Below, one piece after another: positions 1 through 64,000 of a stretch of 64,000 bases of DNA. Below the pieces are notes generated by a model, which was not told the origin of the DNA, did not search any database, and was given only the letters and a program-made list of their open reading frames with translations. Position 1 is the stretch's first letter; the number at the start of each line of letters is the position of its first letter. Origin of the DNA: Lysinibacillus pakistanensis (GTDB lineage: Bacteria > Bacillota > Bacilli > Bacillales_A > Planococcaceae); NCBI RefSeq assembly GCF_030123245.1, contig NZ_CP126101.1, positions 742,501 through 806,500 on the forward strand, in the 5' to 3' direction. Both the position numbers and the translations under genes were made by a program.

Positions 1-8
1 AAAGGTAC

Positions 9-614
9 CACGTTGTTGAAATCCTACTATGTCAATGAAATCAAGGTGTCAAATAAAAAAGTATAGCCCTTTTTCAAAAGGTAAGGTTTGTCTCCGTACC
101 GACTGAGTGCTTTCCTGGGGGCGTCCGATGAGCCACTCAGTCTACACTTCAACCAACCACTACTCAAAGTATCTACTTTCGGCATTTTTGTAGTGATAAA
201 TTGATGATTTAGCCATTTCATTATTTATTATTGAATAAGTATAGTGCCTTGGTAACATTTTTCTATGCAAAAGCAGATTAGCACTTTATGTAAAGTTACG
301 AAGTAGTTTTATGCATAAAATAGGTTGGCAGCTAAAGAATTTTACCCCTATTCTATCCATTTAATGATGATGGGTAACATGCCTTTACTTTACTTTTGAG
401 AGAAGAAAATATTTAAAATTTTAACTATTGCTGATTGGAGTGGAAGGCTACTCGACTCCCGTGGGATTAGCGAGACAGACGAGACCCTGCACGGAGCGTC
501 AGCGCAGGAAGCGGCTCGTCGCTCGCCCACTGGAAAGCGAGTAGCCTGGAACGGAAATCACCTTCATTTTGACTTAGTATTCACGAAATTTCCATTTTGA
601 TTTTCAACACTATA
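9..614 (+). mobile_element. Palindrome-associated non-coding element, copy A
   Basis: This 606-bp non-coding element shares its whole layout with copies B, C and D. The left end (from 9, CACGTTGTTGAAAT) and the inverted right end (to 614, TTTTCAACACTATA) are slightly diverged terminal inverted repeats. The left hairpin module (about 82-155) is shortened: its apex is missing and the arms meet at about 133. The right module (about 445-550) is complete, with arms GGCTACTCG and CGAGTAGCC. It ends exactly against the terminator hairpin of the HlyD-like gene (615-641). Whether that hairpin is duplicated on the left cannot be tested, because only 8 bases precede the element. No reading frame looks real, so it is non-autonomous. 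Confidence 0.75.
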
Positions 615-641
615 AAACCTCCCTAGCTTACAGGGAGGTTT
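615..641 (-). terminator. Terminator hairpin of the HlyD-like gene, abutting element A
   Basis: AAACCTCCCT and AGGGAGGTTT form a palindrome just past the stop codon of the minus-strand HlyD-like gene. The element starts at the next base, so the downstream T-tract partly comes from the element junction. Confidence 0.75.
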
Positions 642-649
642 CTGATATG

Positions 650-1909
650 TTAAAAGACAATATATTTTACATAGTCTTTCCATCCTATTTCTTTAAACTG
701 TTGCCATTCAATCCTTTTTACTGGCATAGAACGGAAGGTACGGGCTAAGATATTACGTTTTTCATTATCAATCATCGGTGTCCCAGCTTCCATATAGCCT
801 GTAAAAATTGTAGCATCTGCCGTTTTGAAGGCAACATCTATATCCTCAAGACGAATCTTACCGTCTTCACCAATCATATAAACACTCTGTTGGCCCTTCT
901 TTGTGGACTTTATCCAAGTAGAATCAATTTTATAGGCATCAAAGGCTTCATTTACAATAATGGAGGCCTGACCAACTGTAGAGAATGGAATGTTGTCTAA
1001 AACATTGTCCTGCTGCAATATGACCTCATAGCTTGAAGGCTGTGGCATCTTTACTGATTTAGCTAATTCATTCGCCCAATGCGATTCATTATTAGTTGCG
1101 ATTAGTTGTTTTTGAAGCACAATGCCAGATAAATCATCCTCATAATGTTGCAAGTCAAAATTAACAGTTTGTCCATCCTTTACCTTCTGCCATTCATCCT
1201 CAGATAAATAGGCAAGCATGGATTTTTCTAATGAATAAATTTCAAATGTTACTGCACCAGCTTCTTCCATTATGTTTGAGATAACGCCGTCAACTGGGCT
1301 GATAACACCTTGGCGTGCCTGAATTTGGGCTATTTGTGCATCCATTAATGCTACTTGTCTAGTTGCCTCTGCGATATGACGATTTAATATCGCCACTGCA
1401 GAAGAAGGAGAATTTTGCTGGCCTAATTCTAATTTAACCGTGACATTTAGCTTATCACTAATTTGATCTGTATCGATAGAGCTTTTAGGTTTGCTTTGCC
1501 CACCATATTCCGATTCTATCTGTGCTAAAGCGGATTCTAGATCATTTAATTCCGTTTCATAAGCATCACGCTCAGCTTCAAGCTTTGTTAATTCATCGTC
1601 AACTTCTTCTGTTTTATAGGTAGCTAGTACATCGCTGCTGCGAACTTCCTGGCCACGTTTTACATCGATTGCAGAAAGGCTTTTTGCATCTGCGGAGATG
1701 GTATATGTTTGTGCTGGAGCAACTATTGCGTCCTTTTTGATTGTTTCTACGCGATCACCAACAGTAGCTCTTTGGAATTCATCGATAAAATAGGAACGAG
1801 CAACCTTACTGTCATCTTTAAATACAAAATAAGCATTCACGCCGATTAGTATCGCTAGCACAATCATACTCAAACTTGTCCAAGGTCTGGATTTAATAAA
1901 GCGCATCAT
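650..1909 (-). CDS. HlyD-family membrane-fusion/adaptor protein
   Basis: This 419-residue protein has one N-terminal transmembrane segment (about residues 12-32). Next comes a short lipoyl-like strand region, a long charged coiled coil (roughly 90-200, rich in Leu, Glu and Ala) and a second lipoyl half ending in a VISPVDGVIS-like stretch. A beta-barrel-type C-terminus follows. This is the layout of periplasmic-adaptor/HlyD proteins, which in Gram-positives usually work with an ABC exporter. The ATG at 1909 is preferred because a strong AAGGGGG site lies just upstream. It overlaps the stop codon of the upstream Yip1-like gene (ATGA), implying translational coupling. No ABC ATPase is seen beside it, so the transported substrate is unknown. 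Confidence 0.75.
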   Translation of the reverse strand: MMRFIKSRPWTSLSMIVLAILIGVNAYFVFKDDSKVARSYFIDEFQRATVGDRVETIKKDAIVAPAQTYTISADAKSLSAIDVKRGQEVRSSDVLATYKTEEVDDELTKLEAERDAYETELNDLESALAQIESEYGGQSKPKSSIDTDQISDKLNVTVKLELGQQNSPSSAVAILNRHIAEATRQVALMDAQIAQIQARQGVISPVDGVISNIMEEAGAVTFEIYSLEKSMLAYLSEDEWQKVKDGQTVNFDLQHYEDDLSGIVLQKQLIATNNESHWANELAKSVKMPQPSSYEVILQQDNVLDNIPFSTVGQASIIVNEAFDAYKIDSTWIKSTKKGQQSVYMIGEDGKIRLEDIDVAFKTADATIFTGYMEAGTPMIDNEKRNILARTFRSMPVKRIEWQQFKEIGWKDYVKYIVF

Positions 1910-2583
1910 CCTAACCCCCTTGTAATCCATTCTTGTAAAGGCAACACACTAATCATTCCTACAAAAACAGCCATTAGCACATGAAGAATAATTATTTTTG
2001 CTAGCAAAACCTTACGATCTGATTCTTCTTCCCATTTAGAAAGAAAGGTATATTGTATAATTATAGTGAATAAAGTTGCTATAGTTAATTGATTAATAAC
2101 AAATAATACTACATCTGTCTCTAAGACTTGCTGAACAAGTGGTGCAAGTGATAGGAAGGAGAAGGTTGTTGTATAGCCTACTAAATAGAACACAGTAAAT
2201 AATATTGTTTTTTCAATTAATAACAATACCATGGCATAAAGTTGTACTTTTTGTATCCATTTATATGGTATGTCAGTTAACAGATGCAACAAATATGTAA
2301 CGCCATAGTAATGAAAGGCATAATAAATGATTCCCCAGGCAATAGCGCCTACCATTGAAAGTAAACGAGCTGTATAGTATTCATCCTGATGATTCATTGC
2401 AAATAATGTTGTTAAGCTTTCAGTTCCCATACCCCAAAATTCACGAACGATGAATAGTAGCATGAAGAGTATAAAAACAGTGAAGGATCGTTTTTTATAG
2501 CCTCTTATTTCTCCTTCTTCGACGGCTTGGGTAAAGTTATTGGGATGCGTTAAGCTATGCCAAAACTTATAGTGATAAAACAT
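1906..2583 (-). CDS. Yip1-like polytopic membrane protein
   Basis: This 225-residue protein has about five hydrophobic segments, starting near residue 33 (VFILFMLLFIVREFW) and ending near the C-terminus. The soluble N-terminus resembles that of small Yip1-family bacterial membrane proteins. The ATG at 2583 is chosen because AAAGGGAGC stands 5-6 bases upstream; an earlier in-frame start has no such site. It is the first gene of a two-gene operon with the HlyD-like adaptor, which it overlaps by 4 bases. The pairing suggests a shared membrane job, perhaps export or envelope stress, but this is inference. The family label rests on topology and general resemblance only. Confidence 0.55.
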   Translation of the reverse strand: MFYHYKFWHSLTHPNNFTQAVEEGEIRGYKKRSFTVFILFMLLFIVREFWGMGTESLTTLFAMNHQDEYYTARLLSMVGAIAWGIIYYAFHYYGVTYLLHLLTDIPYKWIQKVQLYAMVLLLIEKTILFTVFYLVGYTTTFSFLSLAPLVQQVLETDVVLFVINQLTIATLFTIIIQYTFLSKWEEESDRKVLLAKIIILHVLMAVFVGMISVLPLQEWITRGLG

Positions 2584-2764
2584 ATAGAGCTCCCTTTCTA
2601 GTAAATTAAATAGTAGAGATGTAGTATACACCTGATTACTGGTAAATAACATAGGAAAAATGCTTATTTTCCTTGGAATTTTCTCGATTAAGAGACATTT
2701 CTAATCAAATTTATAAGATGTATCATCAAAAGCTTTTTTTTCTAGTTAAATTCACTGGGTTGCC

Positions 2765-2795
2765 AAATTATGTGCAGGATCAATGCACATAATTC
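2765..2795. repeat. Left copy of the 31-bp palindromic direct repeat flanking element B
   Basis: The 31 bases are identical to 3577-3607. The repeat is itself a palindrome with arms ATTATGTGC and GCACATAAT around a 9-base loop. It lacks a T-tract on either strand and lies between divergent genes, so it is unlikely to be a terminator. Confidence 0.9.
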
Positions 2796-3576
2796 CATAG
2801 TGTTGAAAAACTAAATGGTCAAGGGACTCTTTGTGAATATTTAGTCAAAATGAAGGTGATTTCCGTTCCAGGCTACTCGCTTTCCGGTGGGCGAGCGACG
2901 AGCCGCTTCCTGCGCTGGAGGAACGAAGGCTAAGTGCGTCACGTCCTGTGACAACGCCTTCGTGACCAACCTCGTGTTGGCCTCAGTTTCCCGTCTGTCT
3001 CGCTATCCCACGGGAGTCGAGTAGCCTTGCACTCCTATCAGCAATAGTGTAGAACTTTAAATATTTTCTTCCCTCAAAAGTAAAATAAAAACATGTTACT
3101 CACCATCATTAAATGGATAGAATAGTGGTACAATTCTATAGCTGTCAACCTACATTCTATGCATAAAACTACTTTTTCACTTTACATAAAAAGCCACTTA
3201 TTACTGTCGCTCTGCATTCACATAGAAAAATGTTATCAAAGCTCCATTTTTGCACAATATAGTGATGGCTAAGACTTCAAATTTATCACTATTAATTTGT
3301 GTGAAATGCCAGAAGAAAATACTATGAGCAGTGGTTGATTGGAGTGTAGACTGAGTGACTCCTCGGGGATTCAGCGTCACAGATGAGACCCTGGAGCGAG
3401 CAGCGCGAGTGAAGCGGCTCATCGGACGCCCCCAGGAAGCTCTGCTCTGCGCGAAAGCGAAGCGTCAGCGGCAAAGCACTCAGTCGGAACGGAGATCAAC
3501 CCCTCGTTTTGAAAAAGGACTATACTTTTAATTTGTCACCTTGATTTCATTGACATAATAGTATTTCAACAACATG
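2796..3576 (-). mobile_element. Palindrome-associated non-coding element, copy B (inverted)
   Basis: This 781-bp copy lies in the opposite orientation to A, C and D. It starts with CATAGTGTTGAAAAAC and ends with GTATTTCAACAACATG, the two imperfect inverted-repeat ends. It is bounded on both sides by the same 31-bp host palindrome. Both hairpin modules are present: arms GGCTACTCG/CGAGTAGCC near 2870-3025 and GACTGAGTG/CACTCAGTC near 3350-3485. The apex of the first module carries an additional nested hairpin (arms CGAAGGC at 2924 and GCCTTCG at 2956) that is absent from the other copies. It sits between the Yip1-like gene and the large repeat protein, which diverge. No transposase is encoded. 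Confidence 0.85.
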
Positions 3577-3607
3577 AAATTATGTGCAGGATCAATGCAC
3601 ATAATTC
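3577..3607. repeat. Right copy of the 31-bp palindromic direct repeat flanking element B
   Basis: It matches 2765-2795 base for base, then the flanking sequences diverge. With the left copy it brackets element B exactly, as a target duplication would. Confidence 0.9.
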
Positions 3608-3814
3608 AATTATATAGTATCCTAACAATAACTTCCTATAAAAAGCCTATTCAATCTAAAAATAGCAATTATCAATACATTCGTAAAGGACATAAGAGAC
3701 TTTGAGAGAATAGCTTGAAATTGAACGAGAAGTACCGATACTAAAGATAGAAAATATGAAGCTATAAATACATATCCATTTTCCTATATAATGTAAAAAG
3801 AAAGGGTGGGCATT
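3608..3814 (+). promoter_or_regulatory. Probable promoter region of the large repeat protein
   Basis: An AT-rich stretch of about 200 bases follows element B. TATAAT-like sequence near 3786-3791 lies about 25 bases before the TTG start and could be a -10 box. No convincing -35 box was found at the usual distance. Confidence 0.3.
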
Positions 3815-6800
3815 TTGAAGAAACCAATAAAAGTTGGTGTGTTGACAAGTTTATTACTAACACCGGCAGCACTTGCCAATGCTCAAGAAATACAGCCACA
3901 ACAAAAAACGGAGCAAGTTGCTTATGTGAATGCAGTTGCGGTTGAAACAAAAGAACAACTGCAAATGATGTATAAAAATTTAACGGATAAATCCTCACTT
4001 GATGATATAACGATTGCAGAAAGTCGCTTTAATGGTTTAGCGGCAGCAGGATTTACTGCGGATGAAATTCAATTTATTAAAGCCAAGGTCGCTTACGTAC
4101 GAGCACAGAAAACATTGGTAACGGAAATTAAAAGCCTTGGCGAAAGTATTAATAAACTAACTTATACAAGTAGTTCTCTAACTAGAGATGCTAAAGTGAC
4201 AGAAGACAAATATAAAGAATTTATGAATGAAACGAAAGCTGGCTCCTATGCAAATGTTCAAAAGACCTTTAAAGAAGCTGTGAATGCTGCACCACAAACT
4301 GCAGTTTCATCAATGCTAGGGCTTGCAGTTCAATATGGCTATGATGAAGCAGCACAAAAAAATTATTTTAAAACAAATGGTGCTGATTTAGATAAGCTGA
4401 CTACAATGGTAAATGCTGTTGCTGCTGTACAGCCCACTATTGATCTATTAGATGGTTTAAAATTGGATTTATTAAATTCTGACTTTACAGCAATTAAACA
4501 AAAAGTGACTGCTATTACAACAGCCTATAACGCTTTATCAGCAGATCATAAAAAAATTGCTACAGCTTATATTCCTGAAGGGGATACAATTGCTCCTTAT
4601 AAAACCTATACGGACACAAAGCAAAATATTGATGCTGCCCTAAAGGTGGAAGATAGTATAACGCAATTAATGAATAAGGATGCAGCAAGCTTTGATAAGG
4701 CAACTACTTTTATTAGTGCAGTTTCTGCCATTGAAACAGCCTACGGTAAATTAACTAAAGAAGCTCAAAATTATGTTGTTAACTATAATGTTTTTTTACC
4801 TTATAAAGCTGCGGCAGATGTTTCAAAGCAAATTAATACACTAGTTGTCTCTAATAGTGCAGATTATCGTACTACAGTTAATAATCTATTAGATTCCTAC
4901 AACGGTTTAGATAAAAAAGCATTTGTCAAAAATGCTACAAATCTAACTGCTGCTCAGGAGGAAATCAAAGAAGCTGAAAATATTGAAGCTCTTATTCAAG
5001 GCATCGAAAATGCAGGTGCAGCAGAACAGTTTACAAAAATTAAGGGTGCACGAGAGGCATACAATACGCCACCTTCTACTGTAAATGCTGCAAATGTTAA
5101 AAAAATTGTCAATAACTTGGCAACATTAGTAGAATGGGAAAAGAAATATAGTGCTTCGACAGATGTAGATAAATTAATTGCTGCCATTGATCCAAGCCTC
5201 TCTACGTTTGAGAGCAAAACACTATTAGCACAGTCGGCTTTTGATAAACTTGGTACAGCAGAGCAGGCGATTGTACAAAATAAGGGTCAATTAGCTATCT
5301 ATTTTCCATATGCTGATTTATTAAATAAAGTTAATGCACTAAAGACTACGTCACCGGATTATAGCCAGAAAGTTCGAGAATACCAAACGAAGGTAAATGC
5401 TTTAGATCCAACTGGTCATGCACAGGAAGCTGCATTAACTACTATTAAGACAAAGCTAAGTGAAAAATTAACTTTGCTATCTAATGAAGAAGATGTATTA
5501 GCAGCAGTTATAAGCAAAATAACGGCTTTAAATAGCTCGCAAAATCTGATTCAAGATATGCAGGAAGCACGAAAACAATATGATGCTCTTTCTGCAAATG
5601 CGAAAAAACGTGTCACAAATATTAAAATATTAACCGATTTAGAAAAATCACAAAAAGCTGTTTTAAATGTTATTACGCTTGTTGAAAAGTTAGATCCAGC
5701 TGCAAAGGATTATACGAAAAAAGCGAAAGCAGCCAATACAGCCTATTTAAAGCTAGATGCTACAAATAAGAACTATGTGAAAAACTATAAAACGTTAAAA
5801 GATCAAGTAGAGGCAATGGGCATCATTACGCGAATCATGGCCTTAAATACCTCACAAAAAACATACAATGAAACTGTTGATCTGATACTAAATGATTATG
5901 CAGCGCTTTCAGATGCCGCAAAACAACTAGTCACGAATTATCAAGATTTACAAACAGCAAAGGGCTATATAACAATTGCTAAAAGCTTTGATGATCGTGT
6001 CATCTCAATAGCCAATGAGCCTGATACTACATTTGTAGCAAAAGTGGCAGCATTGACAGCTGAGTATAAAACTATGGATAAAAATGCAAAAAAATTAGTT
6101 ACACAATATAAAACGTTAACTTCCTATGAGAAAAATAATGCCAGTGTCGTAAAAGTCATTAATCTCATTACAGCGTTAAATCCATCAAGTAAGGATTATT
6201 CTAAAAAGGTATTAGCAGCAAGAAAAGCTTACAATGCCTTAGACCCTGCTTCGCAAAAACGTGTCACAAATTATGGTCAGCTAGCAGCAGTAGAAGATGT
6301 AGCAACATTAATAGGCTTAATTGAAACATTAAAACCTACTAGTAAAACGTTTTTAAATGATTTAGAGACGGCACGTAAAAATTATGATGCCTTACCGCCA
6401 GAAAAACAAAGTGCTGTTCTAAATTACGAAAAACTTGTCACAGCTGAAACTGAGCTAAAATCTGCACATACAGTGATCGCCTTAATAGAAGCGGCTGTAC
6501 CTGATGATGATGAGTTTTTAACGAAGCTAATGAATGCTCGTGTTGCTTATGACAAGCTACCATCAGGGCAGAAAAAGCTTGTATCGAATGTAAAATTATT
6601 AACAGATCGTGAGAAACAAGTAAAACCTATTTTAAATACCATGGTACAAATTGATGTTTTAGAACCTGGTTCAAGTAAATTTGTTAGTCAGGTAAATGCC
6701 GCAAGAAAGGCCTATGATAAGCTAACAAAAGAGCAAAAGGCATTCGTCAAGAATATTGCTATTTTACAGGGCTATGAGCCAACAGCTAAAGTAATTGAAC

Positions 6801-7765
6801 TAATTGGTAAGTTGAAAGCATCCAGTAAAACATTCCATACAGATACAACACAGGCCCGTGCATTGTATGATGGGCTAAGTAAGGATATGCAGCAATATGT
6901 TACGAACTACCATCTATTACAGGCTGCTGAAACAAGTATTTTAGGAGCAGGTAATGTCCAGCGTATGATTGAGGAATTACCTTCAGTAGAAGCTAGCCAA
7001 TATGTTAAACGTATTGAAGAAATAAGAGCCGCTTATAATGCGCTGCCGAAAGATCAGCAAATGGCAGTTGAAAACTATAAAACATTACAAGAGCAAGAAA
7101 AGTTGATAAAGCCTGTTATTAATGTTGTTAATGAGATTGAAAAGCTGATGACGTCTAAAAATATGGATAGCCAATATCAAAAGATTTTAAAAGCCTATGA
7201 CAATCTAAATGCAACACAGCGAAGATATGTATACAATCAACAGCTCCTTCTTTCATTAGACAGTGTGATTAAAGTGTATCAAAGTATCGCAGATTTAAAG
7301 CCAAGTGATCCACTGTATTTTGGTAAGGTTGAATCTGTAAGAAAAGATTATGATAGCTTGAATACAATTGATAAGCAAAGAGTATCCAATTATAATATTC
7401 TGCTTGAGGCTGAGAAAAATTTGACTGATGTAAAGAAGGTTGTTGAAATTATAGCTGGTCTTCATCCATCCTCTGGCACCTATATAGAGGATGTGGCGAA
7501 TGCTGTTGCGGCCTATAAAGTATTAGATTCAAAAGTGAGAGGGCAAGTTATCAACTACGATACTTTAAAGAAAGCCGAGAAAGATGTAGCGGCGGTATTA
7601 AAAGTAGTGAATGCGATTGGCGAAATAGATCCCGACAATAAACAATTTGAAAAGAAAGTACTGGCCGCACAAAAGCTCTACAGCTCGCTCAGTCTTGAAC
7701 AACAGGATTTGGTGTATAACTTCCGTATTTTACAGGATCATTTAAGAACATTAGGGTTAGAGTGA
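3815..7765 (+). CDS. Very large secreted all-helical repeat protein
   Basis: This 1316-residue protein has a signal peptide (basic KKPIK, hydrophobic GVLTSLLLTPAALA, likely cleavage after an AxA-like NAQ). From about residue 190 to the end it consists of roughly 14 degenerate modules of about 75-80 residues. The module pattern is: V.NLI..L.PSSK.Y, then AR.AY..L, then a QK..VTNY..L motif. The composition suggests helical bundles repeated as an extended surface rod. There is no SLH domain, LPxTG motif or enzyme motif, so how it stays on the cell is unclear. The TTG at 3815 is preferred over GTG at 3806 because AAAGGGTGGG stands at the right distance. I do not recognise a named family. Confidence 0.8.
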   Translation: MKKPIKVGVLTSLLLTPAALANAQEIQPQQKTEQVAYVNAVAVETKEQLQMMYKNLTDKSSLDDITIAESRFNGLAAAGFTADEIQFIKAKVAYVRAQKTLVTEIKSLGESINKLTYTSSSLTRDAKVTEDKYKEFMNETKAGSYANVQKTFKEAVNAAPQTAVSSMLGLAVQYGYDEAAQKNYFKTNGADLDKLTTMVNAVAAVQPTIDLLDGLKLDLLNSDFTAIKQKVTAITTAYNALSADHKKIATAYIPEGDTIAPYKTYTDTKQNIDAALKVEDSITQLMNKDAASFDKATTFISAVSAIETAYGKLTKEAQNYVVNYNVFLPYKAAADVSKQINTLVVSNSADYRTTVNNLLDSYNGLDKKAFVKNATNLTAAQEEIKEAENIEALIQGIENAGAAEQFTKIKGAREAYNTPPSTVNAANVKKIVNNLATLVEWEKKYSASTDVDKLIAAIDPSLSTFESKTLLAQSAFDKLGTAEQAIVQNKGQLAIYFPYADLLNKVNALKTTSPDYSQKVREYQTKVNALDPTGHAQEAALTTIKTKLSEKLTLLSNEEDVLAAVISKITALNSSQNLIQDMQEARKQYDALSANAKKRVTNIKILTDLEKSQKAVLNVITLVEKLDPAAKDYTKKAKAANTAYLKLDATNKNYVKNYKTLKDQVEAMGIITRIMALNTSQKTYNETVDLILNDYAALSDAAKQLVTNYQDLQTAKGYITIAKSFDDRVISIANEPDTTFVAKVAALTAEYKTMDKNAKKLVTQYKTLTSYEKNNASVVKVINLITALNPSSKDYSKKVLAARKAYNALDPASQKRVTNYGQLAAVEDVATLIGLIETLKPTSKTFLNDLETARKNYDALPPEKQSAVLNYEKLVTAETELKSAHTVIALIEAAVPDDDEFLTKLMNARVAYDKLPSGQKKLVSNVKLLTDREKQVKPILNTMVQIDVLEPGSSKFVSQVNAARKAYDKLTKEQKAFVKNIAILQGYEPTAKVIELIGKLKASSKTFHTDTTQARALYDGLSKDMQQYVTNYHLLQAAETSILGAGNVQRMIEELPSVEASQYVKRIEEIRAAYNALPKDQQMAVENYKTLQEQEKLIKPVINVVNEIEKLMTSKNMDSQYQKILKAYDNLNATQRRYVYNQQLLLSLDSVIKVYQSIADLKPSDPLYFGKVESVRKDYDSLNTIDKQRVSNYNILLEAEKNLTDVKKVVEIIAGLHPSSGTYIEDVANAVAAYKVLDSKVRGQVINYDTLKKAEKDVAAVLKVVNAIGEIDPDNKQFEKKVLAAQKLYSSLSLEQQDLVYNFRILQDHLRTLGLE

Positions 7766-7767
7766 GG

Positions 7768-7797
7768 AAAGAGGGCAAGTGTCCCTCTTTCTTTATC
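7768..7797 (+). terminator. Terminator after the large repeat protein
   Basis: AAAGAGGG and CCCTCTTT form an 8-bp stem directly after the stop codon, followed by a T-rich stretch. Confidence 0.8.
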
Positions 7798-7980
7798 TCT
7801 TGATTCAGTTATTTTCCTATTCAGCGGGGGATTTAACACGAATTTTTGGGGAATTTTTTTGAGAAAGCCGAAAAATCCAGACGAGATTTTGCTGTTCCGT
7901 AATTAAATTTATGTGGCAGTTTATGAAAATTTATAAATCCCCTCAAATTATCTATTCAAGCAGGGAAGGAAGAATTTATT

Positions 7981-8637
7981 TTGTCAAAAAAGTTATTTCA
8001 AGCAAGCTGTTTGTCAGCAGCAATAATAGTAGCTCCTTGTGCTATGGCTATTCCAACGGAAGCAGCATCTATGCCATTTAATGATATTAAAAATGGTGGT
8101 AGTGAGGCAGAATTATATAAGGCAGTCCAAGAATTATATAGTAAGGGTATTGTATTTGGAACAACAAATACTATGTTTAGCCCCTATCAAAGTTTAACGC
8201 GAGGGGAAGCAGCTTATTTTTTAGCAAAAGCATTAAATTTGGAGACAAAGAAAGTAGAAAATCCCGGCTTTACTGATGTTCCAACCTCTCATCCATACTA
8301 CGGTTCAATTGCAGCATTAGCTACAAAGGGCATTATTCAAAAAGGGGCAAATTATCATCCAGATCAATTTATTAAACGTAGTCAAATGGCGAAAATTTTA
8401 ACACTTGGCTTTGACTTACAAAAGTCTACAACATTAACAGCACCTTTTTCAGATTTTACAAAAGATAATGAAACCAATCAGTATATTCAAACGTTATTAG
8501 ATTATGGGATTACACAAGGAACTAGTTCGACTACATTTTCGCCTTATACAGATGTTCGTCGGGGACAAATGGTACTATTCCTATACCGACTATTAGAAAA
8601 AAATGACGGCTCTTTTTATGTGATTGGTGTTGAATAA
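7981..8637 (+). CDS. SLH-domain-only exported protein
   Basis: This 218-residue protein has a signal peptide ending near AIPTEAAS. Three SLH domains (about 30-90, 92-150 and 152-212) fill the rest, recognisable by FNDI/FTDV starts, GI..G turns and TRGE/RSQM/RRGQ motifs. SLH triads bind pyruvylated secondary wall polymer, so the protein should sit non-covalently on the wall. No catalytic domain is attached, and it may be a small S-layer accessory or a decoy anchor. The start is TTG, with GGAAGGAAG about 8 bases upstream. Confidence 0.85.
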   Translation: MSKKLFQASCLSAAIIVAPCAMAIPTEAASMPFNDIKNGGSEAELYKAVQELYSKGIVFGTTNTMFSPYQSLTRGEAAYFLAKALNLETKKVENPGFTDVPTSHPYYGSIAALATKGIIQKGANYHPDQFIKRSQMAKILTLGFDLQKSTTLTAPFSDFTKDNETNQYIQTLLDYGITQGTSSTTFSPYTDVRRGQMVLFLYRLLEKNDGSFYVIGVE

Positions 8638-8647
8638 GATAAAGAAT

Positions 8648-8681
8648 CACTCTTAGGCAATCCGCCATAGAGTGTTTTTTT
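8648..8681 (+). terminator. Terminator after the SLH-only gene
   Basis: CACTCT and AGAGTG arms flank a loop and are followed by TTTTTTT. Confidence 0.8.
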
Positions 8682-8801
8682 AAAGTTGGTTAGGAAAAAA
8701 CAGGTAATAATGGTATGTTTGTATACGGTTGAAAGGGGTAAAATGATTAAGTACATAATGGGAACACTGTTTTACATACATGAATGAAGGAGGCGGTCGC
8801 T

Positions 8802-9884
8802 ATGTTTAAAAAAATATCAAGTGTTGTTGGTATTTCTCTTACCTTGCTAGTAACATCATACGCAGTGCCTCTAACGATCACTTCTGAAGAAGCTGTAGCA
8901 GCTAGTATTGCCAAGGATGTTTCACAATCACATTGGGCTAGTAGCTCCATAACACATATGCTTGACAAACATTATATGACAAATGATGAGAATGGCTATT
9001 TCAGACCGGAACAGCCAATTACAAGGGCAGAGGCAGCTACGGCAATAGCACGTTCCATGCAATTGAAATTCGAATCTTCATTTTCACCTGATTTTACAGA
9101 TTTATCGGATAACCACCCTTATTACAAGGAAATTTGTGCCCTAGTTGAACGAGGGGTTTTACAAAATGGTGATTACTTCTATCCTGATACACCTTTGAAG
9201 CGAATGCACATTACTAAACTGCTAACGCTAGCCTATAAGATCGAAGTTGATTCCGAAAATACTAGTAAATTTAATGATGTTACAGAGGGTCACTGGGCGA
9301 AGGATTATATTGAATCACTTGCAGATGTGGGGGTCATTAAAGGCATTAATGGACAGCAATTTGGTCCGAATCAATTAGTAACGCGTGCCCAATTTGCCTC
9401 TTTAGTGGAACGTAGCCTCGATTTTTCATCTAAAGTAACAAATTATGAAATAGCCTATGATTATTTATCAAAGTCCTATATGTCGACAAAAAATTATTCA
9501 TCGTCTATGTCTAATGATGTAATCCAATTAATCAACAATGAGCGACAAAAGAAAAAACTACAACCTCTCAGCTTTGATGCAGCCTTAACACAGATAGCAG
9601 TTATAAAGGCACAAGATATGGTAAATCGCCATTATTTTGAGCATGAATCACCTTACTATGGAATGCCGTGGGATTTAGCAACCCTATTCGATTACTCTTA
9701 TACAAGCTTAGGAGAAAACATAGGGAGAAATATTCCATCACCCGAAGCAGCCGTGAAAGCATGGATGGCTTCGCCAGCACATCGTGACAATATTTTACGA
9801 GAAAATTACACAAATACAGGGGTTGCTATTGCTATAGACAGCAAAGGAAATTACTATTGGGTGCAATTGTTTTCTAGTCAATAA
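8802..9884 (+). CDS. SLH-anchored CAP (SCP/PR1-like) domain protein
   Basis: This 360-residue exported protein starts with a signal peptide (MFKKISSVVGISLTLLV). Three SLH domains follow (about 35-205, with ITRAEAA, LKRMHI and VTRAQFA motifs). A C-terminal CAP domain (about 235-360) resembles B. subtilis YkwD: LINNERQKKKLQPLSFD, then HYFEHESP, GENIG and AWMASPAHRDNIL. CAP proteins are secreted and their molecular role in bacteria is poorly known. The SLH triad would hold it on the wall. The ATG at 8802 is chosen because GAAGGAGG lies 8 bases upstream; an earlier in-frame ATG overlaps that site. Confidence 0.88.
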   Translation: MFKKISSVVGISLTLLVTSYAVPLTITSEEAVAASIAKDVSQSHWASSSITHMLDKHYMTNDENGYFRPEQPITRAEAATAIARSMQLKFESSFSPDFTDLSDNHPYYKEICALVERGVLQNGDYFYPDTPLKRMHITKLLTLAYKIEVDSENTSKFNDVTEGHWAKDYIESLADVGVIKGINGQQFGPNQLVTRAQFASLVERSLDFSSKVTNYEIAYDYLSKSYMSTKNYSSSMSNDVIQLINNERQKKKLQPLSFDAALTQIAVIKAQDMVNRHYFEHESPYYGMPWDLATLFDYSYTSLGENIGRNIPSPEAAVKAWMASPAHRDNILRENYTNTGVAIAIDSKGNYYWVQLFSSQ

Positions 9885-10233
9885 TTCATATGGAAGGGTT
9901 AGCCATGGTGAAAGATGTCGATAAGGCGAGGTGAAAAACCTGCAAATGTTGCAATGGTAATAATTTCATGATTAAAATGCGTTTCTACTAGTCTTAATGA
10001 TTCAATATGGCAATCTATTATGACAAAATGTCGCTAATATTACAGGAATGTTACAAAACTCCGAAATACCCATTATTTAATACCCATATTTTAGCGTTGA
10101 TAAACCAGCAAACGTTGGTATATCAGCGTTTTTTTGTATTCAAAATCCGTTACACAATTGAAAAATTAAAATAGCATCTTTTATGATAGTCTATGTATAG
10201 GCAAAAAAGTTCTGAGAGGGGTATACCGAAACT
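9885..10233 (+). promoter_or_regulatory. Intergenic region with terminator and promoter
   Basis: This gap holds a terminator-like hairpin (10093-10136) and then a good housekeeping-type promoter: TTGAAA at 10158-10163, an 18-base gap and TATGAT at 10182-10187. The promoter should drive the NlpC/P60-SLH gene from about 10194. The first 200 bases show no recognisable gene. Confidence 0.55.
10093..10136 (+). terminator. Terminator upstream of the NlpC/P60-SLH gene
   Basis: An imperfect stem runs from GCGTTGATAAACC to GGTATATCAGCG and is followed by TTTTTTTG. It lies about 200 bases past the CAP gene and before the next promoter. Confidence 0.7.
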
Positions 10234-11166
10234 ATGAAAAAGAAATGGTTATTACCGATTTTTGCATCTTTCATGTTATTTTCAACAACTCAAATAGATA
10301 ACGCTGAAGCAGCATCTCCAACTGATGTTACTGATACAGCGACAAAATATTTAGGTACTCCTTATGCTTATGGAGGCACAACTACTAGCGGATTTGACTG
10401 CTCAGGTTTCACTTCCAAGGTCTTTTCAGATTTAGGGATTAAATTAAATCGTACATCAGGCTCTCAATATCAACAAGGAACTGCAGTAGCAAAAAATGAT
10501 CTTCAGGTAGGAGATTTATTATTCTTCAACACTAGTGGTAGTGGTATCTCACATGTAGCGATATACATAGGTGACGGAAAAATGATCCACTCTCAAACTG
10601 ATAAAGGTGTTAGCTATTCAAATGTTAACGATCCATATTATTGGAATTCTCGTTACGTTGGTGCGAAACGTGTAGCAACATTTGATAGTGAACAAGCAGA
10701 AGCTGTTAAAGAAGAAGTAAAGAATGCTGCTATCGATTTCACTGTATATGCTTCTCGTGCAGAAGTGGCAGAGCAAATCGCGAAAGCACTTAACTTGGAT
10801 ACATCCGATAAAAACACAAAATTTACAGATGTTAAGCCAACATATGCACATGCTGGTGCAATTGCTGCTGTATCGAAGTTAGGTATTTTTGATGGTGATA
10901 GTAACGGTAAATTTAATCCTTCTTCACCAATTACTCGTGCACAAGTTGCGAAAGTTTTAGTACATGCTTTCGGCTTAGAGCAAAAAGGTGAATTAATTGC
11001 ATTTACTGATGTACCTACTAATCATTGGGCAAATGAATTTATTTCAATTTTAGCTTCTAATGGTATTACAGAAGGTATAGGTAACGGTAACTTTGGTTAT
11101 GATGAAATGTTAAAAATTTCTCATCTTCAAGCATTTATTGAACGAGCAAAACAAGTACAGAAATAA
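10234..11166 (+). CDS. NlpC/P60 peptidoglycan peptidase with SLH domains
   Basis: This 310-residue protein has a signal peptide ending at AEAAS. An NlpC/P60 domain (about 28-150) carries the catalytic cysteine in FDCSGF, the histidine in SHVAIYIGDG and a third polar residue in IHSQ. These enzymes cut the D-Glu to diamino-acid bond of peptidoglycan stem peptides. SLH-type repeats (about 170-308) follow, with SRAEVAEQIAKAL, ITRAQVAKVL and a last degenerate copy, giving wall attachment. The order is the reverse of the neighbouring SLH-first enzymes. A GAGAGGGG site precedes the ATG at a rather long distance. Confidence 0.9.
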   Translation: MKKKWLLPIFASFMLFSTTQIDNAEAASPTDVTDTATKYLGTPYAYGGTTTSGFDCSGFTSKVFSDLGIKLNRTSGSQYQQGTAVAKNDLQVGDLLFFNTSGSGISHVAIYIGDGKMIHSQTDKGVSYSNVNDPYYWNSRYVGAKRVATFDSEQAEAVKEEVKNAAIDFTVYASRAEVAEQIAKALNLDTSDKNTKFTDVKPTYAHAGAIAAVSKLGIFDGDSNGKFNPSSPITRAQVAKVLVHAFGLEQKGELIAFTDVPTNHWANEFISILASNGITEGIGNGNFGYDEMLKISHLQAFIERAKQVQK

Positions 11167-11248
11167 TTGAATTCCGTTTCATTTTGAACAGGGCTACGTT
11201 TAAAGTGACACATTGCAAGGAAGTTCTTTAAAATATTGTATAAATTGA

Positions 11249-11281
11249 GGAGAGTTTGCACTTGCAGGCTCTCTTCTTTTT
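11249..11281 (+). terminator. Terminator after the NlpC/P60-SLH gene
   Basis: GAGAG and CTCTC arms with inner TTGC/GCAG-type pairing are followed by TTCTTTTT. Confidence 0.65.
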
Positions 11282-11404
11282 ATGAAGTAAGTCACAATGA
11301 TGGAGGTGATGCCGAAAACAGGAGAAAATTACATTCGTATGATAGTTTTGTCAGTGAAACTTTGCTAAAATGAACACGAGAACAGGAAGGGAGGAAATAA
11401 GACA

Positions 11405-13306
11405 TTGTACCTCAAAAAGATCAGTCTTATATTATGCGTCTTATTCATTTCAGCTTCTATGTTTACTATACATAGCGCACAAGCAAGTGGCGGTTTTGTA
11501 GATGTTCCGAAAGATCACGAAGCTTATGAAGAGATCAATTATTTAGTTAGTTTAGGAGTTATTAAAGGATATACGGAAAATGGCAAAACGTATTACAAAC
11601 CTTATAACTCAGTAACACGTGGACAAGTTGCCAAAATGGCTGTTGTTGCTTCAGGTAATAAGCCATTAGTTGTCAGTAAATCAAACTTTTCTGATGTAAC
11701 AGTTGGAACAGAGCTTTCTGGCTATGTAGAACGTGCTGTACAACTTGGTTTCTTTAGAACCAATACAAAGGGACAATTCTTACCAAACAAGCCTTTAACT
11801 CGTGATGAAATGAGTTATGTCCTAACGAAAGCGTTTAAGCTGGATACAAGTGAATATGAAAATATTGATTCTCCATTTGTGGATGTAGGGATTACACATG
11901 CCTACGTTCAATATGTGAATACAATTTACTATAATGGTATTACAAAGGGGAGCGGTCAAAATTATAACCCAAATAGTTCAGTGACACGTGCACAGTTTGC
12001 GTTATTTGTCGCACGCGCAAAAAGTGAAAAATATCGCTTAGAACCCCCTGTAAAAGGTGTAGCAGTTCCTGATACATCACAAGTTATCGGATTGATTGCT
12101 AGTACAACTGATGGTTTAAATATTCGTAAATCAAAGGATTCCTCATCTTCTACTAATATTGTAGGCACAGTGAATAAAGGAGGTAAACTATCCGTCTATG
12201 CAGTAGAGGGAGACTGGTTAAAGATTACCTATAAAGGCGCCTTTGCCTATGTTTATAAAACGTACGCACAATTTTTAGATGCTGATGGAAATGCACTAGG
12301 GAATGTCCAAAAACAGGTCACAACAACACAAGGTATCAATCTTTATGTTAAGCCATCATCTTCCTCAAAAATCATTTCCTCAGTGAAGAGTGATGTGAAA
12401 TTACCAGTTTATAAGACTACAGGTGGCTATTATTTAACTGTAGTAAACGGTTTACCAGGTTATATTGTTGCTAATAGCACAGTCGATGTTGAAGTTGAGC
12501 AGCCTACTACGCCAGATCCAGACCCAACTCCTCCAATAGTGACAGGCGATTTACTTGGTCGTGTGACAGTAGATAATTTAAACATCCGCAAAGAAGCGAA
12601 TTCTACTTCTACAGTGCTAGGCAAACTTACTAAAGGTGAGTATGTCCAAGTGAACAGCATTAATGGTTATTGGGCACAGGTTACGTATGAAGGTCAAAAA
12701 GGGTATGTCCATAAATCATACTTAAAGCTTTTAAATCAAAATGGCAATGCATTAAAAAATCGTATTATCATTCTTGATCCAGGTCATGGTGGTAAGGACC
12801 CAGGAACTGTAGTAGGTTCTAACTCTGAGAAAGCTATTACATTAAAAGTCAGCACACTTGTGAAGCAAAAGCTTGAAGCGGCAGGTGCAAAAGTATTGAT
12901 GACTCGTACAAGTGACACATATCCATCTCTACAAGACCGAGTAGATTTTACAAATGAAAACTATGGTGAAATCTTTGTAAGTATCCATGTAAACTCAGCA
13001 GCGAATACTTCTGCACAAGGCACTGAAACATATTATGCTATTACAACAGGTGATATGCATCAGGAAGATATTGATCTAGCATCATTTGTTAATAATCAAA
13101 TTGTTAATAACTTAAAAATGAAAAATCGTGGTGTTAAAGAAGAACAATACTACGTTATTCGCAATACGATTATACCAGCTATTCTCGTTGAACTAGGCTT
13201 CCTAACAAATAGTGAAGATCGCGGGAAAATGACAGATGATCAATATGTCGAGCTATTTGCTGACTCAATCTACAAAGGAATTTCCCAATATTACGCAAAA
13301 CAATAA
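11405..13306 (+). CDS. SLH/SH3-anchored N-acetylmuramoyl-L-alanine amidase (paralog 1)
   Basis: This 633-residue exported enzyme has a signal peptide ending near AQASG and three SLH domains (about 30-210, with VTRGQVAKM, LTRDEMSYVL and VTRAQFALF). Three bacterial SH3-like repeats follow (about 225-290, 300-365 and 385-445; the first and third carry DGLNIRKS/DNLNIRKE). A C-terminal Amidase_3 domain (about 455-630) has zinc-ligand motifs ILDPGHGGKDPG, a Glu in SEKAI, FVSIHVN and ILVELGFLTN. It should remove stem peptides from glycan strands. A proline/threonine linker precedes the third SH3. The start is TTG behind GGGAGG. Its terminator region was the target of element C. The gene is closely related to those at 14221 and 19723. 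Confidence 0.92.
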   Translation: MYLKKISLILCVLFISASMFTIHSAQASGGFVDVPKDHEAYEEINYLVSLGVIKGYTENGKTYYKPYNSVTRGQVAKMAVVASGNKPLVVSKSNFSDVTVGTELSGYVERAVQLGFFRTNTKGQFLPNKPLTRDEMSYVLTKAFKLDTSEYENIDSPFVDVGITHAYVQYVNTIYYNGITKGSGQNYNPNSSVTRAQFALFVARAKSEKYRLEPPVKGVAVPDTSQVIGLIASTTDGLNIRKSKDSSSSTNIVGTVNKGGKLSVYAVEGDWLKITYKGAFAYVYKTYAQFLDADGNALGNVQKQVTTTQGINLYVKPSSSSKIISSVKSDVKLPVYKTTGGYYLTVVNGLPGYIVANSTVDVEVEQPTTPDPDPTPPIVTGDLLGRVTVDNLNIRKEANSTSTVLGKLTKGEYVQVNSINGYWAQVTYEGQKGYVHKSYLKLLNQNGNALKNRIIILDPGHGGKDPGTVVGSNSEKAITLKVSTLVKQKLEAAGAKVLMTRTSDTYPSLQDRVDFTNENYGEIFVSIHVNSAANTSAQGTETYYAITTGDMHQEDIDLASFVNNQIVNNLKMKNRGVKEEQYYVIRNTIIPAILVELGFLTNSEDRGKMTDDQYVELFADSIYKGISQYYAKQ

Positions 13307-13312
13307 CAATAA

Positions 13313-13347
13313 AAACTACATTGTTCAAAAGTAGAACAATGTAGTTT
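13313..13347 (+). terminator. Terminator hairpin of amidase 1 = left direct repeat of element C
   Basis: This 35-bp palindrome (arms about ACTACATTGTTC and GAACAATGTAGT) follows the amidase stop codon. It is repeated perfectly at 14026-14060. The T-tract of this copy is cut to TTT by the element, which starts at 13348. Confidence 0.85.
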
Positions 13348-14025
13348 CATGTTGTTGAAATACTATTATGTCAATGAAATCAAGGTGACAAATTAAAAAG
13401 TTTAACCCTTTTTCAAGACGAGGGGTTGATTTCCGTTCTGACTGAGTGCTTTCCTGGGGGCGTCCGATGAGCCGCTTCACTCGCGTTCCAGGGTCTCATC
13501 TGTGACGCTGAATCCCCGAGAAATCACTCAGTCTACACTCCAATCAACCACTGCTCATAGTATTTTCGTTGGCATTTCACATAAATGTATAGTGATAAAT
13601 TTAAGTCTTAACCATCGCTATTTTTCGTAAAAAATGAAGCTGATAACATTTTTCTATGCGAAAGCAGTACGACAGCAGTAAGAGGCTTTATGTTTAGTTA
13701 TAAAGTATTTTTATGCACAAAATGTAGGTTGACAGCTATAGAATTGTACTACTATTCTATCCATTTAATGATGGTGAGTAATATGCTTTTACTTTACTAT
13801 TGAAGGAAGAAAATATTTAAAGTTCTACACTATTGCAGATTGGAGTGTAAGGCTACTCGACTCCCGTGGGATAGCGAGACAGACGAGACCCTGCACGGAG
13901 CGTCAGCGCAGGAAGCGGCTCGTCGCTCGCCCGCAGGAAAGCGAGTAGCCTGGAACGGAAATCACCTCCATTTTGACTAAATATTCACAAAGAGTCCCTT
14001 GACCATTTAGTTTTTCAACACTATG
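13348..14025 (+). mobile_element. Palindrome-associated non-coding element, copy C (cleanest)
   Basis: This 678-bp element starts CATGTTGTTGAAATAC and ends GTTTTTCAACACTATG. Reading both ends inward, 13 of 16 bases agree. Identical 35-bp host terminator palindromes flank it. It contains two inverted, homologous hairpin modules. The left one (13440-13533) has stem GACTGAGTG/CACTCAGTC and inner pair GATGAG/CTCATC. The right one (13851-13950) has stem GGCTACTCG/CGAGTAGCC and inner pair GACGAG/CTCGTC. About 300 AT-rich bases separate them. There is no plausible protein gene, so mobility would need a transposase encoded elsewhere. It lies between two amidase paralogs. Confidence 0.88.
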
Positions 14026-14060
14026 AAACTACATTGTTCAAAAGTAGAACAATGTAGTTT
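14026..14060 (+). terminator. Right direct repeat of element C (duplicated terminator hairpin)
   Basis: It is identical over 35 bases to 13313-13347 and is followed by TTTTTCTT, so this copy keeps the full terminator T-tract. Confidence 0.9.
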
Positions 14061-14220
14061 TTTCTTATATAATTAGAAATAAATTTTGTTAAAATTACGA
14101 AATTATGTAACAAAAGGTAGAGATATATCGTTCTAATAAAAGGAGGTTTAAAACTCTTTGTTTTTACTAAATCCATAGTTCGGAAAATGAACGAGGCAAA
14201 TAAAAAGGAGGGAATATGGA
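14061..14220 (+). promoter_or_regulatory. Leader region of amidase 2 with two ribosome-binding sites
   Basis: One strong site, AAAGGAGG, lies near 14138-14147. It could serve a six-codon frame starting TTG at 14158 and ending TAG at 14176-14178. The site used for the amidase, AAAAGGAGGG, is near 14203-14212. Whether the first site is a leader peptide or chance is unknown. Confidence 0.3.
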
Positions 14221-16149
14221 TTGTATTTTAAAAAAATTAGTCTTATGTTATGTATTTTATTAATATCAACCTTTTTTACCATACATAGTGTAAGTGCTAG
14301 CAGCAATTTTGAGGATATTTCTTCAAAGCATGAGGCTTATGAAGAAATTAATTATTTAATTAAATTAGGTGTTATCAAAGGGTATACAGAGAAAGGAAAA
14401 ACCTATTATAAACCTAATAATAAGGTAACTCGTGGACAAGTTGCCAAAATGGTTGTAATTGCATCAGGCAATAAACCACTAACTGTAAAAAAATCGAGCT
14501 TTTCTGATGTAACTGTTGGTACGGAGCTTTCGGGTTATGTGGAACGTGCTATACAGCTAGGTTACTTCGCAACAAATACGAAGGATCGATTCTCACCAAA
14601 TAAACCCCTAACTCGTGATGAAATGAGTTATGTATTATCAAAGGCATTTAAGCTTGATACAAGTCAATATGAAAAAATTGATTCTCCTTTTGTTGATGTA
14701 AAAACAACTCACCCTTACAATCAATATATTAATACTATTTATTATAATGGTATTACGAAGGGAAGCGGTCAAAAATATAATCCGAATGACCAGGTATCGC
14801 GTGCACAGTTTGCGTTATTTGTAGCGCGTGCCAAAAATGATAAGTATCGTTTAGATTTGCCGATAAAAGAAGTAGTTGTTCCTGATAATTCAGCAATTAT
14901 AGGGACTATCCAAGTTACAACTGATGGCTTAAATATTCGTAAGTCAAAAGATTCTTCAACTATAGATAATATTGTTGGGAAAGTGAATAAAGGTAGTAAA
15001 TTAGCAGTCTATGCAATAGAAGGGGACTGGTTAAAAGTTTCATCTAATGGTGGCTATGCTTATGTTTATAAAACATATGCTCAGTTTTTAGATATGGATG
15101 GCAAAACATTAGGAAATGCTAAAAAACAGGTTACTACGACACAAAATATAAATCTTTACCTAGAACCAACATCTACTTCAAACGTTATTTCAACTATTAA
15201 TAGTAAAGTGAAATTACCTGTTTATAACACTGTAAGCGGCTACTACTTAACTGTAGTAAACGGTTTACCAGGCTATATCGTAGCAGATAGTACAGAGGAT
15301 GTTGTAGTAGAAAAGCCTTCTATACCAGATCCAAAGCCAACACCCGATCCTACACCAACACCCGATCCGACCCCACCATCAGTTTCAGGTGATATATTAG
15401 GTCGAGTAACGGTGGATAATTTAAATATCCGAAAAGAGGCAAACTCTACTTCTACAATCGTAGATAAGGTGAAAAAGGGTGAATATGTTCAAGTAAATAG
15501 TGTAAATGGTTATTGGGCACAGGTAACCTATAAAGGTCAAAATGGGTATGTCCATAAATCCTATATAAAGCTATTAAATCAAAATGGTAATCCATTAAAA
15601 GATCGAATTATCATAATTGATCCAGGTCATGGTGGCAATGACCCTGGAACTGTAGTTGGTACTATTGCAGAAAAAAATGTTGTATTAAAGGTCAGCACTC
15701 TTGTTACGCAAAAGCTTGAGGCAGCAGGTGCGAATGTTCTAATGACTCGTACAGGGGATACATATCCTACAAGAGAAGGTCGAGTTGACTTTACGCATAC
15801 TAATTATGGTGAGATCTTCGTAAGTATCCATGCTAATTACGCAGATAATACTGCTGCACAAGGTACTGAAACCTACTACGCTAAGACTCCAGGTGATGTG
15901 TATGAGGAAGACATTGATCTTGCGACATTTGTAAACAATCAAATTGTTAAAAATGTAAATATGAAAGATCGTAGGGTCAGAGAAATGAAATATATTGTAA
16001 TTGCTAAAACGAATATTCCAGCTATTCTTGTCGAGTTAGGCTTCCTATCAAATAGTGAAGATCGCGCTAAATTGACAGATGATCAATATGTTGAGCTATT
16101 TGCTGAATCTATCTACAAGGGTATTGTGGAATATTACTCAAAACAATAA
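14221..16149 (+). CDS. SLH/SH3-anchored N-acetylmuramoyl-L-alanine amidase (paralog 2)
   Basis: This 642-residue protein has the same layout as the gene at 11405: signal peptide, three SLH domains (about 28-208), three SH3-like repeats, and Amidase_3 with IIDPGHGGNDPG, FVSIHAN and ILVELGFLSN. The linker before the third SH3 is extended by a repeated Pro-Asp-Pro-Thr tract (PDPKPTPDPTPTPDPTPP). The zinc-binding motifs are intact. The late ENYT/EEQYYVIRN region of paralog 1 is replaced by EMKYIVIAK, so the catalytic cleft rim may differ. It starts with TTG behind GGAGGG. Element C lies immediately upstream. Duplication and later divergence are inferred from the shared order. Confidence 0.92.
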   Translation: MYFKKISLMLCILLISTFFTIHSVSASSNFEDISSKHEAYEEINYLIKLGVIKGYTEKGKTYYKPNNKVTRGQVAKMVVIASGNKPLTVKKSSFSDVTVGTELSGYVERAIQLGYFATNTKDRFSPNKPLTRDEMSYVLSKAFKLDTSQYEKIDSPFVDVKTTHPYNQYINTIYYNGITKGSGQKYNPNDQVSRAQFALFVARAKNDKYRLDLPIKEVVVPDNSAIIGTIQVTTDGLNIRKSKDSSTIDNIVGKVNKGSKLAVYAIEGDWLKVSSNGGYAYVYKTYAQFLDMDGKTLGNAKKQVTTTQNINLYLEPTSTSNVISTINSKVKLPVYNTVSGYYLTVVNGLPGYIVADSTEDVVVEKPSIPDPKPTPDPTPTPDPTPPSVSGDILGRVTVDNLNIRKEANSTSTIVDKVKKGEYVQVNSVNGYWAQVTYKGQNGYVHKSYIKLLNQNGNPLKDRIIIIDPGHGGNDPGTVVGTIAEKNVVLKVSTLVTQKLEAAGANVLMTRTGDTYPTREGRVDFTHTNYGEIFVSIHANYADNTAAQGTETYYAKTPGDVYEEDIDLATFVNNQIVKNVNMKDRRVREMKYIVIAKTNIPAILVELGFLSNSEDRAKLTDDQYVELFAESIYKGIVEYYSKQ

Positions 16150-16152
16150 TTA

Positions 16153-16194
16153 TAGAGGGCTACATTGTTTACGGACGATGTAGCTCTTTTGATT
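16153..16194 (+). terminator. Terminator after amidase 2
   Basis: AGAGGGCTACATTG pairs imperfectly with CGATGTAGCTCTTTT, ending in a T-tract. Confidence 0.8.
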
Positions 16195-16558
16195 TCAGAG
16201 ATTTTGAGAATTCCGATAAGAAAATTTTCCTATAATAATAAAAAAACTTCTAGCTATTATAAATGTAGTGATGTTAATAAAGCAGATTATTTGATATGAA
16301 CTTTGCATTATACGAGTTAATTTCATAACTTAATCCTTTAAGTATTAAGGGTTCTAAAAAGGCACCTCCTCAAATTTAGTTGATATTGAAGGGTTCCCAC
16401 GATTAAAGATAGTTTGGTGCATAGTTCTGTATGGATTACAGTTTTCTTGTTTTGGATATGTCCTCTGAAGTGTTTTAACGTATGACTGTATCTCGTTATT
16501 TTAAGGATTTTACAACTCTATTACATAGAAATGCTAAGCTAATGATGAGGTGATTCGG
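16195..16558. other. Intergenic stretch without a supported gene
   Basis: About 360 AT-rich bases lie between the amidase 2 terminator and the response-regulator gene. A small minus-strand frame of 22 codons (about 16365-16433) with an internal GAGGAGGTG is visible but unsupported. A promoter for the two-component operon is expected here; none stands out. Confidence 0.3.
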
Positions 16559-17206
16559 GTGGCAACTATTTTAATTGTTGAAGATGAAATTCCAATCAAT
16601 GAGCTAATCAAAAGAAATCTTCAATCAGTTGGACATAGATGTATTTCTGCTTTTGATGGAATGGAGGCGATGGATGAGTTTGCACAGCAAGAAATAGATC
16701 TTGTATTGTTGGATATTATGCTTCCAGAGATTGATGGATTTGAAGTATTTCAACAGATTCAGGGAACGCCTACTATTTTTTTGACAGCTCGAAGTAGTTT
16801 GTCAGATAAGGTAAAGGGGCTGACTCTCGGAGCAGACGATTATCTTGTGAAGCCATTTGAGATGCTGGAGCTGTTGGCGCGAGTCGAAGCATTATTAAGA
16901 CGCACGAACAAAGAAAAAAGAAATTTTGAATTAGATGGTGTGGAAATCGATTTTAAAAGCAGACAAGTATTCCTTCATAAAAATCTAGTTGAATGTACGC
17001 CGAGGGAGTTCGATTTGCTGGAGGTATTGGTAAATAATCGTAATATTGCATTATCACGAGACAAGTTGCTTGAGCTTGCTTGGGGCTATGATTATATGGG
17101 AGATACAAGAACAGTAGATGTTCATATTCAAAAGCTAAGAAAGAAACTAAAACTAGAATCTAGAATTAAAACTGTCTATAAAATGGGATACCGTTTGGAA
17201 GTGTAA
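16559..17206 (+). CDS. OmpR/PhoB-family response regulator
   Basis: This protein of about 215 residues has an N-terminal receiver domain with the acidic VEDE pair, phospho-acceptor Asp52 in VLLDIMLP, a TARSS switch region and Lys in YLVKPFE. The C-terminal winged helix (about 120-213) has the family features TPREFDLLEVL, SRDKLLELAWGYD and TVDVHIQKLRKKL. It acts as a DNA-binding regulator with the histidine kinase that starts 3 bases downstream. The GTG at 16559 is preferred because GATGAGG lies at normal distance; GTG at 16550 overlaps that site. The target may be the exported protein at 18695 or the surrounding wall enzymes, which is inference from position. Confidence 0.9.
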   Translation: MATILIVEDEIPINELIKRNLQSVGHRCISAFDGMEAMDEFAQQEIDLVLLDIMLPEIDGFEVFQQIQGTPTIFLTARSSLSDKVKGLTLGADDYLVKPFEMLELLARVEALLRRTNKEKRNFELDGVEIDFKSRQVFLHKNLVECTPREFDLLEVLVNNRNIALSRDKLLELAWGYDYMGDTRTVDVHIQKLRKKLKLESRIKTVYKMGYRLEV

Positions 17207-17209
17207 AAT

Positions 17210-18607
17210 ATGAAAATAAAGACTTTTTTATTCACACTTATGCTATTTCTCTTATTTTTTTACAGTGGAATTATACTCATTTCAGCAATGACGCTTATAA
17301 GCAATCTGGAAAGTTCTAAAGATCGCAGTTTAAGAGAGCATTATTTTATCGCATCGTCATATGCAAAGGATTTAAATGCATTAGAAAATAGAGGTCTTTC
17401 TATCGATAATGGAGTGGAATCTCTGTATCACTCTTATTTTAATTTTTATAGCAAACAAAAAGTGATATTGACTATTTCAAAGGAGAACAAGCAACTTTAT
17501 GCAGACTTAATAGAAGAGTTATATGAACTACCTGAAATCCCTAAAAATATTCAAACAAGTGAAAGGCTTGTTTCGATTGAAAAGCTTGCAGATAAGGAGT
17601 ACATCAGAGTGGTAGGCACTTTGCCAGCACCATATAATTCCTATACACTTGCCTATTATTATAATGTATCTGATGTTATTTCTTCATGGAACAAAATGAC
17701 AGTTACGCTGTTTTTAATTGGGATGCTAATCTGTGGATTCCTAGCAGTTTCTTTATTATTTGTACTAAATCGTGTGTTTAAGCCATTGCAGCTTATTTCG
17801 TCTACTTCTAAAAGTATTGCAAACGGGCAATATGGAAAACGGATTGAGGTTAACGGAGATGATGAACTCGCGGAAATGGCACAAAGTTTCAATCATATGG
17901 CTGAAGAAATACAAAGTCAGATGCAACAGCTTGCTATTGCAGCGGAACAGAAGCAACAGTTTGTAGATAACTTAGCTCACGAACTTAGGACACCCTTAAC
18001 ATCGATTTATGGCTATGCGGAATATATTCAGAAGATCGTTCGTACTGAAGAGGATAGAATTTTTGCAACAAATTATATAATGTCTGAATGCCGTAGACTG
18101 CAAAATATTGCTAATCGATTACTGGAGATGGCAACTCTTCGCACAAGCGTAAGTGAACGGAAAAAAGTTGAAATGAGTGAGCTAATTCATGATGTTGAGC
18201 AATCTTTATCTATGAAAGCAAAGAAAAAACAAATCGAGATTTCCTATGAGTATTATTTTAATACACTGTTTTGTGACGCAGATCTCATGCATATTCTGCT
18301 AGTTAATTTAATCGATAATGCGCTTAAAGCTTGTAGTTCAGGTGGATTGATTACACTAAATGCCTATATAGAGAATGAACATAAGGTAATTGTTGTTCAA
18401 GATAATGGAAAAGGAATGTCCAAGGAACATCTTAATCATATAACAGAGGCATTTTACCGGGTAGATTCTTCTCGAAGTCGCTCTGCTGGAGGTGCAGGAT
18501 TAGGTTTAACCCTCTGCAAGCAAATTGCGGTTAATCATGAAGCAGAGCTAAACTTTTCATCGGAAATTGGTAAAGGAACAACAGCTAAATTAATTTTTAC
18601 AAGTTAA
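17210..18607 (+). CDS. Sensor histidine kinase
   Basis: This 465-residue kinase has two membrane segments (about 5-27 and 165-185) enclosing an extracytoplasmic sensor of about 135 residues. A HAMP domain follows (about 186-238), then a HisKA dimerisation helix with His257 in NLAHELRTPL. An ATPase domain has NLIDNALKAC, DNGKGM and GLGLTLCKQ boxes. It autophosphorylates and passes phosphate to the upstream response regulator, with which it forms an operon. The sensed signal is unknown; the wall-enzyme neighbourhood suggests an envelope cue. Confidence 0.92.
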   Translation: MKIKTFLFTLMLFLLFFYSGIILISAMTLISNLESSKDRSLREHYFIASSYAKDLNALENRGLSIDNGVESLYHSYFNFYSKQKVILTISKENKQLYADLIEELYELPEIPKNIQTSERLVSIEKLADKEYIRVVGTLPAPYNSYTLAYYYNVSDVISSWNKMTVTLFLIGMLICGFLAVSLLFVLNRVFKPLQLISSTSKSIANGQYGKRIEVNGDDELAEMAQSFNHMAEEIQSQMQQLAIAAEQKQQFVDNLAHELRTPLTSIYGYAEYIQKIVRTEEDRIFATNYIMSECRRLQNIANRLLEMATLRTSVSERKKVEMSELIHDVEQSLSMKAKKKQIEISYEYYFNTLFCDADLMHILLVNLIDNALKACSSGGLITLNAYIENEHKVIVVQDNGKGMSKEHLNHITEAFYRVDSSRSRSAGGAGLGLTLCKQIAVNHEAELNFSSEIGKGTTAKLIFTS

Positions 18608-18694
18608 TAATAAGTTCATGATAGTTTGATAACCCTCTGTTTATATACTCATAACTGTGATCACACCATACAAATGAGAAGGAGAATGAATGAC

Positions 18695-19582
18695 ATGAAA
18701 ATGGCAAAAAAAAATGAAATGAAGAAGCTTGTACTTGGATCTGTAGGAGCAATAGCTGTGACTACAATGGTGTTTAGTGGCATTAATCAAACAATTAAGG
18801 CGGCGGAAATTGGTAAAACGCAGATGGTTCCTACTAGCTACAATGTTTCTTATGCGGAAATCGGAAGTAAAAGCGTACCACAGGATTATGTAAAAAAAGA
18901 TTATAAAGTAAAGTTCGTTGGAGAAGACAAACCGACTGTAAACGACATGAAGATGGAAGAGGCAGCAGAGCTTGCGAGCCAAAATCTGTGGAAGGTTTTC
19001 AAACTTGATTTGAATGGTAAAACGGTAGAAATGACGTATAATCCAGTAAACAATGAGACACTGCAACGTGCTACATGGGAAGCAAATGTAAAAATTAATG
19101 ATATGCTGTCATATGCTTTTCAATTAGATGCAGTAACAGGAGAAAATCATTTAATAGCAAAGTGGGTTTACCATAAGGCAAAAATTCATGCAGGCATGGA
19201 TATGAGTCTATTGAAGAATAATGAGGAATTTCAAATTTTAGCGAAAGAGGCAGTAGAAAAATATCAATTATTATCTGGTAAAATAACATCTGTTGAGTAT
19301 AGCGGACAAGGGTATTCAGAAGATAAGCAAGGGGGTAAAAATGCGGATATTTTCTTCCGTGTAAGGTCTGATAAAGGTGAGGCTGTGCAAATCATTTTCT
19401 CTAGACATAATAAAGAACTTCTTCAGGTGGGCTATGACAGCTGGATGAAGGAAACTGAGCGACATGAAAAGAAAATAGAGCAAGAATTAAAAGAACTGAA
19501 TAATCGAGAAGTCATTTTTACAGAAGAGCAGCGAAAGAAATTTGAAGAAGAAGGGCCGATGCTGTTGGAAATAAAAGACTAA
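18695..19582 (+). CDS. Exported protein with PepSY-like repeats, partner of the two-component system
   Basis: This 295-residue protein has a signal peptide (LVLGSVGAIAVTTMVFSG, likely cleavage near KAAE). The mature part has two similar stretches (about 90-170 and 180-255), each of the form helix then AF.LDAVTGE/ RHNKELLQVGYD strands, reminiscent of PepSY domains. A charged helical tail follows. PepSY proteins often modulate peptidases or sensor kinases. The gene follows the kinase within about 90 bases and probably shares its regulation. ATG at 18695 is chosen because AAGGAGA lies about 10 bases upstream. The domain call is tentative. Confidence 0.6.
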   Translation: MKMAKKNEMKKLVLGSVGAIAVTTMVFSGINQTIKAAEIGKTQMVPTSYNVSYAEIGSKSVPQDYVKKDYKVKFVGEDKPTVNDMKMEEAAELASQNLWKVFKLDLNGKTVEMTYNPVNNETLQRATWEANVKINDMLSYAFQLDAVTGENHLIAKWVYHKAKIHAGMDMSLLKNNEEFQILAKEAVEKYQLLSGKITSVEYSGQGYSEDKQGGKNADIFFRVRSDKGEAVQIIFSRHNKELLQVGYDSWMKETERHEKKIEQELKELNNREVIFTEEQRKKFEEEGPMLLEIKD

Positions 19583-19629
19583 ACAAGTTTAAATAAAGGA
19601 AAACGTTTTAAAGAAAAATAACAATAGTC

Positions 19630-19663
19630 GTGCTATCGTACTTTTTTATAAATACGATAGCAC
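19630..19663. repeat. Perfect 11-bp palindrome (hairpin without T-tract)
   Basis: GTGCTATCGTA and TACGATAGCAC enclose a 12-base loop. No T-tract follows on the plus strand, so it is a weak terminator candidate. It sits between the exported protein gene and amidase 3 and resembles the palindromes that elements A-D occupy. Confidence 0.7.
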
Positions 19664-19722
19664 AACAAGATTTATGATTTTTACTAGAATGAACAGTAAA
19701 ACAGAAGGGAAGAATTAAGAAA

Positions 19723-21612
19723 TTGTATCTCAAAAGGATTAGTTTTATACTATGCATCTTATTTATTTCTATGTTTACTGTACATAGTGCACAAGCAAGT
19801 GGTGTTTTTGTAGATATTCCGAAACAAGATGAAGCATTTGAAGAGATTAATTATTTAGTGAATTTAGGTGTCATTAAAGGATATACGGAAAAAGGTAAAA
19901 TGTATTATAAACCTAATAATAACGTAACGCGTGGACAAGCGGCAAAAATGGTTGTTGTAGCTTCAGGCAACAAACCGCTAGTTGTTCATACATCAAGCTT
20001 CTCAGATGTAAAAGCTGGCTCGGAGCTTTCAGGCTATGTAGAGCGTGCTGTACAGCTCGGCTTTTTTAAAACAAATACAAAAGGACAATTTTTACCGAAT
20101 AAACCTTTAACTCGTGATGAAATGAGTTATGTATTAACGAAGGCGTTTAAGCTTGATACAAGTGAGTATGAAAATAGCGATTCTCCTTTTATGGACGTTA
20201 GTATTAACCATCCATACGTTACATATGTGAATACGATTTATTATAACGGAGTCACAAAGGGGAATAATAAAAAATATAATCCAGACGAACAGGTGACACG
20301 TAAACAATTTGCGCTATTTGTAGCGCGAGCGAAAAATGAAAAGTATCGCTTAGATGTACCTGTAAAAGGTGTGGCTGCTCCTGATACATCACAGGTTATT
20401 GGATTAGTTGCTGCAACAACCGATGGATTAAATATTCGTAAATCTAAAGACACTTCATCTGCTGCTAATATTATAGGTATAGTCCATAAAGGTAGTATAC
20501 TAGCAGTCCATGCAGTTGAAGGAGACTGGTTAAAGGTTTCAAATAAAGGGTCCTTTGCTTATATTTATAAAACATATGCACAATTTTTAGATGCAGATGG
20601 TAATGCATTAGGAAATGTTCAAAAGCAGGTTACTACAACACAAAATATAAATCTTTATGTAAAACCAACAACTTCTTCGAAGGTAATTTCGACTGTAAAT
20701 AGTAAAGTGACATTGCCAGTTTATAAGACGGTAGATGGCTACTATTTAACTGTAGTAAATGATTTACCTGGCTATATTGTGGTGAATAGTACAGAGGATG
20801 CTGTAGTAGAAAACCCTTCTAATCCAAATCCAACACCACCATCCGTTTCAGGTGACCTATTAGGCCGCGTAACAGTGGATAATTTAAATATCCGTAAAGA
20901 AGCAAACGCTACTTCTACGGTTGTAAGTAAGCTGAGAAAGGGCGAATATGTTCAAGTAAATAGGATTAATGGTTATTGGGCACAGGTTACTTATAAAGGG
21001 CAAGAAGGATATATTCATAAATCCTATATAAAGCTATTAAATCAAAGCGATCATCCCTTAAAAGATCGAGTCATCATTATTGATCCAGGACATGGTGGTA
21101 CGGATTCAGGGAATACTTTTGGTACCATTTATGAAAAAGATGTTGTGTTAAAGGTTAGTAAATTGGTGGAGCGAAAATTAGCTGCAACAGGGGCCAATGT
21201 TTTAATGACACGTACTGATGATGTGTATCCTACATTACCAGACCGAGTAGATTTTACAAATGTGAACTATGGTGAAATTTTTATCAGCATCCATGCGAAC
21301 TCTGTTTTAAATAATACTACTGCAAATGGCACTGAAACATTTTATGCGATGACATCAGGGGATAAGCAAGAGAGTATTGATCTTGCGACATTTGTGAACA
21401 ATCAAATTGTTAATGATTTAAAGATGAGGAACCGAGGCGTCAAAAATGAACAATTCTATGTAATTCGCAACACAATTATTCCAGCTATTCTAGTTGAACT
21501 AGGCTTCCTAACAAATAGTGAAGATCGCGCTAAATTGACAGATGATCATTATGTTGAGCTATTTGCTGAATCTATCTACAAGGGTATTGTGGAATATTAC
21601 TCAAAACAATGA
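19723..21612 (+). CDS. SLH/SH3-anchored N-acetylmuramoyl-L-alanine amidase (paralog 3)
   Basis: This 629-residue protein is the third member of the amidase set: signal peptide, three SLH domains (about 27-207), three SH3-like repeats and Amidase_3 with IIDPGHGGTDSG, FISIHAN and ILVELGFLTN. The linker before the last SH3 is the shortest of the three (NPSNPNPTPPS). It starts TTG, with AGAAGGGAAG upstream. It is separated from paralogs 1 and 2 by the two-component system. The last 40 codons are almost identical in DNA to those of paralog 2 (for example GAATCTATCTACAAGGGTAT), suggesting recent gene conversion or duplication. Confidence 0.92.
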   Translation: MYLKRISFILCILFISMFTVHSAQASGVFVDIPKQDEAFEEINYLVNLGVIKGYTEKGKMYYKPNNNVTRGQAAKMVVVASGNKPLVVHTSSFSDVKAGSELSGYVERAVQLGFFKTNTKGQFLPNKPLTRDEMSYVLTKAFKLDTSEYENSDSPFMDVSINHPYVTYVNTIYYNGVTKGNNKKYNPDEQVTRKQFALFVARAKNEKYRLDVPVKGVAAPDTSQVIGLVAATTDGLNIRKSKDTSSAANIIGIVHKGSILAVHAVEGDWLKVSNKGSFAYIYKTYAQFLDADGNALGNVQKQVTTTQNINLYVKPTTSSKVISTVNSKVTLPVYKTVDGYYLTVVNDLPGYIVVNSTEDAVVENPSNPNPTPPSVSGDLLGRVTVDNLNIRKEANATSTVVSKLRKGEYVQVNRINGYWAQVTYKGQEGYIHKSYIKLLNQSDHPLKDRVIIIDPGHGGTDSGNTFGTIYEKDVVLKVSKLVERKLAATGANVLMTRTDDVYPTLPDRVDFTNVNYGEIFISIHANSVLNNTTANGTETFYAMTSGDKQESIDLATFVNNQIVNDLKMRNRGVKNEQFYVIRNTIIPAILVELGFLTNSEDRAKLTDDHYVELFAESIYKGIVEYYSKQ

Positions 21613-21617
21613 GAAAA

Positions 21618-21656
21618 AGAGCTACAACGTGCTAGATAAACGTTGTAGCTTTTATT
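21618..21656. terminator. Bidirectional terminator between convergent genes
   Basis: AGCTACAACG and CGTTGTAGCT form a perfect 10-bp stem. T-rich sequence follows on the plus strand, and an A-rich flank supplies Ts on the minus strand. It serves amidase 3 and the convergent SLH gene. Confidence 0.85.
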
Positions 21657-21687
21657 CGTTTTATTAAAAAGACTTACTTATCCTATT

Positions 21688-23613
21688 TTATTTCGAATTT
21701 GCATGAAGTGTTCTATTGATGAATTGAGCAAAGTTTTGACGTGTCACAGTACCATTTGGTTTAAATGTGTGATCCGCATAGCCCGTTGTGATGCCGAGTG
21801 CATAAAGTGCTTGTATCTCTTTAAAATAGGCGTGAGCATTAGGTACATCTGAAAAGGTGATTTCTACAATTCCCTGCAACTTGAAGCCGTTAACAAGTGC
21901 TCTTGCCATAGCAGCTCGAGTCATTGGCTGATGAGCATTTATTTTGCCATCCTCTAAAGTAATAATGCCATAGCGTGCGCCTGTTGCTAATACGGCATAG
22001 CCATAATCACCTGCTTTACTATCTTGGGCATTTAATGCAGCTGAGCTTGAAGTAGGAATATTTAGTGCTCGTAGTATCATTTCTGTTGCCTGTAAGCGTG
22101 TCAAAGTACCCTGTGGATTAAATTTCCCATTACTTCCTTTGACAATTCCTAATGCTTGTAAATTTTTAATATCATAGTAGGCTCCATTCGATTTGGCTAC
22201 ATCTTGGAAGAATGGTGCAGCCGCAATTGTTGCTTTATTGGAACCTTTTGCGCGTGTGAGCGTTTTAATTTCTGCAATCGTAGCATATTTTTCATCAGCA
22301 TTTTTACGATCATCACGCCCTTCTATAAAGGATGTACGTATTGTATATGTTCCAGCAGCTAAATTACCAGGCATAAAAATTTGATATTTTTCTGTGTGAG
22401 AACTGATGTCTTTTTGATCAGCATTATTTGTTGTAGCATCTGCAGCTAGCCCGGGTATGTAGCGTTCATGCCCTTTGCCTACGACTTTATCGTTTGCATC
22501 TAAAATCTCTACTTGCAAGGTACCGCGTGCTGGCACATTGCCATTATTTTTAATCGTGACAGTAGAGTAGAAAACAAACTTTCCGGACGGAGCTACATAA
22601 CCTTGAACACTATCAGAGTATAGTGACAGATTATAACGACGTGGAACAAAACCATTGTGATTTTCGGATACCCAATTTAAAGCATGCTTCATAAATACTT
22701 GGGCATCTTTGTCGCCATGTGTTGTTGAATAGGCAGCCCCATTTTCATTATCCTGCCAATCTGCTTTAGTATCTATATCAATATAATCATAGATTTTAAA
22801 GCCAATTTGAACGACTCGGCCTTTACCATATTCGATAGCATGTGCTGCACCAAATTCATTTTTTTTCATAGTCTTTGGTTTATCTGTACTATTATAATCT
22901 GAGAAATATAATATAGGTGTTGCTGACCCACCTTGCCAAGGTTTTATGATTTCCACCCAATCTTGATCTGTTTTTGTAAGACTAATCTTACTTTTGCCAA
23001 GCTCTTTTGTTGTATGTTGAATAATGGGATGAACGGTATTAACATTACTTATTGTTGAATTTCCAAGCATAATATCGTCAATAAAACGTGAATGGAAGAC
23101 CTCCGTTAAATTATCCCACTCCATAACCCATGAATTTACATCATAAATTAAAGGAGAAAGATCCATTTGACCTGGCTTAGGAAATTTAGTAGATTCGTTC
23201 CGTGCTGTTTGGAATGCAAAGATGGCACCGCCACCATTTCTTATGTACATTTTTACATTTTCACGTTGCTGATGATTCATCATAACTGTATAAGCGAAGA
23301 CGATTGCGTCATATTGACTTAAATTTTCTAGATTATTTAGGTCCTTCTCATAAATTTTTTCTACTTGAAAGCCCTGTTGCTGATAGAGGAGAAAAGCCTT
23401 TAATTCTTTATTATAAGTAGAGCTATAATCTACCTTGGGTGAAACAGCTTGTCCTTTATATGTACCACCTGGGTGTGTTGTATTCGCATATTTTTCACTG
23501 CTTTCTGAAAAAACAACACCGATTTTTTGTGCTGCTTTTGCTTCCGTAGGTGATAAGGAAGCAATCACTATAAAAGTACAAAGTAAGAAAAATGAAACGC
23601 ATAATTTCTTCAT
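21688..23613 (-). CDS. SLH-anchored protein with class I amidotransferase-like N-terminus
   Basis: This 641-residue exported protein has a signal peptide and then a flavodoxin-like fold (about 28-330) with KIGVVFSESS, YDAIVFAYTVMM, GGGAIFAFQTA and GKGRVVQIGFK. This resembles ThuA/glutamine-amidotransferase-like domains, but a clear catalytic Cys-His-Glu triad is not evident. A CARDB/Ig-like strand domain follows (about 350-455). Three SLH domains end the protein (about 470-640; LTRLQAT, MTRAAMAR and VTRQNFAQF). ATG at 23613 is preferred, with AAAGGATG upstream, over a GTG three codons earlier. The substrate is unknown. The order (function first, SLH last) matches its neighbour at 27845. Confidence 0.75.
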   Translation of the reverse strand: MKKLCVSFFLLCTFIVIASLSPTEAKAAQKIGVVFSESSEKYANTTHPGGTYKGQAVSPKVDYSSTYNKELKAFLLYQQQGFQVEKIYEKDLNNLENLSQYDAIVFAYTVMMNHQQRENVKMYIRNGGGAIFAFQTARNESTKFPKPGQMDLSPLIYDVNSWVMEWDNLTEVFHSRFIDDIMLGNSTISNVNTVHPIIQHTTKELGKSKISLTKTDQDWVEIIKPWQGGSATPILYFSDYNSTDKPKTMKKNEFGAAHAIEYGKGRVVQIGFKIYDYIDIDTKADWQDNENGAAYSTTHGDKDAQVFMKHALNWVSENHNGFVPRRYNLSLYSDSVQGYVAPSGKFVFYSTVTIKNNGNVPARGTLQVEILDANDKVVGKGHERYIPGLAADATTNNADQKDISSHTEKYQIFMPGNLAAGTYTIRTSFIEGRDDRKNADEKYATIAEIKTLTRAKGSNKATIAAAPFFQDVAKSNGAYYDIKNLQALGIVKGSNGKFNPQGTLTRLQATEMILRALNIPTSSSAALNAQDSKAGDYGYAVLATGARYGIITLEDGKINAHQPMTRAAMARALVNGFKLQGIVEITFSDVPNAHAYFKEIQALYALGITTGYADHTFKPNGTVTRQNFAQFINRTLHANSK

Positions 23614-23908
23614 TAAATCCACATCCTTTATTTGTATATTACATCAACGTGCATGACTATTACTCATCATACATCTAAATAATGGATGAATCATTAATAT
23701 TTGGCTCTTTTCTAAAATTTTCATCTGCTATTTTTAAATTAAAGAAAGTATGGATATATTATAAAATGGTTTCTAATTCCCATTTGGACAAATAGAGAAA
23801 TGATCGAATAATTTCATATAAAATACATTCATTCCTTTCTATAAGTCTACCTGTATTTATGATATAATAACCTTTGTTTTGTATAGAAAATGAAAGAATT
23901 ACACAACG
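23614..23908. promoter_or_regulatory. Divergent promoter region
   Basis: About 295 AT-rich bases separate the minus-strand SLH gene and the plus-strand polymerase. TATAAT at 23863-23868 is a likely -10 box for the polymerase; no good -35 box matches it. Confidence 0.35.
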
Positions 23909-25240
23909 ATGATTCACGATAGAGGAGGGCAATCACATCTACTGAGATGTATGACATTTATGAATAAACTGAAACAAACTTTTGAAAAGGTCAACAAGAT
24001 TGATACGTTTTCACCGTACTTCTTTTTACCTTTTATATTAGTACTCTATTTCTTTACAAGTCTTTTTGATTTCCATCGATTTGAACTATTTAATGTACGT
24101 GTGTCAATTTGGCCAGCGGTACTTTTAGCGATTGCTTGCTATTATATTGGAGTCTTTATTATTGATAAATTGCAGTGGACAATCCCATCATTTGGTTTAT
24201 CCTTCTTTGGGAAGTATGTTGTTCATTTCATTGTATTTTTAACATTACTTGGTCTAGCGTCATACTTTTTAATGATTTTTGGTGGAGGATTAGGGATTGC
24301 TGATGAATCCAACCGACGTAACCTCAATCCAAAGTTAAACTTCTTTGCCCAATTATTATGGTTTGGTGTGTTATTGCTATTATCCTATAAAATGATATTA
24401 GAAAAGCACATGTCATGGAAGAAAGTCTTGATATATGGTTCCATTTACGCTGGTGTTATGTTCTTATTCTTATTAATGGGATATCGTACACCACTTATTA
24501 TCATGTTATTTACAGGTATTATTATTTTCCACTATGTTGTAAAGCGTGTGAAACTGACATGGTTCCTGACTGCATTGTTAGTGATTGGTGTAGCATTTTC
24601 AATGTTCGGCTTCCTGCGTGTTTTAACTGAGGATACAACGAAGGAATTTAATAGTCGTGAACAGCCAGATGTAGAATTAACCGAATCAGAAAAAGAAAAG
24701 CTGTTAACTGTAGAGCAAAAAGTTAATTTAACACCTAAATGGATTCGTTCATTAAATGGTGAGAGTGTGACTGGTCATATTGTTTTAAGTAAAATTATGG
24801 AGTATACACAGGAGGAAGGTTACCTAAATGGAGAAATTCATGGGGGTATCTTCAGTACGATTTTACCGGGTGAGCAAGTGTCACCACGTATGCGAGTAAC
24901 CGAGGTTGTCAACTCCTTAAGTGTTGAGGAAGGTAAATATATCACACGTCCAACAAGAACAACTACACCGACATTTATCGGCCAATTATTCTTAGATGGT
25001 GGTTATTTGCTTGTGGCAATTGGCTTCTTCTTCTATGGGGTACTAATTTCACTTATTTATAATAAAGTGAAGCAAGGTGGTATCCGTAGCTTCCACTCAG
25101 TAGCCTATGCTTTTGTTATTACTTTATTTACAGTATCAATGCACACAGGCTTACTAGATTTAATCTTTATTTTAATGCTTGGCTTTGTGATATTAGCCTC
25201 AGCGATTATAAAAACGGAAAACAAAAAACTTCGCTATTAA
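23909..25240 (+). CDS. O-antigen/oligosaccharide repeat-unit polymerase-like membrane protein
   Basis: This protein of about 443 residues has ten or more transmembrane helices. A long extracytoplasmic loop (about 230-365) sits between helices, and a YRTPLIIMLFTGIII helix occurs mid-protein. This layout is typical of Wzy-type polymerases that join lipid-linked repeat units outside the membrane. In this setting it could polymerise a secondary cell-wall polymer for SLH binding; that role is inferred from csaB, tagO and the flippase nearby. The start is uncertain. ATG at 23909 has only a weak upstream site. A strong GAGGAGGG lies inside the frame near 23922, so ATG at 23951 or 23960, or a CTG in between, is also possible. 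Confidence 0.7.
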   Translation: MIHDRGGQSHLLRCMTFMNKLKQTFEKVNKIDTFSPYFFLPFILVLYFFTSLFDFHRFELFNVRVSIWPAVLLAIACYYIGVFIIDKLQWTIPSFGLSFFGKYVVHFIVFLTLLGLASYFLMIFGGGLGIADESNRRNLNPKLNFFAQLLWFGVLLLLSYKMILEKHMSWKKVLIYGSIYAGVMFLFLLMGYRTPLIIMLFTGIIIFHYVVKRVKLTWFLTALLVIGVAFSMFGFLRVLTEDTTKEFNSREQPDVELTESEKEKLLTVEQKVNLTPKWIRSLNGESVTGHIVLSKIMEYTQEEGYLNGEIHGGIFSTILPGEQVSPRMRVTEVVNSLSVEEGKYITRPTRTTTPTFIGQLFLDGGYLLVAIGFFFYGVLISLIYNKVKQGGIRSFHSVAYAFVITLFTVSMHTGLLDLIFILMLGFVILASAIIKTENKKLRY

Positions 25241-25246
25241 CATCTA

Positions 25247-25280
25247 AAGGTGTCTCAAATTTTTTGAGGCATCTTTTTTT
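25247..25280 (+). terminator. Terminator after the polymerase gene
   Basis: AAGGTGTCTCAAA pairs with TTTGAGGCATCTT using G-U pairs, then TTTTTT follows. Confidence 0.8.
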
Positions 25281-25568
25281 ATAGAAATTATTACCCAAGC
25301 AATATTTTTGAGGTTTATGGAAAATTATACCATTTAATCTTTATGAATAAAGGGGTTTTATTCAAAAGTTTTGGGTCGAATACATTTGGAAATCTTTGTT
25401 TTTGAGGGAGGGTTGCTGAATTGATGAGGAAAAGTGCATGATTGACTCGTAATTGTGCTAGATAGAAGGCTACTTGTGCTAAATAGACTAACAATCTTCA
25501 GAGCCCAATAGTTATTATATTCATAAGCTTATCTGTGGTGTGCTTCGTTTTGCCACAGAGTACTATAT
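25281..25568. other. Gene-free stretch with two 21-base units
   Basis: No gene is supported. Two consecutive 21-base units start TTGTGCTA near 25454 and 25475 and share most of their first 14 bases. Their period equals that of the array at 46379. A CTGTGG/CCACAG hairpin lies near 25533-25558. Confidence 0.3.
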
Positions 25569-25599
25569 GTCATCGATATAATAGTTTTTCAACAAAACA
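25569..25599 (-). mobile_element. Probable relic end of a palindrome-associated element
   Basis: About 24 of 31 bases match the terminal 31 bases of copy B, including ATAATAGT and TTTCAACAA in the same register. It stops right at the terminator hairpin of the glucosaminidase gene (25600-25629), just as the full copies stop at palindromes. The rest of the element and any left duplicate are not recognisable. Confidence 0.5.
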
Positions 25600-25629
25600 A
25601 AAGTCGCCCTTGCATGAAGGACGACTTTT
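25599..25629 (-). terminator. Terminator of the glucosaminidase gene
   Basis: AAAAGTCGCCCT and AGGACGACTTTT form a 12-bp stem with one mismatch just after the stop codon of the minus-strand gene. The Ts come from the AAAA of the plus strand. Confidence 0.75.
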
Positions 25630-25632
25630 CTT

Positions 25633-27609
25633 TTATTTTACAGTGTTAATCACTTGTACGTAGTCTTTACTTATAAAAGCTGTTCCTGAATGAAGCTTAT
25701 CAGAAAGGACTTCATACCAGCCATTTGTAGCAGAGCTTGTAATGATAACAGGCATACCACTTCTTGCATAAGTGAATAGTGGGCTATTGCTTGTCGATGC
25801 ATCTGTACGAACATTTAAACCAGTAGTCGTTGTGATACCAACTATATATGGATTTTTGGCATCCTTAAAGCCTAAAGCCTTTTCAGCACGGTAATAATGA
25901 CCTGCAATTTTCGCTCCCCAGAATGGATCAGAAGCATATTTTACATTAAAGCCAACAGCCTTTGAACCAACGACTGCACCATTAGCATAGTTTCTTCCAG
26001 GAGACCCCCCTGGAGTAATGTAGTTTGGCTGAAGGAATTTTTCAACAAGCTCACTGATATTTGCAGCAACACTATCAAATTTTTTGTTTAGTGGGTTTGT
26101 ATCATATTCATATAAACCAAATAAATTATTTAAGTTTTGGGCGTTCTTACTCATACCATAAGCACTTTCATGCTGAGCAAGTGATAAAATAAGCAGCGCA
26201 TTAATTTGTGAAATCTCTTCTACCTCTTTTAATGTTTGCCCTAAGCCAATAAGCTTACTTTTCGTTGTAGCATCTTTATAGAGAGTAATCCCTGTGCTTT
26301 CCACTTCCGCTAGTTTGTTCATAATATACGCATCAAGTTCCTCTGCTGTATATTGTGTTTTAGCGCGAGCCGGTAAAAATTGATAGTAATTATAGGCCTC
26401 ACCCTTAGAGGAGCCATTTCCATTTGTGAAAAAGATACCATCCCAGCTATAGTATTTTTCGCCTGACTTCATAAAAGAAGGCGCTTTTCCGAAGACATAG
26501 CTAGATGAATACTTATTAGTTTTGTAATCGTAAAGCGTGTGCTTAATTTCACCATTTTCATTTGAATAGTAAGAACGACCTTTACTCATTGAAAATGGGA
26601 TTAATGTCACATCTGCGTGCTTTAAATAGCCTACTTGTCCTGCTAGTCGAACCTTCACCTGTGTAGCATCACTGCTAAGGTATTCCATTTCAGTATCCCC
26701 AGCAACCCCAATTTGATCCTTAATTGTTTCTGAGTTTAAGACAACATAATTATTTGTCACAACATAGCCAGAGGACATTTTCATAATTTTATTATTTTGA
26801 ACAATTACCTGCGTATTGTTTGTTATAGCCTTCTCGGCAGCATTAAAGGTAGTAAATTCTTGATTACCAACCAATGTGCCATTGGAGATTTCCTTCACAG
26901 CAAATTTAGAGGTATTTGATTCGCCTGGGCTTGGAGTACCACCGTTTGGATCACCATTGTTAGGGTCACCAGGGTTTGAATTTCCACCATCTTCTTTACC
27001 AGTATTTGCATCAGCAAGTGTCATTAATCGATGGATAAATGTAGCCGCTTGACCGATTGTTGCATTTTTTTCTGGCATAAAGTAACCATCTGATCCTCTA
27101 ATGATTTCTAATTGAGCACCAATAGCTACTGCCTGGCGATATTCTTTAATGATTGCTGCGTTATCCTTAAAGGTAATAGAAGAAGTACCTTTTGGAATTT
27201 CTAAAAAGTTTATTGCTCTTTCCAGCATTATCGCCATATGCTGTCTTGAAATAGCTGCATTCGGTTTAAATGAGCCATCTTTGTAGCCTGTAATAATTCC
27301 AGCCGTGGCAGCGAGCTGAATATCTGTCGCATACAAATATGTACTTGGGACATCAGTAAATACGATGTTGTTTGCTTCTTTAAGCTCCATAGACTTTGCT
27401 AAATAAGAAGCGAATTCGCCACGTGTTACATTGGCATTTGGACGGTAGCTTCCTTTGGCATCTAATACTAATGCATTTTTGGAAATTAAATAACGAAGAC
27501 CCGGTTCATGGGAATGCCCTGAAAGTTCATCGGCTGATGCTAGCTGTGGCTGCATAAAAAGCAAGCCAACTACAGTCATGAGCAATGCTATGATTGATAG
27601 TTTTTTCAT
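25633..27609 (-). CDS. SLH-anchored beta-N-acetylglucosaminidase
   Basis: This 658-residue exported enzyme has a signal peptide ending near ASADE. Three SLH domains follow (about 35-195; VTRGEFA, ISRQHMA and a degenerate TIGQAAT), then a Gly/Asn/Pro-rich linker (about 197-228). A middle region of about 200 residues precedes a glucosaminidase domain (about 440-590) with ALLILSLAQHESAYG (likely catalytic Glu) and NLNNLFGLYEYD. A C-terminal SH3-like domain (about 595-658, TTTGLNVRTDASTS) ends it. It resembles B. subtilis LytD-type enzymes that cut glycan strands during wall turnover. ATG at 27609 has AGGAGGG upstream. Confidence 0.9.
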   Translation of the reverse strand: MKKLSIIALLMTVVGLLFMQPQLASADELSGHSHEPGLRYLISKNALVLDAKGSYRPNANVTRGEFASYLAKSMELKEANNIVFTDVPSTYLYATDIQLAATAGIITGYKDGSFKPNAAISRQHMAIMLERAINFLEIPKGTSSITFKDNAAIIKEYRQAVAIGAQLEIIRGSDGYFMPEKNATIGQAATFIHRLMTLADANTGKEDGGNSNPGDPNNGDPNGGTPSPGESNTSKFAVKEISNGTLVGNQEFTTFNAAEKAITNNTQVIVQNNKIMKMSSGYVVTNNYVVLNSETIKDQIGVAGDTEMEYLSSDATQVKVRLAGQVGYLKHADVTLIPFSMSKGRSYYSNENGEIKHTLYDYKTNKYSSSYVFGKAPSFMKSGEKYYSWDGIFFTNGNGSSKGEAYNYYQFLPARAKTQYTAEELDAYIMNKLAEVESTGITLYKDATTKSKLIGLGQTLKEVEEISQINALLILSLAQHESAYGMSKNAQNLNNLFGLYEYDTNPLNKKFDSVAANISELVEKFLQPNYITPGGSPGRNYANGAVVGSKAVGFNVKYASDPFWGAKIAGHYYRAEKALGFKDAKNPYIVGITTTTGLNVRTDASTSNSPLFTYARSGMPVIITSSATNGWYEVLSDKLHSGTAFISKDYVQVINTVK

Positions 27610-27844
27610 ATTTTTACCCTCCTAAACTTCTACATCATTTTAACAAAGTTCTAGTGTCGCGATAAGGGTCAAATGTTAGAAAAATCGTAAAATGAGACTA
27701 TATAAACAGTTTTCTTTACAATTAAATGAAACTGGAAAATAGCATAAATGTTCCATAGCTATTTTGGCATATTTTTGATAATGTTATAGAAGTAAAATAT
27801 GTGAGGGGAGAGTGAGGGCTCTAAATTATTTGGGAGCGCAAAAA

Positions 27845-30115
27845 ATGAAAAGAATAGCAAAAAATTTACTAGTTTTAGTTGTGTTATTGTCAATGGTGAT
27901 GACCCCGTTAAATGCTTATGCATCTCAAACGGTCAAAAAGGATTATCCGCTCTCGAAAGGTGTGCAGTATAAACAATATACATACAGCAATACCTATACA
28001 AATTCCATTAATCATATTGCAATTAATGTAGGTGATCCAACAACAGAAGTACAATTAGGTATGCCTGCAGCAGTCAATGGAAAAGAATCGACAACAGCAA
28101 ATGCTAATCGTCTTTCACGTGAAGGCAATCGTGTAGTGGGGGCTATTAATGCAAGCTTTTTTAATATGTCTGAAGGCTACCCATTATTTTTATTAGCAAA
28201 AAATAATGTGATTTTAAATGGCGGGGCTGTGTCAAATGGCTCTGATCAATATATGAATGTACCTACTGCATTTGGGATGGCAGCAGATGGGCGCGGTGTT
28301 ATTGATTATTTTGACTTTGATGTCACGCTTTCTCATAACGGTACAAATTATGAAATGTCAGGTATGAATCGTGAACGAAATATCTATGAATCAATTATTT
28401 ATACGCCACAATTTTATAGTAAAACAACAGATACAAATGAATATGGTTTTGAAATCGTCGTAGATACGGGTGAACCAATTACTGAAAATAAATTTGGACA
28501 AACGTTAACTGGAAAGGTGACTAAAATTACACCTTACGGATCAAAGGAAAAGGTATCCATTCCTTCAACAGGATTCGTTGTATCTTTACAAGGTGGAGAT
28601 TGGCACAAGAAGCTAAGCCAAATAGCAATTGGAGATGAGCTGAGTGTTAACTTCTCTATTGATAAGCTTTGGCAGGATGCACAGTTTATCTTGGCAAGTG
28701 GCCCATATTTAGTAAAGGATAATAAGCCTTACATTATGATGAGCACATCTAGTAGTCGTGCAAAAGCAGTTGTACCTCGCACTGTAGTAGCAACAAGTAA
28801 TAATGGAAAAACAGTACACTTTATTACAGTTGATGGAGGTCAAAAGCATAGTAAAGGTATGAATTTGGTTCAACTTGCGAACTATTTAGTATCTCTTGGT
28901 GTAGATCAAGCGATCAACTTAGATGGTGGCGGCTCAACAACAATGGGTATTCGCAACTACGGTAGCAATAATGTAGTATTAGCAAACTTACCTTCTAATT
29001 CGGGTAATACACAGCGTCTTGTGTCCGCAACATTACAAGCTGTAAGTACGGCACCAACTGGCGAAGGAAAATATATAAAATATACGAATAGTACAAGCTA
29101 TGCAACTCTTTTAGCGGGTGCTTCGTCTAGTATAGCAGTGCAATATATTTTAGATGAAAACTATAATACACTACCATTAGACGGTCATGTATCGCTAACA
29201 TCTGAGAATAATACTTTAAAAGTTAACGGCTTGAACTATACTTCAACGACAGCTGGCAATGATCGTATTTTCATCAACCACGATGGCTCGCCTGTTGAAT
29301 CATTCCAAGTGAAGGTAGTAGATGCTGCAGCAACAATGAACGTTGCACCGAAATCAAAAACAGTGAGCGCTGGCGAAACTGTCAAATTTACTATGGATGC
29401 AAAGGATGACGAGGGTAAACCTCTAGTTTACAATGCATCACAGGTAAAATGGTCTGTAGAAGGAGATATCGGTACCATTACTAGTGATGGTAAGTTTACA
29501 GCTAAAAATCCAGGTGCTACTGGTAAGATAGTGGCTACGTTAGGAGCAAAAAGTGAAGCGGCTACGGTAACTGTAGCAAAAGCTGCTTTGTTTAAAGATA
29601 TTCCAAATAATTATGTGTACTATAAGGAAATCGAATATTTAACGAAGAATAAAATTATTACAGGGCAAGCAGATGGCACATTTAGACCGAATGATAAACT
29701 GACAAGAGCACATGCGGCAGTCATTATTAGCCGAGCACTTGGTTTAAATACGTCAAATATAAAAAATCCAGGATTGAAAGATATCCCTGCGAATCACGTA
29801 TACTATAAACAGATTGCAGCAGTTGTAGAGGCAGGTATTATGAGTGGAAAAGGTGACAATACCTTTGATCCAAATGGTACCTTGACTCGTGCACAAATGG
29901 CAAAAGTAGTAGCATTAGCTTATAAATTAAATGGGACAAGCAGCATTAACTTTAAAGATGTACCGAAGAATCATTGGGCTTACTCATATGTTCAACAATT
30001 AGCGGCAAATAAAATTACAACTGGCTATAACGATAATACGTACAAGCCAAATGAATCTATTAGTCGCGCTCACTTCGGTTTATTCCTATATAGAGCCATT
30101 CAGCCAGGGAAATAG
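27845..30115 (+). CDS. SLH-anchored phosphodiester glycosidase (NAGPA-domain) protein
   Basis: This 756-residue protein has a signal peptide ending near AYASQ. A NAGPA-type domain follows (about 55-390) with VGAINASFFNMSEGYP, LASGPYLVKD, TVDGGQ and INLDGGGSTTMG, which are signature stretches of phosphodiester glycosidases. These remove GlcNAc or related sugars linked through phosphodiesters, so wall polymers or teichoic acids are plausible substrates. A Big2-like beta domain comes next (about 405-580), then three SLH domains (about 585-752; LTRAHAA, LTRAQMA, ISRAHFG). ATG at 27845 has GGGAG at good distance; the earlier GTG start lacks one. It lies just ahead of the csaB operon. Confidence 0.88.
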   Translation: MKRIAKNLLVLVVLLSMVMTPLNAYASQTVKKDYPLSKGVQYKQYTYSNTYTNSINHIAINVGDPTTEVQLGMPAAVNGKESTTANANRLSREGNRVVGAINASFFNMSEGYPLFLLAKNNVILNGGAVSNGSDQYMNVPTAFGMAADGRGVIDYFDFDVTLSHNGTNYEMSGMNRERNIYESIIYTPQFYSKTTDTNEYGFEIVVDTGEPITENKFGQTLTGKVTKITPYGSKEKVSIPSTGFVVSLQGGDWHKKLSQIAIGDELSVNFSIDKLWQDAQFILASGPYLVKDNKPYIMMSTSSSRAKAVVPRTVVATSNNGKTVHFITVDGGQKHSKGMNLVQLANYLVSLGVDQAINLDGGGSTTMGIRNYGSNNVVLANLPSNSGNTQRLVSATLQAVSTAPTGEGKYIKYTNSTSYATLLAGASSSIAVQYILDENYNTLPLDGHVSLTSENNTLKVNGLNYTSTTAGNDRIFINHDGSPVESFQVKVVDAAATMNVAPKSKTVSAGETVKFTMDAKDDEGKPLVYNASQVKWSVEGDIGTITSDGKFTAKNPGATGKIVATLGAKSEAATVTVAKAALFKDIPNNYVYYKEIEYLTKNKIITGQADGTFRPNDKLTRAHAAVIISRALGLNTSNIKNPGLKDIPANHVYYKQIAAVVEAGIMSGKGDNTFDPNGTLTRAQMAKVVALAYKLNGTSSINFKDVPKNHWAYSYVQQLAANKITTGYNDNTYKPNESISRAHFGLFLYRAIQPGK

Positions 30116-30140
30116 TCTTTAAAGAAGAGCATTGTATGTA

Positions 30141-30185
30141 AAAAATAGCAAACTAGTCACTATATCTAGTTTGCTATTTTTGTTT
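30141..30185 (+). terminator. Strong terminator before csaB
   Basis: A 16-bp perfect stem (AAAAATAGCAAACTAG with its complement) is followed by TGTTT. The A-tract also makes it usable on the minus strand. Confidence 0.88.
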
Positions 30186-30304
30186 ATAAAGACTAGTAGA
30201 TTCTTCACCTGCATATTAACCTCACATTAAAGGGATGAATCAACTAGTATAAAGCTCCTCTTTTTTTTACTATTTTTAAAAAGAACGATGATGAACAATT
30301 GTGG

Positions 30305-30310
30305 TATAAT
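30305..30310 (+). promoter_or_regulatory. Candidate -10 box of the csaB operon
   Basis: TATAAT lies 33 bases before the csaB ATG. No clear -35 hexamer was found. Confidence 0.35.
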
Positions 30311-30342
30311 CTCAGTATTAAAAAGTAAAAGGATGTTTTTTA

Positions 30343-31488
30343 ATGAAAATAGGCATTGTGGGGAATTACGGCAATGATAATAATGGTGATGAATCAATAT
30401 TATACGGCATTCTTCAACAAGTAAAACAAACATTTTCGGTAACTAGTGATGACATTACCGTTTTTAGTAATAACACACAACAAACATCCGAGCGTTATGG
30501 GGTACATAGCTATCCATTGTATTACAGAAAGAGTAACTTATTTAAAACGTTTATCCATACTTATAAAAATAATAAACCATACGTATCAAAATTTGACCTC
30601 CTCATCATTGGTGGAGGTGGTATTTTAATGGATTTCTATAAACGTGAGGCTCACCTGTATGGAGCATATGCAATGATGGCCAAACAAAGTAATATTCCCT
30701 ACATTATTTACGGATGTGGTGCTGGACCGCTGGATACATTTTCTGGAAAGATTAGCATACGGGCTATGTGTCGTTATGCAGCAAGTATTTCTGTAAGGGA
30801 TCCTCAGTCTAAAAAGCTATTGCATAGTATTGGCGTAAAAAAGCCGATAGAAATTATTGGTGATCCTGCCTTTACATTGAAAGGGGATCGCCATAATTAC
30901 GCTGAAAAACCGGTTAAAATAGGGGTGTCAGCGGTTCCTTACTATAATGCAAATTATTGGCCAGAAGGAAATGTTGAAAAATACGATGCATACGTGACAA
31001 GCATGGCAAAAAATTTAGATCATGTAATTTCTGAGCACAATATCCAAATTACTTTTTTTGCTACGAAGTTTCCGCAGGACGTTACTGTGACTAAGGATAT
31101 TCAGAAAAAAATGCAGCAACGTGCATATACAGAAATTATTGAGGAAAATTTGGTGCCAGAGCGATTACTTGAAGTAACTGAGGAGCAGGATATTGTTATT
31201 GGTACACGTTTGCATTCCCTAATTTTGGCAACGAATTCGGAAACACCAATTATCGCAATATCCTACCATACAAAAGTTCAGGATTTTATGTCCTTTGTGG
31301 GCGCATCAGATCGTTGCTTACAAATGCAGGATTTAGAGGATGATGAGAAGGCCCTATCCACATTGGTTGGCAAACTAAGTAGCGATTGGAAGCAGTCAAT
31401 TGCAGAGACGAAACAAATTGCTACACAAATTCATAAAGAGGCCATGCATGGTCAGGAATTAATGAAAAAGGCAGTGACACGTCTATGA
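30343..31488 (+). CDS. csaB: Polysaccharide pyruvyl transferase CsaB
   Basis: This 381-residue protein of the pyruvyl-transferase family has N-terminal IGIVGNYGNDNNGDESI, a Gly-rich LLIIGGGGILMD, YIIYGCGAGPL, SVRDPQS and IIGDPAF. The C-terminal part has VIGTRLHSLILA and PIIAISYHTKVQ. CsaB adds a ketal-linked pyruvate to the secondary cell-wall polymer, which is the ligand of SLH domains. That fits the many SLH proteins in this window. It has AAAAGGATG upstream and is first of an operon in which the next ATG overlaps its stop. The assignment as CsaB rather than another pyruvyl transferase rests on family plus context. Confidence 0.88.
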   Translation: MKIGIVGNYGNDNNGDESILYGILQQVKQTFSVTSDDITVFSNNTQQTSERYGVHSYPLYYRKSNLFKTFIHTYKNNKPYVSKFDLLIIGGGGILMDFYKREAHLYGAYAMMAKQSNIPYIIYGCGAGPLDTFSGKISIRAMCRYAASISVRDPQSKKLLHSIGVKKPIEIIGDPAFTLKGDRHNYAEKPVKIGVSAVPYYNANYWPEGNVEKYDAYVTSMAKNLDHVISEHNIQITFFATKFPQDVTVTKDIQKKMQQRAYTEIIEENLVPERLLEVTEEQDIVIGTRLHSLILATNSETPIIAISYHTKVQDFMSFVGASDRCLQMQDLEDDEKALSTLVGKLSSDWKQSIAETKQIATQIHKEAMHGQELMKKAVTRL

Positions 31489-32585
31489 AAAAAATACTCG
31501 TCATTAGTAATATGTATCCAACATCTGATCATTTATCATTCGGTATTTTTGTGAAAAACCAAGTCACAGCACTTGAAAAAGCAGGGCTAGATGTAGAAAT
31601 ATCTGTGAATACTAACCCAGCAACAGGCAAGAAAAACACTATTATGAAATATGCAAAATGGGGTTTTTCAACATTGATGAAGGGCTTTAAATATAGAAAA
31701 TCCATTGATGTTACACACGCCCATTATGTGTTCCCTTCTGGTATGCTGTCTTTACTTTTGAAGAAAATGTTTGGTATACCGTTTATTGTCACAGCCCATG
31801 GTGGCGATATAGAACGTATGGCTAAAAAGAATGCAAGAATTCGCAATTGGACAGCAAGTATTTTGCGTGAAAGTGAGCACGTTATCGCAGTGGGTCCTGT
31901 CCTAGCACAACAAATAGAACAAGATTTTGGCATTGAACAGAATAAAATTTCTGTTGTTAGCATGGGGGTTAATCGAGAGGTATTCACCAAAGAAAGCCAA
32001 GCTGCTATGCGTACAGAATTACAATTAGCTGCTGAGCCCTTCCGATTTTTATTTGTTGGAAATGTAATTAAACAAAAAGGTGTGGAAGAGCTATTACAGG
32101 CTTTCCAAATGCTTAAAACAAAGGTATCACGTCCTGTAGAGTTAACGATTGTAGGCTCTAGAAGAGACCAGACATTTTACCAATCCCTGCAACCATTAAT
32201 TAGTGAGGACGTCAAATTTGTAGATCCACTAAAACAACAAGAACTAGTGAAGTGGTTCCAAGCAAGTGATGTCTTTGTATTACCATCCCATTTAGAAGGA
32301 TTTGGTTTAGTGGCTTTAGAGGCATTAGCAACAGATACACCTGTTATTGCATCAAATGTAGGTGGCCTTGTCTCTTTGCTTGGGGAAGGCGCAGGGCATT
32401 TAGTGGAGCCCGAAAATGCTATGGTTTTATCTGAGGAGATGCTGCGTGCCGTGAACACGCCAAAAGAACAATATATGAATCGTGAAGCAGTCGAGAAAGT
32501 TTTAGACATTCACGATGAAAAAAATATAACAGCTCGCTGTATAGCGATTTATAAGTCGGCCATTGAAGGTGGGGATGACTTATGA
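31485..32585 (+). CDS. GT4-family glycosyltransferase
   Basis: This 366-residue protein has the two-domain GT-B fold. N-terminal features are ILVISNMYPTSDHLSFG and TAHGGDI; C-terminal features are FLFVGNVIKQKGVEELLQAF, DVFVLPSHLEGFGLVALEALA and a PVIASNVGG box. The E-x7-E-type motif (EGFGLVALE) marks retaining family GT4 enzymes, which use nucleotide sugars. It overlaps csaB (ATGA) and is itself overlapped by the flippase gene. The likely product is a lipid-linked repeat unit of the wall polymer. The sugar cannot be told from sequence. Confidence 0.88.
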   Translation: MKKILVISNMYPTSDHLSFGIFVKNQVTALEKAGLDVEISVNTNPATGKKNTIMKYAKWGFSTLMKGFKYRKSIDVTHAHYVFPSGMLSLLLKKMFGIPFIVTAHGGDIERMAKKNARIRNWTASILRESEHVIAVGPVLAQQIEQDFGIEQNKISVVSMGVNREVFTKESQAAMRTELQLAAEPFRFLFVGNVIKQKGVEELLQAFQMLKTKVSRPVELTIVGSRRDQTFYQSLQPLISEDVKFVDPLKQQELVKWFQASDVFVLPSHLEGFGLVALEALATDTPVIASNVGGLVSLLGEGAGHLVEPENAMVLSEEMLRAVNTPKEQYMNREAVEKVLDIHDEKNITARCIAIYKSAIEGGDDL

Positions 32586-34123
32586 ATAATTTCTTAAAAA
32601 TAATCGGGGCAGTTACGATTATTAATATTGTATCTCGTGTTTTTGGATTCTTACGCGAAGTAATTATTGGTTATCAATATGGCAGTAGCCATATTGCTGA
32701 TAGTATTTTTACAGCTTATACAATTCCAAATTTTTTATATCTAGTCGTAGGTGGTGCATTTACTACTGCTGTTATCACTATTTATAATCGGGAAACAACG
32801 GACCGTGCCCTATTTGTTAAACAGTCCTTTACAATTGTATTGTTAACTGTCTCCATAATGACCATTGTAATGTTAGCATTTACTAATCCGATTATGGACA
32901 TGTTTAATCAAGCTAAAGACGAAGATGGGAAATTAAGTCAAAGTGATTTAGAGTTAGCTAAAAATCTGTATTATTGGATGATGCCTTCGTCAATCTTACT
33001 CGTATTATCCTCATGGTATAGTGGGTTGCTAAACGCAAATCACAAATTCCATTTGTCTAGTTTTGCCATTTTAATTTATAATGCAGTTTTTTTATTAATT
33101 GCTGTAGTTTTATCTAATATTGAAGCTATCGATGCAGTGGGATATGGGATTAGTGCATTAGTAAGTGCGATAATAATGATATACTTCTTAATTGTCGGTT
33201 ATCGTAAAATGGGTTCATATAAGGTTGGTTTTTCATTTGAACGTAATATGGCATCAAAGCAATTGTGGGTAATAATTTTACCGATGATGCTCGGTGGCGC
33301 TACAATTCAACTTTATGCATTATTACAGCGTGTTTTTGCAGGGATGTTATCTGAAGGGGCAGTAGCTGCTGTAAACTATGCTTCAAGACTTATGCAATTC
33401 CCGCAAGCAATTTTAATTACAGCTGTAACGACTGTTATCTTTCCAATTTTGAGTAAAAAAGAGGCAGAGAATGACCATGCTTCTATTAAAAGCTTATACT
33501 CCAAAGGTTTACATTATCTATTGTTGTTGCTTTATCCTGTAACAATCTACTCATATTTTTACGCAGAGAATCTTATACAGGTTGTTTATCAGCGTGGTAA
33601 TTTTGATGAAGTTTCAACTGCAATTACTACACCAGTAATGGCAATCTTCTGTTTATCGATGTATTTTTTAGCTGCAAACATGTATATAACGCGCTTTTAT
33701 TATGCAAAGGGTGACTCAATAGCACCGGTTATCTTCAGCTTAATAAATGTATTCGTTGTTAACATTGCCGTTATTATGCTGCTTGTCGATAAATATGGAG
33801 CAGAGGCAATTGCATGGGGTACTTTAGTGAGTTCAGTAACAAACTTTATTATGCTGATTGTTTATGCAGCCTATAAGTATGATTTGAAAATGGGTATTTT
33901 TAGCAAAGAGCTTCAATTTTTCAGAGCAGTTCCGCCAATGATCATTATCACAATTGTTTTGTATTTTTCAAGTAAGTTTTTAATATTTGACAACAGATAT
34001 ATAACGTTCATTGCAAGCCTAGTTATTTTTAGCGCAGTTGTTGTAGGCTCTTATTTATTATTTGGAGTGAAGGAAGTCAAAGAATTTAGTGATAAATTAA
34101 AAAGAAAATTTTTAAAGCAATAA
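32582..34123 (+). CDS. MurJ/MviN-like lipid-linked oligosaccharide flippase
   Basis: This 513-residue integral membrane protein has about 14 transmembrane helices and the MVF N-terminus NIVSRVFGFLREVIIGYQYG. Family members flip lipid II or other undecaprenyl-linked units. The csaB-GT4-flippase operon suggests it moves secondary-polymer units rather than lipid II, though a MurJ role cannot be excluded. It starts within the end of the glycosyltransferase gene (ATGA overlap), so it is translationally coupled. A strong terminator follows at 34128. Confidence 0.85.
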   Translation: MNNFLKIIGAVTIINIVSRVFGFLREVIIGYQYGSSHIADSIFTAYTIPNFLYLVVGGAFTTAVITIYNRETTDRALFVKQSFTIVLLTVSIMTIVMLAFTNPIMDMFNQAKDEDGKLSQSDLELAKNLYYWMMPSSILLVLSSWYSGLLNANHKFHLSSFAILIYNAVFLLIAVVLSNIEAIDAVGYGISALVSAIIMIYFLIVGYRKMGSYKVGFSFERNMASKQLWVIILPMMLGGATIQLYALLQRVFAGMLSEGAVAAVNYASRLMQFPQAILITAVTTVIFPILSKKEAENDHASIKSLYSKGLHYLLLLLYPVTIYSYFYAENLIQVVYQRGNFDEVSTAITTPVMAIFCLSMYFLAANMYITRFYYAKGDSIAPVIFSLINVFVVNIAVIMLLVDKYGAEAIAWGTLVSSVTNFIMLIVYAAYKYDLKMGIFSKELQFFRAVPPMIIITIVLYFSSKFLIFDNRYITFIASLVIFSAVVVGSYLLFGVKEVKEFSDKLKRKFLKQ

Positions 34124-34127
34124 AGTA

Positions 34128-34166
34128 ATGGGTATCCGAGAATTCATTTAGGATACCCATTTTTGT
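34128..34166 (+). terminator. Terminator of the csaB operon
   Basis: ATGGGTATCC and GGATACCCAT form a perfect 10-bp stem followed by TTTTTG. Confidence 0.9.
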
Positions 34167-34279
34167 TTCGATCTTTATTAAAAACCTTATCCTCTATATT
34201 TGTTAATCAGTGTTCTAAAAAATTGTCATATTCATAATGTTTTATAGTAAAAAAATAGGGTCTGTATTATAATTAATTT

Positions 34280-34500
34280 TATCTCCATTCAGCAGAAGAC
34301 ACCCACCTCTTCAGGTGGTGAGATGAATGCGGTTTTGTTTCCTTTTCAGTGGATGACCAAACACCTACTGAATGAAGATAAAGCCTCCGGCGGATGTCAC
34401 GGATTTTCAAAGGAATGAATTGTGCGCGCACAATTCAAAATCCGGACGCAATTACGCCAAGGCGAAATTGATCCAGTGTCACGGATATTTTGCGAACATT
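34280..34500 (-). repeat. Stacked palindromes, possible IS200/IS605-type end remnant
   Basis: A gene-free stretch. A 16-bp imperfect inverted repeat (34280-34295 with 34365-34380) encloses the hairpin CCACCT-CTTC-AGGTGG and, on the minus strand, a CGCATTCATCTCACC run of the type often seen at TnpB-element right ends. Next come a perfect 20-bp palindrome centred near 34427 (GAATTGTGCG and its complement) and a second pair, CAATTACGCC/GGCGAAATTG. A TGTCACGGAT motif occurs twice (34395, 34478). No transposase frame is present. The IS605 link is from memory of typical ends, not proven. Confidence 0.4.
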
Positions 34501-34584
34501 CAAAGAAGTTTGTATTTAAAATAGGGCATATATGTAATATTGCTCAAAGAATATATCTATACAAATAAAGATAAGGTGGAAAGC

Positions 34585-35184
34585 ATGGCAAGAGGTAGAA
34601 AGATTAATTCGAATGGTGAACGGAGTAAACAATTATTGCTTGAAAAAGCGATGGAGCTATTTTCTATGAAAGGTTATCATGAGACAAAAATAAGTGATAT
34701 TGTAAAAGCAGCGAATGTCACACAGCCTACTTTTTATTTATATTTTGAAAGTAAGGATTCTCTCTATAACGATCTGAATAGAAGATTTTTGTATGAATTT
34801 GATCAAATCATGAATAAATCATCAGAGCAAGTTGAAAAGGGATTCGCAGGCTTTATAAGAGCATTAGAACAAAAAATAACGCTGCTCTTCATCTACATAA
34901 TCGAAAATCCAACTTTAACGAAAATAGGCTTTTTAGAATCGACCCAGTCACATTTAGTTAAATCTCAACTTTCAGAGCATTTTCTTCATCTTATAAATCT
35001 ACATGATTGTATGCATATATTACAATCTTATAGAGTTGATAGTCTAATAATGGTAGATAGTTTTGTGGGGTCTTTAGAGCGGTTAATAGTCACCCATTTG
35101 TTTGAACAAAAAAAACAGCCAGTTGATTTAGCAAAAGATGTGATTCATTTATATTTTTTGAGAGATTATTCTGGAAATACATAA
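34585..35184 (+). CDS. TetR/AcrR-family transcriptional regulator
   Basis: This 199-residue protein has a basic N-terminus (MARGRKINSNGERSK). A TetR helix-turn-helix follows (about 12-58): LLEKAMELFSMKGYHETKISDIVKAANVTQPTFYLYFESKDSLY. An all-helical ligand domain ends it. ATG at 34585 has AAGGTGG upstream and gives the usual start; the longer frame adds 15 unlikely residues. It stands alone between two terminators and converges on the S41 protease gene. The target is not evident; a transporter outside the operon is possible. Confidence 0.9.
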   Translation: MARGRKINSNGERSKQLLLEKAMELFSMKGYHETKISDIVKAANVTQPTFYLYFESKDSLYNDLNRRFLYEFDQIMNKSSEQVEKGFAGFIRALEQKITLLFIYIIENPTLTKIGFLESTQSHLVKSQLSEHFLHLINLHDCMHILQSYRVDSLIMVDSFVGSLERLIVTHLFEQKKQPVDLAKDVIHLYFLRDYSGNT

Positions 35185-35227
35185 AAAAATTCGCCTCATC
35201 TATAAAAAGAGATGAGGCGGATTTTTT
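35183..35227. terminator. Bidirectional terminator between TetR gene and protease gene
   Basis: TTCGCCTCATCT pairs with AGATGAGGCGGA with near-perfect complementarity. A runs lie before it and T runs after it, so it can stop transcription from both convergent genes. Confidence 0.88.
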
Positions 35228-36611
35228 AGTTTTTCACTGAAATATGCAAGTATATACCTTTTTGAAGCTTACTGCCTGTTTGTTGCTGAACAGATGGATG
35301 TACAAGAAGCATATATTCTTGTCCGCTGTTTAGTGGTTGGGATGGCGTCACAAGTAATGAATGGCCATCAACCTTAGTGTTGGTCGGTACCTCATCACCA
35401 CCTAAAGCAACAAGTTGTACACTGCCATCAGCGATTTTAGATGTGAGCGCTTGTGAAAATTTCACCGTAAATGTTTTAGTATTTGCTACATTTTTTAAGC
35501 CTGTAAGCTCTTTGTAATCCTTATATTGTTCCTTTAGTGCGTCATAATGAGCCTGGAAAATAGGTGCTGTCTTTGTCGTGATGTTTGGCTTGACCCCTAC
35601 TTCATTTATTGTTTGACCTAAGGGACCTGTAAATTTCCCTACAGTTAGCTTTAAATAGCTACCATCGTGAAGTTCAAAAAAGCCTTGCATAGCTCCTTTT
35701 CCATAGGTTGTTTCCCCATACAAAATAACAGCTTGTTGATCTTGTAAAGAAGCGGCTAACATCTCAGAAGCACTTGCACTATAACGATTAACTAAAATAC
35801 GTGTATTAGCAGGAAACTTTTCGTTTTGGCGGACTGCTCGAACTTCATAAGAGGCATGTGCTTCCTCAAGTAAATAGGCGATTTTTGCATTTGAGAAAAG
35901 GCCCGTAATTTCCTCGGCCGTTTCTACATAGCCACCACCATTGTTTTGTAAATCTAAAATAAAGGAAGTTGCACCACGCTGCTTTAATTGAATAAGTGCA
36001 TCTTTTACAAGTTTAGCCCCGTCCTCTGAGAAAGAAGACATGGCAATATAACCAACATCTCCGAATAATAATTCCGATTCCACATTCGGTAGGGTGAATT
36101 TTTTTCTTGTAATAGATTTTGTGGAAGTCTTGCCATCTGCATTTTGTAATGTGATATCGACCTTAGTACCTTCATCGCCAACTAATAGGGATGAGGCTTC
36201 TTGGGTAGAGCGTCCTACGATAGATTGACCGTTAATTTCAGTAATGATGTCACCAGCGATAACGCCAGCATCAGAAGCACCACTATTGTCAATTACCTGT
36301 AAAATATGAATACCATCCTCATGTTCCTCAATGATAACGCCAATACCAATTGTTGCTAGGTTAATGCTATTCATAAATTCTTCAAATTCCTGTTTCGTAA
36401 AATACGTGGAATAAGGGTCTAACATATCAATCATTTCGGGAATTGTTTTTGCGTTTTGCAAATCACCTTTAATCGTACCAACATAATTTTCTTTAATAAT
36501 TTCTTTGATTTCCTTGACAAGCGGTTGTTCATTGCTAGCGGCTTGCGTGTTGGCAAATGGAATGATGAAAAAACTTAGCATAAATATGAAAGACCACACT
36601 ATTTTTTTCAT
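35226..36611 (-). CDS. S41 C-terminal-processing protease with PDZ domain
   Basis: This 461-residue protein has a signal peptide (IVWSFIFMLSFFIIPFANTQAA). A PDZ domain follows (about 90-165, GIGVIIEE and GDIITEINGQSIVG), then the S41 core (about 170-355). The nucleophile is Ser in NRYSASASEMLAASLQD, with Lys in YGKGAMQG. The C-terminus (about 375-460) is an SbsA-like Ig fold (FTVKFSQALTSK, GQEYMLLVHPS) rather than the peptidoglycan-binding domain of B. subtilis CtpA/CtpB. It should cut C-termini of exported proteins. ATG at 36611 follows AAGAGGTG; the longer frame is unlikely. Confidence 0.88.
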   Translation of the reverse strand: MKKIVWSFIFMLSFFIIPFANTQAASNEQPLVKEIKEIIKENYVGTIKGDLQNAKTIPEMIDMLDPYSTYFTKQEFEEFMNSINLATIGIGVIIEEHEDGIHILQVIDNSGASDAGVIAGDIITEINGQSIVGRSTQEASSLLVGDEGTKVDITLQNADGKTSTKSITRKKFTLPNVESELLFGDVGYIAMSSFSEDGAKLVKDALIQLKQRGATSFILDLQNNGGGYVETAEEITGLFSNAKIAYLLEEAHASYEVRAVRQNEKFPANTRILVNRYSASASEMLAASLQDQQAVILYGETTYGKGAMQGFFELHDGSYLKLTVGKFTGPLGQTINEVGVKPNITTKTAPIFQAHYDALKEQYKDYKELTGLKNVANTKTFTVKFSQALTSKIADGSVQLVALGGDEVPTNTKVDGHSLLVTPSQPLNSGQEYMLLVHPSVQQQTGSKLQKGIYLHISVKN

Positions 36612-36703
36612 TGGACACCTCTTTTCTAATACTATTAGTATACATGAATTTCCATATAACCGCGAATAGGAAAGAGGCATTTTAGTAGTACGGGAGAGAG
36701 ATT

Positions 36704-38023
36704 CTATTTTTTAAGAATTTTATGAATTATTAAACCAATAAAAGCACCTATTAATGCGGGTACAAGCCATCCAAGATTTTGCTCATACAAAGGTAGAATT
36801 TTTAAGATTCTCTCGTATAGTGATATTTTTATATCCATTTCCTTGAAACCATCATACAAGCTAACAAAAAATGTTGGAATTAATGCTAGAATGTAAACAA
36901 TTTGTCCACCTTTAAAGAAGTTATCGAAAAGTGATAATACCATTAACACCATTGCCAATGGATAGATCATTAATAAAACTGGCAGAGATGCACTAATAAT
37001 TGTGGAAAGACCAACGTTTGTAATTGCTGTACTAAAAATAGTGAAAACAATTAGGAATGTTTTATATGAGATTCTTGGGAATAACTTGTTAAAATATTGA
37101 GCATTTGCAGTAAGTAAACCTACCGCTGTCGATATACAGGCTAGTAAAATAGTAATAGATAGAATTACGTTTCCTAATCTGCCAAATAGTGCTTCTGCTG
37201 ATTTTGCAATAATATTTCCGCCATTATCTAAGGCGCCGATTGCATCAATACTGGTGTTTCCAATATGGCCAAGTGAGATGTAAACAAATGATAAACCAAG
37301 AGCAGCTACAACGCCTGCAAATACTGTTGTATTGACCTGCTTTCTTCTATCGTACATACCCATGCCCTGCAATGCTTGTAAGATAACGATACCGAAAACA
37401 AGCGCACTTAGTACATCCATTGTTAAATAACCTTGTACAAAGCCTTCAGCAAAAGGGGTTACTGTGTATTTTCCAACAGCATTGCCTGCTTCACCCATTG
37501 GCGAAATAAAGCTTTTAACTGCTAATAATAAAATAACAGCCAAGAGTGCTGGTGTTAGTATTTTACCTACTCGATCTACAAGCTTTGAAGGATTGATGGC
37601 TAAATAGAGTATTAAAGCAAAAAATAAGACAGAGGTAATGAATAGCGGTGCCCAATGATCTGTTGCTCCTTCTGAAAGAAAAGGGACAATCCCTATTTCA
37701 TACGATACGGATCCTGTCCGTGGAACAGCGAAAAATGGTCCAATCGCTAAATAAACAATGGACGTAAAAATAATGCCAAATGTAGGGCTCACACGGTTAG
37801 CGAGCAATTGCAAGTCGCCACCCGCTTTTGCTACAGCTACTATTGCAAGTAAAGGTAAACCAACACCTGTTATTAAAAATCCAATCATTGCTGTTAGGAT
37901 ATGCTCTCCAGCCTGTTGACCTAATAACGGTGGAAAAATTATATTCCCAGCTCCTAAGAACAAGGCAAATAGAAGTAATCCTACTGCTAAATTTTCTTTG
38001 ATGAAAAGCATGATGTTTTTCAT
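36704..38023 (-). CDS. brnQ: Branched-chain amino acid:cation symporter (BrnQ/LIVCS family)
   Basis: This 439-residue transporter has about 12 transmembrane helices. The family start is intact: LLFALFLGAGNIIFPPLLGQQAGE. Further LIVCS features are FAVPRTGSVSYEIG and the GMGMYDRRKQ loop. It imports leucine, isoleucine or valine with Na+ or H+. ATG at 38023 follows AGGAG by about 10 bases. It is transcribed in the same direction as, and upstream of, the protease gene, but a gap of about 90 bases suggests separate starts. It has no obvious tie to the surface genes. Confidence 0.92.
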   Translation of the reverse strand: MKNIMLFIKENLAVGLLLFALFLGAGNIIFPPLLGQQAGEHILTAMIGFLITGVGLPLLAIVAVAKAGGDLQLLANRVSPTFGIIFTSIVYLAIGPFFAVPRTGSVSYEIGIVPFLSEGATDHWAPLFITSVLFFALILYLAINPSKLVDRVGKILTPALLAVILLLAVKSFISPMGEAGNAVGKYTVTPFAEGFVQGYLTMDVLSALVFGIVILQALQGMGMYDRRKQVNTTVFAGVVAALGLSFVYISLGHIGNTSIDAIGALDNGGNIIAKSAEALFGRLGNVILSITILLACISTAVGLLTANAQYFNKLFPRISYKTFLIVFTIFSTAITNVGLSTIISASLPVLLMIYPLAMVLMVLSLFDNFFKGGQIVYILALIPTFFVSLYDGFKEMDIKISLYERILKILPLYEQNLGWLVPALIGAFIGLIIHKILKK

Positions 38024-38268
38024 AAAATTTAAAACTCCTTTAAAATTAATAAAACTTTCTAAAAATTTTAAATACAGAAGTGTATGTTACCATATGAAGT
38101 CTAATCTTGCAATTATAATACTATTGTAATATAGTCGGAATCTGTCATTTCCTATAAGTTTGATAGATTGTTTGAAAAATAGTCAGTATTTCCGATTTCT
38201 GAACAATTAAATATCTAGTATGATAGACACACAAGGAATTATTTTAGCATGAACGGAGGCAATTGGGT

Positions 38269-39183
38269 ATGCAAAAATCAAAAAAGTGGAGAATCCTTGC
38301 TTTAAGTACTATCGCTACTTCATTTTTCGCATTACAGACTGCAGAAGCAGCAACTTATACTGTACAAAAAGGGGATACCCTATCTAAAATCGCCCAAAAC
38401 CATCAAGTAACGATACAAGATATCAAAACATGGAATAATCTAACGAAGGATACGATTTATGTAGCCCAAAAACTAGAGGTTACAAAGCAACCTTCGAATC
38501 AAGAAGTGAAACCATCAAATCCATCGACATCGACAACAAAACCAGTAACACCATCAAAGCCTATTAGTACTTCCTACACGGTCGTTAAAGGTGACACATT
38601 ATCCAAAATTGCTAAGCAATATAATGTGACATTAAAAGAGCTAAAGGATTGGAACGAATTAACAACAGATGCTATTTACATTGGACAAGTATTAAAGGTG
38701 TCTCCTGTTGCATCCATCCCTGAGGGTGAAACAATACATAATAATGTGACTTCAAATACGGGAACGCCTTCAAAGGTAACGACAAAGGATCCAACATTAG
38801 GTGGACAAGCTATCTATAAGAAAACAATTGAGGTAGCTAATTTGTTGGTAGGGACACCCTATCTTTACGGTGGTAATACTCCTGAGGGGCTTGACTGTAG
38901 TGGCTTTATTTTCTATGCCTTTAATCAAAGTGGGTTGAAAATTGGAAGAGATAGTAGTGAAGGGTATTTTTATGGAAATACATCACATGTAAAGACCCCA
39001 GTAGCTGGAGATTTAGTATTTTTTGAGAACACATATAAAGAAGGAATATCCCATATGGGTATTTATCTTGGGAATAATAAATTTGTCCATGCAGGAACAG
39101 ATGGAGTTGAAATTTCTGATGTGACATACTCTTACTGGTCAAGCAGATTGGTCGCTTATAAACGATTTGATCTATTGAAGTAA
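38269..39183 (+). CDS. LysM-anchored NlpC/P60 endopeptidase
   Basis: This 304-residue exported enzyme has a signal peptide ending near AEAAT. Two LysM domains follow (about 25-70 and 98-143; YTVQKGDTLSKIAQNH and YTVVKGDTLSKIAKQY) with a Ser/Thr/Pro linker between. A C-terminal NlpC/P60 domain (about 185-303) has LDCSGF, SHMGIYLGN and FVHAG as the Cys-His-His set. It resembles B. subtilis LytE/LytF-type D,L-endopeptidases. Here LysM replaces SLH as wall anchor. ATG at 38269 follows GGAGG by 9 bases. It converges on slaP, with element D between. Confidence 0.92.
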   Translation: MQKSKKWRILALSTIATSFFALQTAEAATYTVQKGDTLSKIAQNHQVTIQDIKTWNNLTKDTIYVAQKLEVTKQPSNQEVKPSNPSTSTTKPVTPSKPISTSYTVVKGDTLSKIAKQYNVTLKELKDWNELTTDAIYIGQVLKVSPVASIPEGETIHNNVTSNTGTPSKVTTKDPTLGGQAIYKKTIEVANLLVGTPYLYGGNTPEGLDCSGFIFYAFNQSGLKIGRDSSEGYFYGNTSHVKTPVAGDLVFFENTYKEGISHMGIYLGNNKFVHAGTDGVEISDVTYSYWSSRLVAYKRFDLLK

Positions 39184-39189
39184 AAAAAT

Positions 39190-39222
39190 CCTCTTATTCT
39201 TTGCTGAAAGAATAAGAGGTTT
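39190..39222. terminator. Terminator hairpin of the LysM gene = left direct repeat of element D
   Basis: CCTCTTATTCTTT and its complement AAAGAATAAGAGG form a 13-bp stem. The 33 bases recur at 41618-41650. The element begins at 39223. Confidence 0.88.
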
Positions 39223-39474
39223 CATGTTGTTGAAATACTATTATGTCAATGAAATCAAGGTGACAAATTAAAAAATATGCCCTTTTTCAAAACGAGGGGT
39301 TGATCTCCGTTCCGACTGAGTGCTTTGTAGCTGTCGCTTTGCTTTCGCTACAGAAAACATTTGCCGCTGACGCTTCGCTTTCGCGCAGAGCAGAGCTTCC
39401 TGGGGGCGTCCGATGAGCCGCTTCACTCGCATGCTCGCTCCAGGGTCTCCTCTGTGACGCTGAATCCCCAAGGA

Positions 39475-39485
39475 GTCACTCAGTC
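39475..39485 (+). repeat. Left 11-bp target duplication of the IS
   Basis: GTCACTCAGTC lies directly before the IS left end and is repeated at 41113-41123. It coincides with the 3' stem arm of element D's left hairpin module. Confidence 0.92.
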
Positions 39486-41112
39486 CATATGCGTCAAGTT
39501 AAGCAAGATTACTTTTCTACTCTCCATCTATCAACCGCCATTAGTGGTACCTCTTTTCTTAAAAGGGTTTCATTTTTGAGAAACAGGGAAAATAAAAAGT
39601 ATCCTGAACGAAAGAGCATCACGAAATACACATTTCCCCTTTCGGAAAAATGCGTATTTGTTGAAATCTCATCTTTCCAACCGCTTAGGGTTTGTGGGTG
39701 GTGCGCTTTCGTCCAATCGCAAACAGGATGCGTTCAATTTCTTGTAGGGTACTTTGCCAGCTCGGTTGATCACGAGCGCGCCAAAGTATCCCTATTTTTG
39801 GTTGGATTGCTCGCATGGTTAGTCGTTCACTCAGAATAATTTGTTTCTCCTGCCAAAAGTAAAAACGAAATTGATAGGAAAATAAAGTACTAATTAAGAG
39901 AATAATTAGTTCTGCATAGAGGTGGCATTCCCATCTTGCCTGTTTCATTTTTCGAAAGTAGGACGCCTTGAAATCACTTTTCCATGTTTTGAATAATAAT
40001 TCAATTTGCCAACGATACCGATACAGTTGTACAACTTCTTTAGCCGTAATTTCTTGAGGTAGATTCGTAATTAAGGTAGAAATGCCTGATAATGCTTTGG
40101 ATTTTTGCTTAATTTGACCAGGCTTAGTTTGAGCACGTCGTTTAATTCGATATTCTTGTCGTTGTTGTTCTTTTTTAGTGAAGCGATAGAGAATCAAGCG
40201 CGTTGGTAATTTTTCCTCTTTCCCCAAATATACACGTGGAAATTCGCGCATTTCCCCACGTTTCAATGTTGGCCACTCATTTTCTAAATCTAGCCGTTCA
40301 TAAGCATACATCTTTCGAATACGTCCATCGGGATGTCGAGGAGGATGGGGATGATCTTCAAAATAAGTAGTATCCACACGTGCACGCGAAATATAAAATG
40401 CTTCTTTTTCATCGATTTTTTGAAACAGTTTATATTGAAAGTAACCAAGATCTTGTAACAGTAAATCGCCTTTCTCAACTGTCTCTAAACGCTTCATACC
40501 AGAGGGGCAATCGCCTGCCTTACCAGCTTGTAGTTCGATATATGTGAAACTTCCTGTGAGGTAATCAAACTCCATTTGAAATTTTATGCCTGCTCCAACT
40601 GTACTAGGATAGGTAGAGATACAAGTAGCTGGTAATTTAATCGACGTGCCATCAAGAATGCGTATCCGTGTCAAAGGATAGTGGGTCTTAATTGGCATCT
40701 TGGCCAATGACAGCGTCGATTGTTGAGCAAACAAGCATTGAAAAATGGTTCGAAGAAAGTACACAGTCTTTTCATTGAATCGTTGATTTAGCCCTTCTTT
40801 CGTCATGTAGACCTGTTGCTTAGTCAAATGCGTGCAAAGGGTCGTGAGAGAAGGTTGTGATAAGCCTTTTGTTTGTTCAAAGAGAAGCTTCATGAAGGCA
40901 GAAAGAGTTAATTTTCTTGTTCTTTGTATAAAGTTAGTTGTTTTAGCAATCTGATGAAGTTCTTTTGGGCGACAATACCGAGAACAGCTGCTTTAAAGAA
41001 TAGGGTGCATGTGTCGGTTTCATCCTACATTCCTCCTCATGTTAGTGGTTGTACTTTTCTTTACCACCAAACGAAGTCATGTAATCTTATTATCCTTAAC
41101 TTGACGCATATG
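39486..41112 (-). mobile_element. IS4-family insertion sequence inside element D
   Basis: This 1627-bp IS has perfect 18-bp terminal inverted repeats, CATATGCGTCAAGTTAAG, at both ends. It is flanked by 11-bp direct repeats, in line with the 10-13 bp usual for IS4 relatives. Its only gene is a minus-strand DDE transposase with a frameshift near its start. About 200 non-coding bases lie at the left end. It inserted after element D was already in place. Confidence 0.93.
39685..41023 (-). pseudogene. Frameshifted IS4-family transposase
   Basis: The clear frame from an internal ATG (40893) gives 402 residues with the DDE core. Asp is in ILDGTSIKLP, a second Asp in LLQDLGYF, and the YREK signature in YRYRWQIELLFKTWK has the right spacing. 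However, residues typical of the N-terminus (KELHQIAKTTNFIQ) are encoded in frame upstream of that ATG. The only good ribosome-binding site (AGGAGG) stands 8 bases before an ATG at 41023 in another frame. One base too many in the T4 run at 40963-40966 separates them. With TTT the gene would read through as about 445 residues, normal for IS4. It is probably inactive, unless ribosomes shift there. Confidence 0.85.
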
Positions 41113-41123
41113 GTCACTCAGTC
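41113..41123 (+). repeat. Right 11-bp target duplication of the IS
   Basis: GTCACTCAGTC, identical to 39475-39485. Confidence 0.92.
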
Positions 41124-41617
41124 TACACTCCAATCAACCATTGCTCATAGTATTTTCATTGGCATTTCACATAAATGTATAATGATAAATTGAAGTCTTA
41201 GCCATCACTATTTTATGCAAAAATGAAGCTGATAACATTTTTCTATGCGAAAGCAATATGTCAGCAATAAGTGGCTTTATGTTTATTTATAAAGTAGTTT
41301 TATGCACAAAATGTAGGTTGACAGCTATAGAATTGTACTACTACTCTATCCATTTAATGTTGGTGAGTAATATGCTTTTACTTTACTTTTGAAGGAAGAA
41401 AATATTTAAAGTTCTACACTATTGCAGATTGGAGTGCAAGGCTACTCGACTCCCGTGGGATAGCGGGACAGACGAGACCCTGCACGGAGCGTCAGCGCAG
41501 GAAGCGGCTCGTCGCTCGCCCACAGGAAAGCGAGTAGCCTGGAACGGAAATCACCTCCATTTTGACTAAATATTCACAAAGAGTCCCTTGACCATTTAGT
41601 TTTTCAACACTATGAAA

Positions 41618-41650
41618 CCTCTTATTCTTTGCTGAAAGAATAAGAGGTTT
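41618..41650. terminator. Right direct repeat of element D, terminator of slaP
   Basis: It is identical over 33 bases to 39190-39222 and is followed by TTTTTTG on the plus strand. On the minus strand it lies 8 bases after the slaP stop codon, so this copy now serves slaP. Confidence 0.88.
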
Positions 41651-41658
41651 TTTGCTTT

Positions 41659-42561
41659 TTATTGCGTTACGCGTGCTGTCCAGCGAGAAAGATCTGCACC
41701 TTTTGGATTGACTAGTTGTGGTGGGAAAATGAATGTCCATGGCTTTGTAGAGTTAGGCTGAACAGTTAAAACAGGGTCCATATTAAAGGAGCCTTTAGCG
41801 ATTTGTTTACCTCTGGCATCAATTATTTCTAAAGGAAGCTGTTCAAGATTAATAGCTTTACTATGGCCATTACGAATAAAGATAGAGACGTTTAAACTTC
41901 CGTTGTTAGCAAACTTGGCTTGGAGTCCAGTAAAATTGACTTCTGTTTCGCCTAGCTTTGGCAATGTTTTGACGATTTTAGCAAGCTCTTCTTTTTGTGC
42001 ATCTGGCAATTGTTTTTCCCATGTTGGGTCTAATTCTAGCTGATGTTCACGTAATGATACTAGATTAAAAGCTAATTTCCAGCCTTCTTCAGGTATTTCA
42101 TCGACTTTAATTGTTGATTTTTCAAATTCAAATACCCATGGGCGAGCACTTTCAGCAGGGATTGTACCCAGTGCCTTAAAGTCGAATCTTTTCGTTGCTA
42201 CTAGCTCATCATTTTTATCCATGATGAATAGCTCAATTTCACCTAGCTCAATTTCTTCAGCTAATGAAGAGCGGAAAAATGCACGTACTAACCATTTCCC
42301 AGTACGTGGGTCTGGATCAATACTAATAGAAGAAAGAGATAATTGGTTAGGCTTTAGCGGCTCCAGCTCATTTGCTAGGAAGTTAAAGATATATTTCTGC
42401 TCTTGCGGAACATCCCAATCTGGATGAAATGACAATTTCGTTTCAACATCTCGATCATCGTCCGTATTTTCTACCTTAATATTTTCTAGTAAATCTTTAG
42501 AATCAATTGTATTTTCTTGTCCAAGCTTATCGGACTTTTTAAAGAATGAGAATAGACCCAT
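41659..42561 (-). CDS. slaP: Accessory Sec system S-layer assembly protein SlaP
   Basis: This 300-residue cytosolic protein has no signal peptide or membrane segment. It begins MGLFSFFKKSDK and contains two related beta-rich halves (about 45-170 and 175-298). Each has an AFFRSSLAEEI/ SIFIRNGHSK strand and a WVFEFEKSTI/WTFIFPPQL strand, the duplicated SLAP-type domain. In Bacillus anthracis SlaP works with SecA2 in S-layer protein secretion. Here the start codon overlaps the secA2 stop (TAATG), with GGAGG just upstream, so the pair is translationally coupled. Identification rests on domain pattern and adjacency. Confidence 0.85.
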   Translation of the reverse strand: MGLFSFFKKSDKLGQENTIDSKDLLENIKVENTDDDRDVETKLSFHPDWDVPQEQKYIFNFLANELEPLKPNQLSLSSISIDPDPRTGKWLVRAFFRSSLAEEIELGEIELFIMDKNDELVATKRFDFKALGTIPAESARPWVFEFEKSTIKVDEIPEEGWKLAFNLVSLREHQLELDPTWEKQLPDAQKEELAKIVKTLPKLGETEVNFTGLQAKFANNGSLNVSIFIRNGHSKAINLEQLPLEIIDARGKQIAKGSFNMDPVLTVQPNSTKPWTFIFPPQLVNPKGADLSRWTARVTQ

Positions 42562-44927
42562 TATTGTTGTACCTCCTGTTCAGCTTCAATCATTTTCATA
42601 AAGCCTGTGATTTCAATAATTATAGAACGACGCAATTCTTGGAAGTTTTTAGCGAATAGCTCTAAACCTTCACGCTGGTAGATACGCATAGGATCTTCTT
42701 GTTGGTAATGGCGTAAACCAATACCTTCTTTTAAGTGTGCCATTGCCTCTAAATGTTTTACCCAGCCACTATCTAAATAACTCAGCATTACTTGAGGAAT
42801 GATTGCAATAACTCGGTCGTTTTCTGCGAATTTTTCCATTTTTGCTGTTAGCTCATCTACAGGTTTTTGTAGTGAATCTAAAATTGGGATCACCTTTCCA
42901 ACCTCTCTATCGATTGTGATAGGTGTAAGGAATAGACTGTTTAATGTTTTTTCCATACTATCATAATCCCATTCAGTTGAAGGTAATTCCTCTGGTGAAG
43001 CATCACGTACTGCAAAATCTACTGTTTCGTAGAACATTTGCTTCAATTGCTCTAATAAATCCTCGCCAGCTAAAATTTTGTCACGTAGACCGTAAATAAC
43101 TGTGCGCTGATCATTAATAACATCATCCAATTTTAAATTGTATTCTCGCATTCCGTATTGGGAGCCTTCAACAATTCGTTGTGTGCGGTTAATAAGCTCT
43201 TGTACATCTTTGTTTTGGATAATCCCTTTTTCATCAACAACCATTTTTGCAGAGAATTTTTCAACCTCTTCTTTTGCGTAACGTCGGAACATATCATCTT
43301 CAATAGAGAGAATGAAGCGGCTTTCACCAACATCACCTTGACGACCTGAGCGACCACGAAGCTGATTATCTACACGACGGCTTTCATGCTTTTCAGTACC
43401 GATAACATATAAGCCGCCAAGCTCATGTACTTCTTCACCTAGCACAATATCTGTACCACGTCCGGCCATATTTGTCGCTACTGTAATACGTCCTTTTTGA
43501 CCTGCTTGAGAAATAAGTTCAACCTCTTGCTCAACTGTTTTTGCGTTCAGCAATTGGAATGATAAGCCTTCTTTTTTCAAGTAATCAGCAACTGTTTCAG
43601 ACTGTAAAATAGATGTTGTACCAATTAAGACAGGTTGTCCCTTCTCATGGCGTTGTTTTGCTTCAGCTGCCACGTACTTATATTTCGCTTCTTGTGTGCT
43701 AAATATAATATCAGGCTTATCGACACGTTGGCGTGGACGGTTTGTAGGAATTTGAATAACTTCCATGCCGTACACTTCTCGTATTTCTTTTTCTTGTGTT
43801 TTCGCCGTACCCGTCATCCCAGAAAGCTTCGGATACATGCGGAAATAGTTTTGAATCGTTATTTGTGCTTGTGCTTTGTTTTCTTCAGTAATCGTCACAC
43901 CTTCTTTCGCTTCAATGGCCTGATGTAAGCCATCCGAAAGCGAGCGACCTTCTAAAATACGACCAGTGAACATATCTACAAGCTCGATTTTGTCATCTTT
44001 AACAATGTAATCAACATCACGCTTGAACATGACATGAGCACGCACAGCTTGGATAACATAATGATAAAGTGTTTGGTGTTCAAGATCATATAAATTCTCA
44101 ACATTGAAGGCTGCCTCAACCTTCTCAATGCCCTTGTCTGTTAATGAAGTAGCCTTTGTTTCATCATCAAAGTCATAATCTACTTCAGCTTTGAAACGTT
44201 TCGCAAGCATAGAGGCAATACGATGTAGTTCATCATTCGCAGCCATTTTTCCAGCAATAATGAGTGGCGTTTTTGCCTCATCAATTAGTACACTATCTAC
44301 TTCATCAATAATGGCAAAGTGATAAGGACGTTGAACTTTCTCTGCTAAGCTATGAGCCATGTTGTCACGTAAGTAGTCAAAACCAAATTCAGTCCCGACT
44401 CCATAAGTGATATCTGCATTATATGCTTCTTTTTTTGCATCTGGCTCCATCATTGGAACGTTTAAACCAACTGATAAGCCAAGGTATCGATGAATTTGGC
44501 CAACTAGTTCATAGTCACGCTTCGCCAAATAATCATTCACGGTGATGACATGAACACCTTTTCCTTCTAATGCACGTACATAGGAAGGAAGGGAGGCGAC
44601 AAGCGTTTTACCTTCACCTGTAGGCATTTCTGCAATATTGCCTTCCGTTAAAACAAGGCCGCCAATAAGTTGTACATCGAAATGACGCATACCTAATACA
44701 CGTTTTGAAGCTTCGCGTACAACAGCAAATGCGTCTGGGATGATTGATGTAATCGGTTCGCCTTGTTCTAAACGATTCTTGAAAACAACAGTCATTTCTT
44801 TTAATTCTGCATCTGACTTGTTGACATATTTTTCTTCAAGATTATTAATTTGATCTACTATTTTATAGTAGCGTTTTAATTGACGAGCACTAGTTTGCTC
44901 ATCGTTACGTTTAAAAATTGAGAACAT
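42561..44927 (-). CDS. secA2: Accessory Sec translocase ATPase SecA2
   Basis: This 788-residue SecA-family ATPase has Walker A in MPTGEGKTLVASLP, a DEVDSVLID box, GTTSILQSE, VATNMAGRGTDI and QLRGRSGRQGD helicase motifs. It also has the preprotein-binding and helical-scaffold regions. It lacks the C-terminal Cys-rich zinc tail of housekeeping SecA and ends in MKMIEAEQEVQQ, as expected for SecA2. With slaP directly downstream it should drive export of S-layer/SLH proteins. ATG at 44927 follows AAAGGAG by about 9 bases; the 15-codon upstream extension is unlikely. It diverges from tagO. Confidence 0.9.
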   Translation of the reverse strand: MFSIFKRNDEQTSARQLKRYYKIVDQINNLEEKYVNKSDAELKEMTVVFKNRLEQGEPITSIIPDAFAVVREASKRVLGMRHFDVQLIGGLVLTEGNIAEMPTGEGKTLVASLPSYVRALEGKGVHVITVNDYLAKRDYELVGQIHRYLGLSVGLNVPMMEPDAKKEAYNADITYGVGTEFGFDYLRDNMAHSLAEKVQRPYHFAIIDEVDSVLIDEAKTPLIIAGKMAANDELHRIASMLAKRFKAEVDYDFDDETKATSLTDKGIEKVEAAFNVENLYDLEHQTLYHYVIQAVRAHVMFKRDVDYIVKDDKIELVDMFTGRILEGRSLSDGLHQAIEAKEGVTITEENKAQAQITIQNYFRMYPKLSGMTGTAKTQEKEIREVYGMEVIQIPTNRPRQRVDKPDIIFSTQEAKYKYVAAEAKQRHEKGQPVLIGTTSILQSETVADYLKKEGLSFQLLNAKTVEQEVELISQAGQKGRITVATNMAGRGTDIVLGEEVHELGGLYVIGTEKHESRRVDNQLRGRSGRQGDVGESRFILSIEDDMFRRYAKEEVEKFSAKMVVDEKGIIQNKDVQELINRTQRIVEGSQYGMREYNLKLDDVINDQRTVIYGLRDKILAGEDLLEQLKQMFYETVDFAVRDASPEELPSTEWDYDSMEKTLNSLFLTPITIDREVGKVIPILDSLQKPVDELTAKMEKFAENDRVIAIIPQVMLSYLDSGWVKHLEAMAHLKEGIGLRHYQQEDPMRIYQREGLELFAKNFQELRRSIIIEITGFMKMIEAEQEVQQ

Positions 44928-45150
44928 GAAATATACGCTCCTTTTAGGTTGTCTAAATGCTAGACACTTCATTATTCTATCAAATTTTACGAATGGTGAC
45001 TACATTTGACATACAGTAATCTACCATACTAAAAGTAAGAATAATTTTTGTGAATTGGTGGAAAATAAATAGAAAAAGTATATTTCGTTGCCGGTTCGTG
45101 CTATAATCAATTTGGATTCCAATGTAGATTATTTTTTGAGGAGGAGAGAC

Positions 45151-46230
45151 ATGATTTACGTGTCTTTAATAGCAGCATTTGTTGCTTCCATATTGTTAAC
45201 TCCACTAGTTAAACGATTAGCGTTCAGAATAGGTGCGGTTGATGCACCAAACTATCGAAAAGTCCATGCACGAATTATGCCAAGACTTGGCGGATTGGCA
45301 ATTTTCCTTGCTTTTTTAATAGGTGTTGCCATACTATATCCTTATTTAACTTCAAACGGTGTGCTACCATGGAATGTTAGTAAATATAGTTTATTGGCAA
45401 TCATAATTGGTGCCTGTATTATTGTAGCAACAGGCGTTATAGATGATATGCGTGAGATTTCTGCAAAGGCCAAAATGCTAGGTCAGCTTGCAGCAGCACT
45501 TATCATTATTTTTGTGGGTGGTATTCAAATTGACACAATTAACCTACCATTCGTCGGAGTTTTAGATTTTGGATTACTAAGTATTCCTTTAACAATTTTA
45601 TGGATTGTCGGCATTACAAATGCTATTAATTTAATCGATGGCTTAGACGGTCTAGCTGCAGGTGTTTCAACGATTGCCCTTATAACATTAGCAATCATGG
45701 CCTTTATTATGAGCAATATGTTTGTTTTGGTTCTTGCGGCTATATTAGCGGTAGCATCATTCGGCTTTTTATTTTATAATTTCCACCCTGCCAAAATCTT
45801 TATGGGTGACACAGGAGCGCTGTTCCTTGGATTTATGATTTCTGTCCTTGCATTACTTGGATTTAAAAATGTCGCATTCGTGGCTTTAATTATTCCAGTA
45901 ATCATTTTGGGAGTACCAATTTCTGATACATTCTTTGCAATTGTTCGCCGTGTACGGATGAAGAAGAAATGGTCTGATCCAGATAAATCACACTTACATC
46001 ACCGTTTACTGGATATGGGCTTCACACATCGCCAAACAGTGCTTATAATTTATGGAATTGCAATGATGTTTGGTTTAGCAGCCATCATTTTCTCCATGGC
46101 AAAAGTATGGGGCGCTATTTTACTAATCGCTGTCATCTTAACGGCTCTTGAAATCTTTGTCGAAGTCATTGGACTAGCAGGGAAAAACTACAAACCATTA
46201 CTGAACTTTGTTCGGATATTTAATAAATAA
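45151..46230 (+). CDS. tagO: Undecaprenyl-phosphate GlcNAc-1-phosphate transferase
   Basis: This 359-residue membrane protein has about 10-11 transmembrane helices. Its MraY/WecA signatures are RKVHARIMPRLGGLAIF, an aspartate pair in VIDDMREIS, NLIDGLDGLAAG, MGDTGALFLGF and the HLHHRLLDMG histidine loop. It starts synthesis of wall teichoic-acid-like and secondary polymers by linking GlcNAc-P to undecaprenyl-P. ATG at 45151 follows GAGGAGGAGA. In B. subtilis tagO also lies near yvyE-degSU, so the position is conserved. Here it likely feeds the polymer that CsaB pyruvylates. Confidence 0.92.
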   Translation: MIYVSLIAAFVASILLTPLVKRLAFRIGAVDAPNYRKVHARIMPRLGGLAIFLAFLIGVAILYPYLTSNGVLPWNVSKYSLLAIIIGACIIVATGVIDDMREISAKAKMLGQLAAALIIIFVGGIQIDTINLPFVGVLDFGLLSIPLTILWIVGITNAINLIDGLDGLAAGVSTIALITLAIMAFIMSNMFVLVLAAILAVASFGFLFYNFHPAKIFMGDTGALFLGFMISVLALLGFKNVAFVALIIPVIILGVPISDTFFAIVRRVRMKKKWSDPDKSHLHHRLLDMGFTHRQTVLIIYGIAMMFGLAAIIFSMAKVWGAILLIAVILTALEIFVEVIGLAGKNYKPLLNFVRIFNK

Positions 46231-46239
46231 AATATTAAG

Positions 46240-46272
46240 CAATCATACATGTTTATGTATGGTTGTTTTTTT
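46240..46272 (+). terminator. Terminator of tagO
   Basis: CAATCATACAT and ATGTATGGTTG form an 11-bp stem with a G-U pair, followed by TTTTTTTG. Confidence 0.88.
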
Positions 46273-46378
46273 GTTTGAAAACAGCGAAGGTCTAACGTTG
46301 AAATTGATTAGGGGTAGTTTTGGGAGTGTGTAAGGTTACTGCTGAAAGGGCTATATGCTTAAGTTGTGAGGAAAAACG

Positions 46379-46587
46379 GCTCAGGTGTGGTAGGGAATTG
46401 CTCAGGTAGCGAGGAAAACAGCTCAGGTGTGGTAGGGAATTGATCAGGTAGCGAGGGAAACGGCTCAGGTTGGTAGGGAATTGCTCAGGCAGAGGGGAAA
46501 ACAGCTCAGGTGTGGTAGGGAATTGCTCAGGTAGCGAGGAAAACGGCTCAGGTGTGGTAGGGAATTGCTCAGGTAGTAGGGAAAATC
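46379..46587. repeat. Intergenic tandem array of about 42-bp units (21-bp half units)
   Basis: Five units of 42, 42, 41, 42 and 42 bases begin GCTCAGGT and are 85-100% alike by eye. Each unit is two 21-base halves, one with GTGTGGTAGGGAATT and one with AGCGAGGAAAAC following GCTCAGGT, so the basic period is 21 (ten copies). A degraded eleventh start, GCTCAGATTG, follows. Stops occur in all plus-strand frames, so it is not coding there. The G/A strand bias is unlike the neighbours. Confidence 0.9.
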
Positions 46588-46669
46588 GCTCAGATTGCCA
46601 AAATCAAAGCCCCTATAACCCAAGATAGCGAAATACAATTAATAGACACAAAACAAAAGTATCCCATAT

Positions 46670-46708
46670 AAAAAGCCTTTCCACAAACAAAATCATCGTG
46701 GAAAGGCT
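46670..46708 (-). terminator. Terminator of the LCP gene
   Basis: AGCCTTTCCAC and GTGGAAAGGCT form a perfect 11-bp stem. The AAAA before it on the plus strand gives Ts on the minus strand. Confidence 0.88.
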
Positions 46709-46718
46709 TCTATTTTAG

Positions 46719-47777
46719 TTATTGGGCGTTTCTATTAACTGCTTCCTCATCTCCAGCTGCGTTTACTTTATCATGATCATTATTCGTCAAACTAGAGGAC
46801 GTTTTATTGGCATCAAGATGGTTGTTAAGTATTTCAGATACTTCATCAACCGATTGCTGATTTAATTGATAGTAATAAACACCAGTAGACATATCATCAA
46901 CACCATCTAATGTTAAAGTATCAATACGCGGTTTTCCTTGTGTTAAATAGGATAGGAATGATTTCATTTCAGTAAATGTCATATTGGTCTTCATGTTATC
47001 ACCAAGTGCTCTTATAACATCATCGTATTTTGTAATGGAGCTAACAGAAGCAACTTTATTGATAATGGCTGTTAATATTTCTTGCTGACGTTTGCCACGT
47101 TCAATATCACTATCCTGCTTACGTGTTCTAGCTAGAGCTAGAGCTTGGCTACCATTTAAATGCTGTAGACCAGGCTGTAAATTAATAGAATTTCGGTCGA
47201 ATTCATCCTTTTCATGTAGCTTATATGGTACTTCCGCTTCGATGCCACCTAATGCATCCACCACATCGATAAAGGCATTAAAATTCATACGAACATAATA
47301 ATCGATAGGAACATTTAATAGCTTTTCTACTGTATCGATTGTTGCCAGTGTGCCACCGTATGCATGAGCATGAGTAATTTTATCCTCATAGCCTACTTTT
47401 GGGATAAAAACGTATGAATCGCGAGGAATGCTTAACATTTTAATCGTTTTAGTTTTATTGTTTAGTGTTGCTAAAATAAGAGCATCGGAACGAGAGTTAT
47501 CAGAACCTTGACCTCGATTTTCACTATCATCCACGCCAACAAACAAGATGGATACATTATCATGTACAGGCTCTACTTTTTCTTCTCGTAGTGTAGAAAC
47601 ATCTCGACCCTCTAATTCTTCATGTGCTGAATTTGCTGCATGCTCCGCTTGCTTTGTGATATAGACACCATAAGCTGATGCGCAAATTAGTAAACTAGCC
47701 ACAAGAAGAAGGGCAACTTTTATAATTAAAGAAGTTTTAGAGCGCTTCTTGTTTTTATTATTTATTCTATTTTTCAT
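46719..47777 (-). CDS. LytR-CpsA-Psr (LCP) family wall-polymer ligase
   Basis: This 352-residue protein has a short cytosolic basic tail, one transmembrane segment (about 20-42) and an extracytoplasmic LCP domain (about 80-300). Features are VSILFVGVDDSENRGQGSDNSRSDALILATLN, LSIPRDSYVFIP, ITHAHAYGG and LARTRKQDSDIERGKRQQEIL, with the conserved Arg and Asp residues that bind polyprenyl-phosphate. These enzymes attach teichoic acid or secondary polymers to peptidoglycan (B. subtilis TagT/U/V). It lies next to tagO, as in other Bacillales. ATG at 47777 follows GAGGAG. Confidence 0.9.
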   Translation of the reverse strand: MKNRINNKNKKRSKTSLIIKVALLLVASLLICASAYGVYITKQAEHAANSAHEELEGRDVSTLREEKVEPVHDNVSILFVGVDDSENRGQGSDNSRSDALILATLNNKTKTIKMLSIPRDSYVFIPKVGYEDKITHAHAYGGTLATIDTVEKLLNVPIDYYVRMNFNAFIDVVDALGGIEAEVPYKLHEKDEFDRNSINLQPGLQHLNGSQALALARTRKQDSDIERGKRQQEILTAIINKVASVSSITKYDDVIRALGDNMKTNMTFTEMKSFLSYLTQGKPRIDTLTLDGVDDMSTGVYYYQLNQQSVDEVSEILNNHLDANKTSSSLTNNDHDKVNAAGDEEAVNRNAQ

Positions 47778-47924
47778 ATTTAGTATATTCTCCTCTGAAT
47801 TTTGGGAATAATAGAGCGATGAAACTAGGTTTTTATCAAAGAACCTAAAAGAATGTATGATTGATAAAATAGCTCAATATTAAAATTATACTATGGATAT
47901 TAAGCTTTCGACAATTAAAACTAT

Positions 47925-48560
47925 TTATTTCACAACAAATTCGATAAATCGAGCTTCTTCAAAAGAAATATTCGCCTGCCCATTTGTCATTTCTGTTACC
48001 CAGTTTCGGAACTGTTCTTCCTCTTCTTTTAGCACAGATACAACAATTTCTACGCCTTCCAAATATCGAATTTCTTCTAACGTATACGAAGAACCTCGAA
48101 TTTCGTTTTCTACTTTACCTAGCCAAGTGTAGTCTATGGCAATTTTCATAAAATGATGAAGTTTGCGCTCAACGACCTGTGCAGCAAGTAATCCTTCTGT
48201 TGTTGCTTTACCGTATGCACGGATAAGACCGCCACCGCCAAGTTTTATGCCTCCAAAGTAACGTGTAACCACAACGACTGTATCCTTTAGGCCCTGTTTC
48301 TTTAGGACCTCTAACATAGGGACGCCAGCTGTACCACTAGGTTCCCCGTCATCATTAGCTTTTTGAATATGATCATGCTCACCAATTAGATAAGCAGAGC
48401 AATTATGTGTCGCATTATGGTGCAATTTTTTTATGCGATCAATAAAAGAAATTGCATCCTCTTCCGTTTCTGCACGTTCTATATAAGTAAGGAAGCGTGA
48501 TTTAGAAATTACAATTTCGCTTTCTCCATATCCTTTTACAGTTAAATAATTTTCTCTCAT
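47925..48560 (-). CDS. yvyE: YigZ/IMPACT-family protein YvyE
   Basis: This 211-residue protein has an N-terminal Impact domain (about 10-125): GESEIVISKSRFLTYI, HHNATHNCSAYLIG, NDDGEPSGTAGVPML and TRYFGGIKLGGGGLIRAYG. A small C-terminal ferredoxin-like domain (about 140-200) follows. The biochemical role is not firmly known; the human relative regulates Gcn2. Position before degSU is as in B. subtilis. ATG at 48560 is chosen because AAAGGAG lies about 9 bases away; the ATG three codons earlier is too close to it. Confidence 0.9.
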   Translation of the reverse strand: MRENYLTVKGYGESEIVISKSRFLTYIERAETEEDAISFIDRIKKLHHNATHNCSAYLIGEHDHIQKANDDGEPSGTAGVPMLEVLKKQGLKDTVVVVTRYFGGIKLGGGGLIRAYGKATTEGLLAAQVVERKLHHFMKIAIDYTWLGKVENEIRGSSYTLEEIRYLEGVEIVVSVLKEEEEQFRNWVTEMTNGQANISFEEARFIEFVVK

Positions 48561-48725
48561 ATGTGACATTCTCCTTTAATCTAGGGTTTTATTCTATAAT
48601 TTTCATGAAGAAAAAGCATTAATTTTTATCATTGTGATGCTATAATAGGTGTAGACTGTAGAATATATGAAATTGGTCTATTAGAATAGTAAGTAATCAT
48701 AAGACATTAGACTGGGGAGTACACT

Positions 48726-49874
48726 ATGTTTTCAAATGATACCTTCGATTTAAAGTCGCTTGATGACGTATTTAATCGAATGTTAGAAACAATCATGAGC
48801 TCTAAAGATGATATCTTTATTATAAGTGAACAAAGCCGAAGAAGCTTTGAAGATATGCAAAAAGAGCTAGAAATTGTTAGAAAACAAATTTCAATTATCA
48901 TTGATGAAGGCGATGCTTTAGAAAAAAGTACACAGCTTGCAAAGCAAAGACTTGTGTTAGTGAGTAAAGCTTTTGATAATTATACCGAAGAACAAGTTAG
49001 AGATGCATATGAAACTGCGCATGATTTTCAAGTAAAGCTCTCCGTTATTAAAACACAAGAAAAGCAGCTACGTGATAAAAGAGATGATCTCGAGAGAAGA
49101 TTGAGAGGTTTACTCGATACGATAGAACGTGCAGATCATATTGTCAATCAAGTAAATGTCGTTTTGAATTACTTAACGTCAGATTTAAAGAATGTTGGAC
49201 TAGCGCTTGAGCAAGCAAAGATGAAGCAAGACTTTGGTATACGTATTATCGCTGCGCAGGAAGAAGAGCGTAAACGTTTATCAAGGGAAATTCATGATGG
49301 ACCTGCTCAAATGTTGGCAAATGTATTAATGCGTACGGATTTAATTGAAAGAACATACCGTGAAAAGGGTATTGAATATGCTTTGGCTGAAATTGCCGAT
49401 TTAAAGAAAACCGTGCGTGATGCATTATCCGAGGTACGACGTATCATCTATGATTTAAGACCAATGGCACTTGATGATCTGGGAATTGTTCCGACATTAA
49501 AAAAGTATTTATCGACAGTGACAGAATACAATCCTGGTGTTGAAATTCATTTCCAATCGAGAAGCACTGAAAAGCGTATACCTTCTAATTATGAAGTCTC
49601 TATTTTCCGATTAGTGCAGGAATGTGTCACTAATGCCATGAAACACGGAAAATGTAAGGATATTTGGGTAAAACTTGAGTGGTTGAAACATGCCGTAAAT
49701 ATTGTCGTCAAGGATGATGGCATAGGATTTGACCCACAAGTAGTGAAAGACCATTCATTTGGGATTTTAGGAATGCGAGAGCGTATCGAAATATTGGATG
49801 GTACATTCTCAATTGAAAGTGAAATAAACCGCGGCACTACGGTACTATTTAAAATTCCGTTAGAAGTCGAATAA
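48726..49874 (+). CDS. degS: Cytosolic sensor histidine kinase DegS
   Basis: This 382-residue kinase has no membrane segments. It has a long N-terminal coiled-coil sensor (about 25-170), a HisKA_3 region with the phospho-His in EEERKRLSREIHDGPAQ, and an ATPase domain with VQECVTNAMKHG, DDGIGFD and FGILGMRERIEIL. It pairs with DegU, 36 bases downstream, to control exoenzymes, competence and motility in B. subtilis. ATG at 48726 has GGGGAG upstream. TATAAT at 48641-48646 is a possible -10 box. Confidence 0.95.
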   Translation: MFSNDTFDLKSLDDVFNRMLETIMSSKDDIFIISEQSRRSFEDMQKELEIVRKQISIIIDEGDALEKSTQLAKQRLVLVSKAFDNYTEEQVRDAYETAHDFQVKLSVIKTQEKQLRDKRDDLERRLRGLLDTIERADHIVNQVNVVLNYLTSDLKNVGLALEQAKMKQDFGIRIIAAQEEERKRLSREIHDGPAQMLANVLMRTDLIERTYREKGIEYALAEIADLKKTVRDALSEVRRIIYDLRPMALDDLGIVPTLKKYLSTVTEYNPGVEIHFQSRSTEKRIPSNYEVSIFRLVQECVTNAMKHGKCKDIWVKLEWLKHAVNIVVKDDGIGFDPQVVKDHSFGILGMRERIEILDGTFSIESEINRGTTVLFKIPLEVE

Positions 49875-49910
49875 AAGTAATTGTTGTAGAAATCTAGGGG
49901 GTAAAGACAA

Positions 49911-50585
49911 ATGACGAAGATTATTATTGTAGACGATCACCAGCTATTCCGTGAAGGAGTAAAACGTATTTTAGATTTTGAAGATACGTTTGATGTAGTA
50001 GCAGAAGGTGATGATGGCACGGATGTGGTGTCTTTATACGCTGATAACCAACCAGATGTTGTACTAATGGATATTAATATGCCAGGCAAAAATGGAGTAG
50101 AGGCTACTGCGGAGTTAATCAATGAATTCCCTGATGCAAAGGTAATTATGCTATCTATCCATGATGATGAAACTTATGTAACACATGCACTTAAATCAGG
50201 TGCTCTAGGCTATATGCTAAAAGAGATGGATGCAGATGAAATCGTTGAGGCAATTAAGGTAGTAGCAAACGGTGGTTCTTATTTACATCCGAAAGTTACT
50301 AAAAATTTAGTAGCAGAATTCCGACGCCTTTCTGAGCATGAAAATAAAGGAAACTTCCATCAAGCAGAAATTCGCCGTCCATTCCATTTATTAACAAAGC
50401 GTGAGTGTGAAGTATTACAGTTATTAACGGATGGTCAATCAAACCGTACAATTGGTGAAACACTGTTTATCTCTGAAAAAACTGTTAAAAACCATGTTTC
50501 TAGCATATTACAAAAAATGAATGTCAACGACCGTACACAAGCAGTTGTTACTGCCATTAAAAACGGCTGGGTAGAAGTACGATAA
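49911..50585 (+). CDS. degU: Response regulator DegU
   Basis: This 224-residue NarL-family regulator has a receiver domain with [10 protein letters not shown], phospho-Asp56 in [10 protein letters not shown] and a YMLKEMD switch. The C-terminal LuxR-type helix-turn-helix (about 155-220) has [23 protein letters not shown] and [16 protein letters not shown]. It forms an operon with degS and probably regulates flagellar and exoenzyme genes, including those in this window; this is inferred from the B. subtilis regulon. AGGGGG precedes the ATG. Confidence 0.95.
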
Positions 50586-50603
50586 TTGCATAGCATTACG
50601 ATA

Positions 50604-50656
50604 AAAGCTGTTTTAAAAAATTACTTAATGATTTAGTAATTTTTAAAGCAGTTTTT
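50604..50656 (+). terminator. Terminator after degU
   Basis: AAGCTGTTTTAAAAAATTACT pairs with AGTAATTTTTAAAGCAGTTTT as a long AT-rich stem ending in Ts. Confidence 0.8.
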
Positions 50657-50837
50657 ATTTATGATATGGATTCCTTGATGAAAAGCGGGAAAATTTGATT
50701 GAAGAGAACATTTAAATGATGCAACATTTTGAAATTATGAGCGTCATATGAAAGATGTAGCACCTAAATGTTGAAAATACACAACAAAATTCCTACGACA
50801 GCATTTATATGCTACAATATGCGCGGGAGGTTTTTGG

Positions 50838-51383
50838 ATGTTAAAGAAAAGTATTCTAGCAGTTTTTACCTTATTGATACTAACTGCCTGTGGTAATAAA
50901 AAAGAAGATATGAGTGCGGAAGAAAGACAGAAAATCATTGATGAAGGTACTGCTGGGTTTGAAATGAATGATGGGAAAATCACAAAGGCAGAAAATGTTC
51001 CTTCTGATGAAGAAAAAGCAATATTAGCAGCGTTTGATGAATATATTGCAGCTTTCAATGCAGAAGACCTTGATCGTTATATGCAAACGATCTCAAAGAA
51101 TCCAAAAGGTTTCGATTATGAAGAAGACAAAAAACGCACAAAAGAAGTTTTTGAACAGTCTGAAGTTAAAAGAGATGTTAAAGATACAACAATTATAAAA
51201 TATAGTGAAGAAGAAGCACAGATCCATACAAATATGACAGTGCATTTAGTTGAATTGAAAACAAAAGTAAAGCATGAGAGTGTAGGTCAACAAGTAACAG
51301 TATTCGTCAAAGAAGATGGAGGCTGGAAGGTAACGAGTATCTTTTATATCGGAGATGACACGAAATCAACTACTGGAAAATAG
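50838..51383 (+). CDS. Small secreted lipoprotein, NTF2/DUF4440-like
   Basis: This 181-residue protein has a lipoprotein signal (KKSILAVFTLLILTAC) with the lipobox LTAC, so Cys19 should be lipidated. A charged linker (about 25-60) precedes a domain of about 110 residues: EEKAILAAFDEYIAAFNAEDLDRYMQTIS, then ADTIIKYSEEEAQIH-type strands and GGWKVTSIFYIG. This follows the cone-shaped NTF2/DUF4440 pattern. Function is unknown. It lies between degU and degV, a place with no equivalent gene in B. subtilis. GGGAGG precedes the ATG. Confidence 0.75.
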   Translation: MLKKSILAVFTLLILTACGNKKEDMSAEERQKIIDEGTAGFEMNDGKITKAENVPSDEEKAILAAFDEYIAAFNAEDLDRYMQTISKNPKGFDYEEDKKRTKEVFEQSEVKRDVKDTTIIKYSEEEAQIHTNMTVHLVELKTKVKHESVGQQVTVFVKEDGGWKVTSIFYIGDDTKSTTGK

Positions 51384-51387
51384 CGAG

Positions 51388-51441
51388 GAGGAATATCTTC
51401 ATTTTTATTCTACAAAGAAAGAACCAAATGAAGATATCCTC
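51388..51441. repeat. Long hairpin after the lipoprotein gene
   Basis: GAGGAATATCTTCATTT pairs with AAATGAAGATATCCTC, leaving one bulged A. It has no T-tract, so termination there is doubtful. Confidence 0.65.
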
Positions 51442-51467
51442 TAAAGTAAGAATCTGACTATACATAG

Positions 51468-51590
51468 AAAATGAATGTGAAATGGATGCTAGTCCTCTAG
51501 CAAAAATTTAGAATAACGGAAAGTAAATCTTGCTTCCTATTCGAAATCGGACGGGTTTACATTGACCGTAATTCATTTCACATTCATTTC
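51468..51590. repeat. 16-bp inverted repeat around an 89-bp core upstream of degV
   Basis: AAATGAATGTGAAATG (51469-51484) is the exact complement of 51574-51589. The core holds a GCTAG/CTAGC mini-hairpin and GTAAAT/GTTTAC arms. Ts follow on the plus strand. It may be a small mobile repeat or a large terminator. Confidence 0.6.
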
Positions 51591-51630
51591 TTTTTATTGT
51601 AAACTATGAAGAATAGGAGAGTGGACAGGG

Positions 51631-52473
51631 ATGAGGACGGCAATCGTAACAGATAGTACGGCATATATTACACCTGAAGAACGAGCACGCTTAAACATTC
51701 ATATGATTCCGTTAAGTGTAAATATCTCAGGACAATTATTTGCTGAGGAAGTAGATATCACAGCATCTGAGTTTTATGATAAGGTGCGTGGGGCGAAAGA
51801 ATTCCCTAAAACAACACAGCCTCCAATTGGAGAGTTTGCCACTCTCTTTGAAGAGCTTGCAAAAGATTATGATGCGGTTATATCTATTCATTTATCGAGT
51901 GGCATTAGCGGGACCTATCAAGGTGCAGTTCAAGCTGGAGAGATGGTCGAGGGCATTGATGTTTATACTTTTGATAGTGAAATATCCTGTGCCGTACAAG
52001 GCTTTTATGTATTACGAGCAGCTGAAATGGCAGCACAGGGTTTTTCAGCAAAAGAAATACTTGCTACATTGGCGGACATGAAGCAGTATACTCGTGCTTA
52101 CTTCATTGTAGATGACTTAGCTCACTTACAGCGTGGGGGACGTCTATCTTCAGCGGCAGCATTAATTGGGGGCTTATTGCAAGTAAAGCCTGTTCTGCAT
52201 TTTGTGGACAAGGTTATTGTCCCTTTTGAAAAAATTCGCACACGTAAAAAGGCATTAAAACGTGCAGAGGATTTGTTAGCCGAAGATGCGAGAAAATATC
52301 AAGCAATGGATGCGGTTGTGATTCATGGTAATTGCCAACGCGAGGCAGAAGAATGGCTAGCACAATTAGCGTCAACCTACCCAAACGTGAACTTTACATT
52401 AAGCTATTTCGGTCCTGTTATTGGTACGCACTTAGGTGAGGGCTCTATGGGGCTAGGCTGGACAAAAAAATAA
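51631..52473 (+). CDS. degV: DegV-family fatty-acid-binding protein
   Basis: This 280-residue cytosolic protein has the DegV fold. N-terminal features are TAIVTDSTAYI, TTQPPIGEFATLFEEL and SIHLSSGISGTYQGA. A YFIVDDLAHLQRGGRLSSAAALIGGLLQVKPVLHF segment follows, and it ends PVIGTHLGEGSMGLGW. DegV/FakB proteins bind a fatty acid and present it to the kinase FakA. Following degSU it matches B. subtilis yviA/degV. The upstream site is a moderate GGAGAGTGG. Confidence 0.92.
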   Translation: MRTAIVTDSTAYITPEERARLNIHMIPLSVNISGQLFAEEVDITASEFYDKVRGAKEFPKTTQPPIGEFATLFEELAKDYDAVISIHLSSGISGTYQGAVQAGEMVEGIDVYTFDSEISCAVQGFYVLRAAEMAAQGFSAKEILATLADMKQYTRAYFIVDDLAHLQRGGRLSSAAALIGGLLQVKPVLHFVDKVIVPFEKIRTRKKALKRAEDLLAEDARKYQAMDAVVIHGNCQREAEEWLAQLASTYPNVNFTLSYFGPVIGTHLGEGSMGLGWTKK

Positions 52474-52543
52474 CTTAGATAAGACAGTCTCTACATAATA
52501 TTTGTAGGGGCTGTTTTTATTTCGTATCGAAAGGAGCAAAAAA

Positions 52544-53911
52544 ATGAAATATAGAGGTTGGATATTACCACCTGCATTGAGGGATTTTTATGAAGGACGT
52601 ATTTGGCTTAAGGAGCATTCACCGTTTCCAAAAGATCATATCGAAAGGGTCATTGAATGCAATTACTTCCATATAATAGAAGGAATCCAAAAAGAGCCAC
52701 ATTTAAAATGCAATCGTTGTCATAATCAAGACCCCTGGCAATTTACTATGTTTGATTGCTCAAAATGTGAACAATCGTGTATTTATTGTAGACATTGTCT
52801 TCAAATGGGAAGAGTAAGCAGCTGTACAGAGTTACTTATCTGGATAGGCCCTCGTGCAATTAGATCAAGAAAGCACCCATTGAAATGGGCTGGACAATTT
52901 ACAGTGCTTCAACAGCGAGCGGCAAAAGAAATACTAGAAAGCATAAAAGCAAAGCGCTCTCATCTTTTAGCAGCGGTATGTGGTGCAGGAAAAACAGAGC
53001 TACTTTTCCCATCAGTTCATTATGCATTAGAGCAAGGCCTGCGTGTATGCATTGCAACACCTCGGACTGATGTAGTACTAGAATTATTTCCTCGCTTTCA
53101 AACGGCTTTCCCTAGCACAATTATTCATGCTTTATATGGTGAAGCGCCAAAGCAGCAAGGCTATGCACAGCTTGTACTAGCAACTACTCATCAGCTTTAT
53201 CGCTTTGAGCAAGCGTTTGATGTGATGATTGTAGATGAGGCAGATGCTTTTCCATATATAATTGATGAAACCTTACAAAGAGCTGTAAAAAAAGCAAAAA
53301 AGAAAGATTCCCCAATAGTATTTGTCACTGCAACACCTTCTCAAAAGCTACTTCATCAGTATCGAAATAACAGTTACTCCTTCATCCCAAAACGTTATCA
53401 TAATTATCCATTGCCTGTTCCAAGATTTTGTTCTTTATGGAGCTATGAAAAGTGCTTTAAACGAGGGAAAATTCCAGGCAAACTAAAACAATGGACTGAA
53501 GAGCGTCTTGTACTAAATGAGCCATTTCTCATATTCTTTCCAAAGGTAGAGTTAATGAAAATAGCTGCACCATTTTTTCAGGTGCTAGATGCTAGCATTA
53601 CTACAGTACATGCTGAAGATCCTGATCGTAAGGAAAAGGTTCTTAAGCTGCGTAATGAAGAAGTTAGAGGATTGCTGACAACCACTATTCTAGAGCGGGG
53701 AATTACGATAAAGAATGTGCAGGTGGCGGTCGTTGGGGCTGAATCCACCATTTTTAATTCTAGCGCACTTATACAAATAGCTGGACGAGTTGGACGTCAC
53801 GCTGAATTTGCAGAGGGTGATATTGTATTTTTTCATCATGGTATTACGGTTGAAATGGATGATGCACGAACGAAAATTCTGGCTTATAATAAGGAAGGCT
53901 TTCCTCAATGA
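52544..53911 (+). CDS. comFA: Competence helicase ComFA
   Basis: This 455-residue DEAD-like ATPase has an N-terminal zinc-finger region with eight cysteines (CNRCHNQ, FDCSKCEQSCIYCRHC; about 55-90). The helicase core has AAVCGAGKTELLFP (Walker A), DVMIVDEADAFPY (Walker B), FVTATPS and a C-terminal RecA lobe with GLLTTTILERGITI and QIAGRVGRH. ComFA powers DNA uptake into the cytosol during transformation. It has AAAGGAG upstream and overlaps comFC by ATGA. Confidence 0.94.
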   Translation: MKYRGWILPPALRDFYEGRIWLKEHSPFPKDHIERVIECNYFHIIEGIQKEPHLKCNRCHNQDPWQFTMFDCSKCEQSCIYCRHCLQMGRVSSCTELLIWIGPRAIRSRKHPLKWAGQFTVLQQRAAKEILESIKAKRSHLLAAVCGAGKTELLFPSVHYALEQGLRVCIATPRTDVVLELFPRFQTAFPSTIIHALYGEAPKQQGYAQLVLATTHQLYRFEQAFDVMIVDEADAFPYIIDETLQRAVKKAKKKDSPIVFVTATPSQKLLHQYRNNSYSFIPKRYHNYPLPVPRFCSLWSYEKCFKRGKIPGKLKQWTEERLVLNEPFLIFFPKVELMKIAAPFFQVLDASITTVHAEDPDRKEKVLKLRNEEVRGLLTTTILERGITIKNVQVAVVGAESTIFNSSALIQIAGRVGRHAEFAEGDIVFFHHGITVEMDDARTKILAYNKEGFPQ

Positions 53912-54498
53912 ATAAAATAGATACACACTGCTTATTATGTGCACAGCTATTAAAGGATCCCATCTCATGGACAACTCTATTAACCAAACGATTTCAACCA
54001 ACTATATGTGAAAAATGCTCAGCACGCTTTGAAAATTCCCAATCAGCAACGGCTCTTTATCAATATAATAATGCTATGAAGGAATATTTACATCAGTATA
54101 AATTCCTTCAGGATGTCGCACTGGCAAAAGTATTTCGACAAGAGCTTTATGATCGCTTCAAACATGAAAAAGCTACTATTATTCCAATTCCTATGCACCC
54201 TCTCAAACAAAAAGAGCGTAGCTTTTCGCATATGGAAGAGCTATTAAAAGCTGCAAATATCCCGTATAGTCAACTATTAGAAAAAACGACAACTGAAACG
54301 CAAAGTGCCAAAAATAGAGAGGAACGCATGCAAGTGGCTCCGCTATTTTGTCTAAAAGAAGGGGCTTACGTAGAGAATAAAGAATATCTCCTTTTTGACG
54401 ATATAAAAACTACTGGAACTACTTTACAACATGCAACTGAGATTTTAGTAAATGCTGGTGCCAAAAGTGTTCAATGCTTCACATTAATTAATGGATGA
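53908..54498 (+). CDS. comFC: Competence protein ComFC (phosphoribosyltransferase-like)
   Basis: This 196-residue protein has an N-terminal zinc knuckle (CLLCAQL and CEKCSARF) and a phosphoribosyltransferase domain. Markers are IIPIPMHPLKQKERSFSHMEELL and the PRPP loop YLLFDDIKTTGTTL. ComFC helps natural transformation with ComFA. It is coupled to comFA by a 4-base overlap. The comFB gene that lies between them in B. subtilis is absent here. Confidence 0.93.
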   Translation: MNKIDTHCLLCAQLLKDPISWTTLLTKRFQPTICEKCSARFENSQSATALYQYNNAMKEYLHQYKFLQDVALAKVFRQELYDRFKHEKATIIPIPMHPLKQKERSFSHMEELLKAANIPYSQLLEKTTTETQSAKNREERMQVAPLFCLKEGAYVENKEYLLFDDIKTTGTTLQHATEILVNAGAKSVQCFTLING

Positions 54499-54581
54499 AA
54501 ATGCTAATGCATCATGTATAATAGATAACGAGTATAGAAGAATCGCAGATAACTGTTATTTATACAGAGGAGGAAGAGTAG

Positions 54582-54995
54582 ATGGCAGAGGTTCGTAATT
54601 GTCCAAAGTGTAATGAATTTTTTAATTATATAGGTGTCAGAGAAGTATGTCATAAATGTGCTCAATCTGAAGAAGAGCTCTATCAAATCGTTTATCGCTT
54701 TTTACGTAAACGTGAGAACCGTGCTGCAACAGTGGAACGTATAGTAGAGGCAACTGGAGCCGAGGAAGAGCTATTATATAAATGGGTGCGCAAAGGTCGT
54801 TTACAGCCTGCAATGTTTCCTAACCTAGGCTACCCATGTGATAATTGTGGTCACCTCACAACAAAAGGTAAGCTTTGTTCGAAATGTCAGGATGAACTGA
54901 AGTCAGAGCTTCGAACGTTTGAGGCCGCTAAGGAGTTCCGTGATAGTGTAGAAAAGCGTGATCGTGTCACATATCATTCTGAACGAAAACGATAA
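54582..54995 (+). CDS. yvyF: Flagellar-operon zinc-ribbon protein YvyF
   Basis: This 137-residue protein has two pairs of cysteines at the N-terminus (CPKCNEFF...CHKC) and two later (CDNCGHL...CSKC). A helix-turn-helix-like middle (VERIVEATGAEEELLYKWVRKGRLQ) lies between. This is the TIGR03826/YvyF pattern found before flgM in Bacillales. Its role is uncertain; DNA or RNA binding is plausible. GAGGAGGA precedes the ATG. It is first in the flagellar run. Confidence 0.9.
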   Translation: MAEVRNCPKCNEFFNYIGVREVCHKCAQSEEELYQIVYRFLRKRENRAATVERIVEATGAEEELLYKWVRKGRLQPAMFPNLGYPCDNCGHLTTKGKLCSKCQDELKSELRTFEAAKEFRDSVEKRDRVTYHSERKR

Positions 54996-55001
54996 AGATG
55001 G

Positions 55002-55041
55002 AAAGTGTGTTAATTTTAAACAAAATTAGCACACTTTTTTT
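55002..55041 (+). terminator. Terminator after yvyF
   Basis: AAGTGTGTTAATTTT and AAAATTAGCACACTT form a 15-bp stem with one G-U pair, followed by TTTTTT. Confidence 0.88.
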
Positions 55042-55054
55042 ATGTTTGAAAACT

Positions 55055-55080
55055 TAACATTATGCAAGACAATCCGAAAT
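55055..55080 (+). promoter_or_regulatory. Candidate SigD promoter of flgM
   Basis: TAAC (55055-55058), a 14-base gap and TCCGAAAT (55073-55080) resemble TAAA-N15-GCCGATAT. The same 14-base gap occurs before hag. Confidence 0.5.
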
Positions 55081-55117
55081 AATAGGAAGATAAGCTTTTT
55101 AGATAGGAGGGGAAAAA

Positions 55118-55378
55118 ATGAAAATTACATCTTATGGCATCAATGCAGTAAACGCCTATAAAAATCAAGTCCGCAATGTAAAATCAGGCGATAATAAGGC
55201 ATCCTTTGCGGATAAAATCGAAATTTCAAAGGCTGCACAGAATATGCAAGGGATTTCAACATACAGTACTGAGCGTGCTGAACGCGTTCAGCAATTAAAG
55301 GAAGATATTGCTTCAGGCGAATATAAAGTCAATGCTCGTCAAGTTGCAGAAGATATGTTGAAATACTATCGTTTCTAG
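55118..55378 (+). CDS. flgM: Anti-sigma factor FlgM
   Basis: This 86-residue protein has the FlgM layout: a flexible N-terminus (about 1-40) and helical C-terminus with DKIEISKAAQNMQ, ERAERVQQLKEDIASGEYKVN and ARQVAEDMLKYYRF, which bind sigma-D. It stays inactive on the hook stage and is then exported. Its own candidate SigD promoter lies at 55055. AGGAGGGG precedes the ATG. Confidence 0.95.
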   Translation: MKITSYGINAVNAYKNQVRNVKSGDNKASFADKIEISKAAQNMQGISTYSTERAERVQQLKEDIASGEYKVNARQVAEDMLKYYRF

Positions 55379-55405
55379 GGAATAACGGAAAGGGTGTTTA
55401 GCAAT

Positions 55406-55909
55406 ATGTCGATAGAAGCGATTTGCTCTACATTAACAAAGCTAGAAAGAATGCATAAAAGCTTGCTAGAACTAGCTAATAAAAAAACGGAAATCATTAC
55501 AGTTGGCGATATCGAAGCACTGGATCAAATGCTCAAGGACGAGCAAGCCCATGTAGCGGCAATCGATAAGCTCGAGCAACAGCGTCAGAAACAGGTAACG
55601 GACTACCTTGGAGCAAAAGGACTTGCTACCACTGACAAAACAACTGTCGCAGATGTCATCGATGCAGCTGAGCAACAGACTGAAAAAGACACACTAACAG
55701 CAGTTCGCAATCGTTTATTGCACATCATCAATGACTTAAAAAAGCAAAATGATCTCAATCAAAAATTAGTATTTCAATCATTACAAATTGTGAATCTTAC
55801 ATTAGATGGTGTCCGCCCCCCTCGTCCAGAGCAATTTAACTACTCAGGTAATGAAGTACGAGGCACAAATACAATGGGCAAAAAATCATACTTTGATTCG
55901 CAAGCATAA
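55406..55909 (+). CDS. flgN: Flagellar chaperone FlgN
   Basis: This protein of about 167 residues is nearly all helical. The N-terminal heptads (about 5-45) read EAICSTLTKLERMHKSLLELANKKTEII, and the C-terminal tail carries NLTLDGVRPPRPEQFNYSGN. FlgN keeps hook-associated proteins FlgK and FlgL ready for export, and its genes follow here. ATG at 55406 is preferred to GTG at 55394 because GGAAAGGG lies at the right distance only for the former. Confidence 0.88.
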   Translation: MSIEAICSTLTKLERMHKSLLELANKKTEIITVGDIEALDQMLKDEQAHVAAIDKLEQQRQKQVTDYLGAKGLATTDKTTVADVIDAAEQQTEKDTLTAVRNRLLHIINDLKKQNDLNQKLVFQSLQIVNLTLDGVRPPRPEQFNYSGNEVRGTNTMGKKSYFDSQA

Positions 55910-55949
55910 ATCTTCTAGATAATAAAGGTTACTAAAAGGAGGAAAAGAA

Positions 55950-57545
55950 ATGCGCTCAACATTTATGGGCTTAGAGGCAAGTAAACGTGGTTTATTTACA
56001 CAGCAAACAGCTTTATATACGACTGGACATAATATTTCTAACGCCAACACATTAGGATACTCTCGTCAGCGAGTAAATATGCAAGCTACTCCAGGTTTTC
56101 CAACTGCGGGCTTAAATCAGCCAATCTATCCAGGACATCTTGGAACTGGTGTAGAAGCGGGTTCGATTCAACGTATTCGTAGTGAATTTATTGATCGCCA
56201 ATATCGTCAAGAAACAAATAAATTTGGCTATTGGGAATCAAGAACAAAGGCCATTTCTCAAATGGAGGATATTATTAACGAACCTTCTGAATTTGGATTA
56301 GACAAGGCCTTTGAGCAGTTTTGGAAAGGGCTTCAGGATGTTGGTAACAAGCCGGCAGATGCAGCAGCACGTCAAGTAGCTATCGGTCGTGCACAGCATT
56401 TAGCAGAGTCCTTCAACACCATTGATACACAATTAAAAACAATTCAGGGTAACCTTGGGAAAGAACTAGATGTCTCTACAACACAAATTAATACTATTCT
56501 AAAGCAAATTGCAGCCGTTAACAAACAAATTCAAGAAGTAGAGCCGAATGGGCATGTACCAAATGATTTATATGATGTCCGTGATGTATTAGTAGATAAA
56601 TTAAATGAGTACATACCTGTCTCAATTGAACGAGTTCCTTCGGGTGGTCTCGCTTCTGAGGTTGCTGAGGGTAGCTTGAAAATAACGTTTAAAGGTACTG
56701 ATGGTGTTGTTAGAAATTTAGTAGATGGAAAAGATTTTGCACAGTTTACGGCGATGGGAACTAAAGGAAGTAAAGTTACTGGCGACGACATTACCAATGT
56801 ATTTTCTGAATTACAATTAACTGATATTGAATCGTTAGAGGATCATGAAGCGGGAACTGTCACTAGCTCCCAAGCAGCAATTGGACAACAGGATTTTGAA
56901 GCTTCAAAAGGAAAATTACTATCCCTTATAAATTCCTATGGTTACCAAAGTACTAGTGGTATAAAGGGGTACTACCCTGAAACATTAGAAAAACTGGATC
57001 AGTTAGCGAATGCCTTTATTGAAGAATTTAATAAACTGCATGCAAATGGCTATACATTAGAGCAAAAAGATTCTAATGGGGTTGTAACTACTCCTTCCAC
57101 TAATGGGGGACTTTTCTTTTTGGGTGCAGGTACAGGTGCGGGTGGAATTAAATTTAATGAAGCCATTGAAAAAGATCCAAACCTTTTAGCTGCCTCCTCT
57201 GGGGTTACTCAAGAAGGTGATGGTAAGCATGCCTATGAGCTTGCGAATATGCAACATAAATTGTATGCCTCAATTGGAAATGCAACAATGCAATCATTTT
57301 ATAAAGGGATTGTTGGGAAAATTGGTGTAGACGGTGAGGAAGCTCTACGTTTAGCAGCTACTTCAGAATCCCAACGTTTAACTGTATCAAATAGTCGAGA
57401 TGCTGTTAGCTCTGTTTCGTTAGATGAAGAAATGACCAATATGATTACCTTCCAGCAAGCGTATAATGCCAATGCACGTATGATTACTGTTGTTGATGAA
57501 ACATTAGATAAAATTATTAATGGTATGGGTCGAGTAGGACTATAA
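55950..57545 (+). CDS. flgK: Flagellar hook-associated protein 1 FlgK
   Basis: This 531-residue protein has the FlgK N-terminus STFMGLEASKRGLFTQQTALYTTGHNISNANTLGYSRQRVN. The C-terminal D0 helix is SVSLDEEMTNMITFQQAYNANARMITVVDETLDKIINGMG. It is the first hook-filament junction protein. The middle has a beta insertion with Gly-rich turns, of ordinary length for Bacillales. AGGAGGAAAAG precedes the ATG, 40 bases after flgN. Confidence 0.95.
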   Translation: MRSTFMGLEASKRGLFTQQTALYTTGHNISNANTLGYSRQRVNMQATPGFPTAGLNQPIYPGHLGTGVEAGSIQRIRSEFIDRQYRQETNKFGYWESRTKAISQMEDIINEPSEFGLDKAFEQFWKGLQDVGNKPADAAARQVAIGRAQHLAESFNTIDTQLKTIQGNLGKELDVSTTQINTILKQIAAVNKQIQEVEPNGHVPNDLYDVRDVLVDKLNEYIPVSIERVPSGGLASEVAEGSLKITFKGTDGVVRNLVDGKDFAQFTAMGTKGSKVTGDDITNVFSELQLTDIESLEDHEAGTVTSSQAAIGQQDFEASKGKLLSLINSYGYQSTSGIKGYYPETLEKLDQLANAFIEEFNKLHANGYTLEQKDSNGVVTTPSTNGGLFFLGAGTGAGGIKFNEAIEKDPNLLAASSGVTQEGDGKHAYELANMQHKLYASIGNATMQSFYKGIVGKIGVDGEEALRLAATSESQRLTVSNSRDAVSSVSLDEEMTNMITFQQAYNANARMITVVDETLDKIINGMGRVGL

Positions 57546-57603
57546 GAATAAATAATTTATGGAGAATGACTCTCCGGCTAACAAGAAGGGAGTTTTTATA
57601 AAA

Positions 57604-58530
57604 ATGCGCGTAACGCAATCAATGCTTTCAAATAATATGTTACTTAATTTAAATAGAAGCTATGGCAAAATGTCAAAGCTTCAGGATCAAATTAATTCAG
57701 GCTCTAAAATTACCCGTCCATCAGATGACCCAGTGGTAGCCGTAAATGGAATGGGGTATCGTCGAGATTTAGCAAAGGTTGAGCAGTACACACGAAACAT
57801 GATAACAGCAAGTAATTGGTTAGACTCATCTGACGAATCTCTCAATCAGGTTGGCGAGCAAATGAAGCGTGTTCGAGAGTTAGTTATTCAAGCGGCAAAT
57901 GATACAAACACACCAGAAGAACGAGAAAAAATCAAAATGGAAATTGATCAAATTCGCCAGCAGATTCAGGATGTAGGAAATACAAATATTGGCGGAAGCT
58001 ACCTATTTAGTGGGACAAATACAAATCAGCCATTGTTTACGCCTGTGGCTGGTGGGAACGGAAAAGAAATTAACCCGGCCCTTAATGCACCGAATGAAGC
58101 TGTTAATATAGAAATTTATGATGGCATTCAAATTCAAGTGAATACTCCTGGTAAAGATTTATTTAAAAGCATAGATGATATGATGGGGAAAATTTCTAGT
58201 TTATTAGGGGATCCAAGTAAAACGGGTCAAGAGATTGGAGATATGCTTGGTGGTATATCATCATCAAGTACTAATGATGATATTACAGCTTTGCATAATA
58301 AAGTTTTGGAAGCACAGGCTGATGTAGGCGCCCGACAAAATCGTATTGAGATGATGGAGAACCGCCTAGGTATCCGTGAGGTCAGTGTGACAAAGCAACT
58401 TAGAGATACTGAGTCTGTTGATTACTCTAAAGCCATAACAGAAATGGTGACTAATGAATCTATTCACCAGGCTGCCTTATCCGTAGGTGCAAAAATTATT
58501 CAGCAAACTCTAGTAGATTTTATAAGATAG
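57604..58530 (+). CDS. flgL: Flagellar hook-associated protein 3 FlgL
   Basis: This 308-residue protein starts MRVTQSMLSNNMLLNLNRSYGKMSKLQDQINSGSKITRPSDDP and ends with the helical SYSKAITEMVTNESIHQAALSVGAKIIQQTL-like tail. It is the second junction protein, resembling flagellin at both ends. ATG at 57604 follows AAGGGAG by about 8 bases; the earlier in-frame ATG would add an atypical 15 residues. The upstream gap to flgK is short, so one transcript is likely. Confidence 0.93.
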   Translation: MRVTQSMLSNNMLLNLNRSYGKMSKLQDQINSGSKITRPSDDPVVAVNGMGYRRDLAKVEQYTRNMITASNWLDSSDESLNQVGEQMKRVRELVIQAANDTNTPEEREKIKMEIDQIRQQIQDVGNTNIGGSYLFSGTNTNQPLFTPVAGGNGKEINPALNAPNEAVNIEIYDGIQIQVNTPGKDLFKSIDDMMGKISSLLGDPSKTGQEIGDMLGGISSSSTNDDITALHNKVLEAQADVGARQNRIEMMENRLGIREVSVTKQLRDTESVDYSKAITEMVTNESIHQAALSVGAKIIQQTLVDFIR

Positions 58531-58587
58531 AATCTACTAGGGTTCTGCCCGAAAGCGAAGCGACAGGGGCAACTTTATTATGAACAA

Positions 58588-58623
58588 CAAGGGCGTTTGG
58601 ACAATTTTGTTCAGACGCTTTTC
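58588..58623 (+). terminator. Imperfect hairpin after flgL
   Basis: GGGCGTTTGGA and TCAGACGCTTT pair imperfectly with Ts after them. It overlaps the start of the yviE leader, so it may attenuate rather than stop the transcript. Confidence 0.5.
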
Positions 58624-58641
58624 TTGAAAGGAGAGATGCAG

Positions 58642-59205
58642 ATGAGACTCCCTCAAATTCAAATTCATACAACAGATGCAAAATTAAATCTTCATATAGC
58701 AAAACCTCAACAATATATTAAGCAACCTAAAGCAACTCAACATATTGAACAGCCTGCCGCTATTTTAGAAATCAATACAACAAGAGGAGTTTTAAGGATT
58801 GACTCTTCTCAGGCAAGACGTGATTTAGGGATGATAGGTCCAATTGAAGCAACCAAAAATGCTGCTGAGGAGGGAAGTCAGGCAGCCTTAAGTGGTGCAG
58901 CAAGACGTGCACGGGAAGGCCGACAAATGATGCTGTCAGCAGGAAAAGGGCAAGGTCGCTCTACGATACAAAATATAGCCAAGCAAAATCATGGTCCACA
59001 TCGAGTACAGTTTAATATTAAATTTGTTCCATCGGTAGGTTCAGTGAAAATCGACTATACACCAGGTACAACGGATGTCAATATTCAACGTAGAGAGCCT
59101 ATAATTGACGCTAAGGTGAACAAACCAATACATGAATACACACCAGGAAAAGTAACTGGTACAATGGTACAAAGACCAGATGTTGACATTGACGTCATCA
59201 TTTAA
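58642..59205 (+). CDS. yviE: Flagellar-locus protein YviE
   Basis: This protein of about 187 residues has a basic, Gln/Pro-rich sequence. It begins RLPQIQIHTTDAKLNLHIAKPQQYI and contains RRDLGMIGPIEATKNAAEEGSQAALSGAARRAREGRQMM. It is a recognisable YviE/DUF6470 protein, always found next to fliW, but its function is unknown. Repeated Ile-containing ends (VDIDVII, ININTT) suggest beta strands. ATG at 58642 follows AAAGGAGA; an earlier in-frame ATG lacks a site. Confidence 0.85.
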   Translation: MRLPQIQIHTTDAKLNLHIAKPQQYIKQPKATQHIEQPAAILEINTTRGVLRIDSSQARRDLGMIGPIEATKNAAEEGSQAALSGAARRAREGRQMMLSAGKGQGRSTIQNIAKQNHGPHRVQFNIKFVPSVGSVKIDYTPGTTDVNIQRREPIIDAKVNKPIHEYTPGKVTGTMVQRPDVDIDVII

Positions 59206-59220
59206 AGGAGCGTATAAATA

Positions 59221-59664
59221 ATGAAAATTACCACAAAGTTTTTAGGTGAAATTGAAATTTCAGAACAAGATATTTTAAAGTTTGAACATGGTCTACTTGG
59301 ATTAGAGGATGAAAAAAAATTTGTATTGCTACCGCTTGATGCAGATCTCCCTTTAGCAATGCTACAATCCATTAATAATGCAGAAATTGGTTTCGTGGTG
59401 GCCTTCCCATTTGCTTTTAAAAAAGATTATAGCTTTGATATTAGCGAAGAGGATCGTGAGCAGCTGCAAATTGAAAAACAAGAGGATGTCCTTACATACG
59501 CAATTGTTACAATGAAGGAATCATTACAGGATTCTACCATTAATTTATTAGCTCCTGTCATCATCAATATTGGAGCAAAGTGTGGAAAGCAAATTGTCCT
59601 TCAAGATAATAAATCCTATCCTCTACGCTATCCGTTGCAAGCATTGGAAGGAAGTGCGAAATAA
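59221..59664 (+). CDS. fliW: Flagellar assembly factor FliW
   Basis: This 147-residue protein has the FliW signature: [54 protein letters not shown] and LAPVIINI. FliW binds free flagellin and CsrA, linking filament completion to hag translation. It overlaps csrA (TAATG), so the two are made together. The gene follows yviE by 16 bases and has AAAGGAG upstream. Confidence 0.95.
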
Positions 59665-59882
59665 TGCTAGTCCTTTCACGTAAAAAAGATGAGTCCATCA
59701 TGATTGGCGACCAAATTGAAATAAAAATATTAGCTATCGAGGGTGAACAAATTAAAATTGGAATTGTCGCACCTAAAACAGTTAAAGTACACCGTTCAGA
59801 GGTTTTTGAGGCTATACAAGCCCAGAACAAGGAAGCACTCTCCATGTCTTCAGGTTTCCTAGAGCAATTAAAGAAAAAATAA
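59664..59882 (+). CDS. csrA: Carbon storage regulator CsrA
   Basis: This 72-residue RNA-binding dimer begins [23 protein letters not shown] and has [24 protein letters not shown]. The first beta strand and the last region ([11 protein letters not shown]) give the RNA-binding faces (Leu4, Arg44-equivalent). It represses hag by binding GGA-bearing hairpins, and a matching one is visible at 60016-60035. Its start overlaps the fliW stop. Confidence 0.95.
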
Positions 59883-59947
59883 TATATGCAATTTCAGTAG
59901 TTTAAATATTTTACATAAAAAAATAAAAAATCTTTCTAAAAAACTAT

Positions 59948-59973
59948 TAAACATTTCCAATTCAATACGATAT
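59948..59973 (+). promoter_or_regulatory. Candidate SigD promoter of hag
   Basis: TAAA (59948-59951), a 14-base gap and TACGATAT (59966-59973) fit the sigma-D consensus. It leaves a leader of about 85-90 bases before the hag start. Confidence 0.7.
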
Positions 59974-60015
59974 ATAGATTGTAAGGTGCAGGGAGTACAT
60001 AACTGCCTAATCCGA

Positions 60016-60061
60016 ATTCCACACGGATGTGGAATAACAAAAACAATTATTCAAGGAGGAA
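60016..60061 (+). promoter_or_regulatory. CsrA-binding hairpin and second site over the hag ribosome-binding site
   Basis: ATTCCAC and GTGGAAT form a 7-bp stem whose loop ACGGAT shows the GGA core (ACACGGATGT against the CsrA consensus ACARGGAUGU). The ribosome-binding site TCAAGGAGGAA at 60051-60061 holds a second GGA. Both match the two-site arrangement known for B. subtilis hag. Confidence 0.75.
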
Positions 60062-60067
60062 TTCCAA

Positions 60068-60982
60068 ATGAGAATTCAACACAACATTTCAGCTTTAAAC
60101 ACACACCGTAACCTTACTTTCAACAATGCTCAAGCTTCTAAAAACCTTGAGAAATTATCTTCAGGTTACAAAATCAACCGCGCTGGTGACGATGCTGCTG
60201 GTTTAGCAATCTCTGAAAAAATGCGTGGACAAATCCGTGGTCTTGACATGGCGACTAAAAACGCTCAAGACTCAGTTTCATTAATTCAAACTGCTGAGGG
60301 TGCACTTAACGAAACACACGCAATTCTACAACGTATGCGTGAATTAGCTGTACAATCTTCAAACGATACAAACGTATCTGGGGACCGTGCTGCATTACAA
60401 TTAGAAATTGAATCTTTATCAAAAGAAATTACACGTATTTCTACTGATACAGAATTCAATACACAAAAATTATTAAATGGTAAATTTGGTGCTGCAATTA
60501 CTTCTGCATCACAAGCTGCTACTGATCCGAAAGGTAAAGTTTTCCATATTGGTGCTAACGAAGGACAAAACATTAAGCTTTCAATCATGAATATGGCTGC
60601 TTCTTCACTTGGTGTATCTGTAGGTACGGCAACTGATGCTACATCAGTTACTTCTGGAAATTTAGGAACAAATGCTGCAAAAATTAACATTACAACTCAA
60701 TCAGCAGCTAACCGTTCTATCACTACAATTGATGCTGCATTGAAAAAAGTATCAGAAACACGTGCTTCACTAGGTGCGGTTCAAAACCGTTTAGAGCACA
60801 CTATCAACAACTTAGGCGCAACTTCTGAAAACTTATCAGCAGCAGAATCACGTATCCGTGATACTGATATGGCTAAAGAGATGATGGGCTTCACGAAGAA
60901 CAACATCTTAATGCAAGCTGCACAATCTATGCTAGCGCAAGCTAACCAACAACCACAAGGCGTACTTCAATTATTAGGTTAA
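60068..60982 (+). CDS. hag: Flagellin
   Basis: This 304-residue filament protein has conserved D0/D1 ends: MRIQHNISALNTHRNLTFNNAQASKNLEKLSSGYKINRAGDDAAGLAISEKMRG at the N-terminus, and the helix ending NNILMQAAQSMLAQANQQPQGVLQLLG at the C-terminus. The middle (about 140-220) is short and Ala/Thr/Ser-rich, with many Ser and Thr that Maf enzymes could glycosylate. It is produced under sigma-D and CsrA control, as its leader suggests. The strong AAGGAGG fits high output. Confidence 0.96.
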   Translation: MRIQHNISALNTHRNLTFNNAQASKNLEKLSSGYKINRAGDDAAGLAISEKMRGQIRGLDMATKNAQDSVSLIQTAEGALNETHAILQRMRELAVQSSNDTNVSGDRAALQLEIESLSKEITRISTDTEFNTQKLLNGKFGAAITSASQAATDPKGKVFHIGANEGQNIKLSIMNMAASSLGVSVGTATDATSVTSGNLGTNAAKINITTQSAANRSITTIDAALKKVSETRASLGAVQNRLEHTINNLGATSENLSAAESRIRDTDMAKEMMGFTKNNILMQAAQSMLAQANQQPQGVLQLLG

Positions 60983-61006
60983 TATTGAGACGTTAGGTAA
61001 CATATG

Positions 61007-61047
61007 AAGTCTAGAGTTCTATAGGAACTCTAGACTTTTATTTTTTT
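61007..61047 (+). terminator. Terminator after hag
   Basis: AAGTCTAGAGTTC and GAACTCTAGACTT form a 13-bp perfect stem followed by TTATTTTTTT. Confidence 0.92.
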
Positions 61048-61100
61048 CAAAACTTCATTTTGAAAAAAAAATGTCGATATATAAATTTGAGGTGACTATA

Positions 61101-62801
61101 ATGCCTAATATACAAATGGAACAAACTAAATCAGGGCTAACAACACTTAAGATTAACAATTATTATATACATAGTAAGTACGACCCAGTACAAGAAGCTA
61201 AACGATTTGTTGATAATAACTTTAAAGAAAAATATGTAACTATTTTATTTGGTTATGGTCTGGGCTATATAGAAAAAGCTTATAGAGAAAAACTAAGCTC
61301 TGATAAGCAAAATTATATTTTAGTGTTTGATCCCATAAAAGAAAAATTAATTGATAATGTTGATTTTGGAGATAGTAAAGTTTTTAATGATACTACGAAT
61401 CTTGAGGATTATATTTGGAAGAATTTTAAAAATGAAATATCTAAATTTGTTGTAGTTTCTACTCCTAATTATGATAAATTATTCCCGAATGAATATATTA
61501 AATTAATGAAAAAGATAAAAGATTATCAAAATAATCAAATTGTTGATTTCGCAACGATAATTAAACTTTCTTTACCTTGGGAGGAGAATTACTCCAAAAA
61601 TCGATTTTATATGGCGACTGATCCAAGTTTAGAACATTTAGAAAATCGATTTTCCTGTCCAATTGTTATAGCATCTGGGGGACCTTCATTAAATAAACAA
61701 TTGCCTTTATTAAAAAAATTTAGACAAAAAATCATTTTAATAGCATCAGGATCAACTGCAAGAGCATTAGTATTAAATGATATAGTACCAGATTTTGTTG
61801 TCTCTATTGATCCAAAAATAGAGAATTTAAGGCATTACAATGATGTAGATTTTCAAAATGCTACTTTAATTTATACACCTCAAAATCTATATACTGTACG
61901 AGGAATGTTTAAAAATGCTTTTGTTTTTTTACCTTCATATGATGAATCACTTTATTATTATTATATAAACTTATTAAATAAATCATATCCCCTTTTAGGA
62001 TATGGGGGCTCTTGTGCTAATTATGCTTTTGTGGTGGCGCATTATATATCCAATGGACCCATTGCCTTTATTGGGCAAGACTTAGCTTATACTGATGGTC
62101 AAACTCATGCAGATGGGAATAAAGCAAAATGGAATTTAACTGAGGATATTATCAAACAGCGAGGCCTATTTTATGTTGATGGTTATATGGGAGAGCAAGT
62201 TCTTACTTCAAAAGTATTTTATAGTATGAAAAATAGTTTTGAATCTATGAATAAACAATTAGCAATTAATGCACCTGTGTTTAACTGTACAGAAGGTGGT
62301 CTGAAAATAGAGGGATTTAATCAAATTTCTTTTAAACAATTTTGTGAAAATTATTGTGAAGATAATATAACTCATACCAACATTGAGACGAATGGTGAAA
62401 ATAATAAAAAGCAACATCATCTGTTACTAGAGAAAATGCAAAAAGAAAGAAAAATTTGTAAAGAAATTATTATTCTTTGTAATGATGGAATAAGACTATT
62501 AGAACTTTCTGAAGGTCAAATAGCCCTTAGTCAAAATACTTTACAAAAACTTAATCATATTGATGAAAAATTACAAAAAGCTTTGAAAAAGGTTAATTTG
62601 AATAAAATATTAGAACCTATAGCATTACGTGTTCAAAATCTATTTGATTCAGATACAGAAGAAACAGATCAGCAAACTTTTAAAAGAATTGTGGATCAGA
62701 ATCGAGCTTTTTATAAACAGATAGTAGTTGCTGTTGAAAAATCATTAGAATTCAATACAGAATTAATAGAAATGATAGAATTATCACTTAAGGAGGAATA
62801 G
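61101..62801 (+). CDS. Motility-associated factor (Maf) glycosyltransferase-like protein
   Basis: This 566-residue protein has an N-terminal domain (about 15-120) with VTILFGYGLGYIEKAY. The central Maf/DUF115 domain (about 185-345) has CPIVIASGGPSLNKQL, IILIASGSTARAL, FVVSIDPKIENL, GGSCANYAFVVAHY and GPIAFIGQDLAYTDGQTHA. A helical C-terminus follows. Maf proteins transfer nonulosonic acids such as pseudaminic or legionaminic acid onto flagellin Ser/Thr. Its place directly after hag supports that role. ATG at 61101 follows GAGGTG; the longer frame adds 10 residues without a site. Confidence 0.85.
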   Translation: MPNIQMEQTKSGLTTLKINNYYIHSKYDPVQEAKRFVDNNFKEKYVTILFGYGLGYIEKAYREKLSSDKQNYILVFDPIKEKLIDNVDFGDSKVFNDTTNLEDYIWKNFKNEISKFVVVSTPNYDKLFPNEYIKLMKKIKDYQNNQIVDFATIIKLSLPWEENYSKNRFYMATDPSLEHLENRFSCPIVIASGGPSLNKQLPLLKKFRQKIILIASGSTARALVLNDIVPDFVVSIDPKIENLRHYNDVDFQNATLIYTPQNLYTVRGMFKNAFVFLPSYDESLYYYYINLLNKSYPLLGYGGSCANYAFVVAHYISNGPIAFIGQDLAYTDGQTHADGNKAKWNLTEDIIKQRGLFYVDGYMGEQVLTSKVFYSMKNSFESMNKQLAINAPVFNCTEGGLKIEGFNQISFKQFCENYCEDNITHTNIETNGENNKKQHHLLLEKMQKERKICKEIIILCNDGIRLLELSEGQIALSQNTLQKLNHIDEKLQKALKKVNLNKILEPIALRVQNLFDSDTEETDQQTFKRIVDQNRAFYKQIVVAVEKSLEFNTELIEMIELSLKEE

Positions 62802-62805
62802 GTAG

Positions 62806-63153
62806 ATGGATAGTAAGATTATCGAAGTTATTGAAAGTTATAATAAATATTTAGAGGGTCTACCTAAAGGATGTATAGCGATTGCAGAACAAATCCGAAA
62901 AAATGACATTCCTCAAGCTTTACAGAGTATTTTACACTTTAGTGAGGGCGCTTCATGGCTTACAACTGCTTCAGATTTATTAAGCAAAAATAATATTTTA
63001 GTTAGGTTTGAAGTTGAAAGGGTACATGAATTTTTAGAAGAAGTAAATAATGGTTTATCTATTCAAGATTATGTATTAGTAGCTGATATGTTTGAATATG
63101 AAATTGCTCCATTTTTTGAGGAAACCCCTTATATTGTTGGTGTTCAATCGTAA
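62806..63153 (+). CDS. Small protein of unknown function between two maf genes
   Basis: This 115-residue, mostly helical acidic protein begins MDSKIIEVIESYNKYLEGLPKG and ends FEETPYIVGVQS. There is no signal peptide, cysteine pair or known motif. GGAGG lies 9 bases before the ATG. The next gene's start overlaps its stop (TAATG). The position suggests a partner of flagellin glycosylation or a chaperone, which is inference only. Confidence 0.7.
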   Translation: MDSKIIEVIESYNKYLEGLPKGCIAIAEQIRKNDIPQALQSILHFSEGASWLTTASDLLSKNNILVRFEVERVHEFLEEVNNGLSIQDYVLVADMFEYEIAPFFEETPYIVGVQS

Positions 63154-64000
63154 TGAAATGGGAGGTTGAAAAAGCAAAAAACCAGCAATTAACCCTTAAA
63201 ATAAATGATTATTATGTTTACAGTAAATATCGTCCATATGAAGATGCTGAGAAGTTTATTAATAGCAATACTAATCCAGAATCTGATTATTTTGTATTAC
63301 TAGGGTTAGGATTAGGTTATCATTTGGCTGCGCTAAAGAAATTAGTACCATCAAATAAAATATCTGTTCTATTACTAGATAAAAATGAACAGGAATTTTA
63401 TTTAAAATATTGCGATAGAAGTTTAATTAATGATATAAAACTAATTAATGTAACAGAGATTTCAAATATCAATAAGCATGAAAATATACAGTTTTTAGTT
63501 CCAATAAGTATAATTAATAGTTTAGACTCTACCCATGAACTAAAGGAAATATTTGATGAAGTAAAGTTAAAAGAAATGAGTTATCGTTTAGTTGCAGATC
63601 GAATGAGTGACAATTTTATTCATAATATTTCTTTGAATAATCTATTTATCAAGAATTTAAAGGGATTATTTACAGGACAAACAGCATGTCTTGTTTCCTC
63701 TGGTCCGTCAATAGATGAAATGATGCCATATTTAAAACAGAATCAAAATAAAGTTTTTATTTTATCTGTAAGTTCGGCAGTTCGTATTTTAGAGAAGTAT
63801 AATATTCAGCCACATGCTACTGTTTTATCTGATGCCAAGGAACGGGTTCAATTACAATTTAAAGAATTATCCTATCAAGGTCCTCTTTTCTATTTGGCCA
63901 CAGCTTGTAAAGAGGTATTAGCAAACTATATAGGAAAAAAATATATACTATTTCAAAAAGGATATGATCGTTCAGAGCAATATGCAGCTCAGTTGGAAGA
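63153..64000 (+). CDS. Second Maf-like glycosyltransferase (cut by window end)
   Basis: The frame begins at an ATG overlapping the previous stop and stays open for 282 codons to the edge of the window. It starts MKWEVEKAKNQQLTLKINDYY, followed by YFVLLGLGLGYHLAALKKL, then TACLVSSGPSIDEMMPYL, VFILSVSSAVRIL and ATVLSDAKERV. These are the same stations as in the gene at 61101 (GYGLGY, ASGGPSL, IASGSTAR and FVVSIDP), so it is a Maf paralog. The C-terminal part lies outside. No strong ribosome-binding site is visible, so it probably relies on coupling to the small gene. Confidence 0.82.
   Translation, partial: MKWEVEKAKNQQLTLKINDYYVYSKYRPYEDAEKFINSNTNPESDYFVLLGLGLGYHLAALKKLVPSNKISVLLLDKNEQEFYLKYCDRSLINDIKLINVTEISNINKHENIQFLVPISIINSLDSTHELKEIFDEVKLKEMSYRLVADRMSDNFIHNISLNNLFIKNLKGLFTGQTACLVSSGPSIDEMMPYLKQNQNKVFILSVSSAVRILEKYNIQPHATVLSDAKERVQLQFKELSYQGPLFYLATACKEVLANYIGKKYILFQKGYDRSEQYAAQLE

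Follow-up and report, generated by a model that had tools for sequence, protein, structure and literature searches.

The stretch of DNA analysed here, called the window, comprises 64,000 nucleotides of the genome of Lysinibacillus pakistanensis. Within it lies a gene-less element, copy C, bracketed by two identical 35-bp palindromes just beyond the end of a host gene, and the same window holds copies A, B and D. The features are as follows, where G021 is a congeneric genome and IS denotes the resident insertion sequence of 1552 bp described below.

9-614, + strand: copy A, a diverged element with unlike sequences on its two sides and no matching repeat
2765-2795 and 3577-3607, - strand: 31-bp repeats AAATTATGTGCAGGATCAATGCACATAATTC of copy B, with the element at 2796-3576; site empty in G021
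11405-13306, + strand: host gene upstream of copy C, Amidase_3 with SLH and SH3 domains (domain search)
13313-13347, + strand: upstream 35-bp host palindrome, first copy of the target duplication, with a 14-bp stem and 7-base loop; terminator-like in the scan
13348-14025, + strand: copy C, MITE-type element of 678 bp containing no ORF of at least 60 aa
13348-13363, + strand: left end of copy C, CATGTTGTTGAAATAC; with subterminal bases, 28/40 identical to the IS left end
14010-14025, - strand: right end of copy C, CATAGTGTTGAAAAAC; with subterminal bases, 32/45 identical to the IS right end
14026-14060, + strand: downstream copy of the same 35-bp palindrome, followed by a T-tract; terminator-like in the scan
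39187-39222 and 41615-41650, + strand: 36-bp hairpin repeats of copy D, with the element at 39223-41614; site empty in G021

The stop codon of the Amidase_3/SLH gene is followed by six bases and then by the target hairpin, which with its flanks has a predicted folding energy of -21.8 kcal/mol (z = -6.3). A sequence-only reading of the window had described copy C as 678 bp with 16-bp ends between two 35-bp palindromes, these forming the terminator of an upstream amidase, with no transposase encoded in the element. The coordinates are exact, and the domain search and terminator scan agree with that description. For copy B the 31-bp repeat of that reading holds; the 33 bp given for copy D is the exact part of a 36-bp repeat that contains one mismatch. 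Copy D is interrupted by an insertion carrying a transposase-like open frame of 435 codons.

A scan of positions 12900-14500 against Rfam at E values up to 1 gave two matches, both far below the gathering scores. Inside copy C the G+C-rich segments 13427-13548 and 13838-13964 are mutually inverted relatives of about 70% identity. At least 20 matches to the MITE are found in 19 of 32 congeneric genomes, among the matches listed, many of them to these G+C-rich segments. The genes on the two sides of copy C, 11405-13306 and 14221-16149, have the same make-up of SLH, SH3 and Amidase_3 domains.

Repeats and palindromes across the genome

A DNA search of the whole genome with the MITE gave 93 aligned pieces, and both 16-base ends recur with zero to two mismatches. 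Pairing the ends defines 46 elements, 43 of MITE type (332-2566 bp) and three copies of the IS; this census leaves out lone ends lacking a partner (for example at 1894947 and 4808945) and other matches with one or two mismatches. Anchored direct repeats of 18-49 bp and at least 85% identity, palindromic though in some cases imperfectly so, flank 37 of the 46, and the arrangement seen at copy C is thus repeated at other copies, as had been proposed. The sequence of the hairpin differs in nearly every copy, and very few copies lack a flanking hairpin altogether. Nine elements have no scored repeat. Three of these (200268, 1418245 and 1832549) have an identical stem on each side with altered loops, and the other six (4548394, copy A, 198400, the MITE at 4706211 and two IS copies) appear rearranged or unclear.

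The repeat and the palindrome coincide. When the strongest palindrome was sought in the joined sites without using the repeat borders, its center lay within 0.5 bp of the center of the repeat in 34 of 37 elements, compared with four of 400 random 150-bp segments of the window; in the remaining three the strongest local palindrome lay further off. Anchored palindromes scoring 7 or more flank 44 of the 46 elements on one side or both, and 31 of them on both sides, a score reached at 0.9% of 20,000 random positions in the window. The two exceptions, copy B and the element at 4416925, have repeats of 31 and 32 bp that are imperfect palindromes. In this search the end of the stem corresponds exactly to the border of the repeat on both sides in 16 of 37 elements. 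By a simpler count, pairing stops at the cut in 22 of 37 and extends 1-6 bp beyond it in 15, so the cut is not always made at the end of the stem.

The length of the repeat is not constant as in the duplications of classical insertion sequences, ranging from 18 to 49 bp for MITE copies and from 14 to 37 bp for the IS. The targets share palindromic form and not sequence, save that the repeat begins with A in 67 of 74 half-sites. Where the first base differs, it is the same in both copies of the repeat, and the A is therefore a preference in the target and not part of the element. The landing site thus seems to be recognised by its shape rather than by its sequence, as the sequence-only reading had supposed.

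The arms might alternatively be read as ordinary duplex, by a dimer with flexible spacing and a preference for A/T-rich edges, without any extrusion of the palindrome. Such reading would fit the preponderance of A at the first position, the fact that A is also the commonest base just outside the cut, and the shortness of several stems, which are only 7-8 bp long. Yet over lengths of 18-49 bp, and with arms that are unrelated beyond the edge, the duplication is still centered on the palindrome, and we regard recognition of this kind as possible but rather doubtful.

Most of the targets lie at the ends of genes. In a mechanical count of ORFs of at least 80 aa within 500 bp, 39 of the 43 MITE-type copies have one or more neighboring ORFs reading toward them, and the copies therefore sit in safe places. 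That distribution would be in keeping with ordinary long target duplications among which palindromes have been enriched by selection, insertions outside terminators having been purged. We consider this improbable. Selection at gene ends cannot set the length and center of a repeat to those of a palindrome, palindromes between divergent ORFs are targeted too (four of the 43 copies), and at three of 12 sites discussed below the same hairpin was apparently used independently in two genomes.

It had also been suggested that duplication of the hairpin leaves a working terminator on both flanks, and this is now weakened. The border of the repeat is usually at or inside the T-tract, and therefore the gene-side hairpin is followed by the CATG.. 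or CATAG.. end of the element. The ten bases after the hairpin contain on average 4.9 T on the gene side and 6.4 after the far copy; in 45 gene-side cases the far side is richer in T in 37, equal in four and poorer in four. It is thus unlikely from the base composition that the two hairpins are equally strong terminators, the T-tract being kept by the far copy, although the gene-side hairpin at copy C is still terminator-like in the scan. A transcript reading through the element should stop at the far hairpin.

Several copies have individual histories. Those at C1:4157289-4157969 (L006), copy D and L166 have differences between their two hairpins that retain or restore pairing of the arms, as if the arms correct each other or the terminators are under selection. 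In the 332-bp copy at C1:198400-198731 (L061) the right end runs into CTCTTTT, as though one hairpin had been removed by a deletion at a short sequence match shared by the end of the element and the hairpin. Copy A and the G021 copy L176 have a similar pair of unlike palindromes on their two sides, probably reflecting an old rearrangement at the same site; in a tree L176 clusters with the copy at 959870 and not with copy A.

The resident IS1182-family insertion sequence

Matches to PF13751 led to three copies of an insertion sequence in the same genome, each 1552 bp long with 0-4 differences, and with ends CATAGTGTTGAAATAA and CATTCTGTTGAAAAAC. The only ORF longer than 100 aa inside it encodes a transposase of 464 aa, which scores 288.1 bits against the NCBIfam IS1182 model NF033551 (cut-off 270), and PF05598 (DUF772) and PF13751 (DDE_Tnp_1_6) are both matched above their cut-offs. 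Members of the IS1182 family have a single ORF, a length of about 1.3-1.95 kb and terminal inverted repeats, and the 1552-bp IS has all three. The sequence-only reading had pointed to this family, correctly as it turns out.

The ends of IS and MITE are alike when aligned straight, with 28 of 40 identities on the left and 32 of 45 on the right, neither value being reached in 20,000 shuffles; the crossed pairings give 24 and 22 over 40 bases. The IS and the MITEs also occur together. Among 32 congeneric genomes the full-length IS is present in two at 99-100% identity, that of the window (G000, three copies) and G021 (five copies), with some match in five genomes including a 68% relative in G010. 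Among the matches listed, near-full-length MITEs of at least 84% identity are confined to the same two genomes, and those in G022 and G001 are 70% identical. The IS itself has palindromic repeats at one of three copies here (31 bp) and at four of five in G021 (14-37 bp). Copy C encodes no transposase, is one of 43 copies and shares its ends with an autonomous IS, as expected of a MITE. The likely source of transposase is the 1552-bp IS of the same genome, which would mobilise copy C in trans, as the co-occurrence and the composite and stacked loci described below indirectly suggest.

Several MITE copies contain other mobile DNA, named here by eye: IS4-like in copy D, L034 and L065, IS3-like in L064, L067 and L070, and a group II intron-type reverse transcriptase in L035. 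Each of these is present in some copies only, and we have rejected them as the motor. The transposase of an IS4-like or IS3-like element could in principle move the MITE from such a position. This is very improbable, for these elements interrupt only some of the copies, whereas the ends of the MITE, which were compared with those of the IS1182-family IS, match it left to left and right to right, and that IS co-occurs with closely similar MITEs, on the MITE side among the matches listed.

IS and MITE are also found side by side. At one site per genome, here and in G021, the order is hairpin-MITE-hairpin-IS-hairpin, with three occurrences of one hairpin (31 bp in this genome and 37 bp in G021, where one occurrence has one base changed), which is what would be expected if every insertion duplicates the hairpin. 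A different order, hairpin1-IS-hairpin2-MITE-hairpin1, occurs at 4704626-4706936. The outer copies of hairpin1 are identical, the outer ends are the left end of the IS and the left end of the MITE, and the repeats flanking the MITE at 369813 have the same sequence as hairpin2. It is as if the composite had transposed as a single unit, with an end of the IS on one side and an end of the MITE on the other. Its donor is uncertain because its MITE has its nearest relative in the copy at 147876 (99.7%) and is less close to that at 369813 (98.3%), with which it shares the hairpin; we therefore rejected the idea that the 4.7-Mb composite simply derives from the 369-kb copy.

Empty and occupied sites in a second genome

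The flanks of 12 copies were joined and searched for in six congeneric genomes. Eight of the 12 sites are uninterrupted in G021, with a single hairpin and no element. At the site of copy C, the two genomes do not differ over the 59 bases across the junction, single hairpin included, and they agree at 306 of 315 aligned positions. The seven further empty sites (copies D and B, 3739062, 5142678, 981873, 1083815 and 1344638) each have a single hairpin with some base changes and indels, the loop at 981873 being 14 bases longer. In the other five genomes six stretches, at three of the eight sites empty in G021, are uninterrupted with a more diverged hairpin, and at the remaining sites matches are split or partial.

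The flanking repeat is therefore host DNA, as the sequence-only reading had claimed; one hairpin is seen at each empty site, and two hairpins without an element at none. That the hairpins are part of the element and travel with it has almost nothing left to recommend it: flanking hairpins are almost universal among the copies and one composite unit contains a second hairpin, but the hairpin is a different one in nearly every copy and the eight empty sites rule the idea out.

Site 1215102 gave only a partial match in G021, and the other three (147876, 1411078 and 1143307) are occupied there too. At these the G021 element is in the opposite orientation and belongs to another clade, ranking 9, 27 and 35 of 49 in relatedness. 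Opposite orientation, together with the failure to be nearest relatives, suggests that the same hairpin was targeted independently in the two genomes at three of the 12 sites. A shared orthologous insertion is unlikely on the same grounds, though gene conversion could blur the relationships. Of at least 44 MITE matches in G021 we examined 17 stretches; ends could be paired in 16, of which 13 are flanked by palindromic repeats 18-37 bp long.

Relatives, mechanism and known systems

Related elements of the IS1182 family in the same phylum also duplicate palindromes, though not at every locus tested. Across the bacterial family, 105 of 200 genomes searched contain relatives, and 20 of the 30 loci listed have exact repeats of at least 20 bp that are 75% or more palindromic; among the other ten are an IS copy of the window's own genome (L101), loci that are truncated and some complete loci lacking such repeats. 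In a phylum sample of 299 genomes there was a match in 20, that of the window included. Excluding the latter, 12 of 27 loci, in seven genomes, have palindromic repeats of 11-29 bp with pairing of 70% or more, and most of the remainder are without convincing ends. Some of these lengths are underestimates, since a palindromic flank can itself be taken for an inverted end. Palindromic repeats of 18 bp are present in Neobacillus sp. OS1-33 and Priestia flexa, and Bacillus sp. AFS006103 has a 36-bp repeat holding a long palindrome offset by two bases; in the tally of named genomes three of five tested loci were palindromic, from ten fetched.

In a class-wide PF13751 sample palindromic repeats were found at three of 29 new loci; in most of the sample the ends were out of reach, given the short loci and the C-terminal position of the domain. 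None of four tested PF13751 loci, from five others in the genome of the window, has palindromic repeats; one of them (L051) has good inverted ends and an 8-bp repeat without a palindrome. These four and the sparse class sample do not show the trait to be general among IS1182-like elements. Among older MITE relatives in other genomes (L073-L085), two of 13 (L077 and L080) have whole-palindrome repeats. No match was obtained when a genome collection was scanned for the 30-base MITE end as a pattern or when plasmids were searched with the IS and the MITE, in collections where records near the genome of the window may be missing.

In textbook DDE transposition the target duplication has a fixed length, set by the spacing of the two active sites, and it arises when the 3' ends of the element are joined at staggered points with 5' overhangs. 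Since the stagger here equals the palindrome at any length, attack at the 5' foot of each hairpin is the simplest explanation. We propose, with considerable confidence, that copy C is a non-autonomous IS1182-family MITE that is moved by the resident IS, with the shape of a palindrome selecting the target and the whole hairpin becoming duplicated. The 464-aa DDE transposase would act in trans on the similar ends of the MITE, and would select DNA by its palindromic shape, for the most part hairpins resembling intrinsic terminators at the ends of genes. The two 3' ends of the element would then be joined to the palindrome at its outer 5' foot, on both strands, with the palindrome probably extruded as a cruciform. 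Filling of the gaps would leave one complete hairpin on each side, and as the stagger would be as wide as the palindrome the duplication would have its length.

The closest parallel is provided by IS1272 and TnSha1, IS1182-family elements of Staphylococcus, whose target hairpins are of unrelated sequence and include several confirmed transcription terminators (PMC5678879, PMC4923244). Repeated insertions into one hairpin are described, with both orientations at target Z of TnSha1, and the hairpin is partly deleted or replaced with target duplication absent (PMC5678879, PMC4923244). The Lysinibacillus element thus resembles them in transposase family, in sequence-unrelated hairpin targets and in repeated use of one hairpin. 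Unlike IS1272, which replaces it, the hairpin is present twice around the element and once in the empty site. Joining at the 5' foot (pathway b, Fig 13 b) appears in PMC5678879 as a hypothetical branch that would duplicate the hairpin. Some members of the family have been stated to target palindromic sequences (Siguier et al. 2015, as cited in PMC5678879 and PMC4923244), a statement made without detailed data according to PMC5678879.

Other relatives are less similar. For ISPse1 of Paracoccus the repeat is given as 4 bp (PMC3281130), which differs from the palindrome-long repeats found here. In Methanosarcina acetivorans, two MITEs, one of 160 bp tabulated with a 4-bp direct repeat and one of 169 bp with a repeat of 0 bp, have the IS1182-family partner ISMac2 (PMC3852290). 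They too are gene-less elements assigned to an IS1182-family partner, but in the portion of that source available no palindrome duplication is mentioned. Outside these examples, IS1397 and ISPpu10, with REP/BIME targets, also enter palindromic units, but those of a specific repeat family and not any palindrome. To our knowledge duplication of a whole palindrome is not their known outcome. ISfinder lists a wide range of repeat lengths for the IS1182 family, and specialists may therefore already have seen long palindromic repeats. In the open-licence literature, as far as its available text extends, we found no description of duplication of a whole hairpin by an IS1182 element. Palindrome targeting by the family is known; a hairpin that is duplicated rather than replaced is present in PMC5678879 only as the hypothetical branch.

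We lean, somewhat cautiously, toward a more general view in which a clade of IS1182 DDE transposases across the phylum has no fixed stagger, strand transfer at both 5' feet of an extruded cruciform allowing the palindrome to set the length of the duplication. The family would then be divided between duplicators acting at the 5' foot and replacers acting at the 3' foot, such as IS1272, and the gene-less derivatives would fill terminators while leaving the far terminator intact.

A duplication whose length tracks the shape of its target, over a range of 14-49 bp, offers a direct way to test whether a transposase recognises shape, and the dozens of sites, the empty sites and the matched IS constitute a natural dataset. 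For genomics, it accounts for duplicated hairpins around repeats, and a flanking palindrome may be mistaken for the ends of an element. One transposase family is linked to two opposite outcomes, in which the hairpin is either duplicated or deleted.
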